This document shows positions 1-60,122 of a stretch of 60,122 nucleotides of DNA, piece after piece. The stretch is from Thalassovita litoralis (GTDB lineage: Bacteria; Pseudomonadota; Alphaproteobacteria; Rhodobacterales; Rhodobacteraceae). The notes under the pieces were generated by a model, which saw only the letters and a list, made by a program, of their open reading frames with translations, was not told the origin of the DNA and ran no database searches. Location of the stretch: NCBI RefSeq assembly GCF_900182725.1, contig NZ_FXTO01000021.1, positions 1 through 60,122 of the forward strand, in the 5' to 3' direction. The position numbers and the translations under genes are program-made. How positions within the stretch are numbered: the stretch's first letter is position 1; every line of letters starts with the position of its first letter.

Positions 1-60
1 GGGAAAGAACGGTCGCAGCCGCGCCATCTGTTCGTCGGTCAGCCAAAATAGATTGCTCAT
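1..60 (-). CDS. IS5-like transposase, N-terminal 20 codons only
   Basis: The ATG is at 60-58 and the frame runs off the window. The product begins MSNLFWLTDEQ and continues with an arginine/proline-rich stretch ending at the edge. Such a start is typical of IS5-family transposases, whose first domain precedes the DDE catalytic core; the core is not in the window. The copy at 60063-60122 is identical. Nothing can be said about whether the full transposase is intact. Confidence 0.7.
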   Translation of the reverse strand, partial: MSNLFWLTDEQMARLRPFFP

Positions 61-134
61 GATACCCCCTGAAAGTTTGGGGATTTGAAGCATGCGACCA
101 ATGCGATCTCAAGCCGATTAATGGGTCCTGAGCC
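1..134 (-). mobile_element. Insertion sequence end, IS5-like (partial, leaves window at left)
   Basis: Bases 1-134 are the exact reverse complement of 59989-60122. The element reads leftward out of the window; its outer tip is GGCTCAGGACCC on the element strand, next to a TA dinucleotide (135-136). The other copy also abuts TA (59987-59988), which fits insertion at a TA target. Only the transposase start and about 70 bp of untranslated end are present, so the family assignment rests on the first 20 residues. IS5 (IS427-like group) is my best guess; the group is not certain. Confidence 0.85.
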
Positions 135-986
135 TACCAATTGCACCCCGGCGAAAGCGCCGAGGAGGCCACGCGCGAAGAAAACGTGCGGGCCTCGGTC
201 GCATCGGTGTTGGAGGAGATCGGCCATCGCGGTGCGTGGGATCTGGAATGGTGGAGCGTCTATTCCGCCAATACGCTGGCCTTGGATAATTACCGCGATG
301 GGCGGGTGTTCTTTATCGGGGACAGCGCCCATATCGTGCCGATTTTCGGGGTGCGTGGGCTGAATAACGGCATGGCGGACGGGCAGAATATCGGCTGGAA
401 ACTGGCCTGGGTGCTGAACGGTTTGGCGGACGAGGGGCTGTTGGACAGCTATTCGCCGGAACGGCGCGGGGCCACGTTGGATGTGTTCGCCAATGCGGGC
501 AAAAGCACGCGGTTCATGACGCCGCCCACCGCCGGGTGGCAGGTGATGCGGGACGCGGCGCTATCGTTGGCGCTGACCCGGCCCCGGATGGGGCAATTGG
601 CCAATCCCCGGCAGATGACGCCCTATACCTATGCGGATAGTCCGATCACGCTGCCGGATGCGGATACGTTCATGGCCGGACCCGCGCCGGGGGCGGTGGC
701 GCTGGATGCCGCGCAGGGGGATGGATTCCTGAGTGACGGGTTTGGCGCAGGCTTTGCCGCGCTGGCCTTTGGTCCCGCCGGGGCCGAGGCGGTCAAGGGG
801 ATCAAAGCCACAGTGGTAACGCTGACCGCAACGGGGGCGGTGGCCGCGAAATACGGGGCGGTGGATGGCACGGTGTATCTGATCCGCCCGGATATGCACA
901 TTGCCGGGCGTTGGTTGCAGGCCCGCCCCAATCAGATTGGGGCGGCGTTGGACACGCTTTTGACCGTGAAAGGGGGCGCAGAATGA
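135..986 (+). pseudogene. FAD-dependent aromatic monooxygenase, 5' part lost to IS insertion
   Basis: The reading frame is open from the IS junction and the first codons read Y-Q-L-H-P, as in the middle of flavoprotein hydroxylases of the phenol hydroxylase / 3-(3-hydroxyphenyl)propionate hydroxylase class. About 283 residues remain. The second FAD-binding fingerprint (GDSAH, then GLNNGMADGQNIGWKLA) lies near fragment residues 62-90, and the rest resembles the C-terminal thioredoxin-like domain of this class. The N-terminal Rossmann GxGxxG part is missing, so the product cannot bind FAD normally. The target codon is TAC, whose TA abuts the IS. The substrate is unknown; a phenolic or similar aromatic acid is likely from the family. 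A TTG at 141 could start a fragment but has no purpose. Confidence 0.75.
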
Positions 987-1156
987 CCCATCAGGATTTG
1001 GAAACCGTGTACGAGGCATTGGCGACAGGCATAGACGCCGTTGGCCCCGAACAGGCGCAGGTCTATCTGGCCAAGATCGCGCTGGCGCTGGCCGATGCGC
1101 TGAACGATCCCCCGGCCACGTTGGCGATTATCGCGGAATGTCAGGCGCATATCTAA
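983..1156 (+). CDS. DUF2783 family small protein
   Basis: A 57-residue acidic protein (begins MTHQDLETVYEAL) whose ATG overlaps the monooxygenase stop in an ATGA junction, so the two are translationally coupled. It looks like the DUF2783 family, small proteins that usually sit directly behind flavin monooxygenase genes; the role is not known to me and an accessory function for the monooxygenase is only inferred from context. It has no cysteine pair, signal peptide or membrane segment beyond one cysteine near the C-terminus. With the upstream gene cut by the IS it is probably now expressed only from an IS or cryptic promoter. Confidence 0.7.
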   Translation: MTHQDLETVYEALATGIDAVGPEQAQVYLAKIALALADALNDPPATLAIIAECQAHI

Positions 1157-1165
1157 GCCGAATAT

Positions 1166-1193
1166 CAGGCGCACCCGGTTTGGGGTGCGCCTG
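1166..1193. terminator. Bidirectional hairpin terminator between DUF2783 gene and copper chaperone
   Basis: A perfect 11-bp stem (CAGGCGCACCC, 1166-1176, with its complement 1183-1193) around a 6-base loop, placed between convergent genes. There is no U tract on either side, so the efficiency is uncertain. Confidence 0.6.
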
Positions 1194-1199
1194 AGCATG

Positions 1200-1397
1200 T
1201 CAGGCGGCTGTGGCCTCGAAACCGGCCTCTTTGATGGCAGCAATCAGGGCGGCCGCGTCATCGGCGCTGTCGATGTCCACGGTGCGGGTGTCCAGATCAA
1301 AGGACAGCAACGCGGTGGGGTCGGCGGCGGTGACGGATTTTTCGATGGCTGCCGTGCAATGGCCGCAGCTCATTTTTGGAACGCTGAATTTGGTCAT
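1200..1397 (-). CDS. copZ: Copper chaperone, heavy-metal-associated domain (CopZ-like)
   Basis: A 65-residue single HMA domain with the metal-binding motif M-S-C-G-H-C at residues 9-14, which binds Cu(I) between its two cysteines and hands it to the N-terminal domains of a copper ATPase. The length is exactly that of free-standing CopZ-type chaperones. It is divergent from the CopA gene and has its own CueR-type promoter at 1420-1450, so both should be induced by copper. The His between the cysteines is less usual than in CxxC chaperones with Ala/Thr but occurs in proteobacterial members. Mercury or zinc binding cannot be excluded, but the CueR promoter favours copper. Confidence 0.85.
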   Translation of the reverse strand: MTKFSVPKMSCGHCTAAIEKSVTAADPTALLSFDLDTRTVDIDSADDAAALIAAIKEAGFEATAA

Positions 1398-1419
1398 GAT
1401 GAGTCTCCTTTCTTGTCCT

Positions 1420-1450
1420 CAGATGGACCCTTCCCCCGCTGGAAGGTCAA
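1420..1450 (-). promoter_or_regulatory. CueR-type promoter of the chaperone gene (19-bp spacer)
   Basis: On the minus strand TTGACC (1450-1445) and CATCTG (1425-1420) are separated by exactly 19 bp. The spacer begins TTCC and contains GGAAGGG, matching the CCTTCC...GGAAGG dyad of CueR sites. The overlong 19-bp spacer is the hallmark of MerR-family activated promoters. Confidence 0.7.
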
Positions 1451-1477
1451 GAGGGTGAAAAAATTATCGCGTCGTGC

Positions 1478-1508
1478 TTGACCTTCTAGCTAGTGGAACC
1501 TCTATCTA
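1478..1508 (+). promoter_or_regulatory. CueR-type promoter of copA (19-bp spacer)
   Basis: TTGACC (1478-1483) and TATCTA (1503-1508) with a 19-bp spacer that starts TTCTAGCTAG and carries TGGAACC, a looser version of the dyad in the divergent promoter. It lies 30 bp before the copA start. The regulator is probably the CueR protein encoded at 4000-4398. Confidence 0.75.
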
Positions 1509-1538
1509 AGGGACAGCCTTGTGAAACAGGAGTCTGTC

Positions 1539-3998
1539 ATGACCGCGCAAACCACTCAATTTCAAATCGAAGGTATGACCTGCGCCGCCTGCGTGGGCCG
1601 TGTGGAAAAGGCCCTGACCAGCGTGGCCGGGGTGCAGGACGCCGCCGTAAATCTGGCGACGGAAACCGCGCGTGTCAGTTATGACGCGCCCGCGGATGTA
1701 CCGGGGCTGATTGATCGCCTGAAATCCGCAGGCTACCCCGCGCGGATTGAAACGGTGACGCTGGATATCGAAGGCATGACCTGTGCCTCCTGTGTGGGAC
1801 GTGTCGATAAGGCGCTGGAGGCGGTGCCGGGCGTTATCCGTGTGGCGGTCAATCTGGCGAATGAAACGGCACAGGTTGAATATGCCGAAGGGGCAGTGAA
1901 CCTGTCTGATCTGCTGAACGCGGCCAAGTCGGCGGGCTATCCGGCCAAACCGCGCGATACGGGCGCAAAGCAGGTGGAAAACCGCAAGGAAGAAGAAGCC
2001 AAAGCCCTGCGCAAGCGGTTGATTTTGGCAGCGGCGCTGGCATTGCCGGTATTCATTTTGGAAATGGGCGGGCATTTGGTGCCTGCGTTCCATCACTGGA
2101 TTGATATGACGATTGGTCAGCAAACCAGTTGGTTGCTGCAATTCGTGCTGACGACGCTGGTGCTGATCGGGCCGGGGCTGTCGTTCTATACCAAGGGATT
2201 TCCGGCCTTGTTCAAGGGCGCACCGGATATGAATTCCCTGGTCGCGGTGGGGACGGCGGCGGCCTATGGGTTTTCCGTTGTAGCCACATTTGCACCGCAG
2301 GTTTTGCCGGGCGGTACGCGGGCGGTGTATTTTGAATCCGCTGCCGTGATCGTGGTCTTGATCCTGCTGGGCCGCTATCTGGAAGCGCGGGCAAAGGGCC
2401 GTACCGGACAAGCCATTCGCAAGTTGTTGGGATTGCAGGTGAAAACGGCGCGGGTGGAACGGGAGGGCACTGCAGTGGACCTGCCGATCGAGGAGGTGCA
2501 GCCGGGCGATATCGTGCTGGTGCGCCCCGGTGAACGGATCGCTGTGGATGGCGCCGTGATCGAAGGTAAATCCTATGTCGATGAAAGCATGATCACCGGC
2601 GAACCCCTGCCCGTGGCCAAGGAACAGGGTGCGCATGTTGTTGGCGGCACTGTCAACGGTACGGGGATGTTGCGGTTTCAGGCGGAAAAGGTGGGCAATG
2701 ATACGATGCTGGCCCAAATCATCCGCATGGTGGAACAGGCGCAGGGGGCCAAGCTGCCGATTCAGGGCATGGTGGATCGCATAACGCTGTGGTTCGTGCC
2801 CGTGGTGATGGGCGTGGCGCTGCTGACGATGATTGCTTGGGCCGCGTTCGGGCCATCGCCTGCCCTGACACATGCGCTGGTGGCGGGCGTGGCCGTGCTG
2901 ATCATCGCCTGCCCTTGTGCGATGGGGTTGGCGACGCCGACCTCGATCATGGTGGGGACGGGGCGGGCCGCTGAAATGGGCGTGCTGTTCCGCAAGGGCG
3001 ATGCCTTGCAAGCGCTGGAAGGCGTGGACGTGGTGGCGCTGGATAAAACCGGCACGCTGACCGAAGGCCACCCGGCACTGACGGATTTCGTGGTTGCGGA
3101 TGGGTTCGACCGGGCCGATCTGCTGCGCAAGGTGGCAGCGGTCGAGGCGCTGTCGGAACACCCGATTGCACGCGCGATTGTGGCCGCCGCCGAAGGGCAG
3201 GTGCCAGAGGCGGAAAATTTTGGATCGGTCACGGGCTACGGTGTGATCGGCACGGTGGACGGCGCGCGGGTCATGGTGGGCGCGGATCGCCTGATGACAC
3301 GGCGCAAGGTCGATATGGGACCGCTGGAAGCCGCCGGAAAGGCATTGGCGCAAGCCGGGAAAACCCCGCTTTATGCGGCGGTGGACGGGCAGATTGCGGC
3401 GGTGATTGCCGTGTCCGATCCGGTCAAGGCGACCACGAAAGAAGTGATCGCCGCCTTCCATGCCAAAGGATTGCAGGTTGCCATGATCACCGGGGACAAT
3501 CAGGCCACCGCGCAGGCCATAGCGGCAGAGCTGGGCATTGATCATGTCGTGGCCGAGGTGCTGCCGCAAGGCAAGGTCGAGGCGCTGCAAAGCCTTCAGG
3601 CTGGTGGCCGCAAGGTGGCCTTTGTGGGGGACGGGATCAACGATGCCCCGGCGCTGGCCCATGCGGATGTGGGGATTGCCGTGGGGTCGGGAACCGATGT
3701 GGCGATTGAATCGGCGGACGTGGTTTTGATGTCCGGTGATTTACGTGGGGTGGTGAATGCCTTTGGGATTTCGGGGCGTACCATGACGAATATCAAACAG
3801 AACCTGTTCTGGGCCTTTGGCTATAACACGGCGCTGATCCCGGTGGCGGCTGGGGTGTTTTACCCGCTGTTTGGCTGGCAATTGTCACCGATGCTGGCGG
3901 CTGGGGCTATGGCGATGTCTTCGGTGTTCGTTTTGTCCAATGCATTGCGGTTGCGGCGGGTGAAACCTGATTTGCAACTGACTGAAAAGAAAGGGTGA
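1539..3998 (+). CDS. copA: Cu(+)-exporting P1B-type ATPase
   Basis: An 819-residue heavy-metal P-type ATPase that pumps Cu(I) out of the cytoplasm across the inner membrane. Two N-terminal HMA domains carry GMTCAAC and GMTCASC (near residues 12-18 and 80-86). The membrane CPC motif (IIACPCAMG) is near residue 457, the phosphorylation site DKTGT at about 502, and the hinge GDGINDAPA follows near 705. The CPC motif with two CxxC domains defines the copper/silver subgroup. I chose ATG 1539 because AGGAG sits at 1528-1532; a GTG at 1521 in frame would add six residues but has no better ribosome site. CueR-type promoter upstream; cueR follows two bases after the stop. Confidence 0.95.
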
Positions 3999-3999
3999 T

Positions 4000-4398
4000 A
4001 TGATGAATATCGGTGAAGTGTCCAAACGGTCCGGGTTGCCCGCGAAAACCATCCGCTATTACGAAGATATTGGCCTGATCCGGCCACATCGCAGCGAAAA
4101 CGGGTATCGGGCTTTCGGGGAAAACGACCTGCACAAGCTGGCCTTTCTGGGGCGGGCGCGGGCGTTGGGGTTCAGCATCGAAGATTGCCGCAACCTGTTG
4201 ACCCTATACGAGGATCACACACGCGCCAGTGCCGATGTAAAGGACATCGCGCGGCACCATTTGGATCGGATCGACCAGAAACTGACCGAGTTGCAAGAGA
4301 TGCGTGCAACGCTGGCGGGGCTGGTTTCGGCTTGCGCCGGGGATAATCGGCCCGATTGTCCGATTTTGGCCGATCTGGCGGCTGAAAGCTGCCACTGA
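4000..4398 (+). CDS. cueR: MerR-family Cu(I)-responsive regulator CueR
   Basis: A 132-residue MerR-family protein: winged helix at the N-terminus (begins MMNIGEVSKRSGL), a dimerisation helix, and the metal loop C-A-G-D-N-R-P-D-C with cysteines 112 and 120. The eight-residue spacing and flanking PI match the Cu(I) site of E. coli CueR. It should act on the two 19-bp-spacer promoters at 1420-1450 and 1478-1508. It is cotranscribed with copA, which makes the circuit autoregulated. ATG 4003 gives the usual MNI start and is an equally good choice. Confidence 0.92.
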   Translation: MMNIGEVSKRSGLPAKTIRYYEDIGLIRPHRSENGYRAFGENDLHKLAFLGRARALGFSIEDCRNLLTLYEDHTRASADVKDIARHHLDRIDQKLTELQEMRATLAGLVSACAGDNRPDCPILADLAAESCH

Positions 4399-4444
4399 TC
4401 GGATGGGGTTTACCCCGCAATGCGGAGGGGCGTGGAATAAAATA

Positions 4445-4477
4445 GGGTCAGACAGCCCCCCTCGGACTGTCTGACCC
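4445..4477. terminator. Bidirectional terminator between cueR and the nitronate monooxygenase gene
   Basis: A perfect 11-bp stem (GGGTCAGACAG, 4445-4455, against 4467-4477) with an 11-base loop, in the gap between convergent genes. No U run. Confidence 0.65.
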
Positions 4478-4527
4478 ATCAGCGCGCATTGCCACGGGAG
4501 TGGACAATGCGGGCCGGTTCGGTCGCC

Positions 4528-5511
4528 TTAGCGGCGGTATTTCGCAACTTGCCCGGTCAGGCGGTCCGCTGCGGCGAAATATTCATCTGCCAGACGGTCC
4601 ACCAGATCGGCGGTGGGCAGGACTTTTTTAACCGCGCCAATGCCCTGACCAGATCCCCAGATCGTGGACCAGCTTTTGGGTTTCTGGCGGTTTTCGCTGA
4701 AATCCATGTTCGATGGGTCGGACCGTTCCAGATTGTCCGGGTCCATCCCGGCAGCAGCGATGGACGGTTTCAGGTAGTTGCCCCAAACCCCGGTGAACAG
4801 ATCGGAATAGACGATATCCGATGCGCCGCATTCGGTGATCATTTCCTTGTAGCGGTCAGCGGCGTTTGCTTCTTCCGTGGCGATGAACATCGACCCGGCA
4901 TAGCCGCCGTCTGCCCCCATCGCCTGCGCGGCCAGAATGGAATCGCCCCGACCAATCGCGCCGGACAGGAATAGCGGGCCATCAAACCATGCGCGGATTT
5001 CCTGAATCAGCGCCAGCGGCGACAGCGCCCCGGCATGACCACCGGCCCCGGCAGCCACGGCGATCAGACCATCGGCGCCTTTTTCAATCGCCTTGTGGGC
5101 AAATTTGTCATTGATGATGTCATGCAGAACGACAGCCCCCACGGAATGCGCGGCCTCGTACACCCATTCCTGCGCCCCAAGCGAGGTGATCCAGACCGGA
5201 ACCTTGTGTTTGACACACAGTTCCACATCGCGTTCCAGCCGCGCGTTCGAGCGGTGAACGATCTGGTTCACGGCAAAGGGCGCGGCGGGGCGGTCCGGGT
5301 TGGCTTCGTTATGGGCGGCCAGCGTGTCCGTGATGCGGGACAGCCATTCGTCCAGATCGTTGCCTTCTTTTTCCCGCGCGTTCAAAGCGGGGAAAGACCC
5401 GATGACACCGGCCTTGCACTGGGCAATCACCAGATCAGGGTTGGAAATGATGAACAGCGGCGACCCGATCAACGGAATGCGCAGCGTGTCGAATACAGCG
5501 GGAAGTGTCAT
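4528..5511 (-). CDS. Nitronate monooxygenase / 2-nitropropane dioxygenase family flavoprotein
   Basis: A 327-residue FMN-dependent TIM-barrel protein. The family marks are a GAGGHAG loop around residue 155 (nucleotides 5030-5050) and a downstream phosphate-binding region with GAIGRGDSILAAQAMGADGGYAG split over a short stretch. Members oxidise alkyl nitronates, but many enzymes with this fold are of unknown substrate, and related proteins reduce enoyl groups (FabK). It is the last gene of the tetR - thiolase - fadJ - racemase - hydratase run, four bases behind the hydratase, so its natural job is probably on an acyl-CoA or acid of that pathway rather than nitroalkane detoxification. That is inference. 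Confidence 0.85.
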   Translation of the reverse strand: MTLPAVFDTLRIPLIGSPLFIISNPDLVIAQCKAGVIGSFPALNAREKEGNDLDEWLSRITDTLAAHNEANPDRPAAPFAVNQIVHRSNARLERDVELCVKHKVPVWITSLGAQEWVYEAAHSVGAVVLHDIINDKFAHKAIEKGADGLIAVAAGAGGHAGALSPLALIQEIRAWFDGPLFLSGAIGRGDSILAAQAMGADGGYAGSMFIATEEANAADRYKEMITECGASDIVYSDLFTGVWGNYLKPSIAAAGMDPDNLERSDPSNMDFSENRQKPKSWSTIWGSGQGIGAVKKVLPTADLVDRLADEYFAAADRLTGQVAKYRR

Positions 5512-5515
5512 CTGT

Positions 5516-6301
5516 TTACTGGCCTTTGAATACTGGTTTACGTTTTTCGATGAATGCCTGAACGCCTTCGTGGAAATCGGCGCTGTGGGTCAGTTTTCCC
5601 TGAATCTGTGCTTCTTGGGTAAACGCTTCGGAGAATGAAGCCTCGCCAATGTTGCGCAGGATTTTCTTGGCTCCGGCAGCGGCCAGCGGCGCGGCAAGGG
5701 CAATGCGGGCGGCCAGATCGCGGGTGGCGGTGTCCAGTTCGTCCTCGGGGACGATCTGATTGACCAGCCCGTATTGCTGGCATTCCTGTGCGGGGATTTT
5801 GCGGCCTTCGATGATGGCTTGCAGGGCGCGGTGATATCCCATGCCTTTCAGCAGCAGCCAGGTGTTGCCGCCATCCGGCACCAGCGCGATTGCCGCAAAG
5901 GCCATGTAGATCGAGGCGTTATCGGCCATAACCACCATGTCGCAGTTCATCGCAAAGGCTGCGCCGACACCAGCGGCGGCACCGTGAACCTGTGCAATCC
6001 ACAGTTTCGGCGAATTGGCGATGCCAACAAGGCTGGGGCGATATTCGGCTTCCAGCAGGTGATCGGTGGGCATTCCGGCCAAGCCACCCTTCAAATCGGC
6101 CCCGGCACAGAAGCCGCGCCCTTCGCCTTTCAGGATCACGACGCGGATTTCATCCAGCGTATCGACATAGGCCACCACATCAATCAAAGCGCGGCGCAGG
6201 TCGGCGTTGATGGCGTTAAAGGCATCGGGGCGGGTCAAGGTGACGGTGGCAATGGCCCCGTCGGTTTCAAGTTTCAGGACGCCGTTGAAATCCTTAGTCA
6301 T
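5516..6301 (-). CDS. Enoyl-CoA hydratase/isomerase (crotonase) family protein
   Basis: A 261-residue single-domain crotonase. The oxyanion-hole segments are seen as GFCAGADLKGG (around residue 67) and GAAAGVGAAFAMNCD (around 110). The usual reaction is hydration of trans-2-enoyl-CoA to 3-hydroxyacyl-CoA. Because the fadJ gene of the same operon has its own hydratase half, this enzyme may serve a different chain type or act as an isomerase. It is nine bases behind the racemase gene and four before the nitronate monooxygenase-like gene. Confidence 0.88.
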   Translation of the reverse strand: MTKDFNGVLKLETDGAIATVTLTRPDAFNAINADLRRALIDVVAYVDTLDEIRVVILKGEGRGFCAGADLKGGLAGMPTDHLLEAEYRPSLVGIANSPKLWIAQVHGAAAGVGAAFAMNCDMVVMADNASIYMAFAAIALVPDGGNTWLLLKGMGYHRALQAIIEGRKIPAQECQQYGLVNQIVPEDELDTATRDLAARIALAAPLAAAGAKKILRNIGEASFSEAFTQEAQIQGKLTHSADFHEGVQAFIEKRKPVFKGQ

Positions 6302-6310
6302 GTTTCCTCC

Positions 6311-7441
6311 TCAGGTCAGGGTGCCGCTGTCGCGCAGCCCTGCAATCGTATCAGCGTCATAGCCAAGTTCGGCCAGAACGGTTTCAGTATCGGAACCGGG
6401 GGCGGGCGGTTTGCCCACAGGGCCGGGTGCCGAGCGGCTGAAGCGGGGGGCGGGTGTGACCTGCGTCACGCCATCCACTTCGGTGAATACGCCGCGTGCC
6501 TTCATGTGCGGATGCTGTGGGGCCTCGGACCACGTAAGAACCGGGGCCACGCAAGCATCGGTGCCGTCAAACAGCGCGGTCCATTCGTCCCGAGTCTTGG
6601 TGCGGAATACTTGTGCATACAAGTCGTGACGCTGCGGCCATTCGGTTTCGTCGTTCTGGGTGATCTTGTGATCGGCGGGCAATCCGGCGAGATCGACCAA
6701 TTGCGCAAAGAACTGTGGTTCCAGCGGGCCAACAGACATGTATTTGCCGTCAGCGCATTCGTAGGACCGATAGAACGGCGCACCGCCGTCCAGCCAGTTG
6801 CTTTCGCGCTGTTCGCCCCAAGTCCCCATCGCGATCATGGAATGGATCAGGGCCAGCAGCGCTGGCGCACCGTCCACCATCGCGGCGTCGATCACCTGAC
6901 CACGACCGGAATGCTGACGTTCAAACAGGGCCGACAGGATGCCCAGCAACAGGAACATGGTGCCGCCCGCGTAATCCGCGCCGATGTTCAGCGGTGGAAT
7001 CGGAGGCAGATCACGTTTGCCGATGGCGTGCAGAACGCCGGTGATACCCAGATAGTTGATGTCATGCCCAGCCATTTGCGACATGGGGCCGGTCTGCCCC
7101 CAGCCGGTCATGCGCCCGTACACAAGGCGCGGGTTGGCGTGCAAGCAGTCATCGGGGCCAAGTCCCATGCGTTCCATCACGCCGGGGCGGAAGCCTTCGA
7201 TCAGCACATCGGCGCTGCCGATCAGTTTCAGCGCCGCCTCGATCCCTTTGGGGTCTTTCAGGTTCAGCGCAACGGATCGTTTGCCCCGGTTGTTGATGTC
7301 AGCCTTGTTGGCCTTGCCGGATTTGCGGGTGATCAGGATGACTTCGGCGCCGAGATCAGACAGGAACTGCCCCGCCAAAGGGGCGGGGCCGATACCTGCC
7401 ATCTCGACGACCCGAAGGCCGTCAAGTGGTCCGTTTGTCAT
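6311..7441 (-). CDS. Alpha-methylacyl-CoA racemase (CaiB/BaiF fold)
   Basis: A 376-residue family III CoA-transferase-fold protein. The racemase catalytic set is complete and at the same numbers as in the mycobacterial enzyme: His126 in AGHDINY, Asp156 in GADYAGG and Glu241 in GPLEPQF. These residues separate alpha-methylacyl-CoA racemases, which exchange (2R)- and (2S)-methylacyl-CoA so that stereospecific acyl-CoA dehydrogenases can act, from true CoA transferases. It overlaps the fadJ stop by four bases (ATGA). This gene is the best clue that the whole locus handles methyl-branched acids such as isoprenoid or steroid side chains. The exact substrate is not deducible. Confidence 0.88.
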   Translation of the reverse strand: MTNGPLDGLRVVEMAGIGPAPLAGQFLSDLGAEVILITRKSGKANKADINNRGKRSVALNLKDPKGIEAALKLIGSADVLIEGFRPGVMERMGLGPDDCLHANPRLVYGRMTGWGQTGPMSQMAGHDINYLGITGVLHAIGKRDLPPIPPLNIGADYAGGTMFLLLGILSALFERQHSGRGQVIDAAMVDGAPALLALIHSMIAMGTWGEQRESNWLDGGAPFYRSYECADGKYMSVGPLEPQFFAQLVDLAGLPADHKITQNDETEWPQRHDLYAQVFRTKTRDEWTALFDGTDACVAPVLTWSEAPQHPHMKARGVFTEVDGVTQVTPAPRFSRSAPGPVGKPPAPGSDTETVLAELGYDADTIAGLRDSGTLT

Positions 7442-9585
7442 GCTGCCTGTGCCTTTTCGTTCCGAAGAATGTCAAAGGCCGAGGCATCCAGCGCAAAGCG
7501 TTCGCCGTATTTGTCCGCCAGTTCAGCGGCGCGGGCGGCGAATGCGTCGATCCCGATACCACGGATGAACTGAATCGCGCCGCCGGTATGGGCCGGGAAG
7601 CCGATGGCGAAAATGCCGCCAAGGTTGGCTTCCACTTCGGTGCGCAGGACGCCTTCGTTCAAGCAGCGCAGGGTTTCGATGGCCTGACGGTACAGGATGC
7701 GATCAATCGCGTCCTGAAGCTGCACATCGGCATTGCCCTTGGCGAATTGCGACAGACCATCCCACAGGGATTTGGACCCATCGGCCGCATAGTCATAGAA
7801 ACCGCCACCATAGTGACGCCCGCCACGGCCCTGTTCGATCATCGCATCACACACTGCGCGGGACGCGGTGTTGTGTTTGCCAAAGCCGCTGTCCACGCCA
7901 AGCCGCGCGTCCAGATCCTTGTGGGTTTTGGACACTTTTTGCGACAGGACCAGCGATACCTCGTCATGCACGGCCAGCGGGCCAACGGGCATACCGGCCA
8001 GCCATGCGGCGCGTTCCACCGCGACGGGCGACATGCCGTCCACCATCAGCGAAATGCCTTCGTCCATGAAGGTGCCGAACACGCGCGAGGTAAAGAACCC
8101 GCGGCTGTCATTCACCACGATGGGCATATAGCCGATCTGCTGAACGTAATCATACGCTTTGCGCAGGGTTTCCACGGACGTTTTTTCGCCCATGATGATT
8201 TCCACGACCTTCATCTTGTCCACGGGGCTGAAGAAGTGCAGCCCGATGAAACGGCTGGGATCGGGGCAGCATTCCGCCAGAATGGAAATCGGCAGGGTCG
8301 AGGTGTTCGAGCCATAGATACCGTTATCGGACAGTTGCTTGAAGGTTTCGGGGATGACCTTTTCCTTCAGGCTGATGTCTTCAAATACGGCTTCGATGAT
8401 CAGGTCGGTGCCTGCAAAGGCGCTGTCGTCGGTGGCCGGGGTGATCTGGTCCAGAAGCGCCTGTTTTTTGGCGTCATCCATCCGCCCGCGCTTGATGGCC
8501 TTATCAGCCAGCATCGCGGTATAGGATTTGCCCTTTTCGGCCTTGTCCAGTTCCATATCCTTCAACACGCTGGGCAGGCCCGCGTTGGCGTGCGCCCATG
8601 CGATGCCCGATCCCATCATGCCCGCGCCAAGGATGGCTGCATTCTGGGCTTTCCAGTGATCGCCAGCGGGGCGAACCTTGCCGCCTTTGATGGCCTGCAT
8701 CCCAAAGAAGAAGGTGGTGATCGCCGCCTTGCATTCAGGAGTTGTGACCAGCGCGCACAGGCCGCGGCTTTCGCTGCGCAGGGCGGCGTCATAGTCGATC
8801 CGCATCGAATTGACCGCGATATCCAGAATTTTCGCGGGTGCAGGCAACAGGCCACGGGTTTTGGCATACAGGAACGCGGACGAACCAACGATCAACTGGC
8901 GCACCTTGGGGTGCAGCACGTCGCCGCCGGGATAGCGGAAGCCCTTGGCGTCCCACGGCTGGGTGTGGCTGTCGGGGTTGGCTTTGATCCATGCCTTCGC
9001 GGCGGGGATCAGATCGTCGGTGCTGGCAACGACTTCGTCCACCATCCCGGCCTTTAGCGCAGCTTGCGGTTTTACAGGCTTGCCTTCGGTCAGATGCGGC
9101 AGCGCCTTTTCCAGACCCAGCAGTTTGGTCAGGCGCACCACGCCACCGGCACCGGGCAGCAGGCCCAGTGTCACCTCGGGCAGGCCAACGACCGCGCCTT
9201 TGACATCGGCAATAATGCGGTGATTACAGGCCAGACACAGCTCATAGCCCCCGCCAAGCGCCGCGCCGTTGATGGCGGCAACCACCGGAACCTGTAGCTT
9301 TTCCAATTCGCGGTAGGGGCGTTTGTTTTCCTCGATATAGCCAAAGGTTTCCGCGTCAGCCTTTTCAATACCCAGCAGCAGGTTTAGGTCACCGCCCGCG
9401 AAAAAGGTTTTCTTGGCCGAGGCGAATACAACGCCTTTCAGATCGGTTTCGGCACGCAGTTTGCCCAGCACCTCGTCCATGCCCGGAACATAGCGTTCGT
9501 TCATGGTGTTAGCGGACTGTCCCTGCATGTCCATTGTGACGGTCACGATGCCGTCGGCGTCTTTTTCATAAATGAAGTCAGTCAT
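7438..9585 (-). CDS. fadJ: Bifunctional enoyl-CoA hydratase / 3-hydroxyacyl-CoA dehydrogenase
   Basis: A 715-residue fatty-acid oxidation alpha-subunit type protein. The N-terminal third is a crotonase domain (AALGGGYELCLACN near residue 110); the middle begins with the NAD site GAGMMGSGIAWAHANAG near residue 330; the C-terminal dehydrogenase domains contain the FIGLHFFSPVDKM segment. It carries out two successive beta-oxidation steps and normally pairs with a thiolase, here encoded 17 bases upstream. The start at 9585 gives MTDFIYEKD, which matches the family; an in-frame start further upstream would add an implausible arginine-rich tail. Soluble, cytoplasmic. Whether it is FadJ- or FadB-like in specificity is not decided by sequence alone. 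Confidence 0.92.
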   Translation of the reverse strand: MTDFIYEKDADGIVTVTMDMQGQSANTMNERYVPGMDEVLGKLRAETDLKGVVFASAKKTFFAGGDLNLLLGIEKADAETFGYIEENKRPYRELEKLQVPVVAAINGAALGGGYELCLACNHRIIADVKGAVVGLPEVTLGLLPGAGGVVRLTKLLGLEKALPHLTEGKPVKPQAALKAGMVDEVVASTDDLIPAAKAWIKANPDSHTQPWDAKGFRYPGGDVLHPKVRQLIVGSSAFLYAKTRGLLPAPAKILDIAVNSMRIDYDAALRSESRGLCALVTTPECKAAITTFFFGMQAIKGGKVRPAGDHWKAQNAAILGAGMMGSGIAWAHANAGLPSVLKDMELDKAEKGKSYTAMLADKAIKRGRMDDAKKQALLDQITPATDDSAFAGTDLIIEAVFEDISLKEKVIPETFKQLSDNGIYGSNTSTLPISILAECCPDPSRFIGLHFFSPVDKMKVVEIIMGEKTSVETLRKAYDYVQQIGYMPIVVNDSRGFFTSRVFGTFMDEGISLMVDGMSPVAVERAAWLAGMPVGPLAVHDEVSLVLSQKVSKTHKDLDARLGVDSGFGKHNTASRAVCDAMIEQGRGGRHYGGGFYDYAADGSKSLWDGLSQFAKGNADVQLQDAIDRILYRQAIETLRCLNEGVLRTEVEANLGGIFAIGFPAHTGGAIQFIRGIGIDAFAARAAELADKYGERFALDASAFDILRNEKAQAA

Positions 9586-9602
9586 TTGTCCGTATTCCCC
9601 CC

Positions 9603-10811
9603 TTAGACGCGTTCGATGATGGACGCGATGCCCATACCGCCGCCGACGCACATGCAGATCAGCGCGCGTTTCAGGTTCCGCCGTTCCAGTTCGTCCAGCA
9701 TGGTGCTGACCAGCATCCCGCCGGTTGCGCCCAGCGGGTGCCCCATTGCAATGGCCCCGCCCACGACGTTCAGTTTTTCATCCGGCACGTTCAGGTCACG
9801 TTGCAGGCGCAGCGCGACGCTGGCGAAGGCTTCGTTGATTTCCACCAGATCAATGTCGTCGATGGTCAGGCCAGCCTTGGCCAGCGCCTTTTCCGAAGCG
9901 GGGCCGGGGCCGGTCAGCATGATGGTGGGATCGGTGGCGGTCAGACCCACGGACACAACGCGCCCGCGCGGGGTCAGGCCCAGATCTTTGCCCACCTTTT
10001 CATTGCCGACCATCACCAGCGATGCCCCATCCACGATACCCGAGCTGTTGCCGGGGGTGTGAACGTGGTTGATCGCTGCGACTTCGGGGTATTTCGCCAG
10101 CGCCACGGCATCGAATCCAAGCTGACCGGGCATGGCGAAGCTGGGCTTTAGGGCGGCCAGTTTCTGCATGTCGGTGTCTGGTTTGATGAAATCGTCCCGT
10201 TCCAGAATGATCACGCCGGTTTCATCGCGCACCGGCACGACCGAGCGGTCAAACCAGCCGTTATCACGGGCATGGGCGGCGCGTTTTTGCGATTCCATCG
10301 CAAAGGCATCCACGTCATCGCGGCTCCAGCCTTCGATGGTGGCGATAAGGTCAGCGCCGATGCCTTGCGGCACGAACCCGGTTTGAATCGCGGTGGCAGG
10401 GTCTTCGGCAAACGGGCCGCCATCGGCGCCCATCGGCACGCGCGACATCGATTCGTACCCGCCCGCACAAACCAGATCTTCCCAGCCGGATGCGACCTTG
10501 GCCGCGGCGGTGTTAAACGTATCCAGACCCGAGGCGCAGAAGCGGTTCACCTGCGCCCCCGCGACCTTTTCATCCCAGCCCGCTTTTTGCAGGGCGATCT
10601 TGGGCAGCACGGCACCCTGTTCCATCACCGGGGCCACGCAGCCCAGCATCACGTCATCGACGCGGCTGGTGTCCAGATCGTGACGGGATTGCATTTCGCC
10701 CAGCAGGGTTGTCACCAGATCAATCGGTTTGACCTCGTGCAGGGTGCCATCGCCCTTGCCCTTGGATCGTGGTGTTCGGATGGCGTCATAAATATATGCA
10801 GTTTCCGTCAT
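9603..10811 (-). CDS. Acetyl-CoA C-acyltransferase (thiolase)
   Basis: A 402-residue thiolase: nucleophilic Cys92 in [11 protein letters not shown], the GHPLGATGG histidine loop near residue 352, and the second active cysteine 388 in CVGGG. It cleaves 3-ketoacyl-CoA with CoA, the last beta-oxidation step (or propionyl-CoA release when the chain is alpha-methyl branched). It lies between the tetR gene (24 bases upstream) and fadJ, a typical FadA-FadJ pairing. Biosynthetic thiolases share the same motifs, but the operon speaks for a degradative one. Confidence 0.92.
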
Positions 10812-10835
10812 ATCGCTCCTCCTTACGGAAATGAC

Positions 10836-11489
10836 TTAGCCCAAGATATGTTCGGGCGTTCTTTCGGGGTAATCCACGGTCGAAAAATCGACACGTGGCA
10901 GGGGTTCAAAATGTTGCGTACTTAGGGTGTGGGCCTCGTCCGGGGGGATGCCCACGGCGCGCAGAAACAGTTCGGCGGTATCGGCGCCGGATTTGCGCCA
11001 CGTCGCCAGACCGATCAGGATTTGCGAGGTTGCCCCCATGACCGCGCCGCCGCCAAGTGCCGTGATGGATTTTACCTGATCTTCGCGGAAATCGAAGCGC
11101 CCGGATGCAAGCCCTTGCCGCAGCAGATCGGCGGGTAATTTTCCCCAGAAACGGCCAAGGCGCGGGTCAATCATGGCGAATTGGGCCACGAATCGGCCCC
11201 AGTCAGGCTCTTCGTAGACGCGGCGAATGGTCTGTCGGATGATAAAGGCCAGACGCAGGGCCGGGTCAGGCTCATCGGCATAGCTGGTGGCTAATGTCTG
11301 GCACAACTCCAGATACATCAAATCGCACAGTGTATTGAACAACTCGTCCGGGTTTTCCACGTTATTATAAATAGTTCCACGCGACAGCCCGGCCTCTTTT
11401 GCCAGATCGCTGATGGAAATTTGCATCGAGCCTTTTTCGGCAATCAACCGCAGGGCGGCGTGCAAAATTCGGGCATTTACGGGTTTCAT
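10836..11489 (-). CDS. TetR-family repressor of the acyl-CoA locus
   Basis: A 217-residue TetR-type regulator with an N-terminal helix-turn-helix (ISISDLAKEAGLSRGTIYNN, about residues 23-42) and a variable helical ligand domain. It is first in the leftward catabolic operon and divergent from the transporter operon. The 12-bp palindrome at 11524-11535 lies inside both divergent promoters and is the likely operator, implying autoregulation and joint control of both arms. Such regulators in beta-oxidation loci usually sense an acyl-CoA; the ligand here is inferred, not shown. Confidence 0.88.
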   Translation of the reverse strand: MKPVNARILHAALRLIAEKGSMQISISDLAKEAGLSRGTIYNNVENPDELFNTLCDLMYLELCQTLATSYADEPDPALRLAFIIRQTIRRVYEEPDWGRFVAQFAMIDPRLGRFWGKLPADLLRQGLASGRFDFREDQVKSITALGGGAVMGATSQILIGLATWRKSGADTAELFLRAVGIPPDEAHTLSTQHFEPLPRVDFSTVDYPERTPEHILG

Positions 11490-11510
11490 CCGGGTCTTCC
11501 ATGATCACTG

Positions 11511-11547
11511 TTGACAGAATTTGAACACGCGTGTTTAGATCAGTCAA
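11511..11547. promoter_or_regulatory. Overlapping divergent promoters with shared TetR-type palindrome
   Basis: Rightward promoter: TTGACA (11511-11516), 17-bp spacer, TTTAGA (11534-11539). Leftward promoter on the other strand: TTGACT (11547-11542), 17-bp spacer, TCAAAT (11524-11519). The perfect palindrome AACACGCGTGTT (11524-11535) covers the spacer and -10 of both. A repressor bound there would block both directions. Confidence 0.65.
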
Positions 11548-11577
11548 TAGCGTTCATCGGTCAAGGGAGGAGACAGA

Positions 11578-11703
11578 ATGGATGCGTACAAGAGTGGCCC
11601 AACAGGGCCATTCCCGGCTAAGCGCCGGGCGCTTCTGACCGCGTGTCATGCCATCAAGCCGGAAAACCGGCAGGGTATTGGAAAGGCGGTCAAATGGAAC
11701 TGA
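11578..11703 (+). CDS. Possible 41-residue leader ORF overlapping the livH start
   Basis: An ATG at 11578 stands five bases behind a very strong ribosome site (AAGGGAGGAG, 11563-11572) and opens a 41-codon frame that stops at 11701-11703, overlapping the first ten bases of the permease gene in another frame. The peptide (begins MDAYKSGPTG, ends GIGKAVKWN) is basic and resembles nothing I know. The frame spans three hairpins: TGGCCC/GGGCCA (11595-11610), CCCGGC/GCCGGG (11613-11629) and GCCGG/CCGGC (11658-11671). It could be a translated leader that couples ribosome passage to permease translation, or the strong site may have no coding meaning. Confidence 0.35.
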   Translation: MDAYKSGPTGPFPAKRRALLTACHAIKPENRQGIGKAVKWN

Positions 11704-12569
11704 TTCAACTTGTCATCGGGGGCATCGCCACGGGCTGTATTTACGGCCTTGTCGCGCTTGGCTTCGTGCTGATCTACAAGGCGACCGAGGGCGTGAACTT
11801 TGCCCAGGGCGATATGATGATGCTGGGCGCGTTTATCGCGCTGGGGCTGGTCAATTCGGAATACGGGGCGCTGCCCTTTGTGCCGGGTGTGATTCTGGCG
11901 GCGGTCATCATGGGGGGCGTTGGATATGGCGTGGACCGATTGGTGGTTCGCCAGATTTTCGGCCAGCCACAGTTTGCGCTGGTGATTCTGACCATCGCGA
12001 TGGGTTTTGTGTTCCGGTTTGTCGCCGGGTCGATCTGGGGCTTTACCCCGCTGGTGCTGGAAACGCCGTTCGCGGGCAATACGCTGCATATCGGCGGCAT
12101 CATCATCGGGTACGAGGATCTGACGACCATCATCGTGACGGCGTTGCTGACCTTGTCGCTATGGGCGTTTTTCCAATTCACAAAGCTGGGGCTGGCGGCA
12201 CAGGCCGCATCGCAAAACCAGATGGCGGCTTATATCGTGGGCGTGCCGGTGCATCGGGTGAACTCGATCATCTGGGCGCTGTCGGGCGCTGTTTCGACCA
12301 TCGCGGGGGTGCTTTACGCATCCAAGGGCGCGATTGATCCGAATATCGGTCTGCTGGGGATGAAAGCCTTCGCGGCGGCGGTGATCGGCGGCTTTGGCAG
12401 CCTGCCGGGCGCGCTGTTGGGCGGCATTCTGATCGGTGTGGTGGAGCCTGTGGCGGCGCGTTACCTGCCGGGCGGTTTCAGCCAGATGAGCCCCTATATC
12501 ATCATGCTGGTTGTGCTTGTCACCCGGCCAAATGGGCTGTTCGCCCAGATCTACGCAAAGAAGGTCTGA
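11694..12569 (+). CDS. Branched-chain amino acid-type ABC transporter permease (LivH-like)
   Basis: A 291-residue polytopic inner-membrane protein with about eight hydrophobic segments and the LivH signatures GLVALGFVLIYKATEG near the N-terminus and AAVIGGFGSLPGA near residue 225. ATG 11694 was chosen because GGAAAGGCGG precedes it and the product then begins MELIQLVIGGIATG as in LivH proteins; an earlier start would add a hydrophilic tail. It is the first transporter gene under the TetR-controlled promoter. The Liv class also imports aromatic and fatty acids, and the catabolic context here suggests an organic acid rather than leucine. Confidence 0.9.
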   Translation: MELIQLVIGGIATGCIYGLVALGFVLIYKATEGVNFAQGDMMMLGAFIALGLVNSEYGALPFVPGVILAAVIMGGVGYGVDRLVVRQIFGQPQFALVILTIAMGFVFRFVAGSIWGFTPLVLETPFAGNTLHIGGIIIGYEDLTTIIVTALLTLSLWAFFQFTKLGLAAQAASQNQMAAYIVGVPVHRVNSIIWALSGAVSTIAGVLYASKGAIDPNIGLLGMKAFAAAVIGGFGSLPGALLGGILIGVVEPVAARYLPGGFSQMSPYIIMLVVLVTRPNGLFAQIYAKKV

Positions 12570-12573
12570 GCCG

Positions 12574-13668
12574 ATGAAAGTTATCTTTAAGACAAGCTAC
12601 GACAACGATATCGACCTGCACGAAGATTGGTGGGATCGCGGTAAGATGATCGCGCTGGTCGCGGTTATGGCGGTGCTGCCTTTCGTTCTGGGCGAATACT
12701 ATCTGGCCGAGATCACCAATACCCTGATCTGGTCCTTGGCGGGCATGGGTCTGATGCTGCTGGTGGGACACACCGGGCAGGCCAGCCTGGGCCACGCGGC
12801 GTTTCTGGCCATCGGGGCCTATACCGATGCGGCGCTGATGAATATCGGCGTGCCGTGGATCGTGGCCTTTCCGCTGGCGGGGATTGCCGCCGGGATTTTC
12901 GGGGCCATTGTCGCCATTCCGGCGGTGCGGATGTCCGGCATCTATCTGGCGATTGCCACGCTGGCGCTGTTCGTGATCGTCGAGGAACTGATCATCGTGG
13001 CCGAACCGATCACGGGTGGGGTCGGGGGGATTTTCGCCCCTTCGATCAATATTTTCGGGATTGATTTCGACCGCTATGCCAGCCTGAATAACTTCTACTG
13101 GTTGTGTCTGGGCGTGGTGGTTCTGGTGACGTGGCTGTATGCCAACCTGATGCGCAGCTCTACGGGGCGCAGCTTTCTGGCCGTGCGCGATTCCGAAGTA
13201 TCGGCGCGGGCGCTGGGGATCAACGTAACCCGCACCCGTTCGCTGGCATTCGGTCTGTCCTGTGCGATGACCGGCTTGGCCGGGGCGCTGATGGGGCATT
13301 ACATCACGTTCTTCAACTATGAACTGTTTTCGATCTTCATTTCGATCAACCTGCTTTTGGTGGTGACGATCGGGGGATTGGGGTTCATTCAGGGCGCGTT
13401 TTTCGGGGCGATCCTGATTACCGCCGTGCCGCAGCTTATTTCCATTCTGCGTGACAGCATGATGTCCAATCTGGGGATCGACCTGTCCATGCCGGGGCTG
13501 GATACGCTGATTTTCTCGGGCATTCTGATCGGGTTCATCATCTACGAACCGACGGGGCTGTATGGCCGCTGGCTGAAAATCCGCGTCTGGTTTGAACTGT
13601 TCCCGCTGGCGCGGCGCGACATGTTCCGCCGTCAGAAAACCTACTTGAAAACGGAGCGGATGAAATGA
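12574..13668 (+). CDS. Branched-chain amino acid-type ABC transporter permease (LivM-like)
   Basis: A 364-residue second permease with about nine membrane segments. LivM marks include GHTGQASLGHAAFLAIGAY near residue 65 and the EAA-like loop with RDSEVSARALGINVTRTRSLAF near 205. A hydrophilic N-terminal extension of some 25 residues precedes the first helix. The ATG is four bases after the livH-like stop; the gene overlaps the next ATPase gene by four bases, so the set is translationally coupled. It partners the LivH-like protein to form the membrane channel. Confidence 0.9.
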   Translation: MKVIFKTSYDNDIDLHEDWWDRGKMIALVAVMAVLPFVLGEYYLAEITNTLIWSLAGMGLMLLVGHTGQASLGHAAFLAIGAYTDAALMNIGVPWIVAFPLAGIAAGIFGAIVAIPAVRMSGIYLAIATLALFVIVEELIIVAEPITGGVGGIFAPSINIFGIDFDRYASLNNFYWLCLGVVVLVTWLYANLMRSSTGRSFLAVRDSEVSARALGINVTRTRSLAFGLSCAMTGLAGALMGHYITFFNYELFSIFISINLLLVVTIGGLGFIQGAFFGAILITAVPQLISILRDSMMSNLGIDLSMPGLDTLIFSGILIGFIIYEPTGLYGRWLKIRVWFELFPLARRDMFRRQKTYLKTERMK

Positions 13669-14435
13669 GCCTTTTAGAAGTCGAGGATCTGGCCGTTCAT
13701 TTCGGTGGGGTAAAGGCGGTCGATGGCGTTTCGTTCAGGGTCGAAGAAGGCGAAGTGTTTTCCATCATCGGGCCGAATGGCGCGGGGAAATCCACCATCT
13801 TCAACCTGATTTCGCGGTTCTACAAACCGACGCGGGGGAAGATCATGTTCGACGGGCGGGACATCACGCCAATGTCGGCGCATGAGATCGCCCCGCTGGG
13901 AATTGCGCGGACGTTCCAGAATATCGAATTGTTCGATCATTCTACGGTGCTGGATAACCTGCTGATGGGGCGGCACACGCATCGGGGGACCAACTGGATT
14001 CAGGACATGCTGTTCCTGCCCAAGGTTCGCCGCGAAGAACGCGAACACCGCCGCGTTGTCGAGGAGGTGATCGAGTTTCTGGAACTGGAAGCGTACCGTG
14101 AAAAGCTGATCGCGGGCCTGCCGTATGGCGTGCGCAAGGTGGTGGAAATCGGGCGCGCGCTGTCGATCGGGCCAAAGATGATTTTGCTGGACGAACCGGC
14201 CTCGGGGCTGTCGGTCGAGGAAAGTCAGGAAGTCGCGTTCTGGGTCGAGGACATGCGCCGCGACATGGGGCTGACCGTGCTGATGGTGGAACATGACATG
14301 AAACTGGTGACGCAGGTCAGCGACCGGGTTCTGGCGGTGGCCAATGGTCAGCCGCTGGCGATGGGCAGCCCGTCCGAGGTGCAATCGGACCCGCAAGTGA
14401 TGGCGGCCTATCTGGGAACGGAGGTGGACGCATGA
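13665..14435 (+). CDS. ABC transporter ATPase (LivG-like)
   Basis: A 256-residue cytoplasmic ATPase: Walker A GPNGAGKS at residues 36-43, a degenerate signature LPYGVRK near 147 as usual for LivG, Walker B ILLDEP near 169 and the switch histidine in VEHDMK near 208. It overlaps both neighbours by four bases. With the LivF-like protein it forms the ATP-hydrolysing heterodimer of the transporter. Confidence 0.92.
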   Translation: MSLLEVEDLAVHFGGVKAVDGVSFRVEEGEVFSIIGPNGAGKSTIFNLISRFYKPTRGKIMFDGRDITPMSAHEIAPLGIARTFQNIELFDHSTVLDNLLMGRHTHRGTNWIQDMLFLPKVRREEREHRRVVEEVIEFLELEAYREKLIAGLPYGVRKVVEIGRALSIGPKMILLDEPASGLSVEESQEVAFWVEDMRRDMGLTVLMVEHDMKLVTQVSDRVLAVANGQPLAMGSPSEVQSDPQVMAAYLGTEVDA

Positions 14436-15196
14436 CCAAGGTTATGGAAATCCGCAACGTGGAAACGTTTTACGGCGCGATCATGGCGCTGCGGGGCGTG
14501 TCGCTGGAGGTGAACGAAGGCGAGATCGTTACCATTCTGGGGGCGAACGGTGCGGGCAAAACCACCCTGATGAAAACCATTTCAGGGTTGATGGACCCCG
14601 AAAAGGGTCAGATCGAATTCAATGGCGAACGGATTGACGGCAAACAGCCGGATCAGATCGTGCGGATGGGGCTGGCGCATGTGCCTGAAGGGCGCGAGGT
14701 GTTTCCTTATCTGACCATCGAAGAAAACCTGAAGATGGGCGCCTATTGTCGGTCCGGGAATATTCGGGACGATATTGATCTGGTGTATGAATATTTCCCG
14801 ATCCTGAAGGAACGGCGCAGCCAGTCGGCAGGGTTCCTGTCTGGGGGGCAACAGCAGATGTTGGCGATTGGGCGGGGCCTGATGGCGCGACCCAAGCTGA
14901 TGCTTCTGGACGAACCGTCCTTGGGTCTGTCGCCGCTGCTGACGCAGGAAATCTTTGCCATCATCAAGCGTCTGAATGCCGAACAAAAGGTGACGATGCT
15001 GCTGGTGGAACAGAATGCCAATGTGGCGCTGCATACGGCGCATACGGGCTATGTTCTGGAAATGGGCCGGATCGTGATGGCCGGTTCCTGCGAAGAACTG
15101 CGCAAATCCGACGATATTCAGGAATTCTATCTTGGCCGCCAGGAAGAGACCCAAAGGGGTCAGAAACGCTGGAAGCGCCGGAAGACGTGGAGGTAA
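14432..15196 (+). CDS. ABC transporter ATPase (LivF-like)
   Basis: A 254-residue ATPase: Walker A GANGAGKT at residues 37-44, signature LSGGQQQML near 136, Walker B LLDEPSLGLSP near 157 and a VEQNAN switch region. The last 20 residues are a basic tail (ends KRWKRRKTWR), longer than in ordinary LivF proteins. The next gene, an acyl-CoA synthetase, begins four bases on, and a synthetase joined to this type of transporter suggests that the imported acid is activated at once. Confidence 0.9.
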   Translation: MTKVMEIRNVETFYGAIMALRGVSLEVNEGEIVTILGANGAGKTTLMKTISGLMDPEKGQIEFNGERIDGKQPDQIVRMGLAHVPEGREVFPYLTIEENLKMGAYCRSGNIRDDIDLVYEYFPILKERRSQSAGFLSGGQQQMLAIGRGLMARPKLMLLDEPSLGLSPLLTQEIFAIIKRLNAEQKVTMLLVEQNANVALHTAHTGYVLEMGRIVMAGSCEELRKSDDIQEFYLGRQEETQRGQKRWKRRKTWR

Positions 15197-15200
15197 CGCG

Positions 15201-17045
<1,845 letters not shown>

Positions 17046-17046
17046 T

Positions 17047-17067
17047 CGCGCCCAGAGGAGGGGCGCG
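17047..17067 (+). other. Intercistronic hairpin before the solute-binding protein gene
   Basis: CGCGCCC (17047-17053) pairs with GGGCGCG (17061-17067) over a 7-base loop. It lies in the 70-bp gap after the synthetase gene and has no U tract, so it may protect or separate the downstream message rather than terminate. Confidence 0.45.
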
Positions 17068-17115
17068 GTTGGTAGATAACCAGATCGCACAAGATCAATG
17101 GGAGGAAGTAAAACA

Positions 17116-18282
17116 ATGAAAGCAATCAAAACACTGGCCGCCGTCGCGGCGCTGTCGCTGGGGTTAGGCGCCCCGGCAATGGCCGAAGATGGCGTAACCG
17201 ACACCGAGATCAAGCTGGGTGCGGCGCATGACCTTTCGGGCATTTTCGCGCCGTTTTCCGTGCCGACGGTGAAAGCCATCAACATGTATTTCGACGAGGT
17301 GAACGCCAAAGGCGGCGTGCATGGCCGCAAGATCACCTATATCATCGAAGATCACGGCTATCAGGTGCCAAAGGCCGTTCAGGCGGGCAATAAGCTGATC
17401 AACCGCGATAAGATTTTCGCGATGTTCATGACCTTGGGAACGCCGCATAACCTTGCGCTGTTCAAGATGATGGAGCCGAAGGGCATTCCCAGCGTTGCAC
17501 CGCTGTCGTCGGCGCGTCAGATGGTGGATCCGCCTGCGCCGTGGAAATTCATGTCGAACGCTTCGTACTATGATGGGATCAAAACCGCGACAGAATATCT
17601 GGCCAAGGAACAGGGCAAGAAAACCTTCTGCCTGATGTATCTGCCCACCGATTTCGGCAAGGAAATCGAAATGGGTGTGAAGGATGGCGCAAAAGCGTCT
17701 GGCGCGGCCTTTGGTATCGAAACCCAGCACAAGCCGGATGAAACCGATTTTTCGGGCGCATTGGGTAAGCTGAACGACGCAGGTTGTGAACTGGTGGCAA
17801 CGGCGCTGGGTATCAGCCAAACCATCAACGTGATCGCCACCGCCAACAAGCTGGGCCTGAAAATGGAGTTCCTGCAAAGCTCGGCCGGGTTCCACACCGT
17901 TGTGGCCAAAGGGCTGGGCGCGCAGGGCGTGACCGGCGGCGTTTGGGCTGCATCCGGCTGGCAGGATCTGGAAGCCCGCGTTTCGCAGCCCGAAGTAGCG
18001 GCATGGGTGAAATCCTATACCGAAGCCACGGGGGAAAAATTCCCCGGTACTGGCGCGCTGCTGGGCCGTTCTGCGGCGGAAATGATCGTGAAAGCGCTGG
18101 AAGCAGCCGGTCCCGATCTGACCCGCGAAGGTTTCATCAAGGCAATGGAAACGCTGGATTATGACGATCCGATCGTTGCCGCCCATGTGAAATACACCGC
18201 AGATAAGCATGTCGGGACGACCGATATCTTCATCTCGCGCGTGAATAACGGATCGTGGGAGCTGGTAGAAACCATCAAATAA
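17116..18282 (+). CDS. Periplasmic solute-binding protein of the Liv-type ABC transporter
   Basis: A 388-residue type-1 periplasmic binding protein with a clear Sec signal peptide (begins MKAIKTLAAVAAL, cleavage expected after AMA near residue 23). The mature start, VTDTEIKLGAAHDLSG, is the family pattern for branched-chain amino acid and aromatic or aliphatic acid binders (PF13458 class). The start at 17116 follows GGGAGGAAG. It is the ligand-selecting partner of the permeases and ATPases encoded upstream. An unusually strong ribosome site and a hairpin before it fit the high expression expected of binding proteins. Its ligand cannot be read from sequence. Confidence 0.92.
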   Translation: MKAIKTLAAVAALSLGLGAPAMAEDGVTDTEIKLGAAHDLSGIFAPFSVPTVKAINMYFDEVNAKGGVHGRKITYIIEDHGYQVPKAVQAGNKLINRDKIFAMFMTLGTPHNLALFKMMEPKGIPSVAPLSSARQMVDPPAPWKFMSNASYYDGIKTATEYLAKEQGKKTFCLMYLPTDFGKEIEMGVKDGAKASGAAFGIETQHKPDETDFSGALGKLNDAGCELVATALGISQTINVIATANKLGLKMEFLQSSAGFHTVVAKGLGAQGVTGGVWAASGWQDLEARVSQPEVAAWVKSYTEATGEKFPGTGALLGRSAAEMIVKALEAAGPDLTREGFIKAMETLDYDDPIVAAHVKYTADKHVGTTDIFISRVNNGSWELVETIK

Positions 18283-18290
18283 TCAACGCT

Positions 18291-18315
18291 GCGGGGCGGT
18301 TTCGGACCGCCCCGC
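18291..18315 (+). terminator. Hairpin after the solute-binding protein gene
   Basis: A perfect 10-bp GC stem (GCGGGGCGGT, 18291-18300, against 18306-18315) with loop TTCGG, nine bases after the stop. No U run follows, so read-through into the acyl-CoA dehydrogenase gene is possible. Confidence 0.65.
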
Positions 18316-18372
18316 GCCCCCCTAAATCCCCCTCGTAAAATTGTTAACTTTTGATCAGACAGGAGATGTCCC

Positions 18373-19524
18373 GTGCTGAAACGGACGATCTATGACGAAG
18401 AACACGAAATCTTCCGCAACTCGGTGCGCAAATGGGCCGAGGAAGAGGTGTTTCCCCATGCCGAAACATGGCGCGAGGAGGGGTGCGTCAGCCGCGAGGT
18501 GTGGAAAAAAGCCGGGGAACAGGGGTTCCTGTGCATGTATGCCGATGAAAAATACGGCGGTCTGGGGCTGGATGATTTCCGCTATGACATGATCCTTGCC
18601 GAAGAAATCAACCCGCGCGAGCCGGGGTTTTTCATTGCGCTGCACAACCGGATCGTGGCCCCCTATATTCATAAGCTGGGCACCGATGAACAACGCGACC
18701 GCTTCATGCCGGGAATCGTTTCGGGCGATTGTGTGCTGGCGATTGCGATGACGGAACCCGGCACCGGGTCTGATCTGGGCGGGGTGCGAACCCGTGCCGT
18801 TGAAATGGACGATCATTGGGTGTTGAACGGGTCCAAGACCTATATTTCCAACGGCTTTCTGGCTGGCTTGGTGGTGGTTGCCGCGCGTACTGGTGACGGC
18901 CATGAAATCGGGCTGTTTCTGGTCGAAGACGGGATGGAAGGCTTTAGCCGGGGCCGTAATCTGAAAAAGATGGGGCTGGCATCGCAGGACACCGCAGAGC
19001 TGTTTTTTGACGATGTGAAAATCCCCAAGGCCAATGTGCTGGGCGACCCGCGCAAGGGGTTCAAATCCATGATGATGAATCTGGCCGAAGAGCGGATCAT
19101 GGGCGCCCTGGGGTTCACCGCCCGCGCCGAACGCGCCTTTGACGTCACGATGGAATATATCATGGATCGCCGCGCCTTTGGTCGTCCGATCGGGACGTTC
19201 CAGAATTCGCGCTTCAAAATGGCGTCGATGCGGACGGAACTGGATGCGGCATGGGCGCTGACGGATCATTGCGTGCGCGAGCACCTGAAAGGCGAATTAA
19301 GCGCCGAAATGGCCGCCCAAGCAAAGCTGTTCACATCCGAAGTCGAAGGCCGCGTGGTTGATGAATGCGTGCAGCTTCATGGCGGGGCGGGCTATATGGA
19401 AGAATACGAAATCTCTCGTCTGTACGGGGATGCGCGGATCAGCCGAATTTATGCTGGTACGTCTGAAATCATGCGCGAAATTATTGGGCGTGGTCTGGGT
19501 CTGGATGAACGGAGCCGGAATTGA
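18373..19524 (+). CDS. Acyl-CoA dehydrogenase (first of a tandem pair)
   Basis: A 383-residue FAD enzyme that oxidises acyl-CoA to 2-enoyl-CoA. Seen are AMTEPGTGSDLGGVRT near residue 124, DRRAFGRPIG near 260, HGGAGYMEEY near 336 and IYAGTSEIMREIIGRG near 358. The glutamate of the medium-chain YEGT motif is alanine here, so the base must lie elsewhere, as in the isovaleryl/long-chain classes. GTG 18373 is the start, with AGGAGA seven bases upstream. It lies 3 bp before the ligase gene and is paralogous to the dehydrogenase at 21069. Confidence 0.92.
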   Translation: MLKRTIYDEEHEIFRNSVRKWAEEEVFPHAETWREEGCVSREVWKKAGEQGFLCMYADEKYGGLGLDDFRYDMILAEEINPREPGFFIALHNRIVAPYIHKLGTDEQRDRFMPGIVSGDCVLAIAMTEPGTGSDLGGVRTRAVEMDDHWVLNGSKTYISNGFLAGLVVVAARTGDGHEIGLFLVEDGMEGFSRGRNLKKMGLASQDTAELFFDDVKIPKANVLGDPRKGFKSMMMNLAEERIMGALGFTARAERAFDVTMEYIMDRRAFGRPIGTFQNSRFKMASMRTELDAAWALTDHCVREHLKGELSAEMAAQAKLFTSEVEGRVVDECVQLHGGAGYMEEYEISRLYGDARISRIYAGTSEIMREIIGRGLGLDERSRN

Positions 19525-19527
19525 GCC

Positions 19528-21069
19528 ATGCAACTGACGTTAGCGCTTCATAAAGTACTGCGGGAACGACCGCAAAAAACCGCGACCGTATTTCAGGGCC
19601 GCCGCCAGACCAACGCCCAGATGATTGACCGCGTGGCGCGGCTGGCCGGGGCGTTTCAGGCGCATGGGGTGAAACACGGCGACCGTATTGGCATGTTATC
19701 GCCCAATACCGACAGATATATTGAATATGTCTGGGCAACCTTGTGGGCCGGGGGCGTGTTCAACCCGGTGAATGCCCGCTGGTCGGCGCAGGAAATCGCC
19801 TTTTCGCTAGAGGATAGCGATACGCGGGTTTTGTTGGTCACGGATGAATTCGTGCCGATGGTGGACAAGCTGCGGGATTTGTTTCCGGGGTTGGAAACCG
19901 TGATCCATGTAGGCGATGCCGATGCCCCTGATGGGATGCTGTCCTATGAAGGTCTGATCGCCAGCCATGACCCGGTGGACGACGCCGGGCGCGGCGGCGA
20001 TGATCTGGCCGGGCTGCTGTATACCGGCGGCACCACGGGCCGATCCAAGGGCGTGATGCTAAGCCACGACAACATCCTGTGGAATGTCATGGGATTGGGG
20101 GCCGCCTGCCGGAACGCAGGGGATGCGCCGGGGCTGCATGTGGCTCCGTTCTTTCATATCGGTGGGATCGGTACGATTTTTCAGTTCTCCTATCGCGGGT
20201 CAACGCAGGTCGTTCTGGGGGCGTTTGACGCCGGAAAGGCCTTGCGCCTGATCGAAGAGGAACGCGTTGGCGATATTTTCGTGGTGCCAACGATGCTGCG
20301 CTGGCTGCTGGATCACCCGGACCGTCCGGAGCGTGATCTGACCTCGTTGCGGACGATCCGCTATGGGGCCGCCCCGATTGATATGGTGCTGTTGGAACAG
20401 GCCATCGCGGCGGTGCCGACCACGGGCTTTACCCATCTATACGGCCAGACCGAATTTTCCCCAGTGGTCACGGCCCTGCGCCCCGAGGATCATCTGGGCG
20501 AAGGGGCCGAGGCGCGTCTGAAAACCATAGGCCGCCCCATTCCCACAGCCGAGGTTAAGATCGTGGACGAGGACGACCGCGAAGTGCCGATTGGGGAAGT
20601 GGGCGAAATTGCCGTGCGCGGCCCGCAAACCATGCTGGGCTATTGGAACCGCCCCGAGGAAACCGCCCACGCCATGCGCGGCGGCTGGTTGCATACGGGG
20701 GATGCCGGGCGGGTCGATGAACAGGGCTATGTCTATATCGTGGACCGCGTGAAAGACATGATCGTGTCAGGGGGCGAAAACGTCTACTCGGCCGAGGTGG
20801 AAAACGCTTTGGCCAGTATGCCCCAGATTGCGGCCTCAGCCGTGGTGGCCGTGAAAGACCCCGATTGGAGCGAACGGGTCCATGCCGTGATCGTGCCGAA
20901 ACCCGGTGCGAATATTACGCTGGAAAGCGTGCGGGCGCATGTGAAATCGCTGATCGCCGATTACAAGGCGCCCCGGTCTATATCGCTGGTCGAAGAATTG
21001 CCGTTGTCCCCGGCGGGCAAGGTTCTGAAACATGTATTGCGTGCTGAATTAGCAAAGGAGGCCGAGTGA
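19528..21069 (+). CDS. AMP-dependent acyl-CoA synthetase/ligase
   Basis: A 513-residue adenylate-forming ligase, shorter than the one at 15201. Motifs: YTGGTTGRSKGVMLSH near residue 169, LYGQTEFSP near 305, and GDAGRVDEQGYVYIVDRVKDMI with the conserved aspartate and hinge near 390-410, followed by SGGENVYSAEVE. The C-terminal lysine (SPAGKVLK) needed for adenylation is present. Related enzymes act on short, branched or aromatic acids. It is wedged between two acyl-CoA dehydrogenase genes and overlaps the second in TGATG, so ligase and dehydrogenases probably act on the same intermediate. Confidence 0.9.
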   Translation: MQLTLALHKVLRERPQKTATVFQGRRQTNAQMIDRVARLAGAFQAHGVKHGDRIGMLSPNTDRYIEYVWATLWAGGVFNPVNARWSAQEIAFSLEDSDTRVLLVTDEFVPMVDKLRDLFPGLETVIHVGDADAPDGMLSYEGLIASHDPVDDAGRGGDDLAGLLYTGGTTGRSKGVMLSHDNILWNVMGLGAACRNAGDAPGLHVAPFFHIGGIGTIFQFSYRGSTQVVLGAFDAGKALRLIEEERVGDIFVVPTMLRWLLDHPDRPERDLTSLRTIRYGAAPIDMVLLEQAIAAVPTTGFTHLYGQTEFSPVVTALRPEDHLGEGAEARLKTIGRPIPTAEVKIVDEDDREVPIGEVGEIAVRGPQTMLGYWNRPEETAHAMRGGWLHTGDAGRVDEQGYVYIVDRVKDMIVSGGENVYSAEVENALASMPQIAASAVVAVKDPDWSERVHAVIVPKPGANITLESVRAHVKSLIADYKAPRSISLVEELPLSPAGKVLKHVLRAELAKEAE

Positions 21070-22229
21070 TGGCATTCCCCCGAGTTCATTTGGAAGAAGA
21101 ACATGAAATGTTCCGCGATTCCGCCCGGAAGTTCCTGCAAAAGGAACTGTCAGGCGATGTGGAACGCTGGCGCGCCCAAGGCCATGTGGACCGCGAAGCC
21201 TTTTTGAAAATGGGCGAGCAGGGCTTGCTGTTGCTGTGGGCCGAGGAACAATATGGCGGCCTGGGTATTCGGGATTTGCGCTATGAACAGGTGTTGATCG
21301 AAGAAAGCATCCGCTGGACCGACATCGGGTTTTTCCACAACGCCCATTCCAAACTGGTCGGTCCCTATCTGGATCGCCTGTGTACGCCGGAACAAAAGGC
21401 CCGGTTCCTGCCGCCTGCCGTGCGCGGGGAATCCATCCTTGGCATCGCCATGACCGAACCCAACACCGGCAGCGATTTGGCCGGTATCCGCACAAAAGCG
21501 GTGGATATGGGGGATCATTGGCTGGTGAACGGGGCGAAGACCTTTATCTCGAACGGGATCATCGGCACGACCTTTGTCACGGCGGCGAAAACCGGCGACG
21601 GGCGCGGGCAGATCGGCCTGTTCGTGATCGAAGAAGGCATGGAAGGGTTTAGCCGCGGGCGGCATCTGAAAAAATTCGGCCTTCCCGCACAGGACACGGC
21701 AGAGCTGATTTTTGACAACGTCAAAGTCCCCAAGGAAAACCTGCTGGGCGATCCGGGGATGGGGTTTGCCTATATGTCCGAATGTCTGGCCGTGGAACGC
21801 ACGATGAGCGCGATTTCATCGCTGTCTCATGCGCAGGTGGCCTTTGACGTGACGCTGGAGTTTATCAAGGATCGCCGCGCCTTTGGTCGTCCGGTGGGGG
21901 CGTTCCAGAATTCACGCTTCAAAATGGCGGAAATGCGGGCGCGGCTGGATGCGGCGCAGGCGTGGCTGGATCAATGTGTGATGCTGGCCAATGCCGACCG
22001 CCTGACCCCCGAAGATGCGGCGGCGCTGAAACTGCTGTGTTCTGAAATTCAGGGCGATATGGTGGATCTGGGCGTACAGATGCACGGCGGGGCCGGGTAT
22101 ATGGAAGAATACCGCATCTGCCAAATGTATCAGGACGCAAGGATCAGCCGGATTTATGCCGGGACATCCGAGATCATGAAGGAAATCATCGGTCGCGGTC
22201 TGGGGTTGGGTGAAAAAGACCTGCGTTGA
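21069..22229 (+). CDS. Acyl-CoA dehydrogenase (second of a tandem pair)
   Basis: A 386-residue paralogue of the 18373 enzyme; the two share AMTEP.TGSDL, the DRRAFGRP helix, FQNSRFKMA, GGAGYMEEY and IYAGTSEIM. It again lacks the YEGT glutamate. ATG 21069 overlaps the ligase stop (TGATG). Tandem paralogous dehydrogenases occur in steroid and branched-acid loci, some as heterotetramers; here both keep the same active-site segments, so two separate homotetramers with different chain specificity are at least as likely. It ends the rightward arm; a bidirectional terminator follows. Confidence 0.92.
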   Translation: MAFPRVHLEEEHEMFRDSARKFLQKELSGDVERWRAQGHVDREAFLKMGEQGLLLLWAEEQYGGLGIRDLRYEQVLIEESIRWTDIGFFHNAHSKLVGPYLDRLCTPEQKARFLPPAVRGESILGIAMTEPNTGSDLAGIRTKAVDMGDHWLVNGAKTFISNGIIGTTFVTAAKTGDGRGQIGLFVIEEGMEGFSRGRHLKKFGLPAQDTAELIFDNVKVPKENLLGDPGMGFAYMSECLAVERTMSAISSLSHAQVAFDVTLEFIKDRRAFGRPVGAFQNSRFKMAEMRARLDAAQAWLDQCVMLANADRLTPEDAAALKLLCSEIQGDMVDLGVQMHGGAGYMEEYRICQMYQDARISRIYAGTSEIMKEIIGRGLGLGEKDLR

Positions 22230-22290
22230 TGTAACGGGCGTCTTGCGGGGACGTTTGGGGGCTTTGCCCCCGGCCGCCTGCGGCGACCGC

Positions 22291-22320
22291 CCCCAGAGTA
22301 TTTGAGATCAGAAAGAAGCG
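22291..22320 (+). repeat. Short intergenic repeat, GAGTATTT type (copy A)
   Basis: CCAGAGTATTTGAGATCAGAAAGAAG resembles two other intergenic sequences in this window (26850-26885 on the minus strand and 40444-40481). The shared core is GAGTATTT or GGATATTT, then a purine-rich GAAAGAAG. It overlaps the left arm of the terminator stem. Related sequences are common behind Rhodobacteraceae genes. Confidence 0.4.
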
Positions 22321-22340
22321 GATTGGTTTCTTTTTGATCT
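22305..22340. terminator. Bidirectional terminator between dehydrogenase and haemoglobin genes
   Basis: AGATCAGAAAGAA (22305-22317) pairs with 22328-22340 over 13 positions with one G-U, around a 10-base loop. The A-rich left arm and T-rich right arm supply a U run in either direction, which suits the convergent gene arrangement. Confidence 0.65.
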
Positions 22341-22364
22341 CTGCGGCTTTGCGACGCTATCGGG

Positions 22365-22772
22365 TCAGAACAGGCGTGGAATACCGTCTTTGCCGTGGGT
22401 TTTTTCCACAACGCCCGCGCGTAATGATCGCCCGATGCGATGGGCCAGTTCGGACCATGCTGCCGCCTGTTCAGGGCGCAATTCCAGCCGCAGGGTCAAA
22501 TCAAACAGGCCGAGCCAAGGATCGAACATGCCGGGGCGCACATTCCTGGCTTGCCGGTGAACCTCTAGCGGGTTGCCGTCATAGCTGCGTTCGTACAGGA
22601 TTGCATTGGCCCAGAACCGGATGATTTTTTCCTCGTGTTTGGGCCAGTCGGTGATATGCGCGGCAAAGACCGGGCCTAATCCCGGATGATCCCGCACCAT
22701 CGCATAGAAGGCATGAACCACGCGGGCGATGTCATCACGCGTAACGTCGAACTTCGGGGGCAGGGCGGTCAT
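22365..22772 (-). CDS. Group III truncated haemoglobin
   Basis: A 135-residue haem protein. The N-terminal half (FYAMVRDHPGLGPVF, then W-x-x-H-E-E-K-I-I-R-F-W) is the group III pattern, and the proximal histidine is the one in LEVHRQA near residue 72. Group III globins have been linked to oxygen or nitric oxide chemistry and survival under low oxygen. It is monocistronic and convergent to the catabolic locus, and I saw no convincing FNR- or NsrR-type box in front of it. Confidence 0.85.
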   Translation of the reverse strand: MTALPPKFDVTRDDIARVVHAFYAMVRDHPGLGPVFAAHITDWPKHEEKIIRFWANAILYERSYDGNPLEVHRQARNVRPGMFDPWLGLFDLTLRLELRPEQAAAWSELAHRIGRSLRAGVVEKTHGKDGIPRLF

Positions 22773-22898
22773 GGTGGCTCCGGTCTGTGATGTGGTTCAT
22801 CTAAGGGTAGGGGCAGCGTAAGGCAATGTTTTCCCGATAAGAATAACTGTGTCTTAATTCCGACTAAATAACTCAACATATTGAAATGTCGTAATAAA

Positions 22899-22927
22899 TT
22901 GACGGGATGTCAGGGGCGCGCTATGTT
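22899..22927 (+). promoter_or_regulatory. Sigma70-type promoter, far upstream of ileS
   Basis: TTGACG (22899-22904), a 17-bp spacer and TATGTT (22922-22927). Transcription would start near 22934, giving either a roughly 400-base ileS leader or a separate short transcript ending at the T-rich stretch near 23143. Confidence 0.5.
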
Positions 22928-23162
22928 GTCCCTAACACGCGAATCGCAGTTTTCCACCACGGAACGCGCAAGCCAGATACGCCACGCAGCCAGCCCTGTG
23001 CCAGCCACGCAGCCCAATCAAGCCAGCCATTCCGTTAGGGGATAACCGCGCATTCCCGTCTTGGGGTCGCGCCCGCGCCATCCAGCGTTTTGCCAGATGC
23101 AGCCAGCCTGTCGCCCCCGTTATTTTACGGATTTTTCTTTTATCTCGGCCCCTCGCAGCCGC

Positions 23163-23191
23163 TTTACCCTGCGCGTTGTGCGCCGTATAAG
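23163..23191 (+). promoter_or_regulatory. Sigma70-type promoter of the ileS leader
   Basis: TTTACC (23163-23168), a 17-bp spacer and TATAAG (23186-23191). Seven bases separate the -10 from the A of the mini-ORF ATG at 23199, so the transcript would begin at or next to the start codon: a leaderless message. Confidence 0.5.
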
Positions 23192-23198
23192 CCGCAGC

Positions 23199-23249
23199 AT
23201 GACGCATATGATCGCGATCATTATTCGAATTACATGCCCGGCGCTCTGA
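23199..23249 (+). CDS. Isoleucine-rich leader peptide upstream of ileS
   Basis: A 16-codon ORF, MTHMIAIIIRITCPAL, with isoleucine at positions 5, 7, 8, 9 and 11 (codons ATC, ATC, ATT, ATT, ATT). It has no Shine-Dalgarno sequence, but the TATAAG -10 box seven bases upstream would make the AUG the 5' end of the message; leaderless trp leader peptides with that layout are known in alphaproteobacteria. The last codons and stop lie within the left arm and loop of the hairpin at 23237-23266, the arrangement expected if a ribosome stalled on Ile codons alters RNA folding. The gene downstream is isoleucyl-tRNA synthetase, so the codon bias fits sensing of charged tRNA-Ile. Translation is inferred. 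Confidence 0.55.
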   Translation: MTHMIAIIIRITCPAL

Positions 23250-23266
23250 GCATAAGAGCCGCCGGG
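23237..23266 (+). promoter_or_regulatory. Hairpin of the putative ileS attenuator
   Basis: CCCGGCGCTCT (23237-23247) pairs with AGAGCCGCCGGG (23255-23266), eleven pairs with one bulged C and a 7-base loop. There is no U run after it, so classic intrinsic termination is unlikely; a G-poor, C-rich stretch follows (23281-23320), which would suit Rho-dependent or translational control. Confidence 0.5.
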
Positions 23267-23333
23267 ACAAGGCGTATGGGTTTCCGCGCCGCCCCCATCC
23301 AGACTTCACACGACCATTCGAAGGACGCCACCG

Positions 23334-26237
23334 ATGTGCGCCGACACCCCTGAATACAAAGACACGCTGAACCTGCCGCAAACCGATTTCCCGATGCGGG
23401 CGGGTCTGCCCAAACGTGAACCGGCTTGGCTGCAACGCTGGGCGGATATGGATATCTATGGCCGCCTGCGCGACAAGGCCAAAGATGGCAGCCGCCAGCC
23501 CTTTACCCTGCATGATGGCCCGCCCTATGCCAATGGCCACCTGCATATCGGCCACGCGCTGAACAAGACGATCAAGGATATGATCGTGCGGTCGCATCAG
23601 ATGATGGGCTTCGATTCCCGCTATGTCCCCGGTTGGGACTGCCACGGTCTGCCGATTGAATGGAAGATCGAGGAACAGTACCGCGCCAAGGGCAAAAACA
23701 AGGACGAAGTGAACGTGGTGGATTTCCGCCGCGAATGCCGTGCCTTTGCCGAAAAATGGGTTGATATCCAGCGCGAGGAATTCAAACGTCTGGGCATCAC
23801 CGGTAACTGGGACGATCCTTATCTGACGATGGATTACCACGCCGAGGCCGTGATCGCCGAAGAATTCATGAAGTTCCTGATGAACGGCACGCTGTATCAG
23901 GGATCGAAACCCGTGATGTGGTCGCCGGTGGAAAAAACCGCGCTGGCCGAGGCCGAGATTGAATACCACGATCATAAATCGCACACGATCTGGGTGCCGT
24001 TTGCTGTGGCCTCGGGGGCTGACACTTTGGCCGATGCCCGTGTCGTGATCTGGACCACGACACCGTGGACCATCCCATCGAACAAGGCCGTGGCCTTTAA
24101 CCCGAAGATTGCTTATGGCCTGTACCGCGTGGACGCCACGCAGGATGAAAGCTGGACCAACCCCGGCGATCTGTATCTGTTCGCTGATGCCCTGGCCGAG
24201 GATGCGCTGACCAAATCCCGTGTGACTGAATTTACCCGTGTGCGTGATGTGGATGCGGCGGAATTTGACGGTATGATCCTCAAACACCCCTTCGCCGGTC
24301 TGGACGGGGCAAATGGCTTCTGGGATTACGACGTGCCGATGATCGACGGCGATCACGTCACCGACGATGCCGGGACCGGTTTCGTGCACACCGCGCCCAG
24401 CCACGGTGCTGACGACTATGAATGTTTCGTCAAGCGCAACTGGATCGACCGCATGACCCACAATGTTGGCGAGGAATCGGAATTCCTGCCGCATGTGCCG
24501 TTCTTTGCCGGGCTGAAAGTGCTGGATCACAAGGGCAAGGAAGGCAAGGCCAACACCGCCGTGATCGACAAGCTGGTCGAGGCGGGCGGTATCATCGCCC
24601 GTGGCCGTGTGACCCATAGCTATCCGCATTCGTGGCGGTCCAAAGCGCCGGTGATCTTCCGCAATACGCCGCAATGGTTTGCTGCCATCGACCGTCCGGC
24701 GGGCGGGGATGATACCTATGGCAAAACCATCCGCGAACGGGCGCTGACCTCGATTGACCAGTTGGTGAAATTCACCCCGCAATCCGGGCGCAACCGCCTG
24801 TATGCGATGATCGAAACCCGCCCCGATTGGGTGCTGTCGCGCCAACGGGCGTGGGGCGTGCCGCTGACCTGTTTCGTGAAAAAGGGCGCGCTGCCCACCG
24901 ACGATGATTTCCTGCTGCGTGATGCTGCCGTGAACAAACGTATCTTTGACGCGTTTGAAACCGATGGCGCGGATGCTTGGTATGCGGACGGGGCCAAGGC
25001 CCGCTTTATCGGTGACGCGGCCAACCCGGACGATTACGAACAGGTGTTCGACGTGCTGGACGTGTGGTTCGACAGCGGTTCGACCCACGCCTTTGTTCTG
25101 CGCGACCGTGCCGATGGCACCGCGGACGGTTTCGCGGATGTCTATATGGAAGGCACCGACCAACACCGCGGCTGGTTCCATTCGTCCTTGCTTCAAGCTT
25201 GTGGCACCAAGGGCCGCGCACCCTATCGCAACGTGGTTACGCACGGGTTCACGCTGGACGAGAAGGGCAATAAAATGTCCAAGTCGTTGGGCAATACCAT
25301 CGTCCCCGAAGAAGTGGTGAAGCAATACGGCGCGGACATCTTGCGCCTGTGGGTGGCCCAGACCGATTACAGCACCGATCAGCGGATCGGGCCGGAAATC
25401 CTGAAAGGCACGGCTGACAGCTATCGCCGTTTGCGGAATACCATGCGGTTCATGCTGGGGTCGCTGGCGCAGTTCGATGAATCGCAACGCGTGGCCCCCG
25501 CTGACATGCCCGAACTGGAACAATGGGTTCTGCACCGTCTGGCCGAATTGGATCATCGGGTGCGCAACGGTTATGCGACCTTTGATTTCCAGGGCGTGTT
25601 CAGCGCGGTGTTCAATTTTGCCACGGTGGATCTGTCGGCCTTCTATTTCGACATCCGCAAGGATGCGCTGTATTGCGATGGCGATACGTTGCGCGCCAAT
25701 GCCGCCCGTACCGTGCTGGACATCCTGTTCCATCGCCTGACGACATGGCTGGCCCCGATCCTTGTCTTCACGATGGAGGAGGTTTGGCTGGAACGCTTCC
25801 CCGGCGATGACAGCAGCGTGCATTTGCAGGACATCCCCGAAACGCCTGCCGATTGGCTGAACGAACCGCTGGCCGCGAAATGGGCCAAGGTCCGTCAGGC
25901 CCGCCGCGTCGTGACCGCAGCGTTGGAAATCCAGCGCACGGACAAGGTGATCGGCGCATCGCTGGAAGCGGCCCCGGTGGTCCATGTCCGCGATGCCGAT
26001 ATGCTGGCCGCGCTGAAATCGGTGAACTTTGATGACATCTGCATCACCTCGGCCCTGACGCTGAGCGGCGATCCGCTTCCGTCCGAGGCCTTCCGTATGC
26101 CCGAAATCGAAGGCGTCGGCGTGGTGTTTGAAAAGGCAGAAGGTCAAAAATGCCAGCGGTGTTGGAAAATCCTGCCGGATGTTGGCACCCACAGCCATGC
26201 AGGCACCTGCAAACGCTGTGACGAAGCGCTGGGATAA
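23334..26237 (+). CDS. ileS: Isoleucyl-tRNA synthetase
   Basis: A 967-residue class I synthetase that charges tRNA-Ile. HIGH is at residues 71-74 (NGHLHIGHALNK), KMSKS at 647-651, the editing CP1 domain lies between them, and the C-terminal zinc finger shows CQRCW...CKRC. The length and zinc finger are those of the bacterial housekeeping type. ATG 23334 follows AAGGA by eight bases. The gene has a long upstream region with two possible promoters and an isoleucine-rich mini-ORF, so its expression may respond to isoleucine supply. A good intrinsic terminator follows. Confidence 0.98.
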   Translation: MCADTPEYKDTLNLPQTDFPMRAGLPKREPAWLQRWADMDIYGRLRDKAKDGSRQPFTLHDGPPYANGHLHIGHALNKTIKDMIVRSHQMMGFDSRYVPGWDCHGLPIEWKIEEQYRAKGKNKDEVNVVDFRRECRAFAEKWVDIQREEFKRLGITGNWDDPYLTMDYHAEAVIAEEFMKFLMNGTLYQGSKPVMWSPVEKTALAEAEIEYHDHKSHTIWVPFAVASGADTLADARVVIWTTTPWTIPSNKAVAFNPKIAYGLYRVDATQDESWTNPGDLYLFADALAEDALTKSRVTEFTRVRDVDAAEFDGMILKHPFAGLDGANGFWDYDVPMIDGDHVTDDAGTGFVHTAPSHGADDYECFVKRNWIDRMTHNVGEESEFLPHVPFFAGLKVLDHKGKEGKANTAVIDKLVEAGGIIARGRVTHSYPHSWRSKAPVIFRNTPQWFAAIDRPAGGDDTYGKTIRERALTSIDQLVKFTPQSGRNRLYAMIETRPDWVLSRQRAWGVPLTCFVKKGALPTDDDFLLRDAAVNKRIFDAFETDGADAWYADGAKARFIGDAANPDDYEQVFDVLDVWFDSGSTHAFVLRDRADGTADGFADVYMEGTDQHRGWFHSSLLQACGTKGRAPYRNVVTHGFTLDEKGNKMSKSLGNTIVPEEVVKQYGADILRLWVAQTDYSTDQRIGPEILKGTADSYRRLRNTMRFMLGSLAQFDESQRVAPADMPELEQWVLHRLAELDHRVRNGYATFDFQGVFSAVFNFATVDLSAFYFDIRKDALYCDGDTLRANAARTVLDILFHRLTTWLAPILVFTMEEVWLERFPGDDSSVHLQDIPETPADWLNEPLAAKWAKVRQARRVVTAALEIQRTDKVIGASLEAAPVVHVRDADMLAALKSVNFDDICITSALTLSGDPLPSEAFRMPEIEGVGVVFEKAEGQKCQRCWKILPDVGTHSHAGTCKRCDEALG

Positions 26238-26260
26238 TCAACCCTATGCCATCATACATT

Positions 26261-26294
26261 CGGCCCCGCCTTGTGCGGGGCCGTTTGATTTTTA
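26261..26294 (+). terminator. Rho-independent terminator of ileS
   Basis: CGGCCCCGC (26261-26269), loop CTTGT, complement to 26283, then TTTGATTTTTA. Confidence 0.85.
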
Positions 26295-26346
26295 GCTGTC
26301 CGTTCAGTCTTGCGTCGTGCTGGCAACCTCTTGCACTATTGCAAAC

Positions 26347-26811
26347 ATGCACAGCCTGACCCTTGCCACCCCAACCGGGCCGATCACCCTGACCGAAAGC
26401 GATGGCACCATCATCGCTTGCCGATGGGAGCCGCCGCAGACCGCGACAAGCCAGCCGCCGACGCCGCTATTGCAAGACGCCGCCGACCAGATCACCGCCT
26501 ATTTCAACGGAACGCTGCACGCCTTTGATCTGGCGTTAAACGTGCGTGGTACGGGCTTTCAACAGCAGGTCTGCGCCGCTATTGCCGCCATCCCGTTTGG
26601 CGAAACCCGCACCTATGGCGATCTGGCGCGGGATTTGGGCGTGTCCGCGCAGGCCGTGGGGCGGGGCTGTGGCGGCAATCCAATCCCTATTCTGATCCCG
26701 TGTCACAGGGTTCTGGGGGCCAATGGGTTGGGGGGCTTTTCCGGTCTTGGGGGCGTGGAAACCAAGGTTTGGCTGTTGCGCCACGAAGGCGGCGGTGGGC
26801 TTCTGATCTGA
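26347..26811 (+). CDS. ogt: Methylated-DNA--protein-cysteine methyltransferase
   Basis: A 154-residue O6-alkylguanine repair protein. The acceptor cysteine is Cys119 in the IPCHRV motif and the recognition helix includes RTYGDLARDLGVSAQAVGR (residues 88-106), where the helix-turn-helix Arg finger is expected. It removes O6-methyl groups from guanine in a suicide reaction. ATG 26347 is preferred because the product starts at the family position; a GTG at 26317 would add ten residues. No good ribosome site precedes either start. Convergent with pcs. Confidence 0.88.
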   Translation: MHSLTLATPTGPITLTESDGTIIACRWEPPQTATSQPPTPLLQDAADQITAYFNGTLHAFDLALNVRGTGFQQQVCAAIAAIPFGETRTYGDLARDLGVSAQAVGRGCGGNPIPILIPCHRVLGANGLGGFSGLGGVETKVWLLRHEGGGGLLI

Positions 26812-26849
26812 CCGCTTTACCAAAGGGTAAGGTTAACGCGCCAGCCCGC

Positions 26850-26885
26850 CTTTCATCTTGCTAAAAATACTCAAATTCCGCCGCT
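26850..26885 (-). repeat. Short intergenic repeat, GAGTATTT type (copy C)
   Basis: On the minus strand it reads GCGGAATTTGAGTATTTT followed by TAGCAAGATGAAAG. It fills the gap between the convergent ogt and pcs genes. Compare the copies at 22291 and 40444. Confidence 0.45.
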
Positions 26886-26933
26886 TTCCCCAATGACCGG
26901 GGGGCGGTGGGGCGTTGTTTCATCCACTGCGGG

Positions 26934-27632
26934 TCAGTCGCGTTGTGGGATAACCTGCTGGGCGATCCCAACCAGCAACAAATAGATCGACGTCAGAACC
27001 AACCCCCAATGCGCCCAGCTTTCGGGGTGGAAATCCACCCAAGCCGCCCAGCCCGCGAAAAATGTCCATGCCAGCGCCACCGGCAAGGACAGCTTGCGCC
27101 AGCGTTCCGTGCGGACCGGGTGAATGAATTTCAGCGGCAGGAACATGCCCACGGCCAGCGCGGCAACCAACCCCAGAATGATCCAGAAATTCGGCTGCAA
27201 GGCGAACAGGACCAGCACCAGCATATTCCAGCAACCGGGAAACCCATGAAAGGAATTATCCTTTGTTTTCATGCGACTGTCGGCGAAATACATCGCGCTG
27301 GCAAAGGTGATAAGGATAATCGCAACCCAGCCGGTCCAGCCCGGCAACAGATCGGATTTGAACAACGCAAAGGCCGGGATGAACACATAAGTCAGATAGT
27401 CGATGATCAGGTCCAGCAACACCCCGTCAAACCGGGCGGCGTAATGTTTGACCTCGTATTTTCGGGCCAGTGGCCCGTCGATCCCGTCCACGGCAAAGGC
27501 CACAACCAGCCACAGGAACATCAGGCTCCATTTTTCCTCGACCGCGGCCAGCATCGCCAGCATGGCGAAAACCGCCCCTGTCGCGGTCAGCAGATGAACA
27601 GATAATGCTTTGGATTCATGTGTAAAAGTCAA
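26934..27632 (-). CDS. pcs: Phosphatidylcholine synthase
   Basis: A 232-residue polytopic membrane enzyme of the CDP-alcohol phosphatidyltransferase family. The signature is complete: D52-G53-x2-A56-R57-x12-G70-x3-D74-x3-D78. It condenses CDP-diacylglycerol with choline to make phosphatidylcholine in one step, a route typical of alphaproteobacteria. About eight hydrophobic segments. It lies 24 bases behind xerC on the same strand and is probably transcribed with it. Other CDP-alcohol enzymes share the signature, but size and sequence around FAVDGIDGPLAR favour Pcs. Confidence 0.88.
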   Translation of the reverse strand: MTFTHESKALSVHLLTATGAVFAMLAMLAAVEEKWSLMFLWLVVAFAVDGIDGPLARKYEVKHYAARFDGVLLDLIIDYLTYVFIPAFALFKSDLLPGWTGWVAIILITFASAMYFADSRMKTKDNSFHGFPGCWNMLVLVLFALQPNFWIILGLVAALAVGMFLPLKFIHPVRTERWRKLSLPVALAWTFFAGWAAWVDFHPESWAHWGLVLTSIYLLLVGIAQQVIPQRD

Positions 27633-27656
27633 CGAATTCCCCTGTGGGTACAGTGC

Positions 27657-28577
27657 TTATGCCTTGGGATGGGTGTTTTCGTATACGTCCAAAAGCCGGT
27701 CCAAGTCCACCGCTGTATAGGTTTGTGTCGTCGACAGGGACGCGTGGCCCAGCAATTCCTGTATCGCCCGCAGATCACCCCCGGCATTCAACAGATGGGT
27801 GGCAAAGCTGTGCCGCATCGCATGGGGGGTGGCGCTGGCGGGCAGGCCCAGTTGCATCCGTGCCTTTTCCATAACCTGCTGAATTTGGCGGGGGTTCAAG
27901 GCCCCACCGCGTACCCCGCGAAACACGGGCTGATCAGGTTCCATCTGGTGCGGGCACAGGCTGACATAGCGATCCACCGCTTGCCGCGCCGCCCCGATGA
28001 CGGGAACGATCCGTTCTTTGCCGCCTTTGCCCAGAATGCGCAGGCTGTCGCCCAGCGGTAAAACCCGGCCCTGTAATCCCAGAGCTTCGGAAATCCGCAG
28101 GCCGCAGCCATACAGCAGCGTGACCACGGCCAAATCCCGCGCTGCAACCCAATCCTTGCTGGCTTGCAATTCCACCGTTTCCAGCATCTTGCGGGCGGCA
28201 TCAACGTCCAGCGGGCGCGGCAGCTTGCGGTGAAATTTCGGGCTGCGGGTGGACAGGACGGCAGAGGGATCAAAGCCCTGACGCTCGGCCAGCCAGCGAA
28301 AGAAGCTTTTGACCGAGGATAGTTTCCGCGCCATTGAGCGGGCCGCGATCCCATCGCCGCGGGTTTGTGCCATCCATGCCCGCATGTCGGACACGGTGAC
28401 GCGCTCCAGCGCCTTCAATCCTTGTGGCTCGCCTTTATGAACCGTGATGAAACTCAGAAAATCCACCACATCCCGGCGATAGGCGTCCAGTGTGTTTTGG
28501 GATGATCCGCGCAGCGCACTTTGGCTTTCCAGCCACGATTGCAGGGCGTCCCGCGCGGCTGGTGAAATCAGGCTCAT
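27657..28577 (-). CDS. xerC: Tyrosine recombinase XerC
   Basis: A 306-residue site-specific recombinase. The N-terminal SAM-like core-binding domain is followed by the catalytic residues Arg (GCGLRISEAL), Lys (GKGGKERIVP), His-x-x-Arg (HAMRHSFATHLL), a second His (LGHASLSTTQ) and the nucleophilic Tyr (QTYTAVD). With XerD it resolves chromosome dimers at dif. I chose ATG 28577 because it overlaps the DUF484 stop (ATGA); a TTG nine bases upstream is less likely. DUF484-xerC linkage is conserved in proteobacteria, which argues for housekeeping XerC and against a phage integrase. Confidence 0.93.
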   Translation of the reverse strand: MSLISPAARDALQSWLESQSALRGSSQNTLDAYRRDVVDFLSFITVHKGEPQGLKALERVTVSDMRAWMAQTRGDGIAARSMARKLSSVKSFFRWLAERQGFDPSAVLSTRSPKFHRKLPRPLDVDAARKMLETVELQASKDWVAARDLAVVTLLYGCGLRISEALGLQGRVLPLGDSLRILGKGGKERIVPVIGAARQAVDRYVSLCPHQMEPDQPVFRGVRGGALNPRQIQQVMEKARMQLGLPASATPHAMRHSFATHLLNAGGDLRAIQELLGHASLSTTQTYTAVDLDRLLDVYENTHPKA

Positions 28578-29281
28578 GCCAGCCAACGGCGCATGGTTCG
28601 TTCAAATACGCCTGCAAAAAACGACAGAAGGTCAGTGCCTTGCTGGGGGCTGAACTGGTGCGGGTCTTCCGATCCCATGACCAGCATTCCCGGCAATCGG
28701 TTCGGGCCGAAATCCAGCTTCAGGCAAGCTTCGGACCGGATAAAGCCCGCATCGTCGCCATAGACCCGTGTATTGCCCTCTTGGACTTGGCGCAATGTGA
28801 CCTGCCGCACCGGCACATTGCGACCGGCTGTCAGGTAGTCGTCAATAAAGCCGGGGCCGGATATGGACAGCACCTTGCCCAGCCGTTGCAATACGGGGTC
28901 ATCTTCGCTTTGGGCGGTTTCCAGCAGCAGCTTTACGCAATCCACCCGCAGCACCTCGGCCACGGGGCCGCCCAGATCGCGCAGGAAGGTTTCAAAGCTC
29001 AGCGGTTCCAGCATTCGCAGGATGGCACGATGCACCTGATTGGTGCCTGCCAGATTTTCATAGGCGGCGGCAATCACGCTGCGGTGGGTGTCTTCCAGCC
29101 GGTCCAGCCGGGTTTCCAGACGTTCCATCGCAATGCCGCGCAAATCCACGATATTGCTGCCCATTGCGCGTTCATTGGCGGCAACAAGGGCGCGCATCAA
29201 ATCCGTGTCATCCAGAATGACATCGGGTTGCGCGATAATGCGTTCGCGCAAATTCGCGTCGATCAGGGGCTTGGTGCTCAT
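28574..29281 (-). CDS. DUF484 family protein
   Basis: A 235-residue cytoplasmic protein: an N-terminal helical part with a coiled-coil-like stretch (about residues 45-75, ERLETRLDRLEDTHRS), then a GAF-like domain. Function unknown; DUF484 genes are usually beside xerC, as here, where the stop overlaps the xerC start by four bases. The conserved FIRSEACLKLDFG and LPGMLVMGSEDPHQF segments identify the family. Confidence 0.88.
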   Translation of the reverse strand: MSTKPLIDANLRERIIAQPDVILDDTDLMRALVAANERAMGSNIVDLRGIAMERLETRLDRLEDTHRSVIAAAYENLAGTNQVHRAILRMLEPLSFETFLRDLGGPVAEVLRVDCVKLLLETAQSEDDPVLQRLGKVLSISGPGFIDDYLTAGRNVPVRQVTLRQVQEGNTRVYGDDAGFIRSEACLKLDFGPNRLPGMLVMGSEDPHQFSPQQGTDLLSFFAGVFERTMRRWLA

Positions 29282-29374
29282 TCGTGCCTCTTGGTCTTTA
29301 CCGGGACAGTAGCAAATCCGCCCCGGTATTTCCTTATCTTTTTTAGAACAGGCAGAAGCCCGCCCGCCGTCCTT

Positions 29375-30028
29375 TTACAGGATCTTGATATTGGCGGCTT
29401 TGATGTCTGCCAGGAACGCGTCCAGCCCCTTGTCCGTCAGCGGATGGTTGACCATTGCCTTGATCACGGCGGGGGGGGCGGTCATCACATCGGCACCGAT
29501 CCGGGCGCAATCCAGAACGTGATTCACCGACCGGATCGAGGCGGCCAGAATCTCGGTCGTGAACCCGTAATTGTCATAGACCACGCGGATGTCCTCGATC
29601 AGTTCCATGCCGTCCAGCGCGATGTCGTCCAGCCGTCCGATGAAGGGGCTGATAAAGGTCGCGCCCGCCTTGGCGGCCAGCAATGCCTGATTGGCGGAAA
29701 AACACAGGGTCACGTTGACCATTTTGCCTTCGTCCGTCAGCACCTTACAGGCCTTTAGACCGTCCCATGTCAGGGGGACTTTGACGGCGATATTTTCCGC
29801 GATTTCGGCCAGCTTACGGCCTTCGGCGATCATTTGATCAGCATCGGTGGCGGTGACTTCGGCGGATACGGGACCATCGACCAGATCACAGATTTCCTTG
29901 GTCACTTCCAGAATGTCGCGACCGGATTTTTTGATCAGTGACGGGTTGGTGGTTACGCCGTCCACCATGCCCAAGGCGTGCAGCTCGGCGATGGCGTCGA
30001 TCTCGGCGGTATCAACGAAGAATTTCAT
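29375..30028 (-). CDS. fsa: Fructose-6-phosphate aldolase / transaldolase-like protein
   Basis: A 217-residue small transaldolase-family enzyme (TalC/Fsa type, about 100 residues shorter than classical transaldolase). The Schiff-base lysine is in [12 protein letters not shown] near residue 83-85, and the phosphate loop shows [26 protein letters not shown]. Family members split fructose 6-phosphate or act as transaldolase; which one is not separable without the Gln/Glu and Tyr/Phe residue test. The gene begins divergently from priA and precedes DUF484-xerC-pcs with a 93-bp gap. Confidence 0.88.
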
Positions 30029-30115
30029 GTCAGGGCCTCAAGTAGGGTTGGACTTTGCTATTGCAGGCTTTACCCCAGAAGGGATGATCCCGAAACCCTT
30101 TTCACCGGACGGAAC

Positions 30116-32311
30116 GTGACGCAGGCGGAATTCTACAGCGAGGGCGAACTGGTGGGGGTGCTGACTGCGCAGCCCATCAATCGTGTGCTGGATTACAAAG
30201 CCCCCGAGGGCGGGTGTTGGGCCGGTGCCTTTGTCGAGGTGCCGCTGGGACCGCGCAAGGTGGTTGGCGTGGTCTGGGCGGGTGGCAAAGGGGATTATGA
30301 CCGCAGCAAAATCCGCAGTATTATCCGCGTGTTGGATGTGGCCCCGATGCGAGAGGAAATGCAGATTTTCCTGCAACGCGCCGCCGATTACACGCTCACC
30401 CCGCTGTCTGCGATGCTGCGGCTGGCGTCCCGTGCGCCGGGGCTGGGCGATCCGCCGTCGATGCAGAAAGTCTATCGTTTGGGGGCGTCTGAACCGGATC
30501 GGATGACAGATGCCCGGACCCGTGTTCTGGCGGTGCTGGAGGATTATGGCGGGCTGGCCTTTACCCTGAAAGAACTGGCCGAAGCGGCAGGCGTGACGAC
30601 GACCGTTGTCAAGGGATTGGTCAAGCAGGGCGCAGTGCTGGAAGAGGATCGCCCGCGCGATTTGCCCTTTGCCCATCTGGACCCGGCCTTTGGTGGCAAA
30701 ACGCTGACCGGGGATCAGGAACAGGCGGCGCTGTCCTTGCGGGCGGCGATACAGTCGGGGCGCTATGGCACAACCTTGCTGCGCGGCGTCACCGGATCAG
30801 GCAAGACCGAGGTTTATCTGGAAGCTGTCGCTGAATGTTTGCGTCAGGGGCGGCAGGCCTTGGTTCTGCTGCCTGAAATCGCACTGACGGCGGAATTCCT
30901 GACCCGCGTGCAGGCGCGGTTCGGGGCGAAACCTGCGGAATGGCATTCTGGCGTCACAATGACCGAACGCCGCCGGATCTGGAAAATGGTCGGGCAGGGC
31001 GGGGCGCAAATGGTGATCGGGGCGCGGTCCGCGCTGTTTTTGCCGTTCCAGAACCTTGGTCTGGTGGTGGTCGATGAAGAACACGACACGTCCTATAAAC
31101 AAGAAGATGGGGTATTGTATAACGCCCGCGATATGGCGGTTCTGCGGGCCAGCATTTGCGGGGCGCGGGTGGTTCTGGCGTCGGCCACGCCATCGCTGGA
31201 AAGCTGGACCAACGCCGAAGCGGGCAAATACGATAAGCTGACCCTGACCAGCCGGTTCGGCGAAGCGGTCATGCCTGATATGCGGGCAATTGATATGCGG
31301 GGGGAAAGCCTGCCCTCGGACCGCTGGATTTCCGGGGCCTTGCAGCGCGAGGTAAAAGCGCGGGTCGAACGTGGCGAACAGGCGTTGTTGTTCATCAATC
31401 GTCGTGGGTATGCCCCGATTACCCTGTGCCGTGCCTGTGGGCATCAGATCGCCTGTGATCATTGCGATGCGCGCATGGTTGAACATCGCTTTCAAAAACG
31501 GCTGGTGTGTCATCAATGCGGTGAATCTGCCCCGATCCCGGAAACCTGCCCCAATTGTGGGGCCGAAGGGCGGTTGGCCCCGGTCGGCCCCGGCGTTGAG
31601 CGCCTGACCGAGGAAGCGCAGGCGCTGTTTCCCGATGCGCGTGTGGTGACGCTGAGTTCCGATTTATACGGATCGGCCCGCGCCCTGAAGGCACAGATCG
31701 AAGACATCGCTGCGGGCGGGGCGGACATCATCATTGGCACGCAATTGGTGGCCAAGGGGCATAACTTTCCCTTGCTGACGCTGGTGGGGGTGATTGATGC
31801 TGATCTGGGCTTGCAAGGGTCCGATTTACGCGCGGCAGAACGGACGTTTCAATTGATGCGGCAGGTGGCCGGGCGGGCAGGGCGGTCTGAACGCAAGGGG
31901 CTGGCGCTGTTGCAGACCTATCAGCCGGAACATCCGGTCATCCGCGCTATTATCGCCGGGGATGAAGACGGGTTTTGGCGGGCCGAGGCCGAGGAGCGCC
32001 GCCATGCCGGTGTGCCGCCGTTTGGGCGGATGGCGGGGATCATCCTGTCCTCGCCCGATGTGCAGGATGTGTTTGATCTGGGTAATGACATGGCCCGCCG
32101 CGATGGGCCGCTACGGCAGGTCGGGGCGCAGATCTTTGGCCCGGCCCCCGCCCCGATTGCCCGGATACGCGGGCGGCATCGTGTGCGCCTGTTGGTCAAG
32201 GCGGATAAGGGCGCACCGCTACAGGCGGCGCTGACCCGCTGGCTGGCGCAATTCCGCCCCAGCAACCAAACCCGTATCAGTGTCGATATCGACCCGCAGA
32301 CGTTTTATTGA
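30116..32311 (+). CDS. priA: Primosomal protein N' (PriA helicase)
   Basis: A 731-residue superfamily 2 helicase that reloads the replisome at stalled forks. Walker A is GVTGSGKTEVYL near residue 223, the DEEH box is in VVVDEEHDTSYK near 320, and two zinc modules follow with CRACGHQIACDHC and CHQCGES...CPNCG (about residues 438-485). The GTG at 30116 is preferred because it gives VTQAEFYSEGELVGVL as in family starts; an upstream in-frame start would cross the fsa start region. Four bases separate its stop from the convergent YeeE/YedE-type gene, so there is no room for a terminator. Confidence 0.95.
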   Translation: MTQAEFYSEGELVGVLTAQPINRVLDYKAPEGGCWAGAFVEVPLGPRKVVGVVWAGGKGDYDRSKIRSIIRVLDVAPMREEMQIFLQRAADYTLTPLSAMLRLASRAPGLGDPPSMQKVYRLGASEPDRMTDARTRVLAVLEDYGGLAFTLKELAEAAGVTTTVVKGLVKQGAVLEEDRPRDLPFAHLDPAFGGKTLTGDQEQAALSLRAAIQSGRYGTTLLRGVTGSGKTEVYLEAVAECLRQGRQALVLLPEIALTAEFLTRVQARFGAKPAEWHSGVTMTERRRIWKMVGQGGAQMVIGARSALFLPFQNLGLVVVDEEHDTSYKQEDGVLYNARDMAVLRASICGARVVLASATPSLESWTNAEAGKYDKLTLTSRFGEAVMPDMRAIDMRGESLPSDRWISGALQREVKARVERGEQALLFINRRGYAPITLCRACGHQIACDHCDARMVEHRFQKRLVCHQCGESAPIPETCPNCGAEGRLAPVGPGVERLTEEAQALFPDARVVTLSSDLYGSARALKAQIEDIAAGGADIIIGTQLVAKGHNFPLLTLVGVIDADLGLQGSDLRAAERTFQLMRQVAGRAGRSERKGLALLQTYQPEHPVIRAIIAGDEDGFWRAEAEERRHAGVPPFGRMAGIILSSPDVQDVFDLGNDMARRDGPLRQVGAQIFGPAPAPIARIRGRHRVRLLVKADKGAPLQAALTRWLAQFRPSNQTRISVDIDPQTFY

Positions 32312-32315
32312 TGGC

Positions 32316-33380
32316 TTAGGCGGCTTTCGTTTTCAGGCCGCGTTGATCTAGCAAAATATCCGTGGCCATTGCGCCGACCCACATGCAGAACAGGGCCAGC
32401 CATGCGGTTCCGGCAAACACCGATCCGCCGGTCACGCCCGCCCCGATGGCACAGCCCCCGGCCAGCATCGCGCCAAACCCCATCAGCACCGCCCCGGTCA
32501 TAGATCGGCGCATGTTGGATTCGTCGGAAAAGCCCTGAAACTTGAATTCACCCTTCAGGAAAGAGGATGTGAACGATCCGACCACGACCCCCGGCACCAA
32601 GCCGACCGAGAATTGCAGAACCTCGTTCCGGTCCAGAAAGAACATCAACGTATGGGCCGACGGGCCGGAAAAGGTGACGCTTTCGACCGTGACCGGATCA
32701 AAGGCGATCTGGCTCAGCGCGTAGGTGCTGACCCAGCCCACCGCCACGGCAAAGCCGACGCCCGCCCCAAAAATCAGGCGGCTGGCAGAAATCTGGTTTT
32801 TCCACGACAGCACCAGCGCCAGAATGGCGAAAACCACCCCAATCGCCAGCCCGCCCCATTGCGGCAGGCCGAAAAAGGCGACCAGATCCAGATTGCGCCC
32901 CCCGCTTGTCACCCACAGCGAGGCCAGCGTATTACGGAAATCGGACAGGATGCCGGACAGGCTCATTTGTGCCACCACCGCGAAAACCAGCCCCGACACC
33001 ACGGACCGCAGGTTCCCTGTGGCGGCCAAAACCAGCAGGCGACCGGAACAGCCCCGCGCCAGAACCATGCCAACGCCAAAAATCAGCCCGCCGATGATGG
33101 CACCGGACCAGCTTCCGGGGATGGCCATTTGGCGGGCGTCGGCGCTGTTGAACAGGCCCAGCAATTGCGCCCCCTGTACCCAGACGACAGCGGTGGAAAA
33201 GGTCAGGAACCAAACGGCCACCTTGTCCCCCAACTGTCCACGGGCGAATTGTACGGTTGCGGCCCGCAGGCAGAATTGCGACCGCTGCGCCGAAACGCCA
33301 AAAATGATGCCGGTGATCAAACCCAGCACGGCGGCTGTGTGGTATTCACCCAGCCATTCAACAACTGAAAGAAGGTCCAT
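32316..33380 (-). CDS. YeeE/YedE (DUF395) family membrane protein, putative sulfur-compound transporter
   Basis: A 354-residue inner-membrane protein with about nine segments. Family marks are the three cysteine sites, QRSQFCLR near residue 36, ARGCSGRLL near 109 and AGGCAIGAGVTGG near 318, each next to a G-rich loop; in the thiosulfate importer TsuA (YeeE) such cysteines bind the substrate. Import of thiosulfate or a related sulfur species is inferred from family only. ATG 33380 avoids an arginine-rich N-terminal extension. A near-perfect FNR-type box lies about 60 bp upstream. Confidence 0.82.
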   Translation of the reverse strand: MDLLSVVEWLGEYHTAAVLGLITGIIFGVSAQRSQFCLRAATVQFARGQLGDKVAVWFLTFSTAVVWVQGAQLLGLFNSADARQMAIPGSWSGAIIGGLIFGVGMVLARGCSGRLLVLAATGNLRSVVSGLVFAVVAQMSLSGILSDFRNTLASLWVTSGGRNLDLVAFFGLPQWGGLAIGVVFAILALVLSWKNQISASRLIFGAGVGFAVAVGWVSTYALSQIAFDPVTVESVTFSGPSAHTLMFFLDRNEVLQFSVGLVPGVVVGSFTSSFLKGEFKFQGFSDESNMRRSMTGAVLMGFGAMLAGGCAIGAGVTGGSVFAGTAWLALFCMWVGAMATDILLDQRGLKTKAA

Positions 33381-33438
33381 CGCGCGTCTCCGTCCCTTGC
33401 TAATCTGGCGCATATGCCACGGACTGAATGTAAATGCC

Positions 33439-33452
33439 TTGATTCAGATCAG
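33439..33452. promoter_or_regulatory. FNR/CRP-type palindrome between YeeE/YedE-like and MFS genes
   Basis: TTGATTCAGATCAG matches the FNR consensus TTGAT-N4-ATCAA at nine of ten positions. It is 59 bp upstream of the leftward gene and 114 bp upstream of the rightward one. CRP-like proteins share similar half-sites. Confidence 0.4.
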
Positions 33453-33469
33453 GTGATGACTGTGCCCCG

Positions 33470-33514
33470 CCTGTGTGGGCTGGTGCAACCGAAGTGCGCG
33501 CAGGCGCACACAGG
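33470..33514 (+). other. Inverted repeat in the MFS gene leader
   Basis: CCTGTGTG (33470-33477) and CACACAGG (33507-33514) can pair around a 29-base loop that has its own GC-rich pairing. It falls in the 5' region of the MFS gene. Role unknown. Confidence 0.35.
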
Positions 33515-33565
33515 GGATGGGGATTCTGCCTCGCCAAAGGATAGAAACGGGCGTAAAGAATTTTT

Positions 33566-34798
33566 ATGATACGCGTGACCCCCTTGGATCAGGCCCGCCA
33601 TTTGCCGGTCTGGCGCCGCCCCACCACATTGTTGTTTCTGATGGCTGCGGCCATGCCTGTGGCCTTTGCCACTTGGTCGGCGCTGCTGAATAATTTCGTG
33701 ATCGAAGTGGCGAATTTCGATGGTTCGGACATCGGTTGGCTGCATACGGTGCGGGAAATTCCGGGCTTTTTCGCTATTGGGGTGATTGCCCTGATTATGG
33801 TGATCCGCGAACAAGTGCTGGGTCTGGTGTCGCTGATTTTGTTGGGGGTGGCCACGGCGATGACGGCGTGGTTCCCGTCCTTGGGCGGGATTTTGACGAT
33901 TACGATGCTCAGCTCTATCGGGTTTCACTATTACGAAACGGTGAACCAGTCACTGCAACTGCAATGGCTGCCCAAGGATCGCGCGCCGCAAATTCTGGGC
34001 TGGTTGCTGGCGGCGGGGTCGGCGGCGACCTTGGTGGCCTATGGCCTGATCGTGCTAAGCTGGGATACCCTGGGGCTGACCTATAATACGGTTTATATGC
34101 TGGCGGGTGGTGTCACTGCGGTGATTGCGCTGTTTTGCTTACTGGCCTATCCGCAGTTCGAATCCCCCAATCCACAGGTCAAGAAATTCATCCTGCGCCG
34201 CCGGTACTGGCTGTATTACGCGCTGCAATTCATGGCGGGTGCGCGGCGGCAGATTTTCACGGTCTTTGCCGGGTTCATGATGGTCGAACGCTTCGGGTTC
34301 GAAGTGCATGAGGTCACGGGCCTATATCTGATCAATTTGGTGGCCAACATGGTGCTGGCCCCCGTCTTTGGGAAAATCGTCGCGCGGTTTGGCGAACGCC
34401 GGGCGCTGGCCTTTGAATATGTCGGGCTGGTGACGGTGTTCCTGTTGTATGGCGGGATCTACTGGTTCGGCTGGGGCGTTTTGCTGGCTTCGGCGCTATA
34501 TGTGATCGACCATATGTTCTTTGCCTTGGCTTTGGCGTTGAAAACCTATTTCCAGAAAATCGCCGATCCGGGCGATATTGCCCCCACTGCTGCGGTTGCC
34601 TTTACCATCAACCATATTGCGGCGGTGTTCCTGCCCGCGTTGCTGGGCTATCTGTGGCTGGTGTCGCCGGGGGCGGTGTTTTTTCTGGCGGCGGGCATGG
34701 CGGGTATATCGCTGACGCTGGCCCTGATGATCCCGCGCCACCCAGAGCCGGGAAATGAAACCATATTTTCGCGCTTTGCCCCGGCACCGGCGGAATAA
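33566..34798 (+). CDS. MFS transporter
   Basis: A 410-residue major facilitator protein with about twelve hydrophobic segments and a central cytoplasmic loop near residue 205 (KKFILRRRYW). The short basic loop after TM2-TM3 and the RFGERR loop near 272 are typical of the fold. No substrate is predictable. The ATG at 33566 has only a weak purine stretch (AAAGAA) upstream. It is three bases before the MATE gene, so the two exporters or importers are cotranscribed. Confidence 0.85.
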   Translation: MIRVTPLDQARHLPVWRRPTTLLFLMAAAMPVAFATWSALLNNFVIEVANFDGSDIGWLHTVREIPGFFAIGVIALIMVIREQVLGLVSLILLGVATAMTAWFPSLGGILTITMLSSIGFHYYETVNQSLQLQWLPKDRAPQILGWLLAAGSAATLVAYGLIVLSWDTLGLTYNTVYMLAGGVTAVIALFCLLAYPQFESPNPQVKKFILRRRYWLYYALQFMAGARRQIFTVFAGFMMVERFGFEVHEVTGLYLINLVANMVLAPVFGKIVARFGERRALAFEYVGLVTVFLLYGGIYWFGWGVLLASALYVIDHMFFALALALKTYFQKIADPGDIAPTAAVAFTINHIAAVFLPALLGYLWLVSPGAVFFLAAGMAGISLTLALMIPRHPEPGNETIFSRFAPAPAE

Positions 34799-34801
34799 AC
34801 C

Positions 34802-36169
34802 ATGACAAACCGCGCGAAATTCACCACCGGGTCCACCATGCGGCATGTCGTGGTGATGACCCTGTCGGGGTCGTTGGGGCTTAGCTTCATGTTTCTGGTG
34901 GATTTTCTGGCCCTGTTCTGGGTCAGCCGCCTGAAGGACGAGGCGCTGATTGCCGCGATTGGATTTGCCGGGACATTGCAGTTTTTCGTCGTGTCGATTT
35001 CCATCGGGATGATGATTGGCGCGGTGGCGCTGGTCAGCCGGACGCTGGGCATGGGCAAGGTGCAGCGGGCGCGGCGCATTGCGACTTCGGCCATGATATA
35101 CGGCATCGGGGCGCAGGTGGTGATCGCGGCGCTGGTCTATGTGTTCCGCTATCCGTTGCTGCGCCTGTCCGGGGCCGAGGGCGAGGTGCTGGAGGTCGCA
35201 GCATCTTTCCTGCAAATTTCACTGCCCTCCTTGCCGATGATTGCCGCGGGTATGATGGCTGGCGCGATTTTGCGGGCGCTGGGGGATGCGTTGCGGTCTA
35301 TGCTGGTGACAAGTTCAGCCGGGTTGGTTGCCGTGGTGCTGGACCCGCTGTTCATCCTGTCTATGGGCTGGGGCGTCGAAGGGGCGGCGGCGGTGATCGT
35401 GATTTCCCGCGCGGCGATGACGGCGGTGGGGCTGTATTGGCTGCTGCGCACCCATAAAATGCTGACCCGCCCGGCGCTGCCGGATATGGCGCTGTATCTG
35501 AAGCCTTTTGCGGTGATTGCTGTCCCGGCGATTGCCACGCAGATTTCCACGCCATTCGGGAATTGGGTGCTGGTGCGGGCGATGGCCGAACACGGTGACA
35601 GCGCCGTGGCCGGGCTGGGTGTGGTGATGCGGCTGACGATCCTGTCCTTTGGTGGCATCTTTGCGCTGTCCGGGGCGATTGGCGGTATCATCGGGCAAAA
35701 CGCCGGGGCTGGGCTAAAGGATCGTGTGTCCGGGGCCTATATGGATGCGATCAAATTCTGCGCGGTGTATACCGGGGTTGCTTGGGTCTTGTTGGCATTA
35801 TTCGCGGATCAGGTTGCCAATGTTTTTGGCCTCAGCGGCGAAGGCGCGCAGATCGTGCATGTCTTTTCCATGTATGCGGCGGGCAGTTTCGTATTCACCG
35901 GGGCGCTGTTCGTGTCCAATACCGCGTTCAACAATCTGGGGCGTCCGTTGTGGGCGACCGTGGTAAACTGGACCCGCGATGGCCTGCTGATGGGGCCGCT
36001 TGCCTTTGTCATGGGCGCAGGGTTTGGCGCGGCTGGGGTTGTGATGGCGCAGGCCCTGGCGAATACCTTGGTTGGGCTGGTTGCGGGCTGGGTCGGTTGG
36101 CGCTTTGTCAAAGCGGGAAAAGGGATCGAACCCCGCCCCGGACACGGCCAAAAGCGTCCTGCCGCTTGA
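34802..36169 (+). CDS. MATE family efflux transporter
   Basis: A 455-residue protein with about twelve membrane segments arranged in two MATE repeats; the second begins near ATQISTPFGNWVLVRAMAEHG (split around residues 240-260). The family exports cationic drugs or metabolites with H+ or Na+. It is directly behind the MFS gene. No specificity can be inferred. Confidence 0.85.
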   Translation: MTNRAKFTTGSTMRHVVVMTLSGSLGLSFMFLVDFLALFWVSRLKDEALIAAIGFAGTLQFFVVSISIGMMIGAVALVSRTLGMGKVQRARRIATSAMIYGIGAQVVIAALVYVFRYPLLRLSGAEGEVLEVAASFLQISLPSLPMIAAGMMAGAILRALGDALRSMLVTSSAGLVAVVLDPLFILSMGWGVEGAAAVIVISRAAMTAVGLYWLLRTHKMLTRPALPDMALYLKPFAVIAVPAIATQISTPFGNWVLVRAMAEHGDSAVAGLGVVMRLTILSFGGIFALSGAIGGIIGQNAGAGLKDRVSGAYMDAIKFCAVYTGVAWVLLALFADQVANVFGLSGEGAQIVHVFSMYAAGSFVFTGALFVSNTAFNNLGRPLWATVVNWTRDGLLMGPLAFVMGAGFGAAGVVMAQALANTLVGLVAGWVGWRFVKAGKGIEPRPGHGQKRPAA

Positions 36170-36228
36170 CCGCGCGGGGGAAGGCGCTTAGGCGCTAGGG
36201 GCAACAGCCTTTAGCCTCGGAGAGCGCC

Positions 36229-37095
36229 ATGCCCACCTTTACCGCCCTGACCACCCTTCCCGGAAAAGACCCTGCCGAGGCGCTGGGGCTGGCGATGGAA
36301 GATCTGATCCCCGAACCCACCGGCATTGGCGTGTTCGAGATCGAGGACGGTTCAGGCCTGTGGGAGGTCGGCGGATATTTCACCGAAGCACCCGATCAGG
36401 CCGGTCTGGCGCTGCTGGCCGTGGCCTATGGGGCGAAACCCTTTACCGTGTCGGAATTGCCGGAAACCGATTGGGTCGCCAAGGTAAAGCGCGAACTGAC
36501 CCCGGTGTCGGCTGGTCGGTTCTTTGTCTATGGCAGCCATGACGCCGATAAAGTCCCCGAAGGGGCCGAAGCGCTGCTGATCGAAGCGGCAATGGCCTTT
36601 GGCACCGGACATCACGGCACCACGCAGGGATGTTTGCGTGCGCTGGACCGTCTGGCGAATAACGGCAAGGTTTGCAAAAACGTCATCGACGTGGGCTGTG
36701 GAACGGCGGTGCTGGCGATGGGCGCGGCCCGGATTTGGCCGAACCCGGTTCTGGCCAGTGATATTGACGAGGTCGCGGTTGACGTTGCCGAAGCCAATGT
36801 GCGGGTGAACGATCTGGAGGGCCGGGTAGTCTGTCTGGAAGCGGCCGGTTTTGAAAACCCCGAAATCAAGGCCAAGGCGCCGTTCGATCTGGTCTTTGCC
36901 AATATCCTGAAAGGACCGCTGATCGACCTTGCCCCGGATATGGCGGCCTATCTGACCGAAGGCGGCTATGCGATTCTGTCGGGGATTCTGAACGAACAGG
37001 CCGACGAAGTGATCGAGGTTTATGCACGGAATGGCATCAATCTTATCAATCGCGAAGAGATTGGTGAATGGACCACCCTGACCTTGCAGAAATGA
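36229..37095 (+). CDS. prmA: Ribosomal protein L11 methyltransferase
   Basis: A 288-residue SAM-dependent methyltransferase that trimethylates ribosomal protein L11. Seen are AMAFGTGHHGTTQGCL near residue 122, the SAM loop IDVGCGTAVLAMGAA near 152, and LVFANILKGPL near 222, where most PrmA proteins have NIL followed by A-x-P-L. ATG 36229 is preceded by GGAGAG. It is monocistronic between the MATE gene and a small unknown gene. Confidence 0.92.
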   Translation: MPTFTALTTLPGKDPAEALGLAMEDLIPEPTGIGVFEIEDGSGLWEVGGYFTEAPDQAGLALLAVAYGAKPFTVSELPETDWVAKVKRELTPVSAGRFFVYGSHDADKVPEGAEALLIEAAMAFGTGHHGTTQGCLRALDRLANNGKVCKNVIDVGCGTAVLAMGAARIWPNPVLASDIDEVAVDVAEANVRVNDLEGRVVCLEAAGFENPEIKAKAPFDLVFANILKGPLIDLAPDMAAYLTEGGYAILSGILNEQADEVIEVYARNGINLINREEIGEWTTLTLQK

Positions 37096-37207
37096 AGTCA
37101 TTTCAAGGCTGAATTGTAGCGAGATTGAGGCGCTTGCCCCATTTTCGCCACAATTCATTTGTAGTAATATCCTTGTCGCTGGTGGGGGCCAGCACAGGAG
37201 TCTGCCA

Positions 37208-37552
37208 ATGGCTGACATGTTTGACCAGTTCGACGACCGTTTGCGGCGTATCGAAACCACGCGCACACGCATGAAGCGGGGCTATAAGCTGACCGTGGAT
37301 CGCGACGGTCTGATTGTTGCTCGTCCCAAATCCAGCCGTCGGGGCTTTCCCGTAAAAGGTGCCATTTTTTTGGTTGTGGGCTTTATCGGGTTCAAGGCGT
37401 TGTTGATTGCCTATCTGGGTGTCCAGACCTATCAGGATCGTGTTTCGGTGCTTCAGGATGGGGCAACCATTGAACAGGCCGGTGCGTGGTTCATGCAGAC
37501 AGATCGCGTGTCCTTGGAATTGGCTGCGAAATTGCGCCCCCTTATCCGCTAA
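37208..37552 (+). CDS. Conserved small membrane protein of unknown function
   Basis: A 114-residue protein with a charged N-terminus (DDRLRRIETTRTRMKRGYKL), one or two hydrophobic segments (GAIFLVVGFIGFKALLIAYLG, about residues 51-71) and a short C-terminal domain outside the membrane. I do not recognise it beyond a likely Rhodobacteraceae-restricted family. AGGAG sits eight bases before the ATG. An 8-bp inverted repeat TGAATTGT/ACAATTCA flanks its promoter region (37110-37157). Confidence 0.75.
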   Translation: MADMFDQFDDRLRRIETTRTRMKRGYKLTVDRDGLIVARPKSSRRGFPVKGAIFLVVGFIGFKALLIAYLGVQTYQDRVSVLQDGATIEQAGAWFMQTDRVSLELAAKLRPLIR

Positions 37553-37611
37553 GCGGGGGCGGTTCCTCTTCTCTCTCTACACTTTCTCTCTCGCAATATC
37601 CCTTCAAAAGC

Positions 37612-37649
37612 AAAACAGCCGCCTCGAATTCATCGAAGGCGGCTGTTTT
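37612..37649. terminator. Bidirectional intrinsic terminator
   Basis: AAAACAGCCGCCT (37612-37624) pairs perfectly with AGGCGGCTGTTTT (37637-37649), giving a U run in either direction between the convergent small membrane protein and DUF1127 genes. Confidence 0.85.
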
Positions 37650-37670
37650 CATGTCCGAAGGCGGTTCCGC

Positions 37671-37877
37671 TTAGCGGCGGGCAATCCATTCGATATCGCC
37701 ACGTGACAGGCCAATATCATCCAGTTCACGGTCGGTCAGGCGCGACAGTGCGGCGCGGGTTGCGCGTACGTCGTTCCACGAGACAACAGCATTCACGATC
37801 AAGGCAAATGTGGTGGCAATACGGCTGGCAGCGCTGCCAGCCTGATACTGGGTGCGGGTGTTTGCAAAGACAGCCAT
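37671..37877 (-). CDS. DUF1127 (YjiS-like) small protein
   Basis: A 68-residue protein whose C-terminal half (LSRLTDRELDDIGLSRGDIEWIARR) is the DUF1127 motif, arginine-rich and helical. DUF1127 proteins are widespread small regulators in alphaproteobacteria; some bind RNA or affect phosphate and polyamine metabolism and sRNA processing. The N-terminal half is a moderately hydrophobic stretch. It is monocistronic with a promoter at 37922-37950 on the minus strand. Confidence 0.9.
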   Translation of the reverse strand: MAVFANTRTQYQAGSAASRIATTFALIVNAVVSWNDVRATRAALSRLTDRELDDIGLSRGDIEWIARR

Positions 37878-38182
37878 ATCAGGTTCCTAAAGTTTCAGGG
37901 TGGGTTGCAATTTCTGAGCCGCACATAAGATGCAAAAATATTCCGCACAATCGGGGCATTTTGCATAGTCCCTATGCGGTTTGTGCATGGCTTTCTGCGC
38001 TGCGGCGATCCATGAAAATAAGGGCTAAAACGTCAGTTTCGGGGGCTGTAGACGATCAGATATGACGTTCTGTGTCGTCGAAATGTCGTTTTCATGTGAA
38101 CGATCCCGTGACGGTCATTCAGCTTGGCATGTGTTCGCGTTTTGTGCTACTGGGGTAAAAAGCAACAGAGCAGGGGATACAG
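37878..38182. other. 305-bp intergenic region between DUF1127 and ruvC
   Basis: On the minus strand TTGTGC (37950-37945), 17 bp, TATGTG (37927-37922) could serve the DUF1127 gene. A small dyad GCATAG-TCC-CTATGC lies at 37963-37977. On the plus strand an imperfect LexA-type box (38133-38147) precedes ruvC. No ORF is supported. Confidence 0.6.
38133..38147 (+). promoter_or_regulatory. Imperfect LexA (SOS) box before ruvC
   Basis: GTTCGCGTTTTGTGC fits the alphaproteobacterial LexA consensus GTTC-N7-GTTC except for one base in the second half (GTGC). It is 36 bp before the ruvC start. Confidence 0.35.
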
Positions 38183-38683
38183 ATGCGGGTTTTGGGAATC
38201 GACCCCGGTCTGCGCAATATGGGATGGGGTGTGATTGAAGCGCAGGGCAGCCGACTCAGCCATATTGCGAACGGAATTTGCCATTCCGAAGGGGTGGAGC
38301 TGGCGGAGCGTCTGTTATCCCTGCATGACCAACTGACCGATATTGTCGCCCGATTTGCCCCGGATACGGCGGCTGTCGAGCAGGCCTTTGTGAACAAGGA
38401 CGCGGTTGGCACGCTGAAACTGGGGCAGGCGCGGGGGATCGCGCTGCTGGTTCCGGCACAGGCGGGGATACCCATCGGGGAATATGCCCCCAATAAGGTA
38501 AAGAAAACCGTGGTCGGCGTAGGCCATGCGGCCAAGGTTCAGGTGGATCACATGGTTAAAATGCAATTGCCCGGCGTGGTGATTAACGGGCCGGATGCGG
38601 CGGATGCGCTGGCGATTGCGATATGCCATGCCCATTATGTGCGTGCGCCCGGTGCGACGCTGCGGGTAAAGGGGGCGGCATGA
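38183..38683 (+). CDS. ruvC: Holliday junction resolvase RuvC
   Basis: A 166-residue endonuclease that cuts Holliday junctions after RuvAB branch migration. The acidic active site is visible: Asp7 in VLGIDPGL, a Glu in [10 protein letters not shown] near 68, and the DAADALAIA pair near 139-142. AGGGG precedes the ATG. It overlaps ruvA by four bases. Length and motifs are those of normal bacterial RuvC. Confidence 0.96.
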
Positions 38684-39372
38684 TCGGCAAGCTGACAGGT
38701 ATATTGGACTATCGCGGCGAAGATCACGTTCTGATCGACGTGCGCGGCGTGGGGTATATCGTGTATTGTTCGGACCGGACCCTTGCCAGCCTGCCCCGAA
38801 ACGGAGAGCCGGTGTCGCTTTATACCGATATGTTGGTGCGCGAAGACCTGATGCAGTTGTTCGGGTTTCCGACATTGCTGGAAAAGGAATGGCACCGTCT
38901 GCTGATGGGGGTGCAGGGCATCGGGGCCAAGGCGTCACTGGCCATTCTGGGCACGCTTGGGGCCGAAGGGGTCAGCCGTGCGATTACGCTGGGTGACATT
39001 GCCGCCATCAAGGCGGCCAAGGGGATCGGCCCGAAAACCGCGCAGCGCGTGGTGATTGAACTGAAAGACAAGGCCCCGGCGGTTATGGCCTTGGGGGGGA
39101 CATTGGCGCAAGCGGCGGGTGCGGTTGCGGCACAGCCGGATGACGCGGTGCTGGATGACGGCCCCGCGCCCAAATCAAAACCCAAGCCCGTGCAAGCGGC
39201 CCCCAACAACAGCGCCGCTGCGCAATCTGATGCGCTGTCAGCCCTGTCTAATCTGGGATATTCCCCGTCCGAGGCCGCCAGTGCCGTGGCTCAATCGGCG
39301 CAGGATGATCCGCAGGCCGATACAGCGGCGTTGATCCGGGCGGCGCTGAAACTGCTGGCACCGAAAGGCTAA
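38680..39372 (+). CDS. ruvA: Holliday junction branch migration protein RuvA
   Basis: A 230-residue junction-binding protein. The OB-like N-terminal domain (begins [13 protein letters not shown]) is followed by two helix-hairpin-helix motifs ([14 protein letters not shown], then [18 protein letters not shown], residues about 78-128), an Ala/Pro-rich linker and the C-terminal RuvB-binding domain ([16 protein letters not shown]). The linker is longer than in E. coli RuvA, common in this group. The start at 38680 overlaps the ruvC stop (ATGA). Confidence 0.95.
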
Positions 39373-39375
39373 GCC

Positions 39376-40401
39376 ATGACAACGCCCGAACCTGCCTTGC
39401 GGCCCGATCCGCTGCCCGAAGATAACGACCGCGCCCTGCGCCCGCAGGCGTTGGATGAATTTATCGGTCAGGCCGAAGCCCGCGCCAACCTGAAGGTATT
39501 CATCCAGTCCGCCCGCCAGCGGGGCGAAGCGATGGATCACACGCTGTTTCACGGCCCGCCGGGGCTGGGAAAAACCACGCTGGCGCAGATCATGGCGCGG
39601 GAACTGGGCGTGAATTTCCGCATGACCAGCGGCCCGGTTCTGGCCAAGGCGGGCGATCTGGCGGCGATCCTGACCAATCTGGAAGCGCGGGATGTGCTGT
39701 TCATTGATGAAATCCACCGCCTGAACCCGGCGGTCGAAGAAGTGTTGTATCCCGCGCTGGAAGATTACGAACTGGACCTTGTGATCGGCGAAGGTCCGGC
39801 GGCGCGGACGGTGCGGATCGAATTGCAGCCCTTCACGCTGGTGGGGGCGACGACGCGGCTGGGATTGCTGACCACGCCCTTGCGGGATCGGTTCGGCATT
39901 CCCACGCGGTTGCAATTCTACACCGTGGACGAACTGAACGAGATCGTCACCCGCAACGCCCGCCTGTTGGGTGCCCCGGCCGATCCCGAAGGCGCGCGCG
40001 AGATTGCCAAACGATCCCGTGGAACGCCCCGGATTGCCGGGCGGCTGCTGCGCCGGGTGGTGGATTTCGCCGTGGTCGAAGGCAACGGGCGGGTGACGCA
40101 GGCGATTGCGGATCACGCGCTGACTCGGCTGGGGGTGGATCATCTGGGGCTGGATGGGGCTGACCGGAGGTATCTGCGCCTGATTGCGGAAAACTATGGT
40201 GGCGGCCCGGTCGGGATCGAAACCATGAGCGCCGCGCTGTCAGAAAGCCGTGATGCGCTGGAGGAGGTGATCGAACCCTTCCTGCTGCAACAAGGGCTGA
40301 TCCAGCGCACGCCACGCGGGCGGATGCTGGCCGCGAAGGCATGGCGGCATCTGGGGCTGGATGCGCCCAAGGCACCGGGGCAGTCGGATTTGTTTGGCTG
40401 A
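39376..40401 (+). CDS. ruvB: Holliday junction helicase motor RuvB
   Basis: A 341-residue AAA+ ATPase that drives branch migration. Walker [13 protein letters not shown] near residue 59, Walker [13 protein letters not shown] near 110, the sensor in [18 protein letters not shown] near 157, and a C-terminal winged helix. It follows ruvA by three bases, completing a ruvCAB operon. Confidence 0.97.
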
Positions 40402-40443
40402 CCTGTCATACAAATCCGCTGGCCGATCCGCTGGTGGTCAGGT

Positions 40444-40481
40444 CGGGATTTGGATATTTGGACCAAGAAAGAACCAGAAGG
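40444..40481 (+). repeat. Short intergenic repeat, GAGTATTT type (copy B)
   Basis: GGATTTGGATATTTGGACC followed by AAGAAAGAACCAGAAGG. It lies between ruvB and the next gene and resembles the copies at 22291 and 26850. Confidence 0.4.
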
Positions 40482-40506
40482 GGCGTGTCCCCATGAAGGA
40501 GTGCGC

Positions 40507-41127
40507 ATGACCCCGGCCCAGATCGAAGCCCTGTTTACCCGTGCCGATGGCACCTATGGCTTTGCCCGGTGGGGGCGGCCCATCGTGCCGATTGTGTTCG
40601 GGGTCGAAGATAAGACGCTGGAAACAGTGAAGGGCGCGATCGAAGCCGTTGTGGGCATGGCAGGGCATCAGATGGCCGAAACTGACCCGGAACTGGGCGT
40701 GAACCTGATGTTCTTTTTCTTCCGTGACTGGGACGAGCTGTTGGCGGTGCCTGATCTGGATTGTTTGATCCCGGACCTTGCCGCGTTGGTGGCACGGCTG
40801 ACGGCGGCGGATGCAAACCAATATCGGGCGTTTCGGTTCGAGAATGACGGGGCGATTCAGGCGGCGTTTGTGTTTCTGCGGATGGATGCGGAACTGTCGA
40901 AAATGCCCGCCGAAGTTTTGGCGCTTAGTCAGGTGGTGCAGGTGATGGTGATCTGGGGCGACCGCGCCTTTGCCGAAGTGTCGCCGCTGGCGGTGGCGGG
41001 CGGGGTGACGATCCTGCGGCCCGACATCGCGGATGTCATCCGGGCGGGGTATGACCCGGTGATGCCGCGCGTGGCCGGGGACAAAAGCCACGCTTTGCGG
41101 TTGTTCGCACGGGTGCAGGCGGGCTGA
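40507..41127 (+). CDS. Conserved protein of unknown function downstream of ruvB
   Basis: A 206-residue soluble, rather acidic protein that I cannot assign. Visible features are an N-terminal GFARWGRPIVPIVFGVED segment, the aromatic run MFFFFRDWDEL near residue 70 and a C-terminal GDKSHALRLFARVQ. There is no signal peptide, membrane segment or metal motif. AAGGA lies six bases before the ATG. Its stop overlaps the ThpR start (TGATG), which suggests a link to RNA 2',3'-phosphate handling or simply a shared operon. Confidence 0.8.
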   Translation: MTPAQIEALFTRADGTYGFARWGRPIVPIVFGVEDKTLETVKGAIEAVVGMAGHQMAETDPELGVNLMFFFFRDWDELLAVPDLDCLIPDLAALVARLTAADANQYRAFRFENDGAIQAAFVFLRMDAELSKMPAEVLALSQVVQVMVIWGDRAFAEVSPLAVAGGVTILRPDIADVIRAGYDPVMPRVAGDKSHALRLFARVQAG

Positions 41128-41672
41128 TGCGGCTGTTCGTGTCGCTGGACCTGCCTTTGGGGTTGCGGCAGGTGTTGGGCGACATACAGGACGATCTGGG
41201 CGTCGGGCGCATGGTGCCGGATGAAAACCTGCATCTGACCCTGACCTTTCTGGACGATCAGCCCCCACAAATGGCCGAGCGGTTGCACGCTTACCTGTCC
41301 GCCATTCGCGCGCCTGCGGTGCGTCTGGCGATAAGTGGGGTCGAAGTGTTTGGCGGCAATCACCCCGCCGCGCTGGTGGCCTTGATCCAGAACACCCCCG
41401 AATTGACCCTGCTACATGATAAGGTGGCACAGGCCGCGCGTATGGCTGGGATCGACCTGCCGCGCCGTCGGTTCAAGCCGCATGTCACGCTGGTGCGGTT
41501 TCCGCGCCGGATGCTGGATTATGCCCCGCACCGGATTGCGGCATGGTTATCCCAGAATGGGGATTTGCAGGCGGTGGGGGATGTGGCGGCACAGTTCAGC
41601 CTGATCCGGTCCACCCTGCATCAGGATGGGCCGCTATATGAAACGCTGGCCAGCTATCCCTTGGTCCCGTGA
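41127..41672 (+). CDS. thpR: RNA 2',3'-cyclic phosphodiesterase (ThpR, 2H family)
   Basis: A 181-residue 2H phosphoesterase. The two catalytic H-x-T motifs are NLHLTLTF near residue 37 and KPHVTLVRF near 119. The family opens 2',3'-cyclic phosphates on RNA ends and was first studied as a 2'-5' RNA ligase. The ATG overlaps the stop of the unknown gene upstream, so the two are coupled. Confidence 0.9.
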   Translation: MRLFVSLDLPLGLRQVLGDIQDDLGVGRMVPDENLHLTLTFLDDQPPQMAERLHAYLSAIRAPAVRLAISGVEVFGGNHPAALVALIQNTPELTLLHDKVAQAARMAGIDLPRRRFKPHVTLVRFPRRMLDYAPHRIAAWLSQNGDLQAVGDVAAQFSLIRSTLHQDGPLYETLASYPLVP

Positions 41673-41732
41673 CGGGTTGCACGGGGTAGGTGCCGCGCCT
41701 AGTCTGCGCCCAACCACACAGCGGAGAGCGAC

Positions 41733-42122
41733 ATGAACATGCATAAGATGAATATCCGGGTCTATTACGAGGATACGGATATGGCCGGGATCGTCTATTA
41801 TGCCAATTACCTGCGCTATATCGAACGCGCCCGCAGCGAATGGGTGCGTGAACTGGGGATCGACCAACGCGAACTGAAGGAAAACGGGCTGGTGTTCGTG
41901 GTTCGCCGGGTCCAGGCGGATTATCTGGCCCCCGCGCGGCTGGATGATTTGCTGACGGTCGAGACAGAGACGACTCAGCTTACCGGGGTCCGCTGGATTC
42001 TGGAGCAGCGGGTGAAGCTGGGCGAGGATGTGCTGTTTCATGCGATGGTCACTGTCGTGATGATGACAGATACCGGCCATCCCACGCGAATGCCGGCAAA
42101 TATCCGCCAGCTAATTCACTAA
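41733..42122 (+). CDS. ybgC: Acyl-CoA thioesterase YbgC (Tol-Pal associated)
   Basis: A 129-residue hotdog-fold thioesterase. YYEDTDMAGIVYYANYLRYIERARSEW (split, residues 8-34) contains the conserved aspartate and YYANYL helix of the YbgC class. It hydrolyses acyl-CoA or acyl-carrier thioesters and is regularly the first gene of the tol-pal cluster, as here. GGAGAG precedes the ATG. Confidence 0.92.
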   Translation: MNMHKMNIRVYYEDTDMAGIVYYANYLRYIERARSEWVRELGIDQRELKENGLVFVVRRVQADYLAPARLDDLLTVETETTQLTGVRWILEQRVKLGEDVLFHAMVTVVMMTDTGHPTRMPANIRQLIH

Positions 42123-42168
42123 AACACGCGGCAAACTGGAGTTCTGTTTCCCAGATGACGCCAATGTG

Positions 42169-42197
42169 TTGGCTTTCCCCTTAAAAGTCGGCTATTT
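42169..42197 (+). promoter_or_regulatory. Possible sigma70 promoter of tolQRAB
   Basis: TTGGCT (42169-42174), 17 bp, CTATTT (42192-42197), 54 bp before the tolQ ATG. The -10 is weak. Confidence 0.4.
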
Positions 42198-42250
42198 TCG
42201 CCTGTAACTCAGGTCCACGACAGAAACGGGCCGAAACAAAGAGCAGGCTT

Positions 42251-42946
42251 ATGGAAACAGAAACCCTGGCACTGGCGCAGGAGATTGATTTCTCTATGTG
42301 GGCGCTTTTTGCCCGTGCAACCCTGACTGTGAAGCTGGTGATGATTATGTTGATCGTCGCCTCGTTCTGGTCTTGGTCGATTATTGTACAGAAAACCATC
42401 ACCTATCGCGCCGCTCGGCGCGAGGCGCAGCGGTTTGACCGCGCCTTCTGGTCAGGGGAGCCGCTGGACGAATTGTTTGACCAGATCGGCCCGGAACCTG
42501 ATGGCAGTTCGCAGCGGATTTTCGCGGCGGGAATGATTGAATGGCGACGGTCACATCGCAATGATGGCGGGCTGATTGCCGGGGCATCCGCGCGGATTGA
42601 TCGGTCTATGGATGTCGCTATCGCCAAAGAAGCGGAAAAGCTGCAAGGCGGATTGCCGGTCTTGGCAACAGTCGGGTCCACGGCCCCGTTTGTCGGGCTG
42701 TTCGGAACGGTCTGGGGCATCATGCACGCGTTTATCAATATCGCGGAACAGCAGAACACCAATCTGGCCGTTGTTGCGCCGGGGATCGCCGAGGCGCTGC
42801 TGGCGACCGGGCTGGGCCTGTTGGCGGCTATTCCGGCGGTGATCTTCTATAACAAGCTGAGCGCCGACAGTGATCGTATCATCGCGGGCTACGAAGCCTT
42901 TGCTGATGAATTTGCCACCATCCTTAGCCGTCAGTTGGACAGCTAA
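42251..42946 (+). CDS. tolQ: Tol-Pal system membrane protein TolQ
   Basis: A 231-residue inner-membrane protein, MotA/ExbB family, with three segments: near residues 18-38, 130-150 and 170-190. The LATVGSTAPFVGLFGTVWGIM stretch around residue 138 is the family core that forms the proton channel with TolR. It powers outer-membrane constriction during division. The first gene of the tight tolQRAB run. Confidence 0.96.
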   Translation: METETLALAQEIDFSMWALFARATLTVKLVMIMLIVASFWSWSIIVQKTITYRAARREAQRFDRAFWSGEPLDELFDQIGPEPDGSSQRIFAAGMIEWRRSHRNDGGLIAGASARIDRSMDVAIAKEAEKLQGGLPVLATVGSTAPFVGLFGTVWGIMHAFINIAEQQNTNLAVVAPGIAEALLATGLGLLAAIPAVIFYNKLSADSDRIIAGYEAFADEFATILSRQLDS

Positions 42947-43438
42947 ATGGGGGCGGGTGTGATGCAAAAGGGCGGGGGTGGCGGACGCCGCCGCCGTCAT
43001 CGCCGTGGCGGGGCGCGGCCCATGTCGGAAATCAACGTCACGCCTTTTGTGGACGTGATGCTGGTGTTGCTGATCATTTTCATGGTGGCGGCCCCGTTGA
43101 TGACGGTGGGGGTGCCGGTGGAACTGCCAAAGACTGCCGCGAACGCGCTGCCGTCCGAACAAGAAGAGCCGCTGGCCGTGACCATCACCGCCGAAGGTGT
43201 GGTGATGATCCAGAAAACCGAAGTACCGCTGGACGATCTGGTGAACCGTTTGCGGGCGATTGCCGCCGAACGCGAAGGCGACCGCGTGTTCCTGCGGGCG
43301 GATGGGGCCGTGCCTTATGAAACCGTGGTGCAGGTCATGGGGGCGCTGAACCGGGGTGGGTTCAGCAACATTGGTCTGGTGACGGATACAGGCGGCCCCA
43401 AGCTGGATGGCGCGGGGCAGGCGGGACAGGGAAACTGA
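42947..43438 (+). CDS. tolR: Tol-Pal system protein TolR
   Basis: A 163-residue ExbD-family protein: a basic N-terminus (GGGRRRRHRRG), then SEINVTPFVDVMLVLLIIFMV with the essential membrane aspartate near residue 36, and a periplasmic domain. The ATG follows the tolQ stop with no gap; a second in-frame ATG five codons on would also serve. It forms the force-generating channel with TolQ. Confidence 0.95.
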   Translation: MGAGVMQKGGGGGRRRRHRRGGARPMSEINVTPFVDVMLVLLIIFMVAAPLMTVGVPVELPKTAANALPSEQEEPLAVTITAEGVVMIQKTEVPLDDLVNRLRAIAAEREGDRVFLRADGAVPYETVVQVMGALNRGGFSNIGLVTDTGGPKLDGAGQAGQGN

Positions 43439-43445
43439 GCCGCAG

Positions 43446-44567
43446 ATGAATACGGGGCAGTATATCTCGGGGATTGGCCATATCGGGCTGATCGGCTGGC
43501 TGTTGCTGGGCGATGTATTCGCACCGGCCCCAGAGCCGTTCGAGGTGACAGAGGTGGCCGTGGTATCGCCCGAGGAATACGAACGCATCGTGGGGATGCA
43601 GCAGCCGCCGGAAACCGAAAGCGAAGCCCCGCAGCCGCCGAAGCCAGTGGACGTGACAGACCCCGAGCCGGTGCAGCCCGTGACCGAGCCAGAGCCGCAG
43701 CCTGTCCCTCGCCCCGAGCAGCCAGAGCCGGTGCAGGATACACAGCCGCGTGACGATAGCCCGGACGTGGCCAAGGTGTTGCCACCCGAACCGACCGAGG
43801 TACAGGACACGCCGCCGGAAATCGCACCGCCCCCCCAAGAGGATGTCGTGCTGGCCCCCAAAGAATCGGTGCGCCCCAAACCGCGCCCTGCGCCGCGCGT
43901 GGCCCCCGAACCTGTCGCCCAGCCCGCGCCGGAATCCAAACCGGATGACGTGGTCCGCGAAGAGGTGCGCAAGGACGACGCGGGCGAGGTGCAGAAGGAA
44001 GAGGCGGATGCCACGGCCCCCGAAGAGGCCGCCAAAGAGATCGTGACCGAAGCCGAGGATGAACCAGCCCGTGCGCCGGTGTCGTCCCTGCGCCCCAAAA
44101 CCCGCCCGGCGGCCCCTGCAAAACGGGCCGAGAAACCGGCGGAAAAGGATGATTTGCAATCCGCCATTGAAAAGGCGGTTGCCGAAGCGGCTGGTGGTGC
44201 GGACAAACCGGCCCCCGCCGATACGCCTGCGGCCCCTGCCGGTCCGCCGCTGACTGCCGGGGAAAAAGACGCGTTACGGGTTTCTGTGCAACGGTGCTGG
44301 AATACAGGGTCTTTGTCCTCGGATGCGTTGCGGACGACTGTTATTGTCGCGGTGCGCCTGTCCGAGGAAGGGCGGCCCGATGCAGGATCGATTCGTATGG
44401 TATCCAGTTCGGGGGGCACGTCGGATTCGGCCCGGCAGGCCTTCGAGGCGGCGCGCCGCGCGATTATTCGCTGTGGGGCCAGTGGCTTTAATTTGCCGAA
44501 AGATAAGTATGCGCAGTGGCGCGATATTGAAATGACATTCAACCCGGAGAAAATGAGGATCAAATGA
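43446..44567 (+). CDS. tolA: Tol-Pal system protein TolA
   Basis: A 373-residue energy-transducing protein: one N-terminal membrane anchor ([13 protein letters not shown], about residues 10-22), a very long Pro/Glu/Lys-rich periplasmic region (residues about 50-265), and a C-terminal TonB/TolA-type globular domain ([12 protein letters not shown] onward). It spans the periplasm and reaches Pal and porins. The low-complexity region makes this stretch prone to false ORFs in other frames, several over 100 codons. ATG 43446 gives the MNTGQYISG start. Confidence 0.92.
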
Positions 44568-45886
44568 TGAAACGCTTTCTGACCCTCCTGTCCGTCTTTT
44601 TTTGTTTGCTTGGGGGGCAGCCATTGGCGGCGGCACCACTGCGGATTGAAATCACCGAAGGGGTGATTGAACCGCTGCCCTATGCCGTACCCGATTTCGT
44701 CGCTGAAAACGCGGCTGCGGGGACAGTGGCGCGGGATCTGGCCCGTGTGGTGGCCGAAGATCTGAGCGGCACCGGATTGTTCCGCGATATTCCGGCCAGT
44801 GCGCATATCAGCAAGATCACCAGCTTTTCGTCGCCAGTGGAATTTGCCGACTGGAAGGCGATTAATGCGCAGGCGCTGATAACCGGGGCGGTCAGCCTGC
44901 AATCGGGTGGGCGTCTGGTGGTGAAATTCCGGGTCTATGACGTGTTCGCCGGGCAAGAGCTGGGCAATGGTCTGCAATTCGCCGGAACGCAGGATGGCTG
45001 GCGGCGGATGGCCCATAAGGTCGCCGATGCGGTCTATAGCCGGATCACCGGCGAAGGCGCGTATTTTGACAGCCGGGTGGTGTTCGTGTCGGAAACCGGC
45101 CCCAAGGATGACCGCAAGAAGCGTTTGGCGATCATGGATTATGACGGGGCGAACGTGCAATATTTGACCGACAGTTCCAGCATCGTGCTGGCACCGCGGT
45201 TTTCGCCCACCGGGGACCGGATTTTGTACACCAGCTATGAAACCGGGTTCCCGCAGATTTATGTTCTGGATGTAGCCAGCGTGGGCCGCCGCGTGCTGGA
45301 GCAGCAGGCCGGAACGATGAGCTTTGCGCCGCGTTTCAGCCCGGATGGCCGGGCGGTGGTCTATTCGCTGACGCAGGGCGGCAATACCGACATCTATAAG
45401 ATGGACATCGGCACAGGCCGGTCGCAGCGGTTGACCAGTGCGCCGTCGATTGAAACCGCGCCCAGCTTTAGCCCCGATGGCCGCCGGATCGTGTTTGAAA
45501 GCGACCGCAGCGGCACCCAGCAATTGTACATCATGAGCGCGGACGGCGGAGAGCCGCAGCGGATCAGTTTCGGGCAGGGGCGTTATGGCACTCCGGTTTG
45601 GTCGCCGCGTGGTGATCTGGTGGCCTTTACCAAGCAATCCAAGGGCCGGTTCCACATTGGCGTGATGCGCACCGACGGGTCCGAGGAACGGCTGCTGACC
45701 GCCTCGTTTCTGGACGAAGGGCCGACATGGTCCCCGAATGGCCGCGTGATCATGTTCACCCGTGAAAGTCAGGGCGCGAACGGATCGGCCAGCCTCTATA
45801 CCGTCGACATCACAGGGCGGAACCTGAAACGGGTGAAGACCATCAGCGGGGCATCCGATCCGGCATGGTCCCCGTTGCAGGACTGA
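44564..45886 (+). CDS. tolB: Tol-Pal system translocation protein TolB
   Basis: A 440-residue periplasmic protein with a Sec signal ([18 protein letters not shown], cleavage near AAA, residue 24). The N-terminal domain is followed by a six-bladed WD40-like propeller with repeated SPDGR/FSPTGD motifs ([35 protein letters not shown]). It binds Pal through the propeller. The start overlaps the tolA stop (ATGATG). Confidence 0.96.
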
Positions 45887-45963
45887 AATCGGCATCTGCG
45901 TTCCCAGACGGGGCGCGATATGGTACAACCAAAGAAAATACGCAAATCGAGTAGGACAATTCC

Positions 45964-46467
45964 ATGAAACATCTGACGCGGGCCGTTCTGCTGACTTCGG
46001 TCCTTGCCCTTGCAGCCTGTTCCAACCCTGATCGTTTTCAGGGGAATGAAGTCAACCTTGGCGGTGGTGCCGGTGGGCCGGGGTCGGCCAGCGATCCGAC
46101 CTCGCCGCTGTATTTCCAGCAATCGGTCGGTGATCGGGTGTTGTTTGCCGTGGATCAGTCCAATCTGGGCAGCGATGCGCAGATCACGCTGGATGGTCAG
46201 GCGCAGTGGTTGATGACGAATTCGGATTACACAGCGATCATCGAAGGCCACGCCGATGAACAAGGCACGCGGGAATATAACCTTGCACTGGGGGCGCGCC
46301 GGGCCAATGCGGTTCAGGAATATCTGATCCAGCAGGGGGTTTCGCCATCGCGGCTGAAAGTGGTCAGCTATGGCAAGGAACGCCCGATTGAAATTTGCAG
46401 TCAGGAAGCCTGCTATGCCAAAAACCGGCGGGCGGTGACGGTCATCGCGGCCGATTACAACAGCTAA
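45964..46467 (+). CDS. pal: Peptidoglycan-associated lipoprotein Pal
   Basis: A 167-residue outer-membrane lipoprotein. The lipobox LALAAC puts the acylated Cys at residue 19, and the C-terminal OmpA-like domain carries the peptidoglycan contact segment (EGHADEQGTREYNLALGARRAN, split across residues 88-112). It anchors the envelope to peptidoglycan and is recruited by TolB. Lies 77 bases behind tolB. Confidence 0.96.
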   Translation: MKHLTRAVLLTSVLALAACSNPDRFQGNEVNLGGGAGGPGSASDPTSPLYFQQSVGDRVLFAVDQSNLGSDAQITLDGQAQWLMTNSDYTAIIEGHADEQGTREYNLALGARRANAVQEYLIQQGVSPSRLKVVSYGKERPIEICSQEACYAKNRRAVTVIAADYNS

Positions 46468-46477
46468 GGGGATCGTG

Positions 46478-47311
46478 ATGCGCTGGGTTTTCGCCGCTGT
46501 TATCGCTGTTTCACTGCTGCCCGCCCTGCCGGGGCGGGGGCTGGCGCAGGACCGTACACAGACGCTGGCCGATATTCGTCAGGAATTATCGGTTCTGTAT
46601 GTCGATATTCAGCGCCTGAAGCGGGAACTTAGCACCACAGGCGCACCAACGGGCGGCAGCGGCGGGTCTGTTCTGTCGCGGGTCGATGCGATCGAAGCGC
46701 AGATGCAACATCTGACCGCCAAGACGGAACAGTTGGAATTTCGGATTAACCAGATTGTGCGCGATGGCACCAACCGGATCGGTGATCTGGAATTCCGTCT
46801 GGTCGAACTGGAAGGCGGCGATGTGTCCAAACTGGGCCAGACGACCACCTTGGGCGGGGATCAGGGCAGCACTGGCCCCGCGCCCGATACCCGGCCTGCC
46901 GACGCAAACGGTGATGCGCAGCTTGCCGTGGGTGAACGCGCCGATTTCGAGGCCGCGCAAAAGGCATTCGCGGATGGCGATACTGCTGGGGCTGCGGCCA
47001 AAATGCAGGCGTTTCTGGATGCCTATCCGGGCAGCCCGCTGACAGCGCAGGCGCATCTGGTGCGCGGCAAGGCTCTGGACGCAACCGGCGAACAGGCTGG
47101 CGCGGCGCGGTCCTTTCTGAATGCGTTCAGCAGCGACCCGCAGGGGCCGGACGCCCCCGAGGCGCTGTATCATCTGGGTAAATCGCTGGGCAACTTGGGG
47201 CAAACCCAAGAAGCTTGCGTGACCTTGGCCGAAGTTGGCGTTCGGTTCCCGACCTCGGGCTTTGTGCCGCAGGCGCAAGAAGGGCGCCGAGCGCTGCAAT
47301 GCCAGGGGTGA
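46478..47311 (+). CDS. cpoB: Cell division coordinator CpoB (YbgF)
   Basis: A 277-residue periplasmic protein: Sec signal (MRWVFAAVIAVSLLPALPG), an N-terminal coiled coil (about residues 45-95, ALEA/LEF heptads) and C-terminal TPR repeats (DFEAAQKAFADGD, then GALYHLGKSLGNLGQT). In E. coli it links Tol-Pal with PBP1B. A GTG directly before the ATG would add one residue. Confidence 0.9.
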   Translation: MRWVFAAVIAVSLLPALPGRGLAQDRTQTLADIRQELSVLYVDIQRLKRELSTTGAPTGGSGGSVLSRVDAIEAQMQHLTAKTEQLEFRINQIVRDGTNRIGDLEFRLVELEGGDVSKLGQTTTLGGDQGSTGPAPDTRPADANGDAQLAVGERADFEAAQKAFADGDTAGAAAKMQAFLDAYPGSPLTAQAHLVRGKALDATGEQAGAARSFLNAFSSDPQGPDAPEALYHLGKSLGNLGQTQEACVTLAEVGVRFPTSGFVPQAQEGRRALQCQG

Positions 47312-48537
47312 CGGTGAGGGCGGCTTTTGCTGCTGCCATGCGGGATTTCAGTGAACCGGCCCTTGGGGTGGCCGTATCGGGCGGTGGGGATTCCATCGCC
47401 CTTTTGCGTATTGCGGGGGATTGGGCGGCGGATCGGGGCATCCGGTTGGCGGCGGTGACGGTGGATCACGGTTTGCGCCCCGAGGCCGCACAGGAAGCGG
47501 CATTCGTGGCCGAGACTTGTGCCGCGTTGAGGGTGGCGCATGACACCCTGCATTGGGGCGGCTGGGATGGGCGCGGGAATTTGCAGGCGCAGGCCCGTGC
47601 GGCACGCTATCGGTTGATTGCAGACTGGGCCGGGGCACGGGGGATTGGCGTGGTGGCGCTGGCGCATACCTGTGACGATCAGGCGGAAACCTTTCTGATG
47701 CGTCTGGCGCGTCAGGCGGGGGTGGATGGCCTGTCTGCAATGGCGGATCGTCGGATGGGCGATGTGCGGTTCATGCGGCCTTTGTTGTCGGTATCGCGGG
47801 CAGCGTTGCGCGATGAATTACAGGCGCTGGGGCAGGGTTGGGTCGAAGACCCGTCTAACACCGATGTGCGCTATGACCGGGTGCGGATGCGTCAGCAGCT
47901 TGACGGGCTGTCCGATTTGGGGATCACGCTGGGGGCATTGTCGGCGGTGGCACACAACCTGTCACAGGCCCAAGAGGCGCTGAACTGGGCCGCGCATGGC
48001 TTTGCCCTGCAACATGTGCGGATGAACGGCCCGGATGTGATGATTGACCGGGCGGCGTTTTTGGCCTTGCCGGTAGAGCTACAGCGCCGGGTGATGGTCC
48101 ATACGTTGAAGTGGCTGACGGGCGCTGATTATGCCCCGCGCCGTCAATCCGTGGCGGATGTGCTGGACGCGGCGCAGGGGCTGCGTCCAGCCACATTGCA
48201 TGGAGGCCGGATGACCCACCGCAAGGACACGCTGTACCTGTTTCGGGAATATGCGGCTGTGGCGGATATGCGGGCGGCCCCCGGTCAGGTTTGGGATCGG
48301 CGCTATTGCCTGAGTGGACCCGAGGGGGGGCATGTCGCGGCGCTGGGACAGGTGGGATTAGACGCGCTGCCGAATTGGCGCGACATGGGCCGTCCGGCGG
48401 CGGCGGTGATGGCGGACCCGGCGATCTGGCAGGACGGGCGGCTGCTGGCCGCCCCGGTCAGCGACATGGCCGATGGATGGCACATAGATTGGGCGCCGGG
48501 CCGCACAGATTACCATTCGGCGCTTTTAACGCATTGA
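47299..48537 (+). CDS. tilS: tRNA(Ile)-lysidine synthetase TilS
   Basis: A 412-residue N-type ATP pyrophosphatase. The PP-loop SGGGDS is at residues 27-32 and the family LAHTCDDQAETFLMR loop near 122 is present. It converts C34 of the tRNA-Ile CAU anticodon to lysidine, which changes it from methionine to isoleucine decoding. The start is uncertain: ATG 47299 overlaps cpoB by 13 bases, while GTG 47308 (GTGA with the cpoB stop) is also reasonable. Cotranscribed with cpoB and probably with ftsH. Confidence 0.92.
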   Translation: MPGVTVRAAFAAAMRDFSEPALGVAVSGGGDSIALLRIAGDWAADRGIRLAAVTVDHGLRPEAAQEAAFVAETCAALRVAHDTLHWGGWDGRGNLQAQARAARYRLIADWAGARGIGVVALAHTCDDQAETFLMRLARQAGVDGLSAMADRRMGDVRFMRPLLSVSRAALRDELQALGQGWVEDPSNTDVRYDRVRMRQQLDGLSDLGITLGALSAVAHNLSQAQEALNWAAHGFALQHVRMNGPDVMIDRAAFLALPVELQRRVMVHTLKWLTGADYAPRRQSVADVLDAAQGLRPATLHGGRMTHRKDTLYLFREYAAVADMRAAPGQVWDRRYCLSGPEGGHVAALGQVGLDALPNWRDMGRPAAAVMADPAIWQDGRLLAAPVSDMADGWHIDWAPGRTDYHSALLTH

Positions 48538-48560
48538 AGATGGGTGCATGATCTCTATTT
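48534..48560 (+). promoter_or_regulatory. Possible sigma32 (heat-shock) promoter of ftsH
   Basis: TTGAAG (48534-48539), 13 bp, CTCTATTT (48553-48560). This resembles CTTGAA / CCCCATNT heat-shock promoters, which control ftsH in many proteobacteria. It overlaps the end of tilS. Confidence 0.35.
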
Positions 48561-48617
48561 AAACACCGTGGTCGCTGTGATAGGCGCAGGGCCAACCGAA
48601 ATTTTGGGAGACTATCC

Positions 48618-50537
48618 TTGGGCAACGCGAAAAATATCGCCTTCTGGGTCGTTCTGTTCCTGCTGATCCTTGCCCTGTTCAACCTGTTCAGCGGCTCCGG
48701 CTCGACGCTGCAAAGCCAGTCGATTCCGTATTCGGATTTCGTGCAGGCGGTTCAGGATGAAAAGGTCAGTAAAGTGACCCTTGACGGGGAAAAGGTGCGC
48801 TATCGCAGCACCGATGGGCGCGATTATGTGACCATTAAACCCGACGACGCCAAAGTGACCGATCTGCTGATCGACAAGGGCGTGCCGGTCACGGCAGAAA
48901 GTCAGGAACAATCGGGCTTTCAGGCCTTTATCCTTAGCCTTCTGCCCTTCTTGTTGCTGATCGGTGTCTGGATTTATTTCATGAACCGGATGCAGGGCGG
49001 CGGCAAAGGCGGGGCGATGGGCTTTGGTAAATCCAAGGCCAAGCTGCTGACCGAAAAGCAGGGTCGCGTGACCTTTGACGATGTGGCCGGTATCGACGAA
49101 GCCAAGGAAGAACTGGAAGAAATCGTCGAATTCCTGCGCAATCCGCAGAAATTCAGCCGTCTGGGCGGTAAAATCCCCAAAGGGGCGCTGCTGGTTGGCC
49201 CTCCGGGGACGGGTAAAACGCTGCTGGCGCGTGCTATCGCAGGCGAGGCGGGTGTGCCTTTCTTCACCATCTCTGGCTCGGATTTCGTGGAAATGTTCGT
49301 GGGTGTGGGCGCATCGCGTGTCCGTGACATGTTTGAACAAGCCAAGAAAAACGCGCCCTGTATCGTTTTCATCGACGAGATTGACGCCGTGGGCCGTGCG
49401 CGTGGCGCTGGTTATGGCGGCGGGAACGACGAACGCGAACAGACCCTGAACCAGTTGCTTGTGGAAATGGACGGGTTCGAGGCGAACGAGGGCGTGATCA
49501 TTCTGGCCGCCACCAACCGCCGCGACGTTCTGGACCCTGCGCTGTTGCGTCCGGGCCGGTTTGACCGGACCGTGACGGTGCCGAACCCCGACATCAAAGG
49601 CCGTGAAAAAATTCTGGGCGTTCATGCCCGTAAAACCCCGCTGGGGCCGGATGTGGACCTGCGGATCATTGCCCGCGGGACCCCCGGATTTTCTGGTGCG
49701 GACCTGATGAACCTTGTGAACGAAGCTGCGCTGATGGCCGCCCGTGTGGGCCGTCGTTTCGTCACGATGGAGGATTTCGAGAACGCCAAGGACAAGGTCA
49801 TGATGGGGGCCGAGCGGCGTTCTATGGTGCTGACGCAGGACCAGAAGGAAAAGACCGCCTATCACGAGGCAGGCCATGCCATCGTTGGTCTGGCGCTGCC
49901 GAAATGTGACCCGGTGTATAAGGCCACGATCATCCCGCGCGGTGGTGCGCTGGGGATGGTGGTCAGCCTGCCGGAAATCGACCGTTTGAACTGGCACAAA
50001 TCCGAATGCGAGCAAAAGCTGGCGATGACGATGGCCGGGAAAGCCGCCGAAATCCTGAAATACGGAGAGGACGACGTGTCCAACGGTCCGGCTGGCGATA
50101 TTCAGCAGGCGTCCAGTCTGGCGCGGGCGATGGTGCTGCGCTGGGGTATGTCCGACAAGGTGGGCAATATCGACTATTCCGAAGCGCACGAGGGCTATTC
50201 GGGGCAGACGCCCGGTTTCTCGGTTTCGGCGCACACCAAGGAAATGATCGAGGAAGAAGTGAAACGCTTCATCCAGGACGGTTATACCGAAGCGATGCGC
50301 ATCCTGACCGAACGCAAGGACGAATGGGAACGTCTGGCCCAAGGGTTGCTGGAATACGAAACCCTAACTGGCGAAGAAATCGAACGGGTGATCCGGGGCG
50401 AACCCCCGCAGGCTGGCCCGGACGAACACGACACGCCGGATTCTGGGGGGACGGCTTCGGTCACGGCAATCCCGAAGACCAAGCCGAAGTCCAAACCCAA
50501 GGATGACGGCGGGATGGAGCCGGAACCCACCGCATAA
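48618..50537 (+). CDS. ftsH: ATP-dependent zinc metalloprotease FtsH
   Basis: A 639-residue membrane-bound AAA+ protease. TM1 is near residues 7-25 and TM2 near 104-122, with a small periplasmic domain between. Walker A is GPPGTGKT (194-201), Walker B IVFIDEID near 252, the second region of homology near [10 protein letters not shown], and the zinc site HEAGH at 416-420. It degrades membrane proteins and heat-shock or lipid-synthesis regulators. The start is TTG 48618 with GGGAG nine bases upstream; no ATG fits the family start. A strong terminator follows. Confidence 0.97.
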
Positions 50538-50545
50538 TCAGATCG

Positions 50546-50575
50546 AAAAGGCCGGGGCAGTCCCGGCCTTTTTTT
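50546..50575 (+). terminator. Rho-independent terminator of ftsH
   Basis: An 11-bp stem AAAAGGCCGGG (50546-50556) with 50562-50572, loop GCAGT, followed by a continuous T run to 50575. Confidence 0.95.
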
Positions 50576-50601
50576 GTGGCTTGTGAACAGGGGAACGGCT
50601 G

Positions 50602-51366
50602 ATGGATTGGAACCCGGCCAAATACGCACGGTTTTCCGGGCTGCGATTGCGCCCGGCGGTGGACCTGTTGGCGCAGGTGGGCACGTTGCCGGATGGTCCT
50701 GTCTGCGATCTGGGATGCGGGGCCGGGGCGGTTGGCCCGGTGCTGCGGGAACGGTTTGCGGGGCGGCATCTTCTGGGGCTGGACAGTTCAGCGGCGATGT
50801 TGGGCAAGGCGGCAGAAATCGGGGCATACGACGCCCTGCAACAGGCGGATATTGCAGATTGGCACCCTGAACAGCGGTTCGCGCTGATCTATTCCAACGC
50901 CGCGCTGCATTGGCTGCCGGATCACCCCGGCCTGCTGCCGCGACTGGCCGGGATGCTGACCCCCGGCGGGATGCTGGCGGTGCAGGTGCCGCATCAGAAC
51001 GATGCGCCATCCCATCGGGCGTGGCAGTCCGTGGCGGCGCGGTTGTTTCCGGGCCGGATTGCCGAAGATGGCGGTCCGGGTGTTCTGGCTGCGCCTGCCT
51101 ATTTCGATCTACTGTCGCCGCTGGGACAGGTTTCGGTGTGGGAAACCGAATATATGCAACGGTTGGACCCCGTGGCGCAGGGGCATCCTGTGCGGCATTT
51201 CACGGAATCCACCTTTGCCCGCCCGATTTTGAACGTGCTGAACGCGGCGGAACAGGCCGAATTGATTGCCGCCTACGAGGTGGAAATGACACGGGCCTAT
51301 CCGCTGCGTCCGGATGGGTCGGCGCTGTTTCCGTTCCGCCGCTTGTTTTTCACCCTGTCGGTTTGA
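50602..51366 (+). CDS. tam: Class I SAM-dependent methyltransferase, trans-aconitate 2-methyltransferase type
   Basis: A 254-residue SAM methyltransferase. The SAM loop CDLGCGAGAVGPVL is near residue 36, motif II is GLDSSAAML near 59, and YSNAALHWLPDH near 98 is characteristic of the Tam group. Tam monomethylates trans-aconitate, a side product that inhibits aconitase. The N-terminal MDWNPAKYARF is also the family pattern. Specificity is inferred from these segments only. AGGGGAACGG lies before the ATG. Confidence 0.82.
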   Translation: MDWNPAKYARFSGLRLRPAVDLLAQVGTLPDGPVCDLGCGAGAVGPVLRERFAGRHLLGLDSSAAMLGKAAEIGAYDALQQADIADWHPEQRFALIYSNAALHWLPDHPGLLPRLAGMLTPGGMLAVQVPHQNDAPSHRAWQSVAARLFPGRIAEDGGPGVLAAPAYFDLLSPLGQVSVWETEYMQRLDPVAQGHPVRHFTESTFARPILNVLNAAEQAELIAAYEVEMTRAYPLRPDGSALFPFRRLFFTLSV

Positions 51367-51479
51367 TCGCCATTCCGGCGGGTGATACCGCAGATCACAA
51401 AGACATGGGTTGAGCATGGCGCAGGGGCAGGGCAAAACTTCGCCCAGTGATCTTTGTGCGATCTTACAGGAGTGTCCCA

Positions 51480-52076
51480 ATGCCCGCCTTGAAACCCACG
51501 CAATTCCGCGCCACCGTCACTTATCTGGGCTATGTGCCGGACCGGGGCGCATCCCTGCGGTCGCAACCGTTGGAACAGGCCATGCTGACATGGGCCGGGA
51601 TCGCGGGCGAGGCACATGGCGGCACCACGCGGCCATCGTGTTCGCGGGTCAAATCGCAACACCCGCGCGATACGGAAATCCGCAACGTGCGCCAACTGTC
51701 CATTTTGTCAGCCGAAGAACTGGCACAGGTGGCGGCGCACATTGGCGTGGATCAGTTTCAGCCCGAATGGGTGGGCGCGTCGATGATCATCGAAGGCATT
51801 CCCGATTTCACCTATGTGCCGCCGTCATCGCGGCTACAGGCGCCGTCCGGTGCGACGCTGGTGATCGACATGGAAAACCGCCCCTGTGTGCTGCCCGCCC
51901 CCGTGATCGAGGCGGACGCGCCGGGCGCGGGCAAGCTGTTTAAGCCTGCTGCCGAAGGCAAGCGCGGCGTCACGGCCTGGGTCGAGCGTGAGGGGCTGAT
52001 TCAGGTGGGGGATACGCTGGTGCTGCATATCCCGGATCAACCCGTCTGGCCGCATCTGGGCGCAGCCCGCGCCTGA
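51480..52076 (+). CDS. MOSC domain-containing protein
   Basis: A 198-residue protein with the MOSC beta-barrel: GVAGEAHGG-like segment ([18 protein letters not shown] near 36), [18 protein letters not shown] near 68, and [15 protein letters not shown] near 132, with a conserved Cys in that stretch. MOSC domains carry sulfur for molybdenum and related cofactors or act as sulfur-transfer or N-hydroxylated-base reductase parts. The specific role is unknown. ATG 51480 follows AGGAG; an upstream in-frame start would extend through the ribosome site. Confidence 0.85.
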
Positions 52077-52096
52077 GCGCAAACGGCGTTTTGCGC
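52077..52096 (+). terminator. Hairpin after the MOSC gene
   Basis: GCGCAAA (52077-52083) pairs with TTTGCGC (52090-52096), loop of six. It sits directly on the stop codon of the MOSC gene, with no U tract. Confidence 0.4.
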
Positions 52097-52177
52097 TGGG
52101 AAATGTCGGATTTACCAGCCTTTGCGCGGGCGGGCTGCGGTATAGCGGGTCATAGAGTACAGACCGAGGGAGGGGAT

Positions 52178-53854
52178 ATGAGTTACAAATCCGACATCGA
52201 AATTGCACGCGCCGCGCAGAAGCAACCGATACAGAAGATCGGCGCGGGGTTGGGAATCCCTTCGGAACATTTGCTGCCCTATGGGCACGACAAGGCGAAG
52301 ATTTCGCAGGATTTCATCAACTCCGTGCAAGACCGCCCGAACGGGAAGCTGATCCTTGTGACGGCCATCAACCCGACCCCAGCGGGCGAAGGGAAGACGA
52401 CAACCACCGTTGGGCTGGTGGACGGGCTGAACCGGATCGGCAAGAAAGCGGCGGTGTGTATCCGCGAAGCCAGCCTTGGCCCGTGTTTCGGGATGAAGGG
52501 CGGGGCCGCTGGTGGCGGTTACGCGCAGGTCGTTCCGATGGAAGAAATGAACCTGCATTTCACCGGCGATTTTCACGCCATCACCAGCGCCCATAACCTG
52601 CTGTCGGCGATGATCGACAACCATATTTATTGGGGCAATGAACTGGAAATCGACGAACGCCGCGTGACGTGGCGGCGCGTGATGGACATGAACGACCGCG
52701 CCCTGCGCGATATGGTGACATCGCTGGGTGGGGTGGCCAACGGGTTTCCGCGCCAGACCGGGTTTGACATCACCGTTGCATCCGAGGTTATGGCGATCCT
52801 GTGCCTGTCCCGCAATCTGGACGACCTGCAAAAACGTCTGGGCGACATCATTGTGGCCTATCGCCGTGATCGTTCGCCGATCTATGCGCGTGATCTGAAC
52901 GCGGATGGCGCCATGACGGTGCTGCTGAAGGATGCGATGCAACCCAATCTGGTGCAAACGCTGGAAAATAACCCGGCCTTTGTGCATGGTGGTCCGTTCG
53001 CCAATATCGCACATGGCTGTAACTCGGTCATCGCTACCACCACGGCGCTGAAGCTGGCGGATTATGTGGTGACGGAAGCGGGCTTTGGCGCTGATCTGGG
53101 CGCTGAAAAGTTCATGAACATCAAATGCCGCAAGGCCGGGATTGCGCCGGATGCGGTGGTGATCGTGGCAACGATCCGCGCGATGAAGATGAACGGCGGC
53201 GTTGCAAAGGCCGATCTGGGGGCCGAAAATGTTGATGCCGTGGTTCGGGGGTGTCCGAACCTTGGCCGTCACATTGCCAATGTGAAATCCTTTGGCGTTC
53301 CGGTCGTCGTGGCGATCAACCATTTTGTCACCGATACTGACGCCGAAGTTCAGGCGGTCAAGGATTACGTGGCCCAGCAAGGCAGCGAGGCGATCCTGTG
53401 CCAGCATTGGGAAAAAGGCGGCGAAGGAACCGAAGGGCTGGCAACCCGTGTGGCAGAGCTGGCAGATGGCGGCTGGTCGCATTTTGCGCCGCTATATCCC
53501 GACGACATGCCGCTGTTTCAGAAAATTGAAACCATCGCCAAGCGGATTTATCACGCGGACGAGGTGCTGGCGGACAAGAAAATCCGTACTCAACTGCGCG
53601 AATGGGAAGAAGCCGGATATGGCAATCTGCCGATCTGTATGGCGAAAACGCAATACAGTTTTTCGACCGATCCGAACCTGCGGGGCGCGCCCACCGGGCA
53701 TTCCGTGCCGGTCCGCGAGGTGCGGCTAAGCGCCGGTGCCGGGTTTGTCGTGGTGATCTGCGGGGAAATCATGACCATGCCGGGCCTGCCGCGCCACCCC
53801 AGTGCCGAACAGATCATGCTGAACGACTTGGGCCAGATCGAAGGCCTGTTCTGA
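52178..53854 (+). CDS. fhs: Formate--tetrahydrofolate ligase
   Basis: A 558-residue ATP-dependent ligase that makes 10-formyl-THF from formate. The ATP loop [14 protein letters not shown] is near residue 66 and the family [20 protein letters not shown] is near 95. GAGGGAGGGG precedes the ATG; an upstream in-frame start lacks such a site. Fhs with FolD supplies or removes one-carbon units, a pair often used by marine Rhodobacteraceae to burn methyl groups. Confidence 0.97.
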
Positions 53855-53859
53855 TACCC

Positions 53860-53899
53860 CCCCCGCCAAATACGGGTCAGCCGGGTTGGCGGGGGATTT
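53860..53899 (+). terminator. Terminator after fhs
   Basis: CCCCCGCCAA (53860-53869) pairs with TTGGCGGGGG (53886-53895), followed by ATTTT. A transcript of the folD gene probably starts within the 213-bp gap that follows. Confidence 0.7.
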
Positions 53900-54067
53900 T
53901 CCGCACGATTGTTGCCTTTTGCGGCGGCCCGTTGCGGATTGGAAACTTCAAAACGCCGCAGGGTGGGAATTTTCCAGAACTGATGCTGGCCCAAAGCCAG
54001 CGCCAAAGGTAAATGCGTGGCAACGGGCCTGTCGGGATGCGGGTCCACAAGTGGAAAGGTCAGGCGC

Positions 54068-54970
54068 ATGACGGCACAGATTATCGACGGCAAAGCCTTT
54101 GCCGCAACAGTACGCGAAAAGGTGGCGGGCCATGTGGCGCGTCTGAAAGCGGATCACGGAATCACGCCGGGTTTGGCCGTGGTGCTGGTGGGCGAAGACC
54201 CGGCCAGTCAGGTTTATGTGCGGTCCAAGGGAAAACAGACCGTCGAGGCCGGGATGAATTCCTATGAGCACAAACTGTCCGCCGACACTGCGGAGCAGGA
54301 TTTGCTGGCGCTGATCCAGCAGTTGAACGCCGATCCGGCGGTGCATGGCATTTTGGTGCAATTGCCGCTGCCCAAGCATCTGAACGAAGATCTGGTGATC
54401 AACGCGATTGACCCGGCCAAGGATGTGGACGGGTTCCATATCTCAAACGTGGGTCTGTTGGGGACGGGGCAGAAAAGCATGGTGCCTTGCACGCCGCTGG
54501 GGTGCCTGATGATGCTGCGCGATTATCACGGCAGCCTGTCGGGAATGGATGCGGTTGTGATCGGGCGGTCCAATATCGTGGGCAAACCGATGGCGCAGCT
54601 TTTGCTGGGTGATAGCTGTACCGTGACGATTGCCCACAGCCGCACCAAGGATTTGCCCGAGGTGGTGCGCCGCGCCGATATCGTGGTGGCCGCCGTTGGT
54701 CGCCCGCAGATGGTGCCGGGCGATTGGATCAAGCCGGGGGCCACTGTGATTGACGTCGGCATCAACCGCATCGACGCCCCGGAAAAGGGCGAAGGTAAAA
54801 CCCGTCTTGTGGGCGATGTGGATTTCGACAGCGCGGTTCAGGTGGCAGGCGCGATTACCCCGGTTCCCGGTGGCGTGGGGCCGATGACGATTGCCTGCCT
54901 GCTGGCGAACACCGTGACCGCCTGTTGCCGCGCCAATGGCCTGCCAGAACCCGAGGGGCTGACGGCCTGA
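54068..54970 (+). CDS. folD: Bifunctional methylene-THF dehydrogenase / methenyl-THF cyclohydrolase
   Basis: A 300-residue FolD. The active-site Lys is in [14 protein letters not shown] near residue 53; [15 protein letters not shown] near 165 is the NADP site; [18 protein letters not shown] is near 271. It interconverts 5,10-methylene-THF and 10-formyl-THF and works with Fhs. AAGG and GGCGC precede the ATG; an in-frame start 51 bases upstream is not preferred. Confidence 0.97.
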
Positions 54971-55001
54971 ACCGGTTTCGCGGGATAGCGCGGATCAATC
55001 G

Positions 55002-55037
55002 AACTGGGGGCGGATCACAGGATGCGCCCCCGGTTTT
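55002..55037. terminator. Bidirectional terminator between folD and the membrane protein gene
   Basis: AACTGGGGGCG (55002-55012) pairs with 55025-55035 (one G-U), followed by TT on the plus strand. The genes converge here. Confidence 0.75.
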
Positions 55038-55040
55038 AAT

Positions 55041-55502
55041 TCAGCTATGGCCCACCCGGATGGCCCGGCCCAGAAACGTGCCGGAACATAGACCCAAAAC
55101 AATGGCCAGCGTTGCGATATAGCCCGGTGCTGTCAGCAAGTCGGGGGCGATTGCCCGGATCACGCCGGTTACAAAATTCGACCAGAACAGGATCATGACA
55201 ACGATCAGCGTCAGCCACTCCGGGCGCAGGGTCACGGTATTGCGGGTCCGTTCAATCAGCCAGCGGCCTTGCAGGCGGTATCCCACGGCGGCACCGATCA
55301 GCAGCAGAACCGCCCAAAGCGCCAATCCCCATCCGGGGGCGGGCAGGGCCAACAGGCTGCGCAGCCCAAGCAACCCCAGAAATGGCAGGGCATAGAACAA
55401 GGCAATGGGCGCGCGGCGCGGACGTATGGCACGCAGCCCGACAAACAGCAACAGCACAAGCAGCGGCCACACCCAAATCGGGGCATTGGTAAAGAACGCC
55501 AT
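55041..55502 (-). CDS. Integral membrane protein, DUF6622-like
   Basis: A 153-residue protein with four or five hydrophobic segments; the N-terminus (FFTNAPIWVWPLLVLLLFVGLRA) resembles DUF6622 proteins, which begin with a T-P-x-W-V-W motif. No function is known. It follows a 53-codon membrane ORF by three bases on the same strand, so the two could once have been one small operon. Confidence 0.65.
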   Translation of the reverse strand: MAFFTNAPIWVWPLLVLLLFVGLRAIRPRRAPIALFYALPFLGLLGLRSLLALPAPGWGLALWAVLLLIGAAVGYRLQGRWLIERTRNTVTLRPEWLTLIVVMILFWSNFVTGVIRAIAPDLLTAPGYIATLAIVLGLCSGTFLGRAIRVGHS

Positions 55503-55505
55503 GTT

Positions 55506-55667
55506 TCAGCCCGCCATCAATACGTCATGTGTGATCCGATCGGGCAACCCGGCCCCGGTCAGTCGGATTTCATGCACCCAGAACGAAGATAGCGGAACTA
55601 GGGCCAGTGCGATGAAAGCATGAAGCTTTATTGCGAAAGGGGCCAGTAATAGTGGCATCAGGTTCAT
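55506..55667 (-). CDS. 53-residue membrane ORF, possibly a shortened DUF2306-like protein
   Basis: ATG 55667 opens a 53-codon frame (begins MNLMPLLLAPF, includes IKLHAFIALALVPLSSFWVHEIR) and stops three bases before the DUF6622-like start. One hydrophobic segment is visible. LHAFIALAL and SSFWVHEIR resemble the ends of a DUF2306 membrane domain that normally has some 40 more residues between them, so this may be an internally deleted remnant. It has only a distant GGAG. Too short to be sure that it is translated. Confidence 0.4.
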   Translation of the reverse strand: MNLMPLLLAPFAIKLHAFIALALVPLSSFWVHEIRLTGAGLPDRITHDVLMAG

Positions 55668-55740
55668 CTGGGAAACTCCGTTTTGGTCAGTTAGAACCTG
55701 ATGAAATGGCGTAGGCGGCAGACAAAGCGGGTTTTCGTCA

Positions 55741-56532
55741 ATGAAGAATGGGGATGCGTGGGTGACGAGTTTGGGGGAACAACAGGCATTGGCGCTTCGT
55801 GAATGGCAGTGGCTTTTCGTGCCTGTCGTGGTGTGGGTCGTGTTGACAGTGCTGGCCGCGCTGGCGGGACCGTTTGAAACCTATGACAGCCTGACATTCC
55901 TGCCTCGGTTGGCCTATTGGGCGCTGGTAGTCGGGGTGTCGGTAGGGATCGACGCCGGTTTTCGTTGGGTGTTGCGTCACTGGCCTATAGTCTGGCGCGT
56001 GGCGGCCCGGTTGGGCTATGCCGCAGTGTTGGGGGCGGTCATTCACGGGATCAACAGCGCGGTTTTTCCGGCTTGGACGGGCTGGGGGCGGTTGTTTTGG
56101 TTGGTGATGATCGTCTGGGTCGTGGCTATGGCGGTCGAAGGGATGGTGGCGCTGATGAAGCATGTCACCCTCGCAAACCATGCCGACATTCCCGCCGAGG
56201 CTGAAACCCCGGCCCCGGATGCTGTATTCCAGCAGCGCCTGCCGCACGATAAGCGCGGTACGTTGATCCGGCTGGAGGCGCAGGATCATTACCTGAATGT
56301 CGTAACAACCGCAGGAGAGGCGTTAATCCTGATGCGGATGTCGGACGCGGAAATGGAACTGGCGGGGTTTGCAGGGCTGCGCGTGCATCGTTCGCATTGG
56401 ATCGCGGCGGCGCAGGTGCAAGACGTCAACCGCGCTGGCGGGCGGCTGACGTTGTTGATGGCGGACGGGTGTACCATCCCGGTCAGCCGCAGTTTCCGTT
56501 CCGGGGTCGACGCCGCCGGATTGCTGGCATAG
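55741..56532 (+). CDS. LytTR-domain membrane regulator (first of two)
   Basis: A 263-residue protein: about four membrane segments (residues 17-40, 53-72, 82-105 and 115-138), then a cytoplasmic LytTR DNA-binding domain from about residue 175 (RGTLIRLEAQDHYLNVV, LRVHRSHWIAA, IPVSRSF). Such membrane-anchored LytTR proteins act without a receiver domain and may sense signals through the membrane part. The protein is paralogous to that at 57108. No clear ribosome site. The thioesterase gene converges 16 bases on. Confidence 0.85.
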   Translation: MKNGDAWVTSLGEQQALALREWQWLFVPVVVWVVLTVLAALAGPFETYDSLTFLPRLAYWALVVGVSVGIDAGFRWVLRHWPIVWRVAARLGYAAVLGAVIHGINSAVFPAWTGWGRLFWLVMIVWVVAMAVEGMVALMKHVTLANHADIPAEAETPAPDAVFQQRLPHDKRGTLIRLEAQDHYLNVVTTAGEALILMRMSDAEMELAGFAGLRVHRSHWIAAAQVQDVNRAGGRLTLLMADGCTIPVSRSFRSGVDAAGLLA

Positions 56533-56548
56533 GGCGCGGCCTACAGGC

Positions 56549-56968
56549 TCAAAGCGGCACCGGCACCATCGTGCCTTGTAAGATCGCCACCAGTTTTTCC
56601 TGATCGCCGGTGCGGGCCACCACCTCGGATGTGACGATGACCAGCCGCTTGCCGGGTTTGATCACCTTGCCGGTCGCAATCAGCAGATCACCGCGGGCGG
56701 GGGCCAGCAGGTTGATTTTGATTTCGGCGGTTACAACTTCGTGATTCTCGGGCATGGTGGTCAGGGCCGCATAGCCCGCGGCTGTATCCCCGATGGCAAA
56801 GGTCAAAGCCGCATGACCATGCCCTTGTTGCTGGCGTGATCCGGGCAGGATGGGGGCCTCGATCACGGTTTCGCCTTGTCCGACATGCGCCAAACGCGCG
56901 CCAAATGTTTGCATCATCGCCTGTTGGTTGAAGCTGCCAATGATGCGTTCATACAAGGGGTGGGTCAT
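56549..56968 (-). CDS. Hotdog-fold thioesterase, PaaI type
   Basis: A 139-residue hotdog protein. HGHAALTFAIGDTAAGYAALT near residue 50-70 contains the PaaI-type conserved helix region and NHEVVTAEIKINLLAP near 79-94 is the usual following strand. It hydrolyses acyl- or aryl-CoA thioesters. It is located between two LytTR membrane regulators, on the opposite strand, and is the only metabolic gene of the cluster. Confidence 0.85.
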   Translation of the reverse strand: MTHPLYERIIGSFNQQAMMQTFGARLAHVGQGETVIEAPILPGSRQQQGHGHAALTFAIGDTAAGYAALTTMPENHEVVTAEIKINLLAPARGDLLIATGKVIKPGKRLVIVTSEVVARTGDQEKLVAILQGTMVPVPL

Positions 56969-57054
56969 GTGGGGTTCCTTTTTTCAACAAGGTAGCCGCA
57001 TGTTGATTTATATTCAATCTAAGCTTGCTGTTGCGTCACCCACAGGGTTCGGTG

Positions 57055-57067
57055 TAACAGTCTGTTA
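57055..57067 (+). promoter_or_regulatory. Palindrome upstream of the second LytTR gene
   Basis: TAACAG-T-CTGTTA, a perfect palindrome 41 bp before ATG 57108. Related words (ACAGTCTGT and ACTGTCCTG, 24 bp apart) resemble LytTR half-sites (ACAGTTAAG type), but the spacing is not the usual 21 bp. Confidence 0.35.
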
Positions 57068-57107
57068 TTAATTGCTTTTAACTGTCCTGTGTTGTGCCCT
57101 TGGAACT

Positions 57108-57935
57108 ATGACTGCGAAAATCAAACAGTTGGCCCATAACCTTCTTAGCCGGGTGAGCCTGTTGATCTGGATGCTGTTTACCGTGGCAGCGACCATAATG
57201 GGGCCATTCAATACCTCGGCTGTTTTGGGGTTGGGGCAACGTGGCATTTACTGGGGCGTCATGGTGGCGCTTGCGCTGTCTGTGTCTGCGGTGGTCGCGG
57301 AACTGGTGGCCTTGGTGGTGCCGGATCGTCGCCGCTGGGCGTTTGACATCCTGCGTATCATCGGGATGGTTTTGGTCTTTTCGCCGATGGTGCTGCTTTG
57401 GACCAATTTCATGCTTGGGGATGTTGCAGAGTATAGCCCCGATCTGGGCATGATTGCGCTGTTCGTAGCGTTGGTCGGAACCGTTACCCGTGTGATGCGC
57501 CGGATATTGCGCGACGAACAAGCCACATTCCTGCACGAAGAACAGGGCGCTTTGGCGTTACCCGGTGACGCAGAGGATGTGCCGGGGGCGGGGGCTGATC
57601 TGGCATCCCCCGAAAACGCCGACCAGCCGCGCCTGATGCGCCGCTTGCCGGATGGTGTGACCGGGCCGGTATTGCGGCTGTCGGCCAAGGATCACTTTGT
57701 CGAGGTGGTGCTGCCCGATGAAACCCACAGCTTGCGGATGCGGTTTGCCGATGCAATCGACGAAATGGATGGGGTCGAAGGTTATTGTGCTCATCGGTCG
57801 CATTGGGTGGCGCGGGATGCGATTGATGCTGTGGAACGCGATGGGGCGCGGATTTATCTGCGCTTGGTCAATCGGGACGTGATCCCGGTCAGTCGTACCT
57901 ACAAACCCCGGTTGGAAGAGGCCGGTATCCTGTAG
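57108..57935 (+). CDS. LytTR-domain membrane regulator (second of two)
   Basis: A 275-residue protein with about four membrane segments (about residues 12-120) and a C-terminal LytTR domain from about residue 185 (GPVLRLSAKDHFVEVVL, AHRSHWVARDAID, VIPVSRTYK). It shares RL.A.DH, HRSHW and IPVSR with the protein at 55741, so the two are paralogues. ATG 57108 has only GGAA upstream; TTG 57072 would add twelve residues. Divergent from the thioesterase. The target genes are unknown. Confidence 0.85.
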   Translation: MTAKIKQLAHNLLSRVSLLIWMLFTVAATIMGPFNTSAVLGLGQRGIYWGVMVALALSVSAVVAELVALVVPDRRRWAFDILRIIGMVLVFSPMVLLWTNFMLGDVAEYSPDLGMIALFVALVGTVTRVMRRILRDEQATFLHEEQGALALPGDAEDVPGAGADLASPENADQPRLMRRLPDGVTGPVLRLSAKDHFVEVVLPDETHSLRMRFADAIDEMDGVEGYCAHRSHWVARDAIDAVERDGARIYLRLVNRDVIPVSRTYKPRLEEAGIL

Positions 57936-57947
57936 GCGGTGATTGAT

Positions 57948-57980
57948 GGGACCGGGCGCATTGGAAAAGCGCCCAGTCCC
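57948..57980. terminator. Bidirectional terminator between LytTR and acyl-CoA dehydrogenase genes
   Basis: GGGACCGGGCGC (57948-57959) pairs with GCGCCCAGTCCC (57969-57980) with one mismatch, loop of nine. The two genes converge. Confidence 0.65.
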
Positions 57981-58000
57981 GTAATGTCCGATCCTGTGCT

Positions 58001-59287
58001 TTAAGCCTGCGGGAGTGTCGCGCGGATGTCGGTTTCGCTGGCACGATCCGGCAAGGTATAGAACCGATGCGAATTCATCGGACCCTTTTGGGCCTTGCGG
58101 ATCGCAGAGCGGCCAATGGCCCGCAGGTGAACCTCGTCCGGGCCATCGGCCAACCGCAAGCTGCGGGCCATCGTCCACAGATCGGGCAGGGGGGTGTCCG
58201 GGGTGACGCCCATGCCGCCAAAGATTTGAATCGCACGATCCACCACGCGTTCGTGCATTTCCGGCACCAGTACCTTGATCATGGCGATTTCATCGCGGGC
58301 TTCCTTGGCGCCGACATTGTCGATCATCCATGCGGTTTTCAGCACCAGCAGGCGGGCTTGTTCGATTTCGCAGCGCGAGCGGGCGATTTTTTCCTGTGTG
58401 ACGCCCTGTTCATGCAGGTATTTCCCGAATGCTTTTCGTTCCAGCGACCGCTCGACCATTAGTTCAAATGCCAATTCGGCCTGCCCGATGGACCGCATCA
58501 TGTGGTGAATGCGCCCCGGCCCCAGACGGGCCTGTGCGATGGCAAAACCTGTGCCTTCCTCGCCCAGCAGGTTGGTCGCGGGGACGCGGACATTGTGATA
58601 GACGATTTCACAATGGCTTTCGTAGCTTAGGTGGTTCATCACAGCGATGTTGCGGGTGATGGTGATGCCGGGTGTATCCATCGGCACAAGGATCATGCTT
58701 TGCTGGCGGTGGCGTTCGGCATTGGGATCAGTTTTGCCCATCACGATGGCCAGCTTGCAATGCGGCGAGGCTGCGCCGGTTGAAAACCATTTACGCCCGT
58801 TGATCACATATTCGTCACCATCACGGCGGATCAGTGTTTCGATATTCGTCGCGTCAGAGGAGGCGACATCGGGTTCCGTCATCGAAAAACAGGACCGGAT
58901 TTCACCGTTCAGCAATGGCATCAGCCATTTCTGTTTCTGTTCGGGGGTGCCGAACATATGTAGGATTTCCATATTGCCGGTATCGGGGGCGGAACAGTTG
59001 AACACCTCGGGCGCCCAGGGCAGACGGCCCATGATTTCGGCCAGCGGGGCATAGTCCAGATTAGACATGCGGGTGCCGGGTTCGTCGTCACGCAGCGCGG
59101 GCAGGAACATATTCCACAGCCCTTCGGAGCGGGCCAGCGCCTTCAGGTCGTCCATGAAGGACAGGGTATAGGTGCCATTGCCCTGTTCCGCCATGTACTG
59201 AGCGTGGCGGGGGATGACGTGATCTTCCATGAAATTGCGCAGCTTGGCCTGCATGGCAAGGCTGTGTTCGGAAAAGGCGAAATCCAT
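58001..59287 (-). CDS. Acyl-CoA dehydrogenase, ACAD10/11-like
   Basis: A 428-residue acyl-CoA dehydrogenase. FSMTEPDVASSDATNI is near residue 140, LERKAFGKYLHEQGVTQ near 295, IQIFGGMGVTPDTPLPDLW near 362 and the C-terminal RLADGPDEVHLRAIGR near 385; the ADGPDEVH end is typical of the ACAD10/11 class, which act on bulky or hydroxylated chains. ATG 59287 with AGGAGA upstream was chosen; the frame extends 33 codons further but those residues are cysteine/arginine-rich and unlike the family. It is divergent from the interrupted LysR gene, which may have been its regulator. Confidence 0.9.
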   Translation of the reverse strand: MDFAFSEHSLAMQAKLRNFMEDHVIPRHAQYMAEQGNGTYTLSFMDDLKALARSEGLWNMFLPALRDDEPGTRMSNLDYAPLAEIMGRLPWAPEVFNCSAPDTGNMEILHMFGTPEQKQKWLMPLLNGEIRSCFSMTEPDVASSDATNIETLIRRDGDEYVINGRKWFSTGAASPHCKLAIVMGKTDPNAERHRQQSMILVPMDTPGITITRNIAVMNHLSYESHCEIVYHNVRVPATNLLGEEGTGFAIAQARLGPGRIHHMMRSIGQAELAFELMVERSLERKAFGKYLHEQGVTQEKIARSRCEIEQARLLVLKTAWMIDNVGAKEARDEIAMIKVLVPEMHERVVDRAIQIFGGMGVTPDTPLPDLWTMARSLRLADGPDEVHLRAIGRSAIRKAQKGPMNSHRFYTLPDRASETDIRATLPQA

Positions 59288-59359
59288 TCTCTGTCTCCTG
59301 TCAGGGGCATGTCGGGGGCGGGTGTGGCAACAGCGGGCGCTGCGGCTTTGCCCTTTCGG

Positions 59360-59389
59360 TTGACAGATGGCACAGGCAGGCGGCATAAA
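59360..59389 (+). promoter_or_regulatory. Possible promoter of the LysR gene
   Basis: TTGACA (59360-59365), 18 bp, CATAAA (59384-59389). Just downstream is TATA-N11-TATA (59400-59418), a T-N11-A arrangement like LysR binding sites. Both are in the divergent intergenic gap. Confidence 0.35.
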
Positions 59390-59424
59390 AAAATGAATTT
59401 ATAAAATGGTGGGATATAGATAAA

Positions 59425-59988
59425 ATGAATATATCCAGAACCGACCTGAACCTGTTTGTCGTGTTTGAAGCGATCTATTCCCAAGGGGGCGTGACCCGCG
59501 CGGCCGAGGTGCTGCATCTGACCCAGCCCACGATTTCGCACGCGTTGGGGCGGTTGCGGGACCGGGTGGGCGATCCGTTATTTGTGCGGCATGGGCAGCG
59601 GTTGGTGCCGACGCCATTGGCTGACCGAATGATCGGCCCCACGCGCGAGGCGCTGAAACTGTTCCAGCGTACCTTGGGCGAATTGGATGGGTTTGACCCG
59701 CTGACTGCTGAAATGCAGTTTTCCATCGGGATGCGGGCGCTGATGGAGGCTAGCTTTTTCCTGCCTTTGGTGCGGTTGCTGAACAGTGCTGCGCCGCGGG
59801 TTATGGTATCGTCTGTCCCATTGGACCGCAGACGGATCGAGGCGGATTTATCCGCCGGGGAACTGAGCGCCGCGATAGATATTTTCCTGCCGCTGGGCGA
59901 GGATATCCGGCGGGAACATCTGAGTACGTCGCGCACGGTGGTGGTGGCGCGGCAGGGCCACCCGCAGGTGGTGGGGCAAATCACGCTA
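59425..59988 (+). pseudogene. LysR-family regulator, 3' part cut off by IS insertion
   Basis: Only the first 188 residues remain. The helix-turn-helix (GGVTRAAEVLHLTQPTISHA, about residues 21-41) and the start of the effector domain are intact. The frame continues through the IS junction (last native codon CTA at 59986-59988) into the IS end, giving a foreign tail. A normal LysR has about 300 residues, so the effector pocket is incomplete and the protein is probably non-functional. It faces the acyl-CoA dehydrogenase gene, its likely target. Confidence 0.85.
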
Positions 59989-60122
59989 GGCTCAGGACCC
60001 ATTAATCGGCTTGAGATCGCATTGGTCGCATGCTTCAAATCCCCAAACTTTCAGGGGGTATCATGAGCAATCTATTTTGGCTGACCGACGAACAGATGGC
60101 GCGGCTGCGACCGTTCTTTCCC
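59989..60122 (+). mobile_element. Insertion sequence end, IS5-like (partial, leaves window at right)
   Basis: Exact inverted copy of 1-134. The outer tip GGCTCAGGACCC directly follows TA of the LysR codon CTA. The element reads rightward out of the window, so both window ends are the same end of the same IS type, facing outward. Confidence 0.85.
60063..60122 (+). CDS. IS5-like transposase, N-terminal 20 codons only
   Basis: ATG 60063 begins MSNLFWLTDEQ; the frame is open at the window end. Identical to the copy at 1-60. AGGGGG precedes the ATG by about six bases. Confidence 0.7.
   Translation, partial: MSNLFWLTDEQMARLRPFFP

Follow-up and report, generated by a model that had tools for sequence, protein, structure and literature searches.

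A conserved, predicted leaderless leader frame upstream of ileS in Rhodobacteraceae and other alphaproteobacteria as a probable sensor of charged tRNA-Ile

Upstream of ileS in Thalassovita litoralis lies a 16-codon frame which, together with its codons and the hairpin that overlaps its end, far exceeds chance expectation. Comparison across alphaproteobacterial loci suggests that this frame is probably translated from a leaderless message into a leader peptide, which gauges the charging of tRNA-Ile and regulates ileS in cis. The stretch of DNA analysed, referred to here as the window, covers positions 1 to 60,122 of contig NZ_FXTO01000021.1. Within it, the leader, its promoter, and its presumed target are arranged as follows.

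23163..23168, + strand: -35 element TTTACC, 17 nt from the -10 element, from the letters and from conservation in 80 family loci
23186..23191, + strand: -10 element TATAAG, 7 nt before the ATG; transcription is predicted to begin on the ATG or beside it, giving a leaderless message
23199..23249, + strand: leader frame of 16 codons, MTHMIAIIIRITCPAL followed by a stop codon, with its ATG at 23199
23217..23225, + strand: Ile run, ATC ATT ATT before CGA, with Ile kept in Rhodobacteraceae
23226..23232, + strand: core CGA-ATT-A, the proposed sensor codon pair, from codon conservation
23237..23266, + strand: hairpin H1, 11 pairs with one bulge, separated from the core by 4 nt and including the stop codon of the leader
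23271..23290, + strand: hairpin H2, GGCGU..GCGCC, seen in Rhodobacteraceae
23291..23319, + strand: C-rich, G-poor spacer upstream of the ileS ribosome binding site, a possible Rho loading region
23320..23329, + strand: Shine-Dalgarno region of ileS, GAAGGACGCC, assigned by eye
23334..26237, + strand: ileS, isoleucyl-tRNA synthetase, 967 aa, with its ATG at 23334, the presumed target

The gene at 23334 is taken to encode the essential enzyme isoleucyl-tRNA synthetase, a name that comes from the first, sequence-only reading of this DNA. That reading had also described a 16-codon frame with five Ile codons at positions 5 to 11, a TTTACC/TATAAG promoter that would place the transcript start at the ATG, and an 11-bp GC hairpin, and the letters bear out each of these, with the start at the ATG still a prediction. 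The Ile codons are codons 5, 7, 8, 9, and 11, and there is one Cys codon; the leader peptide has no NCBIfam match up to an E-value of 10. The predicted energy of H1 is -19.8 kcal/mol, whereas shuffled sequences average -8.9 (z -4.3) and none of 200 is as stable. H2 alone, at -9.2 kcal/mol (z -0.27), does not stand above its shuffles. A generic sigma-70 scan lists another promoter, at 22899-22927, and does not list that of the leader. Support for the leader promoter comes from conservation.

Conservation was assessed in 80 further Rhodobacteraceae loci (L001-L080), the best 80 of at least 592 ileS relatives, close species included. These loci were picked by ileS similarity alone, not by motif; they come from many genera, and the one with the highest identity is a Thalassovita. 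The pattern ATTA-N4-CCCG occurs within 220 nt upstream of ileS in 80 of the 81 loci (the window and the 80 relatives), each time with an in-frame ATG. In the exception, L066, CGAATTA is followed by another GC hairpin. A hairpin search that takes the best of many windows finds one at every locus, which in itself proves nothing. The leader peptides share the consensus AIII-R-I-[I/T]-x-P-A-L, with residue counts among 80 loci of A 55, I 67, I 68, I 71, R 76, and I 80, then I 47, T 27, S 4, or M 2, then a variable residue, and finally P 80, A 78, and L 73. The C-terminal end is constant, and variation between loci falls on the N-terminal codons and on the spacer. Codons of the Ile run change synonymously with Ile mostly preserved (67, 68, and 71 of 80 at the three run codons). 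It had been suggested that the Ile codons and the hairpin, if functional, would be kept in relatives while the flanks drift, and this is what the family loci display. Several loci have a shortened run, and in the extreme cases, L023 and L076 retain one Ile codon and L075 two. These speak against the main reading, since they hold fewer Ile codons than a classic Ile-run attenuator would want.

The Ile codon adjoining the hairpin is ATT in 80/80 loci, although ATT makes up only 152 of 1217 Ile codons (12%) in the 5' coding parts of ileS from the same loci. The codon before it is CGA in 76/80, compared with 33 of 1492 Arg codons (2%) in those coding parts, and the codon after it is the rare ATA in 26/80, compared with 32 of 1217 Ile codons. 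In the four loci where CGA has been replaced (by CTA twice, by CCA, and by CAG), ATT stays, and L087, a Rhodobacteraceae genome without the strict motif, has GCA-ATT. In three marine Rhodobacteraceae with AT-rich upstream parts (L033, L038, and L046), the ATT codon and also a CCCGG hairpin persist, although the spacer differs and CCA or CTA stands in place of CGA.

Both promoter elements named by the sequence-only reading are kept in the family. A TATAA-type -10 hexamer lies 6-10 nt before the leader ATG in 80/80 loci; in 76 of 77 family copies, it matches TATAAT at four or more of six positions, with T1 and A2 fixed, compared with 14% at control positions. A distance of exactly 17 nt holds for the best -35-like hexamer in 77/80 loci, and this hexamer scores at least 4/6 in 78/80 compared with 8/80 at control distances, the window's own TTTACC being one of the two templates used for scoring. 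Outside the family, a -10 element precedes the leader in 32 of 40 other ileS copies (control 12%), but in only 9 of 26 copies that stand before the small ACT-like gene described below (control 6%). The position of the -10 element fits, and suggests, a leaderless message. The frame itself can be counted as well. An in-frame ATG is present in 77/77 family copies, 40/40 non-family ileS copies, and 25/26 ACT copies, or 142/143 in all, even though the distance to the ATG varies. The other two registers contain 13 and 3 (n=77), 2 and 10 (n=40), and 1 and 2 (n=26) ATGs, respectively. This count left out two loci in which the ACT-like gene comes first (L142 and L157) and three with other genes (L233, L242, and L244).

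Both hairpins are retained as paired structures. In alignment A1, which consists of 37 of the 81 family sequences picked by eye for diversity and not for folding, H1 has 98.2% of cells paired and changes on both sides in 4 of 9 pairs, and H2 has 95.0% of cells paired and changes on both sides in 2 of 7 pairs, including GGCG..CGCC to GGTG..CACC. Together, they have standard pairs in 96.8% of cells, and double-sided changes affect 6 of 16 pairs (31 cells, compared with 7.8 in shuffles and at most 7 in slid controls). A second alignment, A2, contains 38 of 51 sequences, themselves part of 77, that were selected because their hairpin is short, clean, and opens with CCC; because of this choice, its pair counts, and those of the covariance model built on it (R1), lean towards structure, and A1 is the fairer test. 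As a side observation, H1 is followed at a distance of 11 nt by a TG step (23277-23278 in the window) in 84% of 70 family loci. Hairpin-stabilised pauses of RNA polymerase have this same spacing, 11 nt behind the hairpin. The TG step is absent as a trend in 46 non-family loci and may only reflect H2.

The element extends well beyond the family. An ileS gene was found in all 289 alphaproteobacterial genomes sampled, and the upstream parts of 109 were read, 29 as returned by the search and 80 hand-picked from the best ileS matches. The strict motif CGAATTANNNNCCCG occurs within 600 nt upstream of ileS in 44 of these 109 loci, a count that gives no class-wide rate since the loci were partly hand-picked, and nine further loci have CGAATTA in other surroundings. 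What is shared outside the family is one AUU after CGA, 4 nt before a hairpin. This ATT is the sole Ile codon common to all the non-family motif loci, where the search motif itself demands it; 23 of 42 have a second Ile after it. Among the core-bearing loci read outside Rhodobacteraceae, none showed a long Ile run. The Ile run to which the sequence-only reading had assigned the sensing is kept in the family, but it is not what the wider set has in common.

The model R1, comprising the core CGA-AUU-A, 4 nt, and a CCCGG hairpin, was searched in the 289 genomes without gene information. It matches at 72 places in 61 genomes from 39 of 158 families, and finds no match, under strict filters, in the other 228. 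Absences in the model searches are soft because of these stricter filters. Within Rhodobacteraceae, 83 of 100 genomes have a match in a search of this stricter kind. Of the 65 class ileS upstream parts without the strict motif, R1 recovers one, L087 (E 0.0013), and the rest have E-values of at least 0.058. In a draw from the phylum, 22 of 249 genomes have a match, each of them of the same class or closer; 249 is the total drawn, in which the share from outside the class is not listed. In the window's own genome, R1 has a single match, at ileS. Plain pattern matches number three there, and the two besides ileS fall within other ORFs or at their 3' ends.

Sorted by hand from coordinates and from reading of the loci, the 72 R1 places lie immediately upstream of ileS in 35 cases, upstream of a small ACT-like gene in 31, upstream of ribF-ileS in 1, and elsewhere in 5. 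The ribF case (L255) was recognised by eye as an element followed by a ribF-like gene and then ileS. In two genomes (G127 and G231), the ACT-like gene stands between the leader and ileS. Elsewhere, the gene behind the ACT-like gene encodes threonine ammonia-lyase IlvA (ilvA) in L249 and citramalate synthase (cimA) in L228, both above curated cut-offs; others are an aspartate dehydrogenase (L236), a DUF4743-Nudix gene (L251), and genes without evident link. The likeness of the ACT-like protein to ACT domains and to small subunits of acetolactate synthase stays below curated cut-offs, and its single match in the PDB up to an E-value of 1 is IlvH (2f1f, E 0.83). The profile used to find it was built from 16 of the loci that it then found. 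As a side observation, the protein is about 86-145 aa long, with the rough signature CFSVxAxADPxxxPRVLExFAKRGLVP (L228, L249, L250, and 16 further loci). The five places elsewhere comprise a SnoaL-like ORF in two genomes of one genus (G037 and G263, loci L242 and L244) and a kinase-like ORF (G033, locus L233), both identified by eye and without evident isoleucine link, and two further genomes of the genus of G033 (G162 and G260).

A model that contains no gene information thus lands at ileS and at isoleucine-linked genes, which points to an isoleucine regulon. The 67 of 72 matches before ileS, the ACT-like gene, or ribF-ileS give the element the matching amino-acid gene expected of an attenuator, and conservation suggests that it also has the short ORF with cognate codons that marks leader-peptide attenuators. 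Variations on the arrangement occur beside this. One genus has two leader elements 182-200 nt apart before the same ACT-like gene (L247 at 332 and 514, L248 at 274 and 474), and L250 has two CGAATTA cores, at 326 and 338, with 12 nt from one to the next. A second architecture, in which the leader frame reads through the hairpin, is seen beside the stop-in-hairpin type in L230, L232, L234-L239, L241, L245, and L254.

Frame, codon identity, promoter position, hairpin, spacing, and gene context come from comparison; from these we infer stalling, a read-out by H1, and the direction of control. Translation of the short frame would start at the ATG at the 5' end of the message. A shortage of Ile-tRNA-Ile would hold the ribosome at the point where CGA occupies the P site and AUU the A site. 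The helicase of the ribosome meets the mRNA at the entry, about +11 from the first P-site base. At the proposed wait, 12 nt separate the first P-site base from the start of H1, which would thus lie just outside the ribosome and stay folded. When Ile-tRNA is plentiful, the ribosome would reach the stop codon inside H1 and open the hairpin. The folded H1 and the parked ribosome would then be the "on" signal that permits ileS production, and the same element before the ACT-like gene would coordinate isoleucine supply. CGA is read through an inosine-adenine wobble, and its presence in the P site may slow the next codon; its loss in four loci suggests a softer role for CGA. In the fed state, the output would most likely be less transcription read-through, through Rho, or leader translation interfering with an overlapped downstream start.

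The sensing of Ile proposed by the sequence-only reading is strongly supported, as far as sequence can support it, by the conserved frame, the Ile codons, and the gene context. Its second proposal, a change of folding that raises ileS expression, finds no such support: no alternative pairing of H2 and no intrinsic terminator were found, and the predicted shift in exposure is 0.015, in the family only. In the window, there is no terminator-like site of the Rho-independent (intrinsic) type within 22800-23600, in agreement with the earlier remark that no U run follows the hairpin, and a run of four or more T after H1 is found in 0 of 70 family loci. The predicted exposure of the ileS ribosome site in 79 family loci is 0.540 with a stalled and 0.525 with a released ribosome (a difference of 0.015, p 0.0016, from folding only); it goes up by more than 0.02 in 28% and down in 11%. 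For 44 non-family loci, the values are 0.491 and 0.486 (p 0.87). Masking of the Shine-Dalgarno sequence that a stalled leader ribosome relieves, as in translational attenuators of the erm type, is unlikely to be the switch: the family shift has the expected direction but is judged too small, and there is none in the 44 others. Pairing of the 3' arm of H1 with the 5' arm of H2 can form in 94.6% of cells, but it has no double change. It is also rarely favoured in a folding comparison for which the position of H2 came from a loose pattern and the P(H2) values are not used, and it was rejected. By folding, upstream pairing has a value of 0.58 in the window and a mean of 0.03 over 66 loci. An upstream hairpin, H0, that might compete with H1 was noticed by eye in several GC-rich loci and dropped, being no commoner than when upstream parts are swapped between loci. 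With no terminator, no U run, and no supported alternative pairing, mutually exclusive antiterminator and terminator structures are not found, and the lack of a clean on/off pair conceded by the sequence-only reading holds here as well.

Of the other ways in which the leader could act, transcription attenuation by Rho, with the ileS spacer as a rut region, or in some lineages by an intrinsic terminator, is a possible one, if on balance doubtful. The C-rich, G-poor stretch before ileS pointed out earlier recurs in the family: C averages 39% and G 19% over 70 spacers, and C exceeds G in 70/70. Of 26 family stretches from -64 to -14, 11 have two or more C for each G, compared with 1 of 48 long window ORFs, a mechanical set of controls that includes spurious frames. 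This family spacer keeps Rho in play. Outside the family, the bias is weaker (C 34%, G 25%; C at least twice G in 3 of 40 stretches). The intrinsic-terminator form gains from 8 of 46 non-family loci in which at least four of the 8 nt that follow H1 are T, and loses by the window and the family, where neither a terminator nor a U run is found.

An unlikely alternative is that translation alone interferes, with no RNA switch: ribosomes on the leader, by running into the downstream start or terminating close to it, would lower initiation there, and a stall far upstream would relieve this. The ACT-like loci lend themselves to such coupling, since in 11 of 26 ACT copies the leader frame runs through the hairpin, with its stop 90-120 nt from CGA, and in six such cases worked by hand the ACT start, a codon chosen by the author, lies at +73 to +82, before the leader stop. 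That leader frames run over the ACT-like start suggests interference with initiation there. In the remaining 15 ACT copies, and in 36 of 40 non-family ileS copies, the leader instead stops 18-27 nt after CGA, where H1 lies. Moreover, in 123 ileS loci, the leader stop is 66-221 nt before the ileS start with no overlap, and H1 would have no role. The output routes at ileS and at the ACT-like gene need not coincide.

Somewhat less probable still is an arrest peptide, in which a nascent R-I-x-x-P(A/V) would stall the ribosome, as in TnaC, and sense isoleucine or another ligand, with codon identity secondary. R-I, P, and A/V do recur, within the family as well as among class loci that have the motif, and the constant C-terminal and variable N-terminal ends of the leader would suit an arrest sequence. 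In arrest peptides, residues would be kept irrespective of codons. In the family, CGA and ATT are fixed as codons far above their usage in ileS; outside it, codon identity is partly given by construction, the motif having been searched as nucleotides. Furthermore, pairing can explain Pro and Ala, both of which are encoded in the 5' arm of H1, and Arg is lost in the same four loci in which ATT stays. That a protein binds the conserved block as DNA or RNA, the reading frame being incidental, is very improbable, for although the seven bases CGAATTA are near invariant as nucleotides, the ATG is in register despite its varying distance and the Ile run changes synonymously.

We return to the leader as a sensor of charged tRNA-Ile and to its place among known systems. 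In the E. coli pheM-pheST and ilv leaders, cognate codons control a synthetase or a branched-chain amino acid operon. Unlike the ileS leader, pheM and ilv use an antiterminator/terminator pair, are led by a Shine-Dalgarno sequence, and are not known to have a fixed codon pair and hairpin spacing. T-box riboswitches control synthetase genes, ileS among them, through tRNA charging by binding tRNA directly, with no translation. Neither the T-box nor any other Rfam family has a match in the window at the gathering score, and a likeness of H2 to T-box sequence was dropped, as TGG is not kept. The Trp leader trpL (peTrpL) is leaderless, beginning at the 5' end of its transcript, and serves the biosynthetic gene trpE from an attenuator that yields the sRNA rnTrpL. 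The ileS leader is likewise an alphaproteobacterial leader ORF that is predicted to be leaderless; it differs from trpL in that trpL has Trp, trpE, and an attenuator yielding an sRNA. In Sinorhizobium meliloti, trpL is the leader ORF of a transcription attenuator (PMC10117765).

A close relative from the same order is uORFC-8-2, a short uORF upstream of cysS in Rhodobacterales with tandem Cys codons and, in all cases, the U run of an intrinsic terminator, for which the main text of the source proposes ribosome-mediated attenuation from comparison; there, it is found only at cysS and only in Rhodobacterales (PMC8632094). Like it, the ileS leader is a small upstream frame that contains codons of the cognate amino acid and precedes the gene of an aminoacyl-tRNA synthetase in the same order. 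Unlike uORFC-8-2 as that text describes it, the ileS element has no terminator in the family, and it has a fixed CGA-AUU core, other families of the class, and a second gene. The window leader, with its Ile codons, single Cys codon, and no terminator, does not combine tandem Cys codons with an intrinsic terminator, and so does not belong to that class. A comparative study of attenuation of synthetase operons by Lopatovskaya et al. (2010), cited in PMC4833913, might mention ileS. In the main text of PMC8632094, as distinct from its supplement, "ileS" and "isoleucyl" do not occur, and the parts seen of PMC13236596, PMC10117765, PMC4833913, and PMC2965389 contain no ileS leader. The open-access literature searched yields, in the portions available, a single mention of an "ileS leader", the Caulobacter "ileS leader CDS" CCNA_03934, named as a negative control in a ribosome-profiling study (PMC4117421). 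Like our leader, it is a small CDS upstream of ileS, but it belongs to another alphaproteobacterial order, and it is likened here by name and position only, since the accessible text mentions it without sequence, mechanism, or regulation (PMC4117421). Thus, the earlier statement that no Ile leader for ileS had been described in this group is uncontradicted by the open-access text searched, outside of which lie the 2010 study and the supplement of PMC8632094; it needs the qualification that such a leader CDS had been named in Caulobacter (PMC4117421).

The element is not filed as a classic attenuator because the defining terminator switch was tested and not found; in its sensing, it would resemble the leader-peptide regulators. 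Taken together, the observations tentatively suggest, at somewhat below an even chance, an isoleucine regulon over many alphaproteobacterial families whose sensor is a single AUU after CGA. CGA, with its inosine-adenine wobble, would occupy the P site, a hairpin at a fixed distance would meet the mRNA entry, and one slow codon, not a codon run or a terminator switch, would read the charging of tRNA-Ile. The element, possibly ancestral to the class, would serve ileS and the ACT-like gene linked to ilvA and cimA, and the Ile run would be a later addition in Rhodobacteraceae. Against the main reading stand the 228 class genomes without a match, the 5 of 72 matches that lie elsewhere, and the fact that no general output was found.

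Leader-peptide control of aminoacyl-tRNA synthetase genes has so far been known in single cases. The fixed codon pair and hairpin distance offer a testable account of how one codon would suffice to sense charging, and since a specific inhibitor of IleRS exists, a clear experiment is at hand. Because there is no terminator, the read-out may be something not yet described. The element also provides an annotation handle for small leader ORFs. In the 39 families of the class in which it was found, a single sequence-recognisable element links ileS, the ACT-like gene, and, in one case each, ilvA and cimA.
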